DNA from: Burkholderiaceae bacterium
GTDB lineage: Bacteria; Pseudomonadota; Gammaproteobacteria; Burkholderiales; Burkholderiaceae_D
NCBI GenBank assembly: GCA_023653025.1
Contig: JAMNXS010000026.1
Coordinates: 1 to 35,978 of the forward strand
Direction: 5' to 3'
DNA length: 35,978 bases
The notes under the pieces were generated by a model. The model saw nothing but the letters and a program-made list of their open reading frames with translations. It made no database searches and was not told where the DNA came from. Shown here piece after piece: positions 1-35,978 of the stretch; position 1 is the stretch's first letter; each line of letters opens with the position of its first letter. The position numbers and the translations under genes were made by a program.

Positions 1-615
1 CTGTGCGGCATTCCCGAAGCCCTGATCGCCGCGCTGCGCGATTCCGGCGTCAGGGACCTGACCGCGATCTCGAACAACGCCGGCGTGGACGGCTTCGGCC
101 TCGGCCTGCTGCTGGCTACGCGCCAGATCAGGAAAATGATCGCCTCGTACGTGGGCGAGAACAAGGAGTTCGAGCGGCAGTACCTGGCCGGCGAACTCGA
201 GCTGGAGTTCACGCCGCAGGGCACACTGGCCGAGAAGCTGCGCGCCGGTGGTGCCGGCATCCCGGCCTTCTTCACCAAGACGGGCGTCGGCACCATCGTC
301 GCCGAGGGCAAGGAAGTGCGCGAGTTCGAGGGCGAGCAGTACGTGATGGAACGTTCGCTGGTGGCCGACGTGTCGCTGGTCAAGGCATGGAAGGCGGACC
401 CGGTCGGCAACCTCGTCTACCGCAAGACCTCGCGCAACTTTAATCCGAACGTGGCGATGGCCGGCAAGCTCACCATCGTCGAGGTCGAAGAACTGGTCGG
501 TCTCGGCGAGATCGATCCGGATGCCGTGCACACGCCGGGCATTTTTGTTCACCGCATCGTGGTGAATAAGCATCCCGAGAAGCGCATCGAACAACGCACC
601 GTGCGTGCACAGTAA
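1..615 (+). CDS. scoA: 3-oxoacid CoA-transferase subunit A (5' end cut by window)
   Basis: The frame is open from base 1 to a TAA at 613-615, so about 204 C-terminal residues of a roughly 230-residue subunit are visible and the start lies outside the window. The segment ISNNAGVDGFGLG and the later GIPAFFTKTGVGT are typical of the alpha subunit of family I CoA-transferases. The family moves CoA from succinyl-CoA to acetoacetate (SCOT type) or between similar short 3-oxoacids. The beta subunit follows after 12 bases, so the two are surely one operon. With the 3-hydroxybutyrate dehydrogenase next door, the likely role is acetoacetate activation in ketone-body or polyhydroxybutyrate breakdown. 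Which acid is used cannot be told from sequence alone; a 3-oxoadipate CoA-transferase is the main alternative. Confidence 0.9.
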   Translation: MCGIPEALIAALRDSGVRDLTAISNNAGVDGFGLGLLLATRQIRKMIASYVGENKEFERQYLAGELELEFTPQGTLAEKLRAGGAGIPAFFTKTGVGTIVAEGKEVREFEGEQYVMERSLVADVSLVKAWKADPVGNLVYRKTSRNFNPNVAMAGKLTIVEVEELVGLGEIDPDAVHTPGIFVHRIVVNKHPEKRIEQRTVRAQ

Positions 616-627
616 GCGGAGACCACC

Positions 628-1269
628 ATGGCATGGACACGTGAACAAATGGCGGCGCGCGCCGCGCAGGAATTGCAGGATGGCTTCTATGTGAACCTCG
701 GCATTGGGCTCCCGACGCTGGTGGCGAACTACGTACCGAAGGACATCACCGTCTGGCTGCAGTCCGAGAACGGCCTGCTCGGCATCGGGCCTTTCCCGAC
801 CGAGGACGCGGTGGACGCGGATCTGATCAACGCGGGCAAGCAGACCGTGACTGCGCTGCAGGGTGCGTCCTTCTTCAGTTCGGCCGACTCGTTTGCAATG
901 ATCCGGGGCGGCAAGATCAACATCGCCATCCTCGGCGCGATGCAGGTCTCTGAGCACGGCGACCTGGCGAACTGGATGATCCCCGGGAAGATGGTTAAAG
1001 GCATGGGCGGCGCGATGGACCTGGTGGCCGGCGTTGGCCGTGTGGTGGTGCTGATGGAACACGTCGCGAAAGCGAAAGACGGTTCCACCTCGCATAAGCT
1101 GCTCGAGCGCTGCAACCTCCCGCTGACGGGTGTCGGCGTGGTCGACCGCATCGTCACCGACCTGTGCGTACTGGACGTGACCGACGAGGGGCTAAAGCTG
1201 GTCGAGATGGCGCCGGGCGTGACGAAGGAAGATCTGGTCGCCAGCACGGGATGCGAGATTCGGTTCTGA
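628..1269 (+). CDS. scoB: 3-oxoacid CoA-transferase subunit B
   Basis: 213 residues, the usual length for the beta subunit. It carries [12 protein letters not shown] near residues 45-56; the Glu of the SENG motif is the residue that forms the glutamyl-CoA thioester in this family. GGAG sits 8 bases upstream of the ATG at 628. It lies 12 bases after scoA and ends just before a strong intrinsic terminator at 1298-1328, so it is the last gene of the scoAB operon. The enzyme is cytosolic and makes acetoacetyl-CoA, which a thiolase could split for the TCA cycle genes further along this window. Substrate preference is inferred from the neighbouring hydroxybutyrate dehydrogenase. Confidence 0.93.
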
Positions 1270-1297
1270 CCTGAGGCAGACATACCGCCGCGCGAGT

Positions 1298-1328
1298 GCC
1301 GGTCGGCCCGAAGCCGACCGGCTTTTTT
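1298..1328 (+). terminator. Intrinsic terminator of scoAB
   Basis: Perfect 10-bp stem (1298-1307 with 1313-1322), 5-base loop CCGAA, then six T. It is 28 bases past the scoB stop and faces the convergent dehydrogenase gene; the T run serves only the plus strand. Confidence 0.9.
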
Positions 1329-1377
1329 GGAAGAGCAGCCGATCAAGCCGGGGTGCTGACCTCGAGCCGGGGGCGTT

Positions 1378-2172
1378 CTACTGCGCGACCCAACCTCCAT
1401 CCATGTTCCACGCTGCGCCCCGCACCTGCGACGCCGCGGCGCTGCATAGGAACACCGCCAGCGCGCCGAGTTGCTCAGGCGTGACGAACTCTCCCGACGG
1501 CTGCTTCTCTAGCAGTAGTTCGCGCTTGGCCTGATCAATGGAAACATGGTTCGCCGCTGCTCGCGCATCGACCTGCTTCTGCACCAGCGGCGTCAGCACC
1601 CAGCCCGGGCAGATCGCATTGCAGGTGATGCCGGTCTGTACGTTCTCCAGCGCGGTGACCTTCGTCAGGCCGACGATGCCGTGCTTGGAGGCCACATAGG
1701 CCGACTTGCCGGCCGACCCGACCAGGCCATGCGCCGACGCGATGTTGATGATGCGTCCCCAGTTTTTCCGCTTCATGGCCGGCAGCGCGAGCCGCGTGGT
1801 GTGGAAGGCCGACGTCAGGTTGATCGCGATGACCGCGTCCCAGCGCTCGGGCGGGAAGTCCTCGACGTTAGCCACGTGCTGGATGCCGGCGTTGTTGACG
1901 AGGATGTCGACGCCGCCGAACTGGTCGATGGCGTCATTCATCATCTTCTCGATCTCGGCGGGCTTGGTCATGTCGGCGTTGCTGTACCCGGTCCGGACGC
2001 CGAACTCGATGCCGGTGGCGCGCTGGAGTTCGGCAATCTCGGTCGGGTCACCGAAGCCATTGAAGATGATGGTGGCGCCCTCGGCGGCCAGGGCCCTGGC
2101 CATGCCCAGTCCGATGCCGGACGTCGATCCGGTGATGAGCGCGATCTTTCCTGCCAGCTGCGGTGTCTGCAT
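1378..2172 (-). CDS. bdhA: 3-hydroxybutyrate dehydrogenase (short-chain dehydrogenase)
   Basis: Classical SDR of 264 residues: TGSTSGIG cofactor motif near residue 15, NNAG near 90, and the catalytic Tyr-Lys in SAYVASKHG near 160. The C-terminal MDGGWVAQ closely resembles known D-3-hydroxybutyrate dehydrogenases. The enzyme oxidises 3-hydroxybutyrate to acetoacetate with NAD. Two ATGs lie six bases apart (2178 and 2172). AAGGA abuts the first but is six bases from the second, so I chose the second. It converges on scoAB, which would take the acetoacetate onward. Another SDR substrate is possible, but context and C-terminus favour this call. Confidence 0.87.
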   Translation of the reverse strand: MQTPQLAGKIALITGSTSGIGLGMARALAAEGATIIFNGFGDPTEIAELQRATGIEFGVRTGYSNADMTKPAEIEKMMNDAIDQFGGVDILVNNAGIQHVANVEDFPPERWDAVIAINLTSAFHTTRLALPAMKRKNWGRIINIASAHGLVGSAGKSAYVASKHGIVGLTKVTALENVQTGITCNAICPGWVLTPLVQKQVDARAAANHVSIDQAKRELLLEKQPSGEFVTPEQLGALAVFLCSAAASQVRGAAWNMDGGWVAQ

Positions 2173-2267
2173 GAACATTCCTTGTACGGGGTAACGAACT
2201 GTGCAGAATTTTACGGCCAGTCCCCGCTAAAATGAGCAAAATTTCAACCCCACGGAGCCTTCCGGCC

Positions 2268-3134
2268 ATGATGCAGCCGCAGATCAAGATGGTGCAGTGC
2301 CTGTCGCCCGCCGGGCTGCACGAGGTGGTCTACCGGGAGTGGGGCGACCCGGCCAATCCCGAGGTGCTGGTCTGCGTCCACGGCGTCACGCGGGTGGCGG
2401 ACGATTTCGACGCGCTGGCCGCCGCCATGGCCGACCGCTACCGCGTGATCTGCCCGGACGTGGTCGGCCGCGGCCGCTCGTCGTGGCTGAAAGACCCGAA
2501 GTTCTATGTCGTGCCGCAGTACGTGTCCGACATGGTCACGCTGATCGCCCGGCTTGACGTGCCGCAGGTGGACTGGTTCGGTACGTCGATGGGCGCGCTG
2601 ATCGGCATGGGGCTGGCTGCACAGCAAGGCAGCCCGATTCGCCGAATGGTGATGAACGATGTCGGCCCGACGCTGAATTTCGAGGCGCTGGCGCGCATCG
2701 GCGACTACATCGGACAGGACTTGCGCTTCGACAGCTTCGCGCAGGGGCGCGACTACATCCGCACGATCTCCGCGCCGTTCGGCCCGCACACCGACGACGA
2801 ATGGGACAAGCTGGCGCGCGACGTACTGCGGCAGGGCGCGGACGGCCAGTGGCGGCGGCATTACGATCCGGCGCTGGCCTTGCCCTTCAAGGCGCTGACC
2901 GTCGAGAACGCGAAGCAGGGCGAGGCCGCAATGTGGGCGGCTTATGACGCGATCCGCTGCCCGGTGCTGCTGGTGCGCGGCAGCGAATCGGACCTGCTGA
3001 CGCGCGAGACGGCCCGGCAAATGACCGAACGCGGGCCGCGGGCGACGTTGGTCGAGCTGGCAGGCATCGGCCATGCGCCGACCTTCATGCATGCCGACCA
3101 GATCGCGCTGGCGCGCCGCTTCTTTCTGGATTGA
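2268..3134 (+). CDS. Alpha/beta hydrolase
   Basis: 288 residues with an alpha/beta hydrolase fold: VCVHGVTR (oxyanion region), nucleophile elbow GTSMGALIG with the Ser, a late acid region and the catalytic His in GIGHAPTF. The family covers esterases, haloalkane dehalogenases and lactonases; the substrate here cannot be named. An upstream in-frame ATG at 2232 has no ribosome site and lies in TAAAAT (2228-2233), a likely -10 box. ATG 2268 has GGAG about ten bases upstream and is preferred; ATG 2271 is also possible. Its stop overlaps the earliest possible start of relA, so the two are probably cotranscribed. Confidence 0.85.
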   Translation: MMQPQIKMVQCLSPAGLHEVVYREWGDPANPEVLVCVHGVTRVADDFDALAAAMADRYRVICPDVVGRGRSSWLKDPKFYVVPQYVSDMVTLIARLDVPQVDWFGTSMGALIGMGLAAQQGSPIRRMVMNDVGPTLNFEALARIGDYIGQDLRFDSFAQGRDYIRTISAPFGPHTDDEWDKLARDVLRQGADGQWRRHYDPALALPFKALTVENAKQGEAAMWAAYDAIRCPVLLVRGSESDLLTRETARQMTERGPRATLVELAGIGHAPTFMHADQIALARRFFLD

Positions 3135-3136
3135 TC

Positions 3137-5377
3137 ATGGTGTTCGTGGCCACCCGCGACGGGGATGATTCGCTGACCGTCGGGCTGCGCGCCGACGACG
3201 CCTCAAGGCTGATGGAGGCGGTCGCCTTCGCCAGCGGCCCCTACGCCGGCAAGCAGGTGCCGACCGGCCAGGATGCGATGGCTTTTTCGCGCGGCGTGGT
3301 GGCGGCACTGGCGTCGCTGAAGTCCGACATCGACACCCGCATCGCCGGCTTGCTGTTCGAGCTGACCGCCATCGCGCCGGAGGCCGCCGCGCAGATCGAG
3401 CCGCGCTTCGGCAAGGAGGTGGCCGAGATGGTCGCCGGCATCCGGCAGCTGATGCGCCTGCACGAGGGCACGATGCCGCCCCCGGAGCAGGGCAAGGCGA
3501 GGAGCGCGGCCGCCGGCCAGTTCGAGACGCTGCGCAAGATGACGCTGGCCATGGCCACCGACATGCGGGTAGTGCTGGTGCGCCTCACGTCTCGGCTGAC
3601 CACGCTGCGCTACTTCGCCGAGAGCAAACTGGAAAACGAGATGACGCTGCGCTACGCGCGCGAAACCTTCGACCTCTACGCGCCGCTGGCCAACCGGCTC
3701 GGCATCTGGCAGCTGAAATGGGAGTTGGAGGATTTGTCTTTCCGCTTCTCCGAGCCGGCCAGCTACAAGCGCATCGCGAAGATGCTCGAGGAGAAGCGCG
3801 TCGAGCGCGAACAGTTCGTCGAGGCGTCGATCGTTCGGCTGAAGTCAGAGCTGGCGGCGGCCGGGATCAGGGCCGAGGTGTATGGACGGCCGAAGCATAT
3901 TTTCAGCATCTGGAACAAGATGCGTGGCAAGGCCATCGATTTCTCGCGGCTGCACGACGTGCGCGCATTCCGCGTCATCGTTGATGACGTCAAGGCCTGC
4001 TATGCGGTGCTCTCGATCGTGCACAACATCTGGACGCCGATCCCGGAAGAGTTCGACGATTACATCGCCCGTCCCAAGTCCAACGGCTATCAGTCGCTGC
4101 ACACGGTGGTGGAGGCCGACGACGGCCGCACGCTCGAAGTCCAGATCCGCACCCAGGAGATGCACCGCTTCGCCGAGTATGGCGTGGCTGCGCACTGGCG
4201 CTACAAGGAAGGCGCAGCCAACGCGCTGGACGAGTCCTACGACCAGAAGATTGCATGGCTGCGCCAGCTGCTGGCCTGGAAATCCGAAGTGGCCGGCGGC
4301 GTCGTCGGCCAGGAGGACAGCGAGCGGCAGTGGGTCGAGCAGCTGAAGGCAGCGGCCATCAACGACCGCATTTACGTGCTGACGCCGCAGGGCCGGCTGA
4401 TCGAGCTGCCGGCCGGCGCCACGCCGATCGATTTCGCTTACCACCTGCACAGCGACATCGGCCATCGCTGCCGCGGCGCGAAGGTGAATGGCGCGATGGC
4501 GCCGCTCAACACGCGGCTGCAGAACGGGCAGACGATAGAGATTGTCACCGCCAAGGGGGAGGCCGCAGCGGCCGGCACTGCCGGGCCTTCGCGCGACTGG
4601 CTGGCCGATGGCTACACCGCCAGCCCGCGCACCCGCGCGAAAATCCGCGCGTGGTTCAACGCGATCGAGCAGGCGGAAATCCTTGCACACGGCCGCGTGC
4701 TGCTGGAAAAGACCCTGCAGCGCGAGGGCAAGACGGCGGTCAACCTCGACGACCTTGCGCAGAAGCTTGGCTTTGCGAAGCTGGACGACTTGCTGCTGGC
4801 CGTCGGCAATGATCGGCTGAGCCTGCGCCTGGTCGAGCAGGCACTGCACGCGGACGAGCCGGGCCGGCAGGCCGCGCCGGACGACGCCGTGCTGCCGCGC
4901 CAGAGCCGCGCATCGAGCGTGACGCGCGGCGCGAAGGCAGGGGTGCTGGTGCTGGGCACCGAGGGTTTGCTGACGCAGATGGCCAGCTGTTGCAAGCCGG
5001 CGCCGCCGGATCCCATCGTCGGCTTCATCACGCGCGGCAAGGGCATATCGATCCACCGCGCCAGCTGCAAGAACCTGTCGCAGATGCTGTTGCGCGCGCC
5101 CGAGCGCATGGTGCAGACGACCTGGGGCGAACTCGGCGGCGACACCGTGTATCCGGTCGACGTGTTCGTCCTTGCGCAGGACCGGCAGGGTCTGCTGCGC
5201 GATATCTCCGACATCTTCCTGCGGGAGAAGATCAACGTGATCGGCGTCTCGACCCGCAGCAGCAAGGGTCAGGCTTTCATGTCCTTCACCGGCGAAATCT
5301 CGTCGACCGCGCAGCTTCAAAAGGCGATGAAGGTCATCGGCGAGGTGAAGGGGGTGGTGGAGGTGAAGCGGACGTAA
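3137..5377 (+). CDS. relA: GTP pyrophosphokinase RelA, synthetase-only type
   Basis: 746 residues with full RelA/SpoT layout: degenerate HD domain (about 1-180), ppGpp synthetase (about 220-370), TGS (about 411-473), a CCKPAPPDP zinc/RIS segment near 617 and a C-terminal ACT domain (about 674-746). Where active hydrolases have a His-Asp pair in a leucine-rich context, this protein has LLFELTA (about residue 71), so hydrolysis is probably lost. The synthetase has EFDDYIARPKSNGYQSLHT near 305. That is the acidic ExDD version seen in monofunctional RelA, not the RxKD of bifunctional Rel/SpoT. It should make (p)ppGpp from GTP/GDP and ATP on ribosomes with uncharged tRNA. ATG 3137 follows the hydrolase stop by two bases; a TTG at 3131 is less likely. 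Confidence 0.95.
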   Translation: MVFVATRDGDDSLTVGLRADDASRLMEAVAFASGPYAGKQVPTGQDAMAFSRGVVAALASLKSDIDTRIAGLLFELTAIAPEAAAQIEPRFGKEVAEMVAGIRQLMRLHEGTMPPPEQGKARSAAAGQFETLRKMTLAMATDMRVVLVRLTSRLTTLRYFAESKLENEMTLRYARETFDLYAPLANRLGIWQLKWELEDLSFRFSEPASYKRIAKMLEEKRVEREQFVEASIVRLKSELAAAGIRAEVYGRPKHIFSIWNKMRGKAIDFSRLHDVRAFRVIVDDVKACYAVLSIVHNIWTPIPEEFDDYIARPKSNGYQSLHTVVEADDGRTLEVQIRTQEMHRFAEYGVAAHWRYKEGAANALDESYDQKIAWLRQLLAWKSEVAGGVVGQEDSERQWVEQLKAAAINDRIYVLTPQGRLIELPAGATPIDFAYHLHSDIGHRCRGAKVNGAMAPLNTRLQNGQTIEIVTAKGEAAAAGTAGPSRDWLADGYTASPRTRAKIRAWFNAIEQAEILAHGRVLLEKTLQREGKTAVNLDDLAQKLGFAKLDDLLLAVGNDRLSLRLVEQALHADEPGRQAAPDDAVLPRQSRASSVTRGAKAGVLVLGTEGLLTQMASCCKPAPPDPIVGFITRGKGISIHRASCKNLSQMLLRAPERMVQTTWGELGGDTVYPVDVFVLAQDRQGLLRDISDIFLREKINVIGVSTRSSKGQAFMSFTGEISSTAQLQKAMKVIGEVKGVVEVKRT

Positions 5378-5402
5378 CGTGGACGTAACGTGGACGTGAC
5401 GC
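5370..5402 (+). repeat. Three tandem 11-bp repeats across the relA stop codon
   Basis: Unit GGACGTAACGT occurs at 5370-5380 and 5381-5391, with a degenerate copy at 5392-5402. The relA TAA lies in the first unit, so the repeat is mostly in the 3' untranslated part. Probably replication slippage with no known role. Confidence 0.75.
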
Positions 5403-5463
5403 GCAAGCGATGCGTACTTGTCTGCCCTGTCACGCTTGCAGCGGTTGCCTGAACCCTTTCGCC

Positions 5464-5493
5464 TTGTTTTATGTTCCGAAATTCGCCTAAAAT
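5464..5493 (+). promoter_or_regulatory. Promoter of the toxin-antitoxin pair
   Basis: TTGTTT at 5464-5469, an 18-base spacer and TAAAAT at 5488-5493, ending 36 bases before the antitoxin ATG. The Phd-type antitoxin would be expected to autorepress here, but I see no clear palindrome. Confidence 0.5.
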
Positions 5494-5529
5494 ATGGCGC
5501 TGTTTTCAATGCCTTTCAGGAGGCCTGCC

Positions 5530-5841
5530 ATGGAATCTGTCCTTGCACGACGCTCGGTGAGCATCACCGAGCTCAAGCGCAGCCCGAGCGCCGTGATCGA
5601 TGAGGCGGGGTCGGAGACGGTAGCCGTGTTGAACCACAATCGCCCTGCTGCCTATCTGGTCCCCGCTGCCGTGTATGAGTCCATGCTGGTACAACTCGAT
5701 GCCGGTCTGAATGCCGACATCCAGCAGGGCATGCACAGTGGCGCAGGCCTGCCTGCGGAGGAGGTCTTCGCCGAACTGGAGCTTCGCTATGCAGAGACGC
5801 CTGTGGCCGCCAGTCGGGGAGCCAAGCGCGGCAAGGCATGA
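5530..5841 (+). CDS. Phd/YefM-family antitoxin
   Basis: 103 residues. The N-terminal half (SVSITELKRSPSAVIDEA, then AVLNHNRPAAYLVPAAVYE) is the standard Phd/YefM dimerisation and DNA-binding fold. The C-terminal half should wrap the toxin and ends in a basic tail (SRGAKRGKA), somewhat longer than usual. AGGAGG lies six bases before ATG 5530; an upstream in-frame ATG at 5494 directly abuts the -10 box and is not the start. Its TGA overlaps the toxin ATG (ATGA), the translational coupling typical of such pairs. It should neutralise the toxin and repress the operon. Confidence 0.9.
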   Translation: MESVLARRSVSITELKRSPSAVIDEAGSETVAVLNHNRPAAYLVPAAVYESMLVQLDAGLNADIQQGMHSGAGLPAEEVFAELELRYAETPVAASRGAKRGKA

Positions 5842-6143
5842 GCCGGCTCGTGTTCTCGCCCGCGGCGCGAAGCGATCTCGTCGAGATCGGCGACTATATC
5901 GCACGAGACAGCAAGGCAAATGCGCGGAAGTTCGTCGCCAGGCTACGCGAACAATGCAAGCGGATCGGCAAGCTGCCGTCAGCCTACCCGCTGCGAGATA
6001 AGGAGGCGGGCATCAGGTTTGCTCCGATCGGGCGCTACCTGATCTTTTTCCGTGAAGAGGGCGATATGGTGCGCATTGAGCGCGTCCTGCATGGTGCCCG
6101 TAACTTTGGTGCCATGTTGCCCGGCGCAGGGGCGTCCGACTGA
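5838..6143 (+). CDS. RelE/ParE-family toxin
   Basis: 101 residues. The sequence runs from VFSPAARSDLVEIGDYIA to YLIFFREEGDMVRIERVLHG, the usual ParE-like beginning and final strand-helix. The protein looks complete. RelE relatives cut ribosomal mRNA while ParE relatives poison gyrase; the closing YLIFFRE/RIERVLHG pattern is nearer to ParE, but the target is not decided by sequence. It overlaps the antitoxin by four bases. The pair sits between relA and a tRNA-Val gene. No integrase or repeats accompany it. Confidence 0.9.
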   Translation: MSRLVFSPAARSDLVEIGDYIARDSKANARKFVARLREQCKRIGKLPSAYPLRDKEAGIRFAPIGRYLIFFREEGDMVRIERVLHGARNFGAMLPGAGASD

Positions 6144-6197
6144 GTGAGTGTCGCTCGCGACCGAGCCGGGATGTTCAAAAAATGTTTCGATCAGGTA

Positions 6198-6227
6198 TTG
6201 GCACAACCCGTCAAAGCTGGCTATAAT
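6198..6227 (+). promoter_or_regulatory. tRNA-Val promoter
   Basis: TTGGCA (6198-6203), 18-base spacer, perfect TATAAT (6222-6227), 11 bases before the mature tRNA 5' end. Confidence 0.8.
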
Positions 6228-6238
6228 CTCGCTTCTTT

Positions 6239-6315
6239 AGGCGCGTAGCTCAGCTGGTTAGAGCACTACCTTGACATGGTAGGGGTCGTTGGTTCGAGTC
6301 CAATCGTGCCTACCA
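6239..6315 (+). tRNA. tRNA-Val(GAC)
   Basis: Full cloverleaf of 77 nt with encoded CCA. The acceptor stem is AGGCGCG (6239-6245) with CGTGCCT (6305-6311), including one G-T pair. The D stem is GCTC/GAGC, the anticodon stem CTACC/GGTAG with loop TTGACAT, and anticodon GAC is at 6273-6275. The T arm contains GGTTCGAGTCC. It has its own promoter and terminator. Confidence 0.97.
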
Positions 6316-6349
6316 ACATGCACCTGTCGATGCGTCGGCAGGTTAACCG

Positions 6350-6378
6350 AAAAGCCGATCCGAAAGGGTCGGCTTTTT
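6350..6378 (+). terminator. Terminator of tRNA-Val, probably also used by the convergent gene
   Basis: 12-bp stem with one G-T pair (6350-6361 with 6366-6377), GAAA tetraloop, and a T run at the 3' side. The A run on the 5' side gives four T on the minus strand, so it could also end the paiB-like transcript. Confidence 0.85.
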
Positions 6379-6394
6379 GCTTTTGCGTTGCCGC

Positions 6395-7033
6395 TCACGC
6401 ATCGCGCATCGATTGCGCCATCTCGGCGAGGCCGCGCATCTCGAGTGTGTCGGCCGCGGCCAGCCGGTCGCGGTCTTCGCGGTTCTGGCTGAGCTTGGAC
6501 TTGGCCACCACGCGCTCGAACACGATCTCCACGCCGACGATGGCTGCCAGCATGGAGGCGATGTAGTCGGCAGGCGCATCAGCCATCCGCCATCCGCGCT
6601 CGCCCTCCGCCCGGCGCTCATGAGCCCGGGTCAGGCGGCCGACGACGGCGCGCAGGAATTTTTCGTCGTCGATGAAGCGGATCCTGCCATGCACGTTCAC
6701 CACCTGATAATTCCAGGTCGGCACCAGCCGGTGCGTCTCGTGCTTGCTCGGGTACCAGTTCGGCGAGACATAGCTGTCCCGGGCGCGGAATACGACCAGC
6801 ACGTCGCTGCCGTCGGCGACGTCCTGCCAGAGGGGATTGGCCCGGGCGATATGGCCGCGCAGCAGGCCGCGCAGCGAGCCGCTTCCCCCGGTCATCTCAG
6901 CAAGTTCGAACGGGATGACGTTCGCATCGAGCCCGTTCGACCCATTCGTTACGAGGCTCCCGAGCGGAAATTCCTCGATCAGTTGCCGGATGACGTCGGG
7001 CCGCGTTTCTGCGAAGTGGGGCGGGACATACAT
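6395..7033 (-). CDS. FMN-binding negative transcriptional regulator, PaiB-like
   Basis: 212 residues, the normal PaiB length. It starts MYVPPHFAETRPDVI, the typical PaiB beginning, and continues with PLGSLVTNG, the split-barrel region with YVSPNWYPSK, and TWNYQVVNVHGRI. PaiB relatives bind FMN; some are described as repressors of sporulation or protease genes in Bacillus, but the role in proteobacteria is poorly defined. The frame stays open further upstream to 7102, but ATG 7033 matches family N-termini; the upstream ribosome site is weak. It converges on the tRNA-Val terminator and is divergent from thrS. Confidence 0.87.
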   Translation of the reverse strand: MYVPPHFAETRPDVIRQLIEEFPLGSLVTNGSNGLDANVIPFELAEMTGGSGSLRGLLRGHIARANPLWQDVADGSDVLVVFRARDSYVSPNWYPSKHETHRLVPTWNYQVVNVHGRIRFIDDEKFLRAVVGRLTRAHERRAEGERGWRMADAPADYIASMLAAIVGVEIVFERVVAKSKLSQNREDRDRLAAADTLEMRGLAEMAQSMRDA

Positions 7034-7105
7034 GACGAGTCGATGTGCGAAGCAAATAACGCAGCGTAACGCATCCGGCCGGCTCGCGGTGCGGCGCGCC
7101 ATCTC

Positions 7106-7114
7106 TGCTATACT
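7106..7114 (+). promoter_or_regulatory. Extended -10 promoter for the thrS leader
   Basis: TGCTATACT, a TGn extended -10 with TATACT at 7109-7114, and no good -35. It would start a leader of about 200 nt before thrS. It overlaps the far 5' side of the divergent paiB-like gene. Confidence 0.55.
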
Positions 7115-7184
7115 CCGCGGCTACGATTCGGGCGTTGCCCGGCCACCCGATACCCTTGGCAAGAGCGAGAAAGGCACCCCGGTT

Positions 7185-7229
7185 ATGACACCGCGAACTA
7201 GCCCCCCGATCCGTCGTCCGATCCGCTAG
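7185..7229 (+). CDS. Candidate leader peptide upstream of thrS (14 codons)
   Basis: ATG 7185 to TAG 7227-7229 encodes [21 protein letters not shown] lies about ten bases upstream. It sits between a promoter and an intrinsic terminator that precedes thrS, the position of an attenuation leader peptide. Against this, there are only two Thr codons (second and fifth), separated by Pro and Arg, unlike the Thr runs of classic thr leaders. It may be a chance ORF. Confidence 0.3.
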
Positions 7230-7249
7230 TCCGTTCATTCTCGCCAATG

Positions 7250-7276
7250 AAAACGCGGCCAGCCCGCGTTTTTTTT
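7250..7276 (+). terminator. Intrinsic terminator in the thrS leader (attenuator candidate)
   Basis: Perfect 9-bp stem AAAACGCGG/CCGCGTTTT with 5-base loop and eight T in a row (7269-7276), ending 45 bases before the thrS ATG. No other plus-strand gene precedes it after the tRNA-Val terminator, so it most likely controls read-through into thrS. GCGAGAA (7165-7171) can pair with TTCTCGC (7238-7244), enclosing the small ORF. Confidence 0.75.
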
Positions 7277-7321
7277 CGTCCGCGTCACTGCCGCATGCGG
7301 CACAGCACTTCAGGAGCACAC

Positions 7322-9229
7322 ATGGTTTCAGTCCGACTTCCCGACGGTTCGCAGCGCCAGTTCGAATCCCCGGTCACCGTGTCACAGGTTGCCGCCTCCA
7401 TCGGCGCCGGCCTCGCCAAGGCTGCGCTGGCCGGCAAGGTCGATGGCAAGCTGGTCGATACGTCTTTCCTGATCGATCGCGATGCCGATCTCGCGATCGT
7501 CACCGACAAGGACGCCGACGGGCTGGATGTCATTCGCCATTCGACGGCCCATTTGCTGGCGTATGCGGTGAAAGAGCTCTTTCCCGATGCGCAGGTGACG
7601 ATTGGTCCGGTAATCGAGAACGGCTTCTACTACGATTTTTCGTACAAGCGTCCGTTCACGCCGGAAGACCTGCAGGCCATCGAGAAGAAGATGGTCGAGC
7701 TGGCGAAAAAGGACGAACCGGTCGAGCGCCGTGTGCTGCCGCGCGACGAGGCCGTGGATTATTTCAAGTCGATCGGCGAGGCGTACAAAGCCGAGATCAT
7801 CGCCTCCATCCCGCAGGGCGAGGATGTGTCGCTGTATAGCGAGGGCCAGTTCACCGACCTGTGCCGTGGCCCACACGTGCCATCGACCGGCAAGCTGAAG
7901 GTATTCAAGCTGATGAAGGTGGCCGGCGCCTACTGGCGCGGCGACTCGAAGAACGAGATGCTGCAGCGGATCTACGGCACCGCGTGGACGAAAAAGGAAG
8001 ACCAGGAAGCCTACCTGCACATGCTGGAAGAGGCCGAGAGGCGCGACCACCGCAAGCTCGGCCGCCAGCTCGACCTGTTCCACTTCCAGGACGAGGCGCC
8101 GGGACTGATCTTCTGGCATCCGAAGGGCTGGACCATCTGGCAGCAGGTGGAGCAGTACATGCGTCGCGTCTACCAGGACAACGGCTACCAGGAAGTGAAG
8201 GCGCCGCAGATCCTCGACCGCACGCTGTGGGAGAAGTCGGGCCACTGGGACAATTACAAGGACAACATGTTCACCACGGATTCCGAGAACCGTGCGTACG
8301 CATTGAAGCCGATGAACTGCCCGGGCCACGTGCAGATCTTCCGCTCGAACATGCACTCCTACCGCGAGTTGCCGCTGCGTTACGGCGAATTCGGTCAGTG
8401 CCACCGCAACGAGCCGTCCGGCTCGCTGCACGGGATGATGCGGGTGCGCGGCTTCACGCAGGACGATGGCCACATCTTCTGCACCGAGGACCAGATCCTC
8501 GACGAGTGCGTGGCCTTCACCGCGCTGTTGCAGAGGGTGTATCGCGACTTCGGCTTCAGCGAGGTGATCTACAAGGTCGCCACCCGTCCCGAGAAGCGGG
8601 TCGGTTCGGACGACTTGTGGGACAAGGCCGAGAACGCGCTGATCGAGTCGCTCAAGCGTTCCGGCTGCGAGTACGAGATCACGCCGGGCGAGGGCGCGTT
8701 CTATGGGCCGAAGATCGAGTACACGCTGAAAGATGCGATCGGCCGGCCCTGGCAGTGCGGCACGATACAGGTCGATTTCTCGATGCCGGTGCGGCTCGAG
8801 GCCGAATATGTGGCCGAAGACAACACGCGCAAAGTGCCGGTCATGCTGCACCGGGCGATCCTCGGTTCGCTTGAGCGTTTTATCGGCATGCTGATCGAGA
8901 ACCATGCCGGCGCGCTGCCGTTGTGGCTGGCGCCGGTGCAGGTATCGGTGCTGAACATCTCCGAGGGTCAGGCGGCTTATGCACTGGAGGTCGAGCAAGC
9001 CCTGAAAAAACAAGGGCTTAGAGTGCAAGCCGATTTGCGGAACGAGAAAATAACCTATAAAATACGCGAGCACTCGGTCCAGAAGCTGCCCTACATCGTG
9101 GTCATCGGCGACAAGGAGCGGGATGCGAAAACCGTGGCCGTGCGTGCGCGAGGCAATGTCGATCTGGGCGTCATGTCCATCGACAGTCTGGTCGAGCGGC
9201 TCCGCGAGGAGCTCGCCGCCAAGGCCTGA
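7322..9229 (+). CDS. thrS: Threonine--tRNA ligase
   Basis: 635 residues, close to the 642 of E. coli. N-terminal TGS domain (about 1-62), editing/SAD region (about 63-230), class II catalytic core with [10 protein letters not shown] near 330 (zinc Cys), [19 protein letters not shown] near 360 (motif 2) and [13 protein letters not shown] near 510 (motif 3), then the anticodon-binding domain. It charges tRNA-Thr. ATG 7322 has AGGAGC six bases upstream; an open frame upstream (from 7247) runs through the leader terminator and is not protein. First gene of the cluster with infC, rpmI, rplT, pheS and pheT, with a possible attenuator in its leader. Confidence 0.97.
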
Positions 9230-9246
9230 CGGATCTGCCGTCAGGC
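9224..9246 (+). other. Hairpin spanning the thrS stop codon
   Basis: Perfect 9-bp stem (9224-9232 with 9238-9246), 5-base loop, containing the thrS TGA. No T run follows, so it is not an intrinsic terminator. It may stabilise the thrS mRNA end or limit coupling to infC. Confidence 0.5.
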
Positions 9247-9298
9247 TGGCTCGCTGCAAAAGCACGGCATATTTATTGGATTTTTGAAGGACACTGCA

Positions 9299-9820
9299 AT
9301 AGCTACTGACAAGTCGCACCGCATCAACGGTGAAATCACGGCGCCCCAGGTGCGCCTCTCCGGGGTTGACAACGAGCCGCTTGGCATCGTCAGCCTGAAC
9401 GAAGCCTTCCGTCTGGCCGAAGAGGCCGACGCCGATCTGGTCGAGATTGCGCCCACCGCGCAACCTCCGGTCTGCCGCCTGATGGACTACGGCAAGTTCA
9501 AGTATCAGGAGCAGAAGCGCCAGCACGAGGCCAAGCTGAAGCAGAAGGTGATCTCGGTCAAGGAGGTCAAGTTCCGCCCGGGCACCGACGATGGCGACTA
9601 CAACATCAAGTTGCGCAATCTGGTCAAGTTCCTCGACGAGGGCGACAAGACCAAGATCACGCTGCGCTTTCGGGGTCGCGAAATGGCGCATCAGGAAATT
9701 GGCGTGCGCATGCTGGAGCGTCTGAAGGCCGATCTGGAGCCCTACGGCCAGGTCGAGCAGTTCCCGAAGATGGAAGGCCGGCAAATGGTGATGGTGCTGG
9801 CGCCGAAGAAGAAGAAGTGA
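9299..9820 (+). CDS. infC: Translation initiation factor IF-3, ATA start
   Basis: 173 residues with both IF3 domains: [17 protein letters not shown] and [20 protein letters not shown] (N domain), lysine-rich linker near 70-90, and [19 protein letters not shown] through [11 protein letters not shown] (C domain). No ATG exists at the N-terminus. AAGGA (9287-9291) lies exactly seven bases before ATA at 9299, which gives the expected [10 protein letters not shown]. The in-frame TTG at 9284 lacks a ribosome site. Non-standard infC starts are known (AUU in E. coli); IF3 rejects them, so the gene limits its own translation. It acts on the 30S subunit, preventing premature 50S joining and proofreading the start codon. 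69 bases follow thrS. Confidence 0.95.
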
Positions 9821-9830
9821 CCTGCGCGAT

Positions 9831-9860
9831 TTGCTAAGGTCCTGATTTCTTTGATAGAAT
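9831..9860 (+). promoter_or_regulatory. Candidate promoter for rpmI-rplT
   Basis: TTGCTA (9831-9836), 18-base spacer, TAGAAT (9855-9860), in the 187-base gap after infC. Confidence 0.5.
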
Positions 9861-10007
9861 CCGCGCTCCCGCTTTTGTGCGGGGCGCAAGGGTCGGCGGA
9901 CTCGATTCCGCCGTCACGAGAAGCGAGAGCAGGCATCCAAGTGCAGCGGTTGCTGCCACCTGTCATCGTCAAATAAAGGAGCTGCCCGATCGGGGGCAGA
10001 TGTTGTC
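9861..10007 (+). promoter_or_regulatory. Structured leader of rpmI-rplT
   Basis: Hairpin GCGC-T-CCCGC/GCGGG-GCGC at 9863-9887 (one bulged T, six-base loop) right after the promoter. A second stem, CTGCCC (9982-9987) with GGGCAG (9994-9999), lies between the only strong ribosome site AAAGGAG (9975-9981) and the rpmI ATG at 10008. In several bacteria ribosomal protein L20 represses this operon by binding a leader structure. Whether this leader does so is inference. Confidence 0.5.
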
Positions 10008-10205
10008 ATGCCAAAAATGAAGACCAAGAGCAGCGCGAAAAAGCGTTTTCGCGTTCGCCCGGGCGGTACCGTCAAGCGTGGCCAAGCTTTCAAGCGCCAC
10101 ATCCTGACCAAGAAAACCACCAAGAACAAGCGCCAGCTGCGTGGAGCGGTTGATGTTCATGAGACCAACATGAACTCGATCCGCGCGATGATGCCTTTCG
10201 CCTAA
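10008..10205 (+). CDS. rpmI: 50S ribosomal protein bL35
   Basis: 65 residues, standard length; [16 protein letters not shown] and [16 protein letters not shown] are the family signatures, and it is strongly basic. It belongs to the large ribosomal subunit. The best ribosome site (AAAGGAG) ends 26 bases before the ATG, with a hairpin between that could bring the two together. It is followed after 27 bases by rplT, as in most bacteria. Confidence 0.98.
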
Positions 10206-10232
10206 CCCTCACTCTGATAACAGGAGCACAAA

Positions 10233-10592
10233 ATGCCAAGAGTCAAACGTGGGGTAACCGCGCGAGCCCGTCACAAGAAAGTCCTCGACGCAGCCAAAGG
10301 CTATCGCGGCCGTCGCAGTCGCGTCTATCGCGTCGCCAAGCAGGCCGTCATGCGTGCCGGCCAGTACGCGTACCGCGATCGCCGCAACAAGAAGCGCGTC
10401 TTCCGCGCACTGTGGATCACCCGTATCAATGCGGCCACCCGCGAGCACGGCCTGACCTACAGCAAATTCATCAATGGCCTGAAGCGGGCCGAGATCGGCC
10501 TTGACCGCAAGGTGCTGGCCGACATGGCCGTGATGGACAAGGCAGCGTTCGCCGCCATCGTCAATCAGGTGAAGGCCACCATCGCTGCTTGA
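10233..10592 (+). CDS. rplT: 50S ribosomal protein bL20
   Basis: 119 residues, complete: [37 protein letters not shown], and the C-terminal [22 protein letters not shown]. It binds 23S rRNA early in 50S assembly and in some bacteria represses its own operon by binding the leader. CAGGAGC lies seven bases upstream of the ATG. It is cotranscribed with rpmI; a terminator-like hairpin follows before pheS. Confidence 0.98.
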
Positions 10593-10613
10593 GCGTTCTC
10601 GAGCGCGCACGAC

Positions 10614-10631
10614 GGCCGGCGCAAGCCGGCC
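10614..10631 (+). other. GCAA-tetraloop hairpin between rplT and pheS
   Basis: Perfect 7-bp stem GGCCGGC/GCCGGCC closed by a GNRA loop. It precedes the attenuator-like terminator by 15 bases and may be part of the same switch or stabilise the rplT mRNA end. Confidence 0.55.
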
Positions 10632-10646
10632 TGACAGCAGTCCTGG

Positions 10647-10680
10647 CGGGGCAGAGGTGATGAGCCTGTGCCCCGTTTTT
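10647..10680 (+). terminator. Attenuator-like terminator before pheST
   Basis: 7-bp stem CGGGGCA (10647-10653) with TGCCCCG (10669-10675), 15-base loop, then five T, an A and five more T. The loop holds AGGTGAT, a seven-base match to the anti-Shine-Dalgarno complement. It ends 17 bases before the pheS ATG. E. coli pheST is controlled by attenuation with a Phe-rich leader peptide; no such peptide is obvious here. Confidence 0.65.
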
Positions 10681-10697
10681 ATTTTTCAAGCATACGC

Positions 10698-11714
10698 ATG
10701 AGCTCACTGGAACAACTCGTCGTCGCCGCCGAGGCGGATTTCGCCGCCGCGCCGGACCCGGCCGCGCTGGAGAATGCAAAGGCCAAATACCTCGGCAAGA
10801 CCGGCCAGATCACCGAGCAGATGAAGGGGCTGGGCAAGCTCGACCCCGACGCGCGCCGCGCGCAGGGCGCGGTGATCAACCAGGCGAAGGAGAAGATCGA
10901 GGCGCTGCTGAATGCGCGCCGTGCCGCGCTGTCCGACGCGCAGATGCTGGCGCGCCTGAACGAGGAGGCGATCGACGTCACGCTGCCCGGGCGCGGACGC
11001 GGCTTCGGCGGCATCCATCCGGTGATGCGCACGTGGGAGCGGATCGAAGCCATCTTCGGCTCGATAGGCTTCGACGTGGCCGACGGTCCCGAGATCGAGA
11101 CCGACTGGACCAACTTCTCCGCACTAAACAGCCCGGAAAACCATCCTGCGCGTTCGATGCAGGATACCTTCTACACCGACGGCAAGGACAGCACCGGCAA
11201 GCCGCTGCTACTGCGCACGCATACCAGCCCGATGCAGGTGCGCTATACGAAGATGCACGAACCGCCAATCCGCGTGATCGCTCCCGGCCGCACCTATCGC
11301 GTCGATAGCGATGCCACGCACTCGCCGATGTTCCACCAGGTCGAGGGTCTCTGGATCGACACCGACATCAGCTTCGCCGACCTGAAGGGCATATACCTGA
11401 ACTTCGTGAAGGCCTTCTTCGAGACCGACGACCTGCAGGTGCGTTTCCGCCCGTCGTATTTCCCGTTCACCGAGCCGTCGGCCGAGATCGACATCGCCTT
11501 CGGCTCCGGTCCACTGAAGGGCCGCTGGCTGGAGGTCTCGGGCGCCGGCCAGGTGCACCCGACCGTGCTGCGGAACATGGGGCTTGACCCCGAGCAGTTC
11601 ATCGGTTTTGCGTTCGGCTCCGGTCTCGAGCGCCTGACGATGCTGCGCTACGGGATCAGCGACCTGCGCCTGTTCTATGAAGGCGACCTGCGGTTTCTGA
11701 AGCAATTCAACTGA
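10698..11714 (+). CDS. pheS: Phenylalanine--tRNA ligase alpha subunit
   Basis: 338 residues with N-terminal coiled coil (about 1-90) and a class II core: [48 protein letters not shown] and [14 protein letters not shown] (motif 3). It forms the alpha2-beta2 enzyme with PheT and holds the active site for phenylalanine. ATG 10698 gives the family N-terminus but has a weak ribosome site. GTG 10668 in frame, with AGGTGAT eight bases upstream, would add [10 protein letters not shown]; it overlaps the terminator stem and might act in control. pheT follows 19 bases later. Confidence 0.96.
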
Positions 11715-11733
11715 TTTTCACCGGACGCAAGCG

Positions 11734-14160
11734 ATGCAATTCTCTGAAAACTGGCTGCGCACGATGGCCGATCCGAAGCTGACCTCGGACGAACTGTCGC
11801 ACCTGCTGACCATGGCCGGCCTCGAGGTCGAGGAAGTCGAGCCGGTCGCTCCGCCTTTCAACAATGTCGTCGTCGCGCAGGTGATGCAGGTCGACAAGCA
11901 TCCGAACGCGGACCGCCTGAACGTATGCCAGGTCGATACCGGCACCGGCACGCTGCTCAACATCGTCTGCGGCGCACCGAACGTGCGCGCCGGCCTGAAG
12001 GTGGCGTGCGCCATGGCGGGGGCGAAGCTGCCGCCGGGCGACGACGGCAAGCCGTTCGAGATCAAGGTCGGCAAGCTGCGCGGCGTGGAGTCGCAGGGCA
12101 TGCTGTGCTCGGCGCGCGAACTGAAGCTGTCGGAGGAGAACGCGGGCCTGCTCGAGCTGCCGGAGGACGCGCCGGTCGGACGCAATTTCCGCGACTACTA
12201 TCAGCTCAACGACCTGAAGTTCACGATCAAGCTGACGCCGAACCGCGCCGACTGCCTGTCGGTGCTCGGTGTCGCGCGCGAGGTCGCCGCGCTGGCCGGC
12301 GTGCCGCTGGCCGCGCCGGCCTTCAAGCCGGTGGCGGTGAATCATGACGAGACGCTGCCGGTGAAGATCAGCGCGCCCGACCTGTGCGGACGCTTCTCCG
12401 GCCGCGTGATCCGCGGCTTGAACGCCCGGGCCGAGACCCCGCAGTGGATGAAGCAGCGTCTCGAGCGCAGCGGCCAGCGACCGATTTCGGCGCTGGTCGA
12501 CATCTCGAACTACGTGATGCTCGAGCTCGGCCGTCCGACCCATGTGTTTGACCTCGACAAGATCCACGGCGGCCTTGACGTGCGCTGGGCGAAGCAGGGC
12601 GAAACCCTGAAGCTCCTCAATGGCAATACTATCGAGCTCGACGGCTGGGTCGGCGTGATCGCCGACGGCAAAGAGGCCGAGGCCATGGCCGGCATCATGG
12701 GCGGCGATGCGACCGCCGTATCGCTGGAGACGACGAACATCTATCTGGAAGCCGCATTTTGGTGGCCGAATGCGATCCAGGGCAGGGCACGCCGCTACAA
12801 CTTCTCGACCGATGCTGCGCATCGCTTCGAGCGCGGCGTCGATTACGCGACCACCGTCGATCACATCGAGCGCATTACCGCGTTGATCGTCGAGATCTGC
12901 GGTGTGCCGGGCCAGACCCGGGTCGGCCCCGTCGGTGACCAGGTCACGTCGCTGCCGCAACGCGAGCCGGTCAGGCTGCGCGTGTCGCGCGCGGCCAAGA
13001 TTATCGGCATTCCGGTCACGGCCGAGCAGGTGGCCGACATCTTCACGCGCCTCGGCCTGCCGTTCGTGCAGGACGGCGAGCAGTTTTCGGTGACCGCGCC
13101 CAGCTACCGCTTCGACATCGAGATCGAGGAAGACCTGATCGAGGAAATCGCACGCGTGCACGGTTTCGACAACATTCCGGCGCTGCCGCCGGTGGCTGCC
13201 AATCAGATCCGCATCGCGCCGGAGAACCAGCGCTCGCTCTTCACCGTGCGCCGCCAGCTGGCGGATCTCGACTATCAGGAAGTCGTGAACTACAGCTTCA
13301 TCGACGAGGCTTCCGAGAGCGACTTCGGCGGCAAGGATCCGATCCGCCTGCTGAACCCGATTGCGAGCCAGATGAGCGTCATGCGCTCGCAGCTGTTGTC
13401 CGGCCTGATCGCCAACGTGCGCTACAACCTGAACCGCAAGGCCACGCGCGTGCGCGTGTTCGAGGTCGGCGCGGTGTTCCGCAAGGACGGACAGGTCAGC
13501 GACGGCCCGCTGTCGGTGGCCGGCGTGGCCCAGCCCAAGCGCGTGGCGGCACTGGCCTATGGGCCGGTCGCCGGCGAGCAGTGGGGTCTGCCGACGCGGC
13601 CGGTGGATTTCTTCGACCTGAAAGCCGATCTCGAGGCGCTGCTGGCGCCGGCCGGATTGCGTTTCGAGGCCACCGCGCATCCGGCGCTGCACCCGGGACG
13701 TTCGGCGAAGGTGCTGCTCGACGGCCGCGACATCGGCGTCATTGGCGAGCTGCATCCGCGGCTGCAGCAGCAGCTCGACCTGCCGCTGGCACCCGTGATG
13801 TTCGAGGTCGACGCCCATGCGCTGCAGCAGCGCGCGGTGCCGGTCTTTCGCGACATCGCGAAGTTTCCGGCCGTCGTGCGCGACCTTGCCTTGCTCGTCG
13901 ATCAATCCGTCAGCGTGCAATCGCTGATCGATACGCTGCAGTCCGAAGCGCAGGCCAACGCCGCATGTCGATTCATGCAACATATTGTTTTATTTGATGA
14001 ATATCGCGGCAAAGGCTTGGCGGAAGACCAAAAAAGCCTTGCTTTCCGCATTACCATGCAAGACACTCAAGCGACCCTGCAGGACGACGCGGTAGAGGCG
14101 GCGATTGCAGCGCTGGTCGAGGCTGTTCAAAAGAATCATGGCGCGACGTTGAGACATTAA
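11734..14160 (+). CDS. pheT: Phenylalanine--tRNA ligase beta subunit
   Basis: 808 residues, close to the 795 of E. coli. The N-terminus [14 protein letters not shown] is typical. An EMAP-like tRNA-binding domain (about 40-150) is followed by the B3/B4 editing domain (about 210-380), the B5 region, a catalytic-like core with [18 protein letters not shown] (about 540), and a C-terminal ferredoxin-like anticodon-binding domain with [13 protein letters not shown] (about 710). It recognises tRNA-Phe and edits mischarged Tyr. Its mRNA leads directly into ihfA after 29 bases, the arrangement known from E. coli and many proteobacteria. Confidence 0.97.
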
Positions 14161-14189
14161 GCCTGCCAGTTCAGTCATCCACAGACATC

Positions 14190-14603
14190 ATGAATCACAG
14201 CAACCCTGCCGAAATGGAATCCGTCCTGGCAGCCGATCTCGGACGTGCGGTGCTGGCCTCTCAGACCCGCGCGCGGACCGAGAAAGAATTGCCGACCCTG
14301 ACCAAGGCCGAACTGGCCGAACTGCTTTTCGAGCAGGTGGGCCTGAACAAGCGCGAAGCCAAGGACATGGTCGAGACCTTTTTCGGCGAGATCCGCGATG
14401 CGCTCGAGCGCGGCGAGTCGGTCAAGCTGTCGGGCTTTGGCAATTTCCAATTGCGCGACAAGCCGCAGCGTCCGGGGCGCAATCCGAAGACCGGCGAAGA
14501 GATCCCGATCAGCGCGCGTCGCGTCGTGACCTTCCATGCCAGCCAGAAGCTGAAAGCCATGGTCGATGGTGCGACATCGAGCGCGGCGGCCAACCCGACC
14601 TGA
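14190..14603 (+). CDS. ihfA: Integration host factor alpha subunit
   Basis: 137 residues. The HU/IHF fold starts at [25 protein letters not shown] (about 35) and includes [26 protein letters not shown], the DNA-intercalating arm with its Pro. A 30-residue N-terminal extension relative to E. coli IhfA is usual in Burkholderiales. With IhfB it bends DNA sharply at specific sites. The ribosome site is weak; ATG 14190 and ATG 14214 are both possible. It lies in the pheST operon with merR following after 11 bases. Confidence 0.95.
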
Positions 14604-14614
14604 GACGGCGCTGA

Positions 14615-14989
14615 ATGAACGATCGCGCTGCCAAGCCGGTGCTGGCATCCTTGCCGCCGATTCCCGCCAAGCGCTACTTCACGATCGGTGAGGTCAGCGA
14701 GTTGTGCGGCGTGAAGCCGCATGTGCTGCGCTACTGGGAGCAGGAATTCGCCCAGCTGAAACCGGTCAAGCGTCGCGGCAATCGCCGTTATTACCAGCAT
14801 CACGAAGTCCTGCTGATCCGCCGCATCCGCGAATTGCTGTACGAGCAGGGCTTCACGATCAGTGGTGCCCGCAACAAGCTCGACAACCAGCCCGTGACCG
14901 AGATCGACGCCGAGGCAACCGATCCGGCACTGGACCCGCTTGCCATTCGCGACGAGCTGCAAGCGATTCTCGGCCTGCTGAAGGCCTGA
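14615..14989 (+). CDS. MerR-family transcriptional regulator
   Basis: 124 residues: AKRYFTIGEVSELCGVKPHVLRYWEQEF is a MerR winged-helix start, and KRRGNRRYYQHHEVLLIRRI the wing and linker helix. There is no metal- or drug-binding C-terminal domain beyond a short dimerisation helix, and only one Cys. This stand-alone MerR protein is conserved directly after ihfA in betaproteobacteria. Its targets are not known to me. It is the last gene of the cluster. The hairpin downstream carries its T run on the other strand, so no plus-strand terminator is evident. Confidence 0.92.
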   Translation: MNDRAAKPVLASLPPIPAKRYFTIGEVSELCGVKPHVLRYWEQEFAQLKPVKRRGNRRYYQHHEVLLIRRIRELLYEQGFTISGARNKLDNQPVTEIDAEATDPALDPLAIRDELQAILGLLKA

Positions 14990-15034
14990 ACCTGCTCACG
15001 CGGCCCGCAGCCTCGCGCGCCATCCTTCGCAAGC

Positions 15035-15063
15035 AAAAAAAAGCCCGCTCCGAGGAGCGGGCT
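15035..15063 (-). terminator. Strong minus-strand intrinsic terminator
   Basis: Perfect 9-bp GC-rich stem (15042-15050 with 15055-15063), 4-base loop, then eight T on the minus strand. The plus-strand side has no T run. Because no minus-strand ORF lies upstream of it for over a kilobase, it implies a non-coding transcript. Confidence 0.85.
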
Positions 15064-15127
15064 GAATCTATATCTGAGGAGAAGACATAGAGGAGACAAA
15101 GCATAGTATGCTGCTCTGCGGTATATA
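15035..15127 (-). ncRNA. Candidate small regulatory RNA with two anti-Shine-Dalgarno segments
   Basis: Predicted transcript of about 93 nt from near 15127 to the end of the T run. It has a promoter (15134-15163), a short 5' hairpin AGCAT-ACT-ATGCT, then an unpaired CU-rich stretch containing GUCUCCUCU and UCUUCUCCUCA, each carrying CUCCUC, the complement of a ribosome binding site. It closes with a strong terminator and eight U. This is the usual build of an Hfq-dependent small RNA that blocks translation starts. There is no ORF. Targets are unknown; TCA cycle mRNAs are a testable guess because Neisseria sibling small RNAs with CU-rich loops control such genes. The 5' end is approximate. Confidence 0.6.
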
Positions 15128-15133
15128 AGGCAA

Positions 15134-15163
15134 ATTTTAAATTCCTATGGTAGTCATAATCAA
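15134..15163 (-). promoter_or_regulatory. Promoter of the candidate small RNA
   Basis: On the minus strand TTGATT (15163-15158), 18-base spacer, TAAAAT (15139-15134). A second weaker set (TTGCCT, 17 bases, CATACT) begins just downstream and would give a shorter transcript. Confidence 0.55.
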
Positions 15164-15232
15164 AGTCTATACCTTGGTCGATGATGGCCAATGATCGGTG
15201 GGGCAGGCGCTTGCTGCCTGAATGACAATTCA

Positions 15233-15288
15233 TTCGATTTTCAACATCATTCTTTGTGTCGCAGCAATATTGGTTGACGAAAATCGAA
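15233..15288. promoter_or_regulatory. Perfect 10-bp inverted repeat at the bactofilin promoter
   Basis: TTCGATTTTC (15233-15242) and GAAAATCGAA (15279-15288), centres 46 bp apart, the right arm overlapping the -35 edge and spacer of the promoter. It could be a pair of operator half-sites or a loop-forming operator; the regulator is unknown. Confidence 0.45.
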
Positions 15289-15304
15289 CGATTAGCCGTA
15301 TAAT
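15274..15304 (+). promoter_or_regulatory. Promoter of the bactofilin pair
   Basis: TTGACG (15274-15279), 19-base spacer, perfect TATAAT (15299-15304). It gives an untranslated leader of about 105 nt before the first bactofilin gene, in which I see no terminator. Confidence 0.65.
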
Positions 15305-15416
15305 TTCTTTAAGGAATCAAACCGGTTTTCCAGCGGCCTCCATCTCGACGGATGGGTTGATGGCAAGCCTCAAGCGTCTGATTCATTTCATGTGACCTGG
15401 AACGTGGGAGGCAGTG

Positions 15417-15773
15417 TTGGCGGATTCAAATCAAAGCGGATGTCTGACGGTCGGCGAGGGCGTCGTACTGAACGGTACGTTTGTGGTGCCGGATATTGCC
15501 TCGGTATCGGGCAGCATCGAGGGCGAGATCACCGCGCGCGAACTGATCGTTGCCAGCTCGGGCGTCATCAAGGGCAAGGTCACGGCTGACATCATCGACC
15601 TGCGTGGCGAGATTCATGACACGTTGACGGCGAAGAAGTCCCTCTTCATCCGCTCGACCGGCAAGGCGCTGGGGTCGGTGCAGTATGCGGAAATCGAGAT
15701 CGAGAAAGGCGGCGACCTGCAAGGCGCGCTGCAGAAGATCGAGGGTGACGGCCCCGCATCGGGCTCCTATTGA
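15417..15773 (+). CDS. Bactofilin-family protein 1
   Basis: 118 residues, almost all of it a bactofilin (DUF583) domain. Repeated short beta rungs carry Gly at turns, such as GEGVVLNGTFVVPDIASVSG, SIEGEITARELIVASSGVIKGKV and KSLFIRSTGKALGSVQYAEIEIEKGG, which stack into a right-handed beta-helix. Bactofilins polymerise without nucleotide and scaffold cell-wall enzymes or appendages. GGGAGG (15406-15411) is five bases from TTG 15417 and only two from GTG 15414, so TTG is preferred. It lacks the proline-rich N-terminal tail of its neighbour. Its rung sequence differs from the other two bactofilins, so it is not a recent copy. Cotranscribed with bactofilin 2 (17-base gap). Confidence 0.85.
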   Translation: MADSNQSGCLTVGEGVVLNGTFVVPDIASVSGSIEGEITARELIVASSGVIKGKVTADIIDLRGEIHDTLTAKKSLFIRSTGKALGSVQYAEIEIEKGGDLQGALQKIEGDGPASGSY

Positions 15774-15790
15774 TTTCAGGGCGTTGACAA

Positions 15791-16270
15791 GTGTTCATCA
15801 ACAAGCGCAAGAACGACGAACGGGAAAAGATGGCCTCTCCCAATGACACCAGCCAGGCGGTCAGCCAGCCTGAACCGGTCGTTCCGGAACCTGTGATTCC
15901 GGAACCCGAAGCGGCCTTTGCCGCCAACGGCAACGGCGCGGCCAAGCCCGCAGCGAACAACCTCAAGCCTTCGATCATCAGCGAAGGGTTCGAGTTCATC
16001 GGCGAGATCCGCTCCAACGGCTACCTGACGGTTGACGGTATCGTGCGCGGCACGCTGTCGCTGCATTCGATACAGATCGGCGTGACCGGCGTTCTCGACG
16101 GTAACGTCACCTGCGACACCATGAATGTCAAGGGCAACTTCTCCGGCTCACTGGATTGTCGCGACCTGACCATTGGTAGCCGTGCGGTCGTCGACGGCAA
16201 GGTGAGTTTCAAGAGCATCACTATCCAGCGTGGCGGTATTGTCAAGGGCGAGCTGAAGAAAAAGCCCTGA
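15791..16270 (+). CDS. Bactofilin-family protein 2
   Basis: 159 residues. A charged start (MFINKRKNDEREK) and a Pro/Glu/Ala-rich disordered segment (about 15-55) precede the bactofilin core: SIISEGFEFIGEIRSNGYL, VDGIVRGTLSLHSIQIGVTGVLDGNV, and VDGKVSFKSITIQRGGIVKGEL. The tail ends in Lys residues. GTG 15791 is chosen because MF-N-K-K beginnings are common in the family; ATG 15830 is an alternative. The MF-rich start may help membrane contact, as seen in some bactofilins. It is followed by a strong two-way terminator shared with bactofilin 3. Confidence 0.9.
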   Translation: MFINKRKNDEREKMASPNDTSQAVSQPEPVVPEPVIPEPEAAFAANGNGAAKPAANNLKPSIISEGFEFIGEIRSNGYLTVDGIVRGTLSLHSIQIGVTGVLDGNVTCDTMNVKGNFSGSLDCRDLTIGSRAVVDGKVSFKSITIQRGGIVKGELKKKP

Positions 16271-16289
16271 CGCCTGAGGCACGCATGAT

Positions 16290-16324
16290 AAAAAGCCTGA
16301 TCGATCATCGATCAGGCTTTTTTT
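16290..16324. terminator. Bidirectional terminator between bactofilin genes
   Basis: Near-perfect palindrome: stem of at least 11 bp (16294-16304 with 16308-16318), 3-base loop, flanked by A run and T run, so it works on both strands for the convergent bactofilin transcripts. Confidence 0.92.
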
Positions 16325-16344
16325 ATTCTTCGGCAGCGACCGGC

Positions 16345-16776
16345 TTATTTCTTTTCCTGGGCCATCTTGATCACTGCCTGCGCATCGCTGCCGCTGGTGA
16401 CGTTGTTCTGCGCCTGGATGACGAGGCCGAGCAGCTTGGCGCCATGTTCGACACCGATCGTGCCGTAGGTGATGTCGCCACGCACTTCCGAGTCCTTGTG
16501 GAATTCCGCGCGCTCGGCCGCGTAGATGTTGCCCTCGATCTTGCCGGCCACCATCACGCGGTGCGCCGTGATGTCGCCCGACACCTCGCCCGAGCGGCCG
16601 ATGGCGACGGTGACTTTCTTGTCCTTGGCAGTTTCGATGTTGCCGACGACCTTGCCGTCAATCCTGACGCTGTCGAGCAGGACGAGGCGACCATAGATTT
16701 CGGTCGTTGCGCCGATCAGCGTGTCGAATTTTTCTTGGGTCGGCAGAAGCTTGTTCTGTTTCATCTTGCGGAACAT
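16345..16776 (-). CDS. Bactofilin-family protein 3
   Basis: 143 residues. Short basic start (MFRKMKQNKLLPTQEKFDTL), then beta rungs TTEIYGRLVLLDSVRIDGKVVGNIE, GRSGEVSGDITAHRVMVAGKIEGNI, and EVRGDITYGTIGVEHGAKLLG. Start ATG 16776 has GGAG six bases upstream; longer readings of the frame have no good ribosome site. It lies 197 bases downstream of the M23 peptidase on the same strand. Bactofilin plus M23 peptidase pairs are common and are linked to control of cell shape, the bactofilin placing the hydrolase. Confidence 0.9.
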   Translation of the reverse strand: MFRKMKQNKLLPTQEKFDTLIGATTEIYGRLVLLDSVRIDGKVVGNIETAKDKKVTVAIGRSGEVSGDITAHRVMVAGKIEGNIYAAERAEFHKDSEVRGDITYGTIGVEHGAKLLGLVIQAQNNVTSGSDAQAVIKMAQEKK

Positions 16777-16973
16777 CGAATTCTCCATTCCTCGGCTTGC
16801 TTGACCACAATATAACGGACACCGGGGCGGCTTGGGGTTGATTTTTGACGACCGCCGTCCGCTTGACCCGGGCTTTTGCCTAACCCGTGGTCGAGCCGTT
16901 TGTACGTCTTCCAAAAATCAATGACTTGCTGGAAGCTTCGAGAATTTACCTGAGATGTCCGTGGGCGGCGGCG

Positions 16974-17903
16974 TCAGCTCTGGCCGAGTGGAACCACGTG
17001 AACCGGGTTCAGCACCCGACCATGCCGGAACACTTCGTAGTGCAGGTGCGGTCCGGTCGAGCGTCCGGTGCTGCCGACATCGGCGATACGCTGCCCGCGC
17101 TTGACGGTAGCGCCTTCAGCCACATGTCGCTTGCTGATGTGTGCGTAGCGCGTCATGAAGCCCTCGGCATGGGTGATCTCGATGATGTTGCCGTAGGTGT
17201 CTTCCCAGCCAGAGCGCGTCACCACGCCATCAGCCGCAGCAATAATGGCCGTGCCCGTCGCGGCCGTGAAATCTAGGCCTTCGTGACGCGCCAGCATGCC
17301 GGTGAACGGATCGTTGCGCATGCCGAAGCCGCTGCTGACATGAAAGTCACCGCTGATCGGCAAGCCTGTGGGCAGCGTTTCCAACCACGCCAACTGTTTG
17401 CCCCAATCTTTGCGCATCTGGCCGACCACGTTGTTCAACTGGCTGAATTCCTCGGTGGCTTCATCGATGGCGTGGGCCAGCGACTCTCGTGACGGTGCTC
17501 CCGTGCGGCTCTCGGGCAGCAAAGGACCGCCCTTGCCGTCTTCCTTACCGCCGGCTTTCTCGCGCATCGAAGCCGGGGTCGCGATTTCCATGAAGCGGTT
17601 TTTCAGTTGCTGCAGTTGGCGAATGTCCTGCGCCGTGGCGTCGAGCATGCCCTGCAGCTTCGTCAGTCGCTCGCGGTAGACGGACTCCATCCGCGCCTGC
17701 TCGGCCTCGGTCGTCACACCGCCGAGGCTGCGCGCGAGTTCGGGCCGCACCTCAATGGCGATCTTGAATCCGACTAGATAAAGGAGGAAACCGGTGGCGA
17801 CCAGTGTGACGGCCAGCGCGACGCTGCCGAGCAGCACTTTGCGCGCGGTGACCGATATCGTGCGGACCTGACCGGTTGGACCTGAAACCCACATCAACTG
17901 CAT
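16974..17903 (-). CDS. M23-family peptidoglycan endopeptidase, membrane anchored
   Basis: 309 residues. One transmembrane segment (about 24-46: VLLGSVALAVTLVATGFLLY), a periplasmic coiled coil (about 65-170) and a C-terminal LytM/M23 domain. The zinc ligands are visible in GFGMRNDP/RHEGLDF (H..D) and GPHLHYEVF (HxH). Such enzymes cut peptide crosslinks in the wall; the membrane-plus-coiled-coil form fits partners of bactofilins. ATG 17903 has AAGGA eight bases upstream. Perfect TATAAT lies at 17959-17954 on the minus strand. All active-site motifs are intact, so it is not a degenerate activator such as EnvC. Confidence 0.92.
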   Translation of the reverse strand: MQLMWVSGPTGQVRTISVTARKVLLGSVALAVTLVATGFLLYLVGFKIAIEVRPELARSLGGVTTEAEQARMESVYRERLTKLQGMLDATAQDIRQLQQLKNRFMEIATPASMREKAGGKEDGKGGPLLPESRTGAPSRESLAHAIDEATEEFSQLNNVVGQMRKDWGKQLAWLETLPTGLPISGDFHVSSGFGMRNDPFTGMLARHEGLDFTAATGTAIIAAADGVVTRSGWEDTYGNIIEITHAEGFMTRYAHISKRHVAEGATVKRGQRIADVGSTGRSTGPHLHYEVFRHGRVLNPVHVVPLGQS

Positions 17904-17953
17904 GTATGTATCCTTGTGCCGACCCTCGGGAGGGCAATTCGTTGTGACCCCGC

Positions 17954-17959
17954 ATTATA
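17954..17959 (-). promoter_or_regulatory. -10 box of the M23 peptidase gene
   Basis: TATAAT on the minus strand 51 bases before the ATG. No convincing -35 at 16-18 bases (TTGGAG sits at 21). Confidence 0.5.
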
Positions 17960-18221
17960 TTGTTTTAAAGCAAGTTTTAGCTCCAAATACCCGCGAAAAT
18001 GATGGTTCTTACAATAAAGCGAGCGTAACTGATTCCTGTCTGACAAGCTTGTTGTAGGCTTTTTGTTGGTTTGGAAGCAACGAAGCAGGCTGATGCACGC
18101 GCTCGCTGCCACATTGAACGCGCGTGGGCGTGTGCGATTCCCGGAGCGCGAGCGAGGTGTTGAGTGTTTGGCGTTGGTCGCCTCCGGCGCGGAAGATGGC
18201 TAAAGTTTCGCGAAGCGGACC
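17960..18221. other. Intergenic stretch without recognisable gene
   Basis: Lies between the M23 promoter and the tRNA-Pro terminator. Open frames here are short, start without ribosome sites and run into the tRNA. I see no repeat or RNA gene. Confidence 0.5.
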
Positions 18222-18264
18222 TGCAAAACAAAAGGGCCACAGAAACGCTTCTGTGGCCCTTTGT
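18222..18264 (-). terminator. Terminator of tRNA-Pro
   Basis: Perfect 12-bp stem (18231-18242 with 18251-18262) with 8-base loop. On the minus strand it is followed by TTTTGTTTT. Confidence 0.88.
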
Positions 18265-18272
18265 GGATCGCT

Positions 18273-18350
<78 letters not shown>

Positions 18351-18360
18351 CGAGCCCGCG

Positions 18361-18369
18361 ATTATAACA
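18361..18369 (-). promoter_or_regulatory. Extended -10 promoter of tRNA-Pro
   Basis: TGTTATAAT on the minus strand, 11 bases before the mature 5' end. The -35 is weak. Confidence 0.65.
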
Positions 18370-18426
18370 GCGCCCTGATGATTCCGATACATCAACAGAC
18401 AACAATCGACAGGCAGCCATGTTCGA

Positions 18427-19674
18427 TCAATGCAGGTGGCCGGTGTTCTGCTGTGCATCTTCTGGCATTTCCGCGTGCACCATCTCGTCTTCGACATTGC
18501 AGAACAGTGGCGAGCCGCAGTCGTCGCAGTACTCGCCCGGCATCACGCTGCCGGCTTGCTGGATGCGCGTGATGCCGGTCTCCCGCAGCACCGCGATGAT
18601 CTGCTGCAGCGGCGTCAGCGGCGCATTGGCCGCCGGGCGGATTGGCGACAGCGAGGAGATGAATTCCTCGGCCGTCTCTTCGTCATAGAGCGGCCACACG
18701 ACTCCGTAGACTACCTCCTGGCTGTCGCCGACGCTGTAGGCTAGCCGGAATTCATCGACGCGGTAGTCGCCTGACTCCTCGCCGATGGCAGCGATCACCA
18801 CCGATAACTGCGCCGGCTCGACCGCCAGCGCATGCGTGAGGTAATGCGCCGCCGCGCGCAGCGAGATCGGACGAATGGCCTTGTCGGCCTCGCGGCAGGT
18901 CACGTAGTAAGCCCCGGGGAGCATCAGCTCGATGCCACAGCCGGGCAGCATTGCCTGCAGGCTGGGGCCGGCCTGCAGTTGCCACTGGGTCAGTGCAGCC
19001 TGAGTCGCGGCCACGCGGTTGGGGCCGGCCTCGTCTTCCTGCCAGCGCAGCAGAGGCTGCCCGGCTTCGGCCGTCACGGCCAGCAGCACATAGCGGGTAT
19101 CGGCCAGGAACGGGGCGGTGTCGGGCAGGGCGGCCGGCATCTGCAGCGACTTGCCCGACAGCGCGGCCTCGGCCATGCGGCGCGTGAGCTGGTAGGTGTC
19201 GCCGTACGACCTCGGCAACTGGTCGATCGAGAACAGCGTCGGCGCGATCGCGGCCCGCGTGTTCGAGGCGAGGATGTGCCCGTAGAGCTGGGCAGTCAGC
19301 GCCTGCATGGCTGCCGCGCTGATCGGGCCGGAAGGGATCGTGAAACGCGTCCATGCCAGCACCGGCACCGCCAGCAGCAGCGCGTCGTGTGCCTTGCCGT
19401 CGTGCTCGAGCGTGCAGCTGCCGCTGATGGCCTCGATCGAGTCCAGCAGCGCATCGTAAGCATCAAGGTCGGTATGAAAGAGATGATCGAGCGCGCTGTC
19501 GATGGCCTGCATCTGCTGGTTGGCAAGCTGCTTCTGCAGCACGAGGTCGAGCCGAGCTTCCCAGTTGCGGGATTCGATGCGGCTGGAGGCGCGAACCATG
19601 GACTGCGATAGCGACGCGAGCCGCTGGCTGTCAGCGGAGAATTTTCGGGCAGGATTTTTGGATGGGCGGCGCAT
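18427..19674 (-). CDS. DUF2863-like protein of unknown function
   Basis: 415 residues from ATG 19674 ([19 protein letters not shown]). No signal peptide or membrane segment. It is mixed alpha/beta, rich in Ala and Leu, with a C-terminal [20 protein letters not shown]. The two-plus-one Cys cluster could bind a metal. It resembles the DUF2863 proteins of Burkholderiales as I remember them; this was not searched. No catalytic motif is recognisable. The frame runs open far upstream, but those residues are out-of-frame shadow of the neighbour. Upstream, CCAGTAGAAT occurs twice 35 bases apart (minus strand), the nearer copy giving a TAGAAT -10. The ribosome site is weak. Confidence 0.72.
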
Positions 19675-19757
19675 GGCAGGAGAATCGACGTTGTCAAACC
19701 GCGATTCTACTGGAAGCGCAACTCCGTCCGACTTCGAAATTCTACTGGCGCCGGACG

Positions 19758-19781
19758 AAAAAAAGCCCGCTTGCGCGGGCT
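19758..19781 (-). terminator. Terminator after the 69-aa protein gene
   Basis: 7-bp stem AGCCCGC/GCGGGCT with 4-base loop TTGC; seven T follow on the minus strand. It ends the acnA transcript 22 bases past the small gene. Confidence 0.85.
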
Positions 19782-19802
19782 CGGACTGGCGCCGGGGTCG
19801 GC

Positions 19803-20012
19803 TTACTTCTTGTCGCCCTCGGCGGCTGCAGGCGTCTCGGCCGGTGCCGGGGTGGTGGCCGGGGCAACGGCCGGGGCCGCTGCCGGCTCTTCCGAGTGCG
19901 ACGTGCCGTGGCCGCCGGCCTCGCCCTGCATGTCGATCTTGTCGCCCATGTTGAAGACGAGGGTCAGCGCGATCGCGGCAAAGACGATGAACGCAACGAG
20001 GATTTTCCACAT
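19803..20012 (-). CDS. Small single-pass membrane protein, function unknown
   Basis: 69 residues. One hydrophobic segment (MWKILVAFIVFAAIALTLVF, residues 1-20), then a short acidic GDKIDMQGEAGGHG segment and a low-complexity Ala/Pro/Thr/Glu tail ending GDKK, likely in the periplasm. Possibly an uncleaved signal anchor. AGGAG lies eight bases before the ATG. It begins 25 bases after the acnA stop and is followed by a clean terminator, so it is the distal gene of an acnA transcript. Codon use resembles its neighbours. I do not recognise a family. Confidence 0.8.
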   Translation of the reverse strand: MWKILVAFIVFAAIALTLVFNMGDKIDMQGEAGGHGTSHSEEPAAAPAVAPATTPAPAETPAAAEGDKK

Positions 20013-20037
20013 GATGATCTCCTAATCAATAAACGCA

Positions 20038-22749
<2,712 letters not shown>

Positions 22750-22830
22750 GTGCTCTCCTTGTTTTTCAAAAGCCTGGAAACTTATTGTTACTTCCCTGTC
22801 GACGATGCCGCGCCGCTGCGTCATCCCCAC

Positions 22831-23169
22831 TTACCGGACGGGCCTGCCTCCGGTCCTCGCCCTGCAGTCGTTGGCCACCGGTTCGCCGCGCCTGCCGTCG
22901 AGCAGCATCGCCTTGCCCGGTATGCTGATGAGGATCAGCCCGCTGACCGGATCCTCGAAGCGGTGGGCGCCGGACGAGGTGCGCACGCGCAGCATTTTGT
23001 ACGGTACGCCCTGCCACCGCAGATCGATCGCCGGGTCGCGTCCGATGTCGCCGCCGACGGTAACGCGCTGGTTGCGCTCGCAATGCAAGTCGACCGGCCG
23101 GGTCTGTGCCCCAGCCAGGCTCCCCGTCAGGAGGGTCGCACAAACAATGGGCAGGGTCGTGGTGCGCAT
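22831..23169 (-). CDS. Small exported protein resembling MliC-type lysozyme inhibitors
   Basis: 112 residues: signal peptide MRTTTLPIVCATLLTGSLAGAQ (cut likely after AGA or GAQ), then a mature part with two Cys (LHCERN near the start, NDCRAR near the end) that could form one disulfide. RTSSGAHRFED and LISIPGKAMLLD match the two conserved stretches of MliC/PliC proteins in kind and spacing, but the match is by eye. MliC proteins block C-type lysozyme in the periplasm or at the surface. There is no lipobox Cys, so it would be soluble periplasmic. ATG 23169 has GGAGG five bases upstream. Sitting between mdh and acnA is unusual for this function. Confidence 0.6.
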   Translation of the reverse strand: MRTTTLPIVCATLLTGSLAGAQTRPVDLHCERNQRVTVGGDIGRDPAIDLRWQGVPYKMLRVRTSSGAHRFEDPVSGLILISIPGKAMLLDGRRGEPVANDCRARTGGRPVR

Positions 23170-23309
23170 GATGCCTCCGGTGTCGTCCTGCCCGAGCGCC
23201 TCCAGGAGGGGGCGGGCCGGGCTCGGAGGAATGCTCGGCACCCCTCCGTACCAGAGTTTAGTCGTCGCAGGCCGGCAGCGCTACCGGCCGGCGCAGACCC
23301 TTCACCTGC

Positions 23310-24299
23310 TTACGGCAGCAAGTGCTTGACTCCGTCGCGCTCGTCGGTCAGCTCCTTGAGCGTGACGTTGATGCGCTCTTGCGAGAAGGCGTCGATCTCG
23401 AGGCCCTGGACAACCGTGTATTCGCCGTTCTCGCAAGTGACCGGGAAGCCGAACATGACGCCCTCGGGAATGCCGTACGAGCCATCCGACGGGATGCCCA
23501 TCGTGGTCCACTTGCCGTTGGTGCCCAGAACCCAGTCGCGCACGTGGTCGATGGCCGCGTTCGCTGCCGATGCGGCGGAAGACAGGCCGCGCGCTTCGAT
23601 GATGGCTGCGCCGCGCTTGCCGACGGTCGGCAGGAACACATCCTTATTCCATGCGTCGTCACCGATCATCTGCTTGACCGACTGGCCATCGATGGTCGCG
23701 AAGCGGTAGTCCGCGTACATGGTCGGCGAGTGGTTGCCCCAGACGCAGAGCTTCTCGATGGCCGACACCGGCTTGCCGGTCTTGGCGGCGATCTGCGAGG
23801 CGGCGCGGTTGTGGTCTAGGCGCAGCATGGCCGTGAAATTCTTCGCCGGCAGGCTCGGCGCCGATTTCATCGCGATATAGGCATTGGTGTTGGCCGGGTT
23901 GCCAACCACCAGCACTTTCACGTTGCGCGAGGCGACGGCGTCGAGCGCCTTGCCCTGCACCGTGAAGATCTGGGCATTGGCCGCCAGCAGGTCGGCGCGC
24001 TCCATGCCGGGGCCGCGCGGACGCGCGCCGACCAGCAGCGCGACGTCGGCATCCTTGAACGCGGTCATCGGGTCCGCATGTGCGGTCATGCCGGCCAGCA
24101 GCGGGAACGCGCAGTCGTCGATCTCCATCATCACGCCCTTGAGCGCCTTCTGTGCCTTCTCGTCGGGGATCTCGAGCAGCTGCAGGATGACCGGCTGGTC
24201 CTTGCCCAGCATGTCGCCGTTCGCGATACGGAACAGCAGGGAATAGCCGATCTGGCCTGCGGCGCCGGTGACGGCAACGCGCATGGGGGCTTTAGCCAT
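23310..24299 (-). CDS. mdh: Malate dehydrogenase
   Basis: 329 residues of the cytosolic-type MDH common in betaproteobacteria. NAD-binding [16 protein letters not shown] at 11-26, substrate Arg in [15 protein letters not shown] (about 90-105), [18 protein letters not shown] and the catalytic His in [14 protein letters not shown] (about 190). It oxidises malate to oxaloacetate, the substrate of gltA on the opposite strand. GGAG lies eight bases before ATG 24299. A full promoter lies at 24374-24402, next to a palindrome. It is divergent from the GntR regulator. Confidence 0.97.
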
Positions 24300-24373
24300 G
24301 GTGAATCTCCAGTGTGGTCAGGTGAGTGAAAGCGCAGCGAACCGGGCGTTGAGTATCCGGAAACATGCCCGCG

Positions 24374-24402
24374 AGTTTAGGGGCGGCCCATCACTCTGTC
24401 AA
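24374..24402 (-). promoter_or_regulatory. mdh promoter
   Basis: On the minus strand TTGACA (24402-24397), 17-base spacer, TAAACT (24379-24374); the -35 is a perfect consensus. The palindrome at 24409-24427 begins six bases upstream of the -35, a position that suits an activator or a repressor touching the polymerase. Confidence 0.8.
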
Positions 24403-24408
24403 TCTGCA

Positions 24409-24427
24409 TCTTATATCTTATATAAGA
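24409..24427. promoter_or_regulatory. Candidate operator of the GntR-family regulator
   Basis: Perfect 12-bp palindrome TCTTATATAAGA (24416-24427), preceded directly by another TCTTATA half (24409-24415). It is in the 185-base gap between mdh and the divergent regulator gene. HutC-type GntR proteins bind such AT-rich palindromes, often at their own gene. The link to this protein is inference. Confidence 0.6.
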
Positions 24428-24484
24428 CATATTACTTAACAATTTTCTGGACGTTAAACAGCGTCTGTGGTGAAATTGCCGGCC

Positions 24485-25267
24485 ATGAATCCTACCGTCA
24501 CCCCGCCGCCTGCAGCAGGGCCGGCCGCCAGCAGCGGCCAGGGGGCGGCGTCGCCCACGTTCAGCCCGCTGTACCAGCAGATCAAGGCGCTGATCATGCA
24601 GAGCCTGCAGTCGGGCGAGTGGAAGCCGGGCGAACTGATCCCGAGCGAGGTCGAGCTCGCGCTGCGCTACAAGGTCAGCCAGGGCACGGTGCGCAAGGCG
24701 ATCGACGAGCTGTCGGCCGAGAACCTCGTCGTTCGCCGGCAGGGCAAGGGCACCTTTGTCGCCACCCATCACGAAGCGCGCGTCCAGTTCCGCTTCCTGA
24801 AACTGATGCCCGATGCGGGCGAGGCCCACCAGCCGGAGAACCGCATCGTCGAGGTCAAGCGCCTGCGCGGCCCGGCCGAAGTCACGCGCGTGCTCGACAT
24901 CAAGGCCGGCGATTCGGTGGTCTGCATCCGGCGCATCCAGTATTTCGACGGCGTGCCGACCATCGCCGAGGAGATCTGGCTGCCCGGCGCCATCTTCAAG
25001 GGGCTGACCGCCGAGCGTCTGGCCGAGTACAAGGGGCCAATGTACGGCTTGTTCGAAACCGAATTCGGCACCCAGATGATCCGTGCGACCGAGAAGCTGA
25101 AGGCCGTACTGGCCGACGAGGCGACGGCCGCGCAGCTGAACGTCGCCGTCGGCGCACCGGTGCTCGGCGTCGAGCGCGTGTCGTACACCTACGGCGAGCG
25201 GCCAGTCGAATTGCGGCGCGCGATCTACGTCACGGCCAGCCACCACTACCACAACGAGCTGAGCTAG
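24485..25267 (+). CDS. GntR/HutC-family transcriptional regulator
   Basis: 260 residues. A Pro/Ala/Gly-rich lead (1-30), winged helix from PLYQQIKALIMQSLQSGEWK to RRQGKGTFVA (about 33-98) with the recognition region VSQGTVRKAIDEL, then a UTRA ligand domain (about 115-255) with CIRRIQYFDGVPTIAEEIWL. UTRA domains sense small molecules, often acids or sugars. ATG 24485 has no strong ribosome site; GTG 24467 is an alternative. Its place between mdh and sdhCDAB-gltA makes it the likely regulator of these genes, responding perhaps to a TCA intermediate; the ligand is unknown. Confidence 0.92.
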   Translation: MNPTVTPPPAAGPAASSGQGAASPTFSPLYQQIKALIMQSLQSGEWKPGELIPSEVELALRYKVSQGTVRKAIDELSAENLVVRRQGKGTFVATHHEARVQFRFLKLMPDAGEAHQPENRIVEVKRLRGPAEVTRVLDIKAGDSVVCIRRIQYFDGVPTIAEEIWLPGAIFKGLTAERLAEYKGPMYGLFETEFGTQMIRATEKLKAVLADEATAAQLNVAVGAPVLGVERVSYTYGERPVELRRAIYVTASHHYHNELS

Positions 25268-25320
25268 AAGAAGGTGCAGCGACCGCGTTTCGATAATGAC
25301 AATACAAGGCTGCATGGGCA

Positions 25321-25351
25321 TTCGACGTATTTCCGCCCATGCCGATAAAAT
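25321..25351 (+). promoter_or_regulatory. Possible sdh promoter
   Basis: TTCGAC (25321-25326), 19-base spacer, TAAAAT (25346-25351) in the 134-base gap between the regulator gene and sdhC. The -35 and spacing are poor. No copy of the palindrome at 24416 is present here. Confidence 0.35.
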
Positions 25352-25401
25352 CGCAAGATTCGCCGAACTGAACACAGTAACAACCGTTGGAGATGATGCA
25401 C

Positions 25402-25806
25402 ATGCCCGAAGCGACCAAGCCAAGACGATTCACCAACATCCACGTCTTGCAGATCATCCGTTACCGCCTGCCGGCGGCCGGCATGATCTCCATCTTGCAC
25501 CGCATCAGCGGCGCGCTGATGTTCCTGCTGCTGCCGTTCATCCTCTACCTGTTCGACAAGTCCATCACGTCCGAAATCTCGTTCGCCTTCCTGCAGGGCT
25601 ACGTCGGCCACCCGTTAGTGAAGCTGGCGATCCTCGGCGTCGCATGGGCCTATCTGCACCATTTCTGTGCCGGCATCCGCCATCTGGTCATGGACATGCA
25701 CATCGGCCTGTCGAAGGAAGGGGCCGCCAAATCGGCCAGGACCGTGTTTGCCGTCAGCCTGCCGCTGACGGCCCTCGTTGCATTGAAACTGTTCGGAGCA
25801 CTCTGA
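25402..25806 (+). CDS. sdhC: Succinate dehydrogenase cytochrome b556 subunit
   Basis: 134 residues, three hydrophobic segments (about 27-50, 62-85, 105-130). SILHRISGALMF is the SdhC signature (S-x-H-R-x-[ST]-G), and HHFCAGIRHLVMD supplies the His for heme b. With SdhD it anchors the complex in the inner membrane and forms the ubiquinone site. Three close ATGs exist; GGAG (25389-25392) is nine bases from 25402 and three from 25396, so 25402 is preferred. First gene of sdhCDAB-sdhE, one base before sdhD. Confidence 0.94.
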   Translation: MPEATKPRRFTNIHVLQIIRYRLPAAGMISILHRISGALMFLLLPFILYLFDKSITSEISFAFLQGYVGHPLVKLAILGVAWAYLHHFCAGIRHLVMDMHIGLSKEGAAKSARTVFAVSLPLTALVALKLFGAL

Positions 25807-25807
25807 G

Positions 25808-26173
25808 ATGGGCAACAACAATATCGGACCGAAGCGTCTCGTCGTCGGCGCGCACTACGGGCTGAAGGACTGGCTCGCGCAGCGCGTCACTGCCGTGGTG
25901 ATGGCGGTTTTCACGATCGTCACGCTGGTACTGTTTTTCGGCGCGTCGGACTTCAGCTACGAGGGCTGGGCCGGGCTCTACGCGCAGCAGTGGTTCAAGA
26001 TCCTTGCCTTCGTGACCTTCCTCGCGCTGTACTACCACGTCTGGGTCGGCATGCGTGACATCTGGATGGATTACGTCAAGCCGGTCGGCATTCGTCTCGC
26101 ACTGCAAGTGTTCACCATTCTGTGGCTGGTCGGCTGCGCCGGCTGGACCGTCCAGATTCTTTGGAGAGTGTAA
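25808..26173 (+). CDS. sdhD: Succinate dehydrogenase membrane anchor subunit
   Basis: 121 residues with three transmembrane segments (about 25-46, 60-80, 95-117). [16 protein letters not shown] in the second segment holds the conserved His and Asp/Tyr used for heme and quinone in SdhD. It pairs with SdhC as the two-subunit anchor. It starts one base after the sdhC stop and is followed two bases later by the sdhA GTG, so the genes are translated in tight sequence. Confidence 0.94.
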
Positions 26174-26175
26174 TC

Positions 26176-27951
26176 GTGGTCGCCATCAAATCCTCCATTC
26201 CCAGCCGCCGTTTCGACGCGGTCGTCGTCGGCGCCGGCGGCTCCGGCATGCGCGCCTCGCTGCAACTGGCCGAGGCCGGCCTGAACGTAGCGGTGCTGTC
26301 GAAAGTCTTCCCGACCCGATCGCACACGGTCGCCGCCCAGGGCGGCGTTGGCGCGTCGCTGGGCAACATGTCCGAGGACAACTGGTACTGGCACATGTTC
26401 GATACCGTCAAGGGCTCCGACTACCTCGGCGACCAGGACGCGATCGAGTTCATGTGCCGCGAAGCGCCAAAGGTCGTCTACGAACTCGAGCACTTCGGCA
26501 TGCCGTTCGACCGCAATCCCGACGGCACCATCTACCAGCGCCCGTTCGGCGGCCACACCGCAAACTTCGGCGAGAAGCCGGTGCAGCGCGCCTGCGCGGC
26601 GGCCGACCGCACCGGCCATGCGATGCTGCACACGCTGTACCAGCGCAACGTACGCGCCAAGACCCATTTCTTCGTCGAATGGATGGCGATCGACCTCGTG
26701 CGCGACGCCGACGGCGACGTGCTGGGCGTGGTCGCGCTCGAGATGGAAACCGGCGACGTCATGATCCTCGAGGCCAAGACCACCGTGTTCGCCACCGGCG
26801 GCGCCGGCCGCATCTGGGCCGCGTCGACCAATGCCTTCATCAATACCGGCGACGGCATGGGGATGGCCGCGCGCGCCGGCCTGCCGCTGGAAGACATGGA
26901 GTTCTGGCAGTTCCACCCGACTGGCGTGTCCGGCGCCGGCGTCCTGATTACCGAGGGCGTGCGCGGCGAGGGCGGCATCCTGATCAACAGCGAGGGCGAG
27001 CGCTTCATGGAGCGCTATGCGCCGACGCTGAAAGATCTTGCGCCGCGCGACTTCGTCTCGCGCTCGATGGACCAGGAAATCAAGGAGGGCCGCGGCTGCG
27101 GACCGAACAAGGACCATGTGCTGCTCGACCTGCGCCACATCGGCGCGGACACCATCCGCAAGCGCCTGCCGTCCATCCTCGAGATCGGCCACAAGTTCGC
27201 CAACGTCGACGCCACCCGGGAGCCGATCCCGGTCGTGCCGACCATCCACTACCAGATGGGCGGCATCCCGACCAACATCCACGGCCAGGTCGTCGCACCG
27301 AAGAACGGCACGCAGGAAGTCGTCAAGGGCCTGTACGCGATCGGCGAATGCGCATGCGTCTCGGTGCATGGCGCAAACCGCCTCGGCACCAACTCGCTGC
27401 TCGACCTGCTGGTCTTCGGCCGCGCGGCCGGCAACCACATCGTCGCGTCCAACCTGAAGTCGCAGAGCCACAAGGCGCTGCCGGCCGACGGCGCCGAGCT
27501 CGCGCTGTCGCGCCTTGACCACCTCGAGTCCTCGACCGGTTCCGAGCGCGTGCAGGACGTTGCCAACGACATCCGCAAGACCATGCAGCAGCATTGCGGC
27601 GTGTTCCGCACGCAGGCGCTGCTGGACGAGGGCGTCGCGAAGATCATGGAACTCGACGAGCGGCGTAAGCAAGTGTCGTTCAAGGACAAGTCCAAGGTCT
27701 TCAACACCGCGCGCGTCGAGGCGCTGGAACTGGACAACCTGATCGAGACCGCGAAGGCGACCATCGTGTCGGCCGCCGCCCGCAGCGAATCGCGCGGCGC
27801 GCACGCGCACAGCGACTTCCCGCAGCGCGACGACGAGCACTGGATGAAGCACACGCTGTTCTTCTCGGAAGGCAATCGCCTGGACTACAAGCCGGTCAGC
27901 ACCAAGCCGCTGACAGTCGAGACCTTCAAGCCGAAGGCACGCACTTTCTAA
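26176..27951 (+). CDS. sdhA: Succinate dehydrogenase flavoprotein subunit
   Basis: 591 residues. FAD-binding [19 protein letters not shown] (about 15-33), the flavin-attachment His in [18 protein letters not shown] (about 42), [20 protein letters not shown] and the substrate Arg region (about 250-300), and C-terminal DEHWMKHT. It oxidises succinate to fumarate and passes electrons to SdhB. The start is GTG 26176 ([14 protein letters not shown]), with GGAG nine bases upstream inside the end of sdhD; longer readings lie in sdhD. FAD attachment should need SdhE, encoded two genes on. Confidence 0.97.
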
Positions 27952-27967
27952 CCGCAGGACACCGACC

Positions 27968-28678
27968 ATGCCACGTACAGTCAAATTCCAGATCTACCGC
28001 TACGATCCGGACAAGGATGCGAAGCCTTACATGCAGGACCTGACGGTCGAGCTGCAGGATACCGACAAGATGCTTCTCGACGCGCTGCAGCGGATCAAGG
28101 CCGACGTCGACGACTCGCTCGCGCTGCGCCGCTCGTGCCGCGAGGGCGTCTGCGGCTCCGATGCGATGAACATCAACGGCAAGAACGGGCTGGCCTGCAC
28201 GACCAACCTCAACGAGCTGACCGAGCCGATCGTGCTCCGTCCGTTGCCGGGCCTGCCGGTCATCCGCGACCTGATCGTCGACATGACCAACTTCTTCAAG
28301 CAGTACCACTCGATCAAGCCGTTCCTGGTCAATGAGACCATCGCGCCCGAGAAGGAGCGCCTGCAGTCGCCGGAGGAGCGCGAGGAACTCGACGGCCTCT
28401 ACGAATGCATCCTGTGCGCCTGCTGCTCGACCTCCTGCCCGTCGTTCTGGTGGAACCCGGACAAGTTCGTCGGCCCTGCCGGCCTGCTGCAGGCTTACCG
28501 TTTCATCGCCGACAGCCGCGACCAGGCCACCGCCGAGCGCCTCGACAATCTCGAGGATCCGTACCGGCTGTTCCGCTGCCACTCGATCATGAACTGCGTC
28601 GATGTCTGCCCGAAGGGATTGAACCCGAACAAGGCCATCGGCAAGATCAAGGAACTGCTGGTTCGCCGCGCAGTGTGA
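27968..28678 (+). CDS. sdhB: Succinate dehydrogenase iron-sulfur subunit
   Basis: 236 residues. The 2Fe-2S ligands are in [21 protein letters not shown] (spans about 56-76), the 4Fe-4S and 3Fe-4S ligands in [12 protein letters not shown] and [17 protein letters not shown]. It conducts electrons from SdhA flavin to quinone at the membrane anchor. All cluster Cys are present. It begins 16 bases after sdhA; sdhE follows after five bases. Confidence 0.97.
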
Positions 28679-28683
28679 TCATC

Positions 28684-28956
28684 ATGGAAACCGGCAGGCA
28701 TCAGGACGATCCGAAGAACCGCACGCGGCTGCGCTGGCGCAGCCGCCGCGGCATGCTCGAGAACGACCTGATCCTCACCCGTTTCCTCGACGCGCACGAG
28801 GCGGAGCTGACGGACGAGGAGGTCGATGCGCTGACCCGGCTGCTCGACCTGTCCGACAACGATTTGTTTGGCCTGTTGCTGGGCCAGAAAGAGCCCGAGG
28901 AAGGACTCGACTTGCCGCACGTGAAGGCGTTGCTGGCAAGGTTGCGGCAGGCATAG
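28684..28956 (+). CDS. sdhE: FAD assembly factor SdhE
   Basis: 90 residues, all-alpha SdhE/YgfY family. The RGMLENDLILTRFLD segment contains the RGxxE motif that contacts SdhA during covalent flavinylation. The tail DNDLFGLLLGQKEPEEGL is typical. It starts five bases after sdhB, in the same operon, with a weak ribosome site that suggests coupling. It promotes FAD attachment to SdhA and does not stay in the complex. Confidence 0.93.
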   Translation: METGRHQDDPKNRTRLRWRSRRGMLENDLILTRFLDAHEAELTDEEVDALTRLLDLSDNDLFGLLLGQKEPEEGLDLPHVKALLARLRQA

Positions 28957-29038
28957 GTAGCGACGCCCTGCCGGCTGCCGTGGCTTCAGATGCTGCAGAA
29001 CACCCGAATTCCATTTTTCTTCATTCGAAGGACCAGCC

Positions 29039-30349
29039 ATGACCCACTCTGACGCAAAAGCCACGCTCTCGTTCACCGACGGCACCGCCCCGATCGAGTT
29101 CCCGATCTACAAGGGATCGATCGGTCCGGACGTGGTCGATATCCGCAAGCTGTACGGCGCGACCGGCAAGTTCACCTATGACCCGGGCTTCATGTCGACC
29201 GCGGCCTGCAACTCGTCGATCACCTACATCGACGGCGACAAGGGCGAATTGCTCTACCGCGGCTATCCGATCGAGCAGCTCGCGGTCAATTGCGACTTCC
29301 TCGAGACCTGCTACTTGCTGCTCAACGGCGAACTGCCGAACGCGGACAAGAAGAAGGAATTCAGCAACACCGTGACCCAGCACACGATGGTGCACGAGCA
29401 GATGCAGTTTTTCTTCCGCGGCTTCCGTCGCGACGCGCACCCGATGTCGGTGCTGGTGGGCACGGTCGGTGCGCTGGCGTCGTTCTACCATGACTCGCTC
29501 GACATCAACGACCCGCATCACCGCGAAGTGTCGGCGATCCGGCTGGTCGCGAAGATGCCGACGCTGGTTGCCATGGCCTACAAGTACTCGGTCGGCCAGC
29601 CGTTCGTCTACCCGCGCAACGACCTGTCGTACAGCGCGAACTTTATGCGCATGATGTTCGCCACCCCGGCCGAGGACTACAAGGTCAACGACGTGCTGGT
29701 GCGCGCGCTCGACCGCATCCTGATCCTGCACGCCGACCACGAGCAGAACGCATCGACCTCGACCGTCCGCCTGGCCGGTTCGTCGGGTGCCAACCCGTTT
29801 GCCTGCATCGCGGCCGGCATCGCCTGCTTGTGGGGCCCGGCGCACGGCGGCGCGAACGAAGCGGCCCTGCAGATGCTGCAGGACATACAGCGCGACGGCG
29901 GCGTTGCGAAGATCGGAGAGTTTGTCGAGAAGGTCAAGGACAAGAACTCGAACGTCAAGCTGATGGGCTTCGGCCACCGCGTGTACAAGAACTACGATCC
30001 GCGCGCCAAGCTGATGCGTGACACCTGCCATGAAGTGCTGAACGAACTCGGGCTCGAGAACGACCCGCTGTTCAAGCTGGCGATGGCGCTGGAGAAGATC
30101 GCGCTGGAAGACGATTACTTCGTGTCGCGCAAGCTGTACCCGAACGTCGATTTCTACTCGGGCATCGTGCAGTCGGCGCTCGGCATTCCGGTGTCGCTGT
30201 TCACCGGCATCTTCGCGATGGCGCGCACCGTCGGCTGGATCGCGCAGTGGAACGAGATGATCTCGGATCCAGAGCAGAAGATCGGCCGTCCGCGCCAGCT
30301 GTTCGTGGGCTCGCCGCGGCGCGACGTGCCGCCGATCGCGCAGCGCTGA
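29039..30349 (+). CDS. gltA: Citrate synthase, type II
   Basis: 436 residues as expected for the NADH-sensitive hexameric enzyme of Gram-negatives. Active-site residues: [19 protein letters not shown] (about 235), [14 protein letters not shown] (about 310) and the catalytic Asp in NVDFYSG (about 370). It condenses oxaloacetate and acetyl-CoA to citrate. AAGGA is seven bases before the ATG. It lies 82 bases after sdhE with no terminator between, so it may be partly cotranscribed; a weak terminator-like hairpin follows. Confidence 0.97.
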
Positions 30350-30359
30350 GCGCCTGATG

Positions 30360-30391
30360 GAGCGGGCTGCGGCCCGCTCTGCTCCGATTTT
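30360..30391 (+). terminator. Weak terminator-like hairpin after gltA
   Basis: Perfect 8-bp stem GAGCGGGC/GCCCGCTC with TGCG loop (30360-30379). The T tract is delayed and only four T long, so it may be leaky and allow read-through to odhA. Confidence 0.45.
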
Positions 30392-30553
30392 GTCAAACAG
30401 GAAACTTAAGCGACGTTTTGTGCTGGGCCGTTGTGTTACTCTTGGCCTGGCGCAAACGCGCGCATGATTCGGATCAAGCCCTTCCCGCAACTTGATTTGC
30501 AATCCGCTAACCGGCGAGGCCGGGTCGCGGAAGGTTGATAAACCCGCTATTTG

Positions 30554-30570
30554 CTTCGCGAAACGCGAAG
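30554..30570 (+). other. Hairpin just before the odhA ribosome site
   Basis: Perfect 7-bp stem CTTCGCG/CGCGAAG with AAA loop, directly followed by AAAGGTGAGC and the odhA ATG. Could set mRNA stability or access to the ribosome site. The rest of the 235-base gap shows no clear promoter to me. Confidence 0.5.
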
Positions 30571-30584
30571 AAAGGTGAGCAGCG

Positions 30585-33440
30585 ATGATGCAGCAACAAT
30601 TCTCCAATTCGTACCTGTTTGGAGGCAACGCCCCGTACGTGGAAGAACTGTACGAGGCTTACCTTTTGAATCCCGGCGCCGTGCCCGACAACTGGCGCGC
30701 CTACTTCGACGCGATGCAAAACGTGCCCGCCGTCGACGGCAGCGACCGGCCCGATGTGCCGCATGCCAGCGTGGTCGCATCCTTCGCCGAGCGCGCCAAG
30801 CTCGGTCCGATCCGTACGGTGTCCGCATCGGCCGATGTCGAGATGGGGCGCAAGCGCGTCGCCGTCACCCAGCTGATCGCCGCCTACCGCTTTCTCGGCA
30901 CCCAATGGGCCAACCTCGACCCGCTGCAGCGCCAGGAGCGCCCGAACATTCCCGAGCTCGAGCCGTCGTTCTACGGCTTCACTGATGCCGATCTCGACAC
31001 CGTCTTCAACATCAGCAACACCTACTTCGGCCCCGAGACCGCCTCGCTGCGCGATCTGCTGCAGGCGCTGCGCGACACTTACTGCCGCTCGATCGGCGCC
31101 GAATTCCAGTACATGACCGATCCTGCGCAGAAGCGCTGGATGCAGGAGAGTCTCGAGGGTTCCCGCGCGAACCCCAATTTCACCCGCGAGCAGAAAAAGC
31201 ATATTCTCGACCGCCTGACTGCGGCCGAGGGCCTCGAACGCTACCTGCACACCCGATACGTCGGTCAGAAGCGCTTCTCGCTCGAGGGCGGCGAGAGCTT
31301 CATCGCCTCGCTCGATGAAGTCATTCAGCGCGCCGGCGCGCAGGGCGTGCAGGAAATCGTGATCGGCATGGCGCATCGCGGGCGCCTGAACGTGCTTGTC
31401 AACATCCTCGGCAAGATGCCACAGGATTTGTTCGCCGAGTTCGAAGGCAAGCACGCCGACGACCTGCCGGCCGGCGACGTCAAGTATCACCAGGGCTTCT
31501 CGTCCGACATCTCGACCCCGGGCGGCCCGGTGCACCTGTCGCTGGCGTTCAACCCGTCGCACCTCGAGATCGTCAATCCGGTCGTCGAGGGCTCGGTCAA
31601 GGCGCGCATGGATCGGCGCGGCGACCGCGAGGGCAAGCAGGTGCTACCTATCCTGGTGCATGGCGATGCGGCCTTCGCCGGCCAGGGCGTGGTGATGGAG
31701 ACCCTGAACCTCGCGCAGACCCGCGGCTACGGCACCGGCGGCACCGTTCATATCGTCATCAACAACCAGATCGGCTTTACCACCTCCGACCCGCGCGACA
31801 CCCGCTCGACGCTGTACTGCTCGGACGTGGTCAAGATGATCGAGGCGCCGGTGCTGCACGTGAACGGCGACGACCCCGAGGCCGTCGTGTTCGCCACGCA
31901 AATCGCGCTCGACTTCCGCATGCAGTTCCAGAAAGACGTGGTGGTCGACATCGTTTGCTTCCGCAAGCTCGGCCACAACGAGCAGGACACGCCGTCGCTG
32001 ACACAGCCGCTGATGTACAAGAAGATCGGCCAGCATCCGGGCACGCGCAAGCTGTACGCCGACCGCCTGTCGATGCAGGGCACGATCGCTGCTGACGGCG
32101 GCGACCAGATGGTCAAGGATTACCGCCAGGCGATGGACGAGGGACGCCACACGGTTGATCCTGTCATCTCGAACTTCAAGAACAAGTACGCGGTCGACTG
32201 GATGCCGTTCCTGAACCGCAAGTGGACCGACTCCGCGGATACCGCCGTGCCGGCGACGGAGCTCAAGCGGCTGTCCGAGCGGATCACGACCGTGCCCGAG
32301 AATTTCAAGGTGCATCCGCTGGTCGAGAAAGTGCTGGCCGACCGCGCCGCCATGGGCCGCGGCGACATGAACCTCGACTGGGGCATGGGCGAGCATCTCG
32401 CGTTCGCATCGCTGCTGTCGTCCGGCTACGCGGTGCGCATCACCGGCCAGGATGCCGGGCGCGGCACCTTCACCCACCGCCACTCGGTGCTGCACGACCA
32501 GAACCGCGAGAAATGGGATGCGGGCAACTACATTCCGCTGCAGCACATTTCCGACCAGCAGGCACCGTTTACCGTGATCGACTCGGTACTCTCCGAAGAG
32601 GCAGTGCTGGCGTTCGAGTACGGTTACTCGACGGCTGAGCCGAACACGCTGACCATCTGGGAAGCCCAGTTCGGCGATTTCGTCAACGGCGCCCAAGTCG
32701 TCATCGACCAGTTCATCAGCTCGGGCGAGGTCAAATGGGGTCGCGCTTCGGGCCTGGTGATGATGCTGCCGCACGGCTATGAGGGGCAGGGTCCCGAACA
32801 CTCGTCGGCCCGCGTCGAGCGCTTCCTGCAACTGTCGGCCGACAACAACATGCAGGTCGTGCAGCCGACTACGGCCGCACAGATTTTCCACCTGTTGCGG
32901 CGCCAGATGATCCGCCTGTTCCGCAAGCCGCTGGTGATCTTCACGCCGAAGTCCCTGTTGCGCAACAAGGATGCAGGCTCGCCGCTGTCCGAGCTGGTCA
33001 AGGGCTCGTTCCAGACCGTGATCGGCGAGGTGGACGCCAAGCTCGATCCGAAGAAGGTCAAGCGCGTGCTGGCCTGCTCGGGCAAGGTGTACTACGACCT
33101 CGTCAATGCGCGCAAGGAGCGCGGCGCGGACGACATCGCGATCATCCGCGTCGAGCAGCTGTATCCGTTCCCGCACAAGGCCTTCGCCGCCGAACTCAAG
33201 AGCTTCCCGAACTTCGGCGAACTGGTCTGGGTGCAGGACGAGCCGCAGAACCAGGGCGCCTGGTTCCAGATCCAGCACAACATCTTCGAGAACCTCGCAG
33301 ACGGCCAGAAACTGGCTTATGCCGGCCGCCCCGCTTCTGCATCGCCCGCGGTCGGCTACTACGACAAGCACTATGCGCAGCTGAAGGCACTGATCGACAC
33401 GGCGTTTTCCAAACTCAAGGGCTTCGTGCTCACAAAATAA
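30585..33440 (+). CDS. odhA: 2-oxoglutarate dehydrogenase E1 component
   Basis: 951 residues (E. coli SucA 933). The N-terminal SNSYLFGGNAPYVEELYEAYL helix binds the E2 core. Thiamine diphosphate core: EIVIGMAHRGRLNVLVNI (about 262), HGDAAFAGQGVVMETLN (about 358), and INNQIGFTTSDPRD with the metal-binding Asn. The C-terminal transketolase-like half includes GQDAGRGTFTHRHSVLHDQ. It decarboxylates 2-oxoglutarate and loads succinyl on lipoyl-E2. Two adjacent ATGs (30585, 30588) follow AAGGTGA. It heads odhA-odhB-lpdA. Confidence 0.97.
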   Translation: MMQQQFSNSYLFGGNAPYVEELYEAYLLNPGAVPDNWRAYFDAMQNVPAVDGSDRPDVPHASVVASFAERAKLGPIRTVSASADVEMGRKRVAVTQLIAAYRFLGTQWANLDPLQRQERPNIPELEPSFYGFTDADLDTVFNISNTYFGPETASLRDLLQALRDTYCRSIGAEFQYMTDPAQKRWMQESLEGSRANPNFTREQKKHILDRLTAAEGLERYLHTRYVGQKRFSLEGGESFIASLDEVIQRAGAQGVQEIVIGMAHRGRLNVLVNILGKMPQDLFAEFEGKHADDLPAGDVKYHQGFSSDISTPGGPVHLSLAFNPSHLEIVNPVVEGSVKARMDRRGDREGKQVLPILVHGDAAFAGQGVVMETLNLAQTRGYGTGGTVHIVINNQIGFTTSDPRDTRSTLYCSDVVKMIEAPVLHVNGDDPEAVVFATQIALDFRMQFQKDVVVDIVCFRKLGHNEQDTPSLTQPLMYKKIGQHPGTRKLYADRLSMQGTIAADGGDQMVKDYRQAMDEGRHTVDPVISNFKNKYAVDWMPFLNRKWTDSADTAVPATELKRLSERITTVPENFKVHPLVEKVLADRAAMGRGDMNLDWGMGEHLAFASLLSSGYAVRITGQDAGRGTFTHRHSVLHDQNREKWDAGNYIPLQHISDQQAPFTVIDSVLSEEAVLAFEYGYSTAEPNTLTIWEAQFGDFVNGAQVVIDQFISSGEVKWGRASGLVMMLPHGYEGQGPEHSSARVERFLQLSADNNMQVVQPTTAAQIFHLLRRQMIRLFRKPLVIFTPKSLLRNKDAGSPLSELVKGSFQTVIGEVDAKLDPKKVKRVLACSGKVYYDLVNARKERGADDIAIIRVEQLYPFPHKAFAAELKSFPNFGELVWVQDEPQNQGAWFQIQHNIFENLADGQKLAYAGRPASASPAVGYYDKHYAQLKALIDTAFSKLKGFVLTK

Positions 33441-33500
33441 AGACCCCGCACGGGACCGGATGCCGGCGCCGTGCGCGACAAACCCGAAACGGAGAATGTG

Positions 33501-34772
33501 ATGGCAATTCTTGAAGTCCCAGTACCGCAGCTGTCGGAATCGGTCGCCGAGGCGACCCTGCTTCAATGGCACAAGAAAGTCGGCGAGGCCGTGGGCCGCG
33601 ACGAGAACCTGATCGACATCGAGACCGACAAGGTCGTGCTGGAACTGCCTGCGCCGGCGCAGGGCGTGATCGTCGAGATCCTGAAGGGCGACGGCAGCAC
33701 GGTGGTCGCCGGCGAGATCATCGCCCGGATCGATACGGAAGCCACGGCTTCGGCCGCAGCAGCGGCTGGCTCAGCGGCTGGCTCAGCGACCCCCGCTGCT
33801 GCGGCGCCGGCCGCGGTCGCTGCCGCTTTGGCACCTGCGGCAGCGAACAGCAGCGCGATCGCGATGCCGGCCGCCGCCAAAATGCTGGCCGAGAACAAGA
33901 TGTCGGCCGATGCGGTACCGGGTACCGGCCGCGATGGTCGCGTCACCAAGGGCGACGTGATCAACGCGTTGGCCCAGCCGGCCGCGAGGGCGCCTGCACC
34001 TGCGCCCGCACCCGCTGCCGCGCGTCCGTCGTTGCCGGCGGTCCCGGCGCCGGTGGCCACCGACCTCGGCGATCGTCCGGAGCAGCGTGTGCCGATGAGC
34101 CGCCTGCGCGCGCGGATCGCCGAGCGCCTGCTCGAGTCGCAGGCGACCAATGCCATCCTGACGACCTTCAACGAGGTCAACATGCAGCCGGTCATGGACC
34201 TGCGCAACAAGTACAAGGACAAGTTCGAGAAAGAGCACGGCGTGAAGATGGGCTTCATGTCCTTCTTCGTGAAGGCTGCCGTCGCCGCGCTGAAGAAATA
34301 CCCAGTGCTCAACGCATCGATCGACGGCAACGACGTCGTCTACCACGGCTACTTCGACATCGGGATCGCCGTCGGCTCGCCGCGCGGCCTCGTCGTGCCC
34401 ATCCTGCGCAATGTCGACCAGATGAGCATTGCCGAAATCGAGAAGAAGATCGGCGATTTCGGCCAGAAGGCGAAGGACGGCAAGCTGACGCTCGACGAAC
34501 TGACCGGCGGCACGTTCTCGATCTCGAACGGCGGCGTCTTCGGCTCGATGCTGTCGACCCCGATCATCAACCCGCCGCAGTCCGCCATCCTTGGCGTACA
34601 TGCGACGAAGGAGCGCGCGGTGGTCGAGAACGGGCAGATCGTGATCCGGCCGATGAATTATCTGGCGATGTCGTATGACCATCGCCTGATCGACGGCCGC
34701 GAAGCCGTGCTCGGCCTGGTGGCGATGAAGGAAGCGCTGGAAGACCCGGCGCGCTTGTTGCTGGATTTGTGA
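33501..34772 (+). CDS. odhB: 2-oxoglutarate dehydrogenase E2 (dihydrolipoyl succinyltransferase)
   Basis: 423 residues. One N-terminal lipoyl domain with the modified Lys in [13 protein letters not shown] (about 43), then a flexible Ala/Pro-rich linker (about 80-125), a peripheral E1/E3-binding domain ([18 protein letters not shown], about 117-150), a second Ala/Pro linker and the acyltransferase domain with [14 protein letters not shown] near the end, whose His and Asp are catalytic. It forms the 24-mer core. GGAG lies seven bases before ATG 33501. Downstream of it lies a REP-like repeat before lpdA. Confidence 0.97.
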
Positions 34773-34806
34773 TCCCACTTCATTGACATTCATTTCCCAA
34801 CGCCGC

Positions 34807-34896
34807 GTGGCGGGTATCGCCTGCGGCTCTACCCGCCCTACGGCCTGCCTCAGGGGATGAGCCGTAGGGCGGATAGAGCGAAGCGATATCCGCCAC
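34807..34896. repeat. REP/BIME-like inverted repeat between odhB and lpdA
   Basis: Two arms, 34807-34844 and 34861-34896, are inverted imperfect copies: outer GTGGCGG against CCGCCAC, inner CCCTACGGC against GCCGTAGGG. Each arm folds on its own (GGCGGGTA/TACCCGCC and GGCGGAT/ATCCGCC), like a pair of repetitive extragenic palindromes. Similar GTAGGGCGGAT sequences are scattered through many proteobacterial genomes. A small hairpin (CGACATC-CGAT-GATGTCG, 34904-34921) follows. No transposase is in the window. Confidence 0.75.
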
Positions 34897-34944
34897 CGGT
34901 TTGCGACATCCGATGATGTCGGAACAGACGAAGCGAGAACAAAT

Positions 34945-35978
34945 ATGTCAAAGAATTTCGACGTCGTCGTGATCGGCGGCGGCCCCGGCGGCTACGTGGC
35001 CGCGATCCGCGCCGCGCAACTCGGAATGTCGGTGGCCTGCATCGACGAATGGAAAAACGAGCAGGGCGGCCCGGCGCTGGGCGGCACCTGTACCAATGTC
35101 GGCTGCATACCGTCGAAGGCGATGCTGCAGTCGTCCGAGCATTTCGACCATGCGCAGCATGGCTTCGCCGAGCACGGCATCGAGGTCAAGGGCGTCAAAC
35201 TCAACCTCGCGCAGATGCTGGGCCGCAAGAACGCTGTCGTCAAGCAGAACAACGACGGCATCCAGTACCTGTTCAAGAAGAACAAGGTGACTTTCCTGCA
35301 TGGCCGCGGCTCGTTTGTGAGGGCCGATGCCGACGGCTACGAGATCGCGGTGTCCGCGCCGGCTGCCGAGTCGGTCAGGGGCAGGCACGTGATCGTCGCC
35401 ACCGGCTCCAGTCCGCGCGCCTTGCCCGACGCGCCGTTCGACGAGCAGCTGATCCTCTCCAACACGGGTGCGCTGGCCATCGACACCGTGCCGAAGAAGC
35501 TGGGCGTGATCGGCGCCGGCGTGATCGGCCTCGAGATGGGCAGCGTCTGGCGCCGCCTGGGCGCCGAGGTGACCATCCTCGAGGCGATGCCGACCTTCCT
35601 CGCCGCTGCTGACGAGCAGGTGGCCAAAGAGGCGTACAAGCTGTTCGTCAAGCAGGGACTGAGCATCGAGATGGGCGTCAGGATCGGCGCGATCAGAAAA
35701 GGTGCAAAGGATGTCACCGTCGAGTACGCCGATGCGAAGGGTGAAGCGCATACTATCGTGGTCGATCGGCTCGTCGTGTCGATCGGTCGCGTGCCGAACA
35801 CGACCGGGCTGAATCCGGAGGCCGTCGGCCTGAAACTCGACGAGCGCGGCTTCATTGTCGTCGATGCGGACTGCAAATCCAGCCTGCCGAACGTCTGGGC
35901 TGTCGGCGACGTCGTGCGCGGCCCGATGCTGGCCCACAAGTCGGAGGAGGAAGGCGTCGCGGTGGCCGAGCGCATTGC
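34945..35978 (+). CDS. lpdA: Dihydrolipoyl dehydrogenase (E3), 3' end cut by window
   Basis: The frame is open from ATG 34945 to the window end, about 344 of some 475 residues. FAD-binding VVVIGGGPGGYVAAIRAAQLG (residues 6-26), redox disulfide in GGTCTNVGCIPSK (about 45-57), NAD-binding VIGAGVIGLEMGSVWRRLG (about 190), and the second FAD contact NVWAVGDVVRGPMLAHKSEE (about 316). The dimerisation domain with the catalytic His-Glu lies outside. It reoxidises lipoyl-E2 for the 2-oxoglutarate and perhaps pyruvate complexes. The repeat upstream may uncouple its mRNA from odhAB. Ribosome site weak. Confidence 0.96.
   Translation, partial: MSKNFDVVVIGGGPGGYVAAIRAAQLGMSVACIDEWKNEQGGPALGGTCTNVGCIPSKAMLQSSEHFDHAQHGFAEHGIEVKGVKLNLAQMLGRKNAVVKQNNDGIQYLFKKNKVTFLHGRGSFVRADADGYEIAVSAPAAESVRGRHVIVATGSSPRALPDAPFDEQLILSNTGALAIDTVPKKLGVIGAGVIGLEMGSVWRRLGAEVTILEAMPTFLAAADEQVAKEAYKLFVKQGLSIEMGVRIGAIRKGAKDVTVEYADAKGEAHTIVVDRLVVSIGRVPNTTGLNPEAVGLKLDERGFIVVDADCKSSLPNVWAVGDVVRGPMLAHKSEEEGVAVAERI

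Follow-up and report, generated by a model that had tools for sequence, protein, structure and literature searches.

A small-RNA gene lies on the minus strand of the 35,978-nucleotide stretch of DNA analysed here (the window), and it is a further member of an already known sRNA family. A cmscan search against Rfam matched RF02278 (Betaproteobacteria toxic sRNA) at 15035-15098 over the full length of the model (positions 1-64 of 64) with 68.4 bits, the gathering score being 50. This over-threshold match bears out the original prediction of a minus-strand sRNA gene, for which an Rfam search had been proposed. Read from 15098 to 15035, the minus-strand sequence of the element is UGUCUCCUCUAUGUCUUCUCCUCAGAUAUAGAUUCAGCCCGCUCCUCGGAGCGGGCUUUUUUUU. 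We hold it to be very probable that the gene specifies a stand-alone, trans-acting RNA of about 64 nt with its own promoter and terminator and two anti-Shine-Dalgarno (anti-SD) sites, which would act most likely by Hfq-assisted blocking of ribosome-binding sites. The core of the original prediction therefore holds; the promoter and 5' hairpin that it named lack conservation, and the TCA-cycle role that it proposed is unsupported. Taken alone, the window element is an ordinary, good member of its family, and the part worth following is the broader family described below.

Fold, conservation and copies of the element

The 64-nt element folds into two hairpins (-28.2 kcal/mol, z -6.0, with 0/200 shuffles as good), the second of which is the expected strong intrinsic terminator with eight U. 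Its stem at 15063-15042 has 9 pairs, 7 of them G-C, and a loop of 4; the first T of the run at 15042-15035 is paired. CTCCTC occurs twice on the minus strand, at 15095-15090 and 15081-15076. Both copies had been placed in one unpaired stretch, but only the first CUCC site is at the 5' end of the RNA, whereas the second sits in the loop of hairpin 1. These are the two places where CU-rich anti-SD sites are expected in RF02278, and the window element has both (Table 1). The earlier statement that no minus-strand ORF precedes the terminator needs correction in that two mechanical ORFs cross the element (14859-15233 and 14800-15099); neither has a Pfam match.

Table 1. Features of the sRNA locus (positions in the window)
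Feature	Position	Strand	Support
sRNA, RF02278 family, mature form about 64 nt, 5' UGUCUCC to U run	15035-15098	-	cmscan 68.4 bits; model R2 32.5 bits, E 5.9e-6
Anti-SD site 1, UGUCUCCUC, 5' end; last two bases paired in hairpin 1 (predicted fold)	15090-15098	-	Element positions 2-12 invariant in 16/16; fold
Hairpin 1, loop UCUCCUC (15082-15076) = anti-SD site 2	15067-15091	-	Fold
Terminator stem-loop	15042-15063	-	Fold; stem changes on both sides in 6/7 pairs, wider family
Terminator T run, 8 T, possible Hfq-binding tail	15035-15042	-	Sequence; Hfq role inferred
Probable -10 box CATACT (CATAAT in 11/16 orthologues)	15105-15110	-	4/6 or better in 16/16 orthologues
Probable -35 box TTGCCT, 17-bp spacer to CATACT	15128-15133	-	Begins TT, 3/6 or better in 13/16 orthologues
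Conserved upstream block ATAG-N7-TTAT-N7-ATAG-N7-AAAT, OxyR/LysR-like tetrad, putative activator site	15134-15170	-	13/16 consensus bases; TAT-N7-AT core in 16/16 orthologues

The neighbours on the plus strand are what we take to be pheS, pheT, an HU/IHF-type gene, merR and two bactofilin genes. A comparison of the merR/bactofilin intergenic locus across relatives had been suggested, and it shows the sRNA beside the orthologue of the adjacent bactofilin gene, bac1, in all 15 of the 21 genus genomes that have a close one (at least 89%). A sixteenth genus copy (L021) comes from a genome without a close bac1 orthologue. Positions 2-12 of the element are invariant in all 16 copies, and 97.9% of their stem cells are paired. 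We also attempted to use covariation inside the genus as support. It turned out to be no greater than in shuffled alignments (39/500 reach the score) because the stems hardly vary within the genus, and it was set aside.

Intrinsic terminators are common, and one could imagine a mere terminator for minus-strand read-through joined to a chance CU-rich sequence, with no sRNA at all. The RF02278 score, the syntenic conservation, the invariant CUCC sites and the published expression of relatives all argue against such an accident, to which we give hardly any credence. Together with the target repression reported for relatives, the family match and the synteny support a trans-acting sRNA with two anti-SD sites.

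Several weaker Rfam matches of the window were considered and rejected. The anti-hemB family (RF02837) is likewise a short CUCC-rich RNA with a terminator, but the window scores 27.2 bits, below the gathering score of 49.5, and the 5' helices of anti-hemB are largely absent from the match. This match, as well as those to ylbH, suhB/mmgR and other sub-threshold families, was read as terminator or CU-rich background.

The window's own genome (2.89 Mb in 126 contigs) has two further RF02278 matches of 49.8 and 32.8 bits, and four more (E 0.185-0.579) that look like background. All 21 genus genomes contain one to three matches, and the family was matched in 44 of 56 relatives overall and, among 399 sampled genomes of the order, in 244. 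At low scores RF02278 is not clean, as 11 of 14 control genomes match at E <= 1 and one at 0.01, although none does at 0.001 or 0.0001 and none ever exceeds the cut-off. A 22-base core pattern was found in 28 records labelled Oxalicibacterium, Herminiimonas, Glaciimonas, Paucimonas, Noviherbaspirillum, Lacisediminimonas, Oxalobacteraceae, Burkholderiaceae or Burkholderiales, and in 10 of them the pattern occurs twice, the two copies being 206-221 bp apart. Relatives also have RF02278-type sRNAs in local arrays or tandem pairs (G024:C113:125971-141581; G021:C1:4820824-4822497; L155, L157-L159, L165, L168, L171, L177, L178 and L182). Up to 12 matches (E <= 0.001) occur per relative genome, and the arrays recall the NmsRA/NmsRB tandem of Neisseria.

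Promoter, 5' end and upstream block

The promoter originally predicted, TTGATT-18-TAAAAT, is present at 15163-15134 of the minus strand and scores 9/12 in the window. Its -10 box is found in 11/16 orthologues, but its -35 box reaches 4/6 in only 1/16. In the window the small 5' hairpin predicted along with it folds stably (-9.9 kcal/mol, z about -3, 1/200 shuffles as good), but at least 7 of its 8 pairs are retained in a single orthologue out of 16, which is the window itself. We therefore rejected both as conserved features. The hairpin also overlaps a different -10 box at 15110-15105, 29 bp downstream of the predicted one, which is kept in all 16 orthologues (Table 1). Since this box is universal in the set, the RNA is probably about 64 nt long with a 5' end UGUCUCC, and the conserved boxes place +1 near 15098, where RF02278 starts. 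The sRNA thus appears, as judged from conservation, to have its own sigma-70-type promoter and intrinsic terminator.

The predicted 93-nt form with the 5' hairpin is unconserved in the genus, though longer precursors are known for some relatives. Burkholderia ncS27 is described as 92 nt long with a processing site (PMC5688073), and S17S of Bordetella pertussis, a short form of 67 nt, is reported to arise from S17L in a manner consistent with RNase E cleavage (PMC11722255). As the hairpin is stable in the window, beating all but one of 200 shuffles, a longer precursor cut at UGUCUCC in the same way is possible. In that case a primary transcript of about 93 nt would start from the 15163-15134 promoter, which does score 9/12, carry the 5' hairpin and be processed to the short form, and the mature RNA would be unchanged. 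However, the conservation of the -35 box of this promoter and of the hairpin in one orthologue each and the position of the conserved +1 near UGUCUCC speak against this route, and we regard it as unlikely, if still worth bearing in mind. A mature RNA of about 64 nt made directly from the conserved promoter is our preferred reading.

The conserved block upstream of the -35 box resembles the binding tetrad of OxyR, whose consensus is ATAG-N7-CTAT-N7-ATAG-N7-CTAT. Under a Markov model of the intergenic region, the chance of at least 13/16 matches to this consensus is 0.00015, a post hoc figure. The orthologues score 8-13 of 16 at their best place, which is in register in 13/16 of them. Their mean in-register score of 11.06 is reached by 0/20,000 letter permutations, with the register chosen by eye and the 16 sequences being related. 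Sites of 13/16 are not enriched in the window's genome, where there are 3 compared with 2 in the control.

One of the two other 13/16 sites lies upstream of what we take to be an ahpC-like gene. AhpC matches were found in 13 of the 21 genus genomes, and among the 12 loci tried, all 8 readable ahpC promoters score 12-13 of 16; L187 and L195 were dropped for want of a start, L191 and L196 for a wrong one, and the partial matches L198 and L199 were left out. Copies of the sRNA outside the genus (Herminiimonas, Oxalicibacterium and others) have a different upstream block that scores 8-11. We treat the OxyR-like tetrad, a post hoc idea, as a putative site and a lead only. Within 90 bp upstream of the copies in L155-L182 (Herminiimonas, Oxalicibacterium and similar), many share a block ATATTC..GAATATCnGATATC..GAAATTGG before TATACT, which perhaps corresponds to the shared upstream motif that PMC5688073 mentions for Burkholderia.

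Published relatives and candidate targets

The "toxic" in the family name goes back to growth inhibition on expression in E. coli, published for relatives of the window sRNA. The paper behind the name is Kimelman 2012, referred to here by way of later papers that cite it.

RF02278 is the family of Burkholderia ncS27 and other ncS RNAs, of which ncS03, ncS05, ncS27 and ncS62 are described as homologous double-hairpin RNAs; growth is attenuated when ncS27 is overexpressed, and the reverse complement of the CU-rich region of ncS27 has the opposite effect (PMC5688073). According to a review, ncS27 regulates metabolic shutdown (PMC10987360). Four RF02278 sRNAs, Hsnc059, Hsnc063, Hsnc086 and Hsnc107, are reported for Herbaspirillum seropedicae (PMC7011215). 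These RNAs of B. cenocepacia and H. seropedicae share with the window two CUCC sites, a double hairpin with a terminator and several copies per genome. Unlike them, the window copy lies between merR and a bactofilin gene, a position seen only in its own genus among the loci compared, and it has a UCUAUGUC stem variant and its own conserved upstream block.

S17 of B. pertussis, which its authors relate to RF02278, is Hfq-dependent, and S17S directly represses BP2158 (PMC11722255). S17 and S17S resemble the window element in the placing of their sites, the CU-rich site 1 being 5'-terminal and site 2 lying in a loop. The difference is one of origin: a precursor of about 190 nt, located next to coq7, is processed to S17S, whereas the window copy appears to be preceded immediately by a promoter. 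S17S was not similarly toxic in E. coli (PMC11722255), and hence toxicity is not general in the family.

To judge from sequence and conservation, the window sRNA would be transcribed from its own sigma-70-type promoter, end at the intrinsic terminator and expose two C/U-rich anti-SD sites, the first 5'-terminal and the second in the hairpin 1 loop. How it acts we take from the published relatives: with Hfq, for which the U-tail may serve as a binding site, it would most likely pair to several mRNAs of transport and catabolism at their ribosome-binding sites. Blocked translation would then slow metabolism and growth when nutrients change.

The TCA-cycle role had been suggested from the Neisseria sibling sRNAs. 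We calculated pairing energies at gene starts in all genomes with the window's site letters, not with each genome's own. In the window they were -4.1/-5.9 kcal/mol for gltA and -5.3/-5.6 kcal/mol for odhA, and the genus means (-5.7/-7.7 and -5.8/-6.5 kcal/mol) were only slightly better than those of ihfA (-4.5/-4.7 kcal/mol) and merR (-3.8/-5.3 kcal/mol). The genus means of mdh (-8.8/-8.4 kcal/mol) and sdhC (-8.2/-11.2 kcal/mol), which carry GGAGA sites of ordinary energy, were better than both, and one sdhC orthologue reached -19.3 kcal/mol with site 2. However, the single rplT start gave -9.1/-9.4 kcal/mol, and the strongest site-1 mean, -11.4 kcal/mol, was that of bac1. The comparison thus lends the role no specific support, and TCA-specific targeting was rejected because gltA and odhA pair weakly with the site letters used throughout. 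Although the Neisseria NmsRs target TCA genes (PMC5362039) and look homologous to the window sRNA, we find it improbable that the latter has the specific task of repressing sdh, gltA, odhA and mdh of the window.

A search of the window's genome for GAGGAGA-N2..11-ATG gave 65 rows compared with 2 in the control; one of the 65 is the sRNA gene seen from the opposite strand, and the excess is partly ordinary SD preference. From the 29 loci fetched out of the 65 rows we took the 25 ORFs of at least 60 aa as candidate targets. The longest pairing, 13 nt with site 1, precedes a zinc alcohol dehydrogenase gene, followed by 11 nt with site 2 before a presumed glutathione-S-transferase-like gene and 11 nt with site 1 before a presumed molybdopterin oxidase-like gene, both named from our own reading of the proteins. 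Conservation of the 13-nt target was dropped as support, the gene having a match in only 1/21 genus genomes, the window's own. SD-like complementarity is common and weakly specific. In kind, the candidates seem closer to the transport and catabolism targets that are known from relatives than to TCA control.

A SucA RNA motif (RF01070, 86.8 bits), a candidate riboswitch, lies at 30497-30581 (+) directly before odhA (30585).

A proposed wider family in Beta- and Gammaproteobacteria

In Neisseria, NmsRA represses TCA genes through two alpha-SDs, and mutation of either abolished the regulation of all targets but GltA (PMC5362039). The NmsRs are part of the RelA-regulated stringent response, and transformation of nmsRB into E. 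coli failed (PMC5362039), which is reminiscent of the toxic family. The Neisseria sibling sRNAs are stated to bind Hfq (PMC9973317), and the authors of the Burkholderia work remarked on the structural similarity of the B. cenocepacia ncS RNAs to NmsRs (PMC5688073). NmsRA and NmsRB (RF02877; RcoF1, NgncR_162/163) share with the window a TCTCCTCTAT core, a single-stranded anti-SD 1, a loop anti-SD 2 and a terminator. They differ in having a 5' stem-loop and in their locus, which in N. meningitidis MC58 has dsbB on one side and lrp on the other (PMC5362039).

RF02877 (NmsRb) matched 55 of the 399 order genomes, 29 of them over the cut-off. When these 29 and three more genomes were searched with RF02278, all 32 gave a match, and in 29/29 over-threshold genomes it was at the same place as the best NmsRb match, with 30.0-48.5 bits. 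In the opposite direction, RF02278 loci in other families (for example, those in G039, G301 and G081) give sub-threshold matches to RF02877. Against the full RF02877 model the window reaches 27.6 bits, short of the required 52, and is by score no member of NmsRb; nor does it show the conserved 5' stem-loop SL1, since its 5' hairpin is kept in 1/16 orthologues. A model built from the 16 window-genus sequences alone (R1; its E-values are rough) found 29 of 30 NmsRb loci at E <= 0.001. These profile searches in both directions suggest that the window family and Neisseria NmsR are homologous. In the open-access literature read here we met no claim of such homology, and the Rfam table gives no clan for either family.

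Among 274 genomes sampled from the class, RF02278 matched 64 at E <= 1e-4, 3 in the window's order and 61 in other orders. All 61 matches were below threshold, and 0/14 control genomes matched. Of the loci in these 61 genomes we read 20, namely the 11 with the best E-values and 9 from lower in the ranking; synteny was no criterion of choice. Their core is typically CTCCTCCATCCTCCTTTGGTGG followed by a terminator, with variants. Rfam at its thresholds lists tRNAs and a glycine riboswitch at these loci but no sRNA family. A model of 19 of them alone (R2; L250, a near-duplicate of L249, was left out of alignment A2) matched the window at exactly 15035-15098, the next match in the window having 17.0 bits and E 0.094, and it found 16 of the 17 NmsRb loci given. 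R1 was weaker on the gammaproteobacterial loci (10/20 at E <= 0.001, 16/20 at 0.01, L260 not listed). Hence RF02278, NmsR and the gammaproteobacterial RNAs detect one another by profile at the same places.

The genes rplM and rpsI adjoin 18 of the 20 gammaproteobacterial loci; osmC alone was recognised at one, and L256 has no recognised neighbour. Adjacency to rplM/rpsI was seen at 6/29, 16/28 and 17/30 of the betaproteobacterial loci fetched and at none of the 30, 30 and 29 control loci fetched otherwise, all of the window's genus. In all 18 gammaproteobacterial cases the RNA is upstream of rplM and co-directional with it. The same holds for 38 of the 39 loci with rplM in our hand-made table of 47 order loci, the gene at the remaining one not being downstream of the RNA. 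A literature search for an rplM-linked sRNA gave nothing on the subject by title.

Covariation was then scored on alignment A3, 27 hand-picked members of the wider family. The score was 0.365, compared with 0.178 for the shuffles (0/500) and at most 0.155 for slid versions. On three of five measures the alignment scores above each of the 500 shuffles and all slid controls, though relatedness and our choice of the terminator register inflate these three; the other two are unremarkable (pairs changed on both sides, 38/500; pair types, 448/500). Column pair 10-30 of hairpin 1 is UA in 13 members, CG in 12 and unpaired in 2.

Two of these results, the NmsR co-location and the gammaproteobacterial matches, go beyond the published RF02278 family. 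They suggest that the metabolic-switch RNAs of Neisseria and the unlisted gammaproteobacterial RNAs belong to one old family with RF02278. Against this, the rplM position is absent at NmsRb loci (0/30) and at the copies in the window's own genome (0/3), the scores are not high, and convergence could also produce a double hairpin that is short and CU-rich. If the wider family is true, Neisseria NmsR, with its TCA control, stringent response and anti-SD mutants, can be read together with ncS27 and S17 as one family, and a clan of RF02278 and RF02877 with a further gammaproteobacterial family is suggested. It also raises the question of why an anti-SD RNA precedes a ribosomal-protein operon in two large groups.

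A fuller scenario, which we offer as a long shot, makes RF02278 one branch of an old sRNA family of Beta- and Gammaproteobacteria. Its ancestral copy would have lain directly upstream of the rplM-rpsI operon and co-directional with it, where it may have begun as an attenuator, and the NmsRs would be relocated members. The copy of the window's genus would have moved under a LysR-type activator, perhaps OxyR, and become a peroxide-responsive translational brake with a logic like that of OxyS.

With regard to the RelA link of the NmsRs, the window also has a RelA/SpoT-type gene at 3131-5377 (+), and a Phd/YefM-type antitoxin gene lies at 5494-5841 (+). At one gammaproteobacterial locus, where rplM was not found, a tandem glycine riboswitch (L259:1206-1389, minus strand) lies directly downstream of the sRNA copy.
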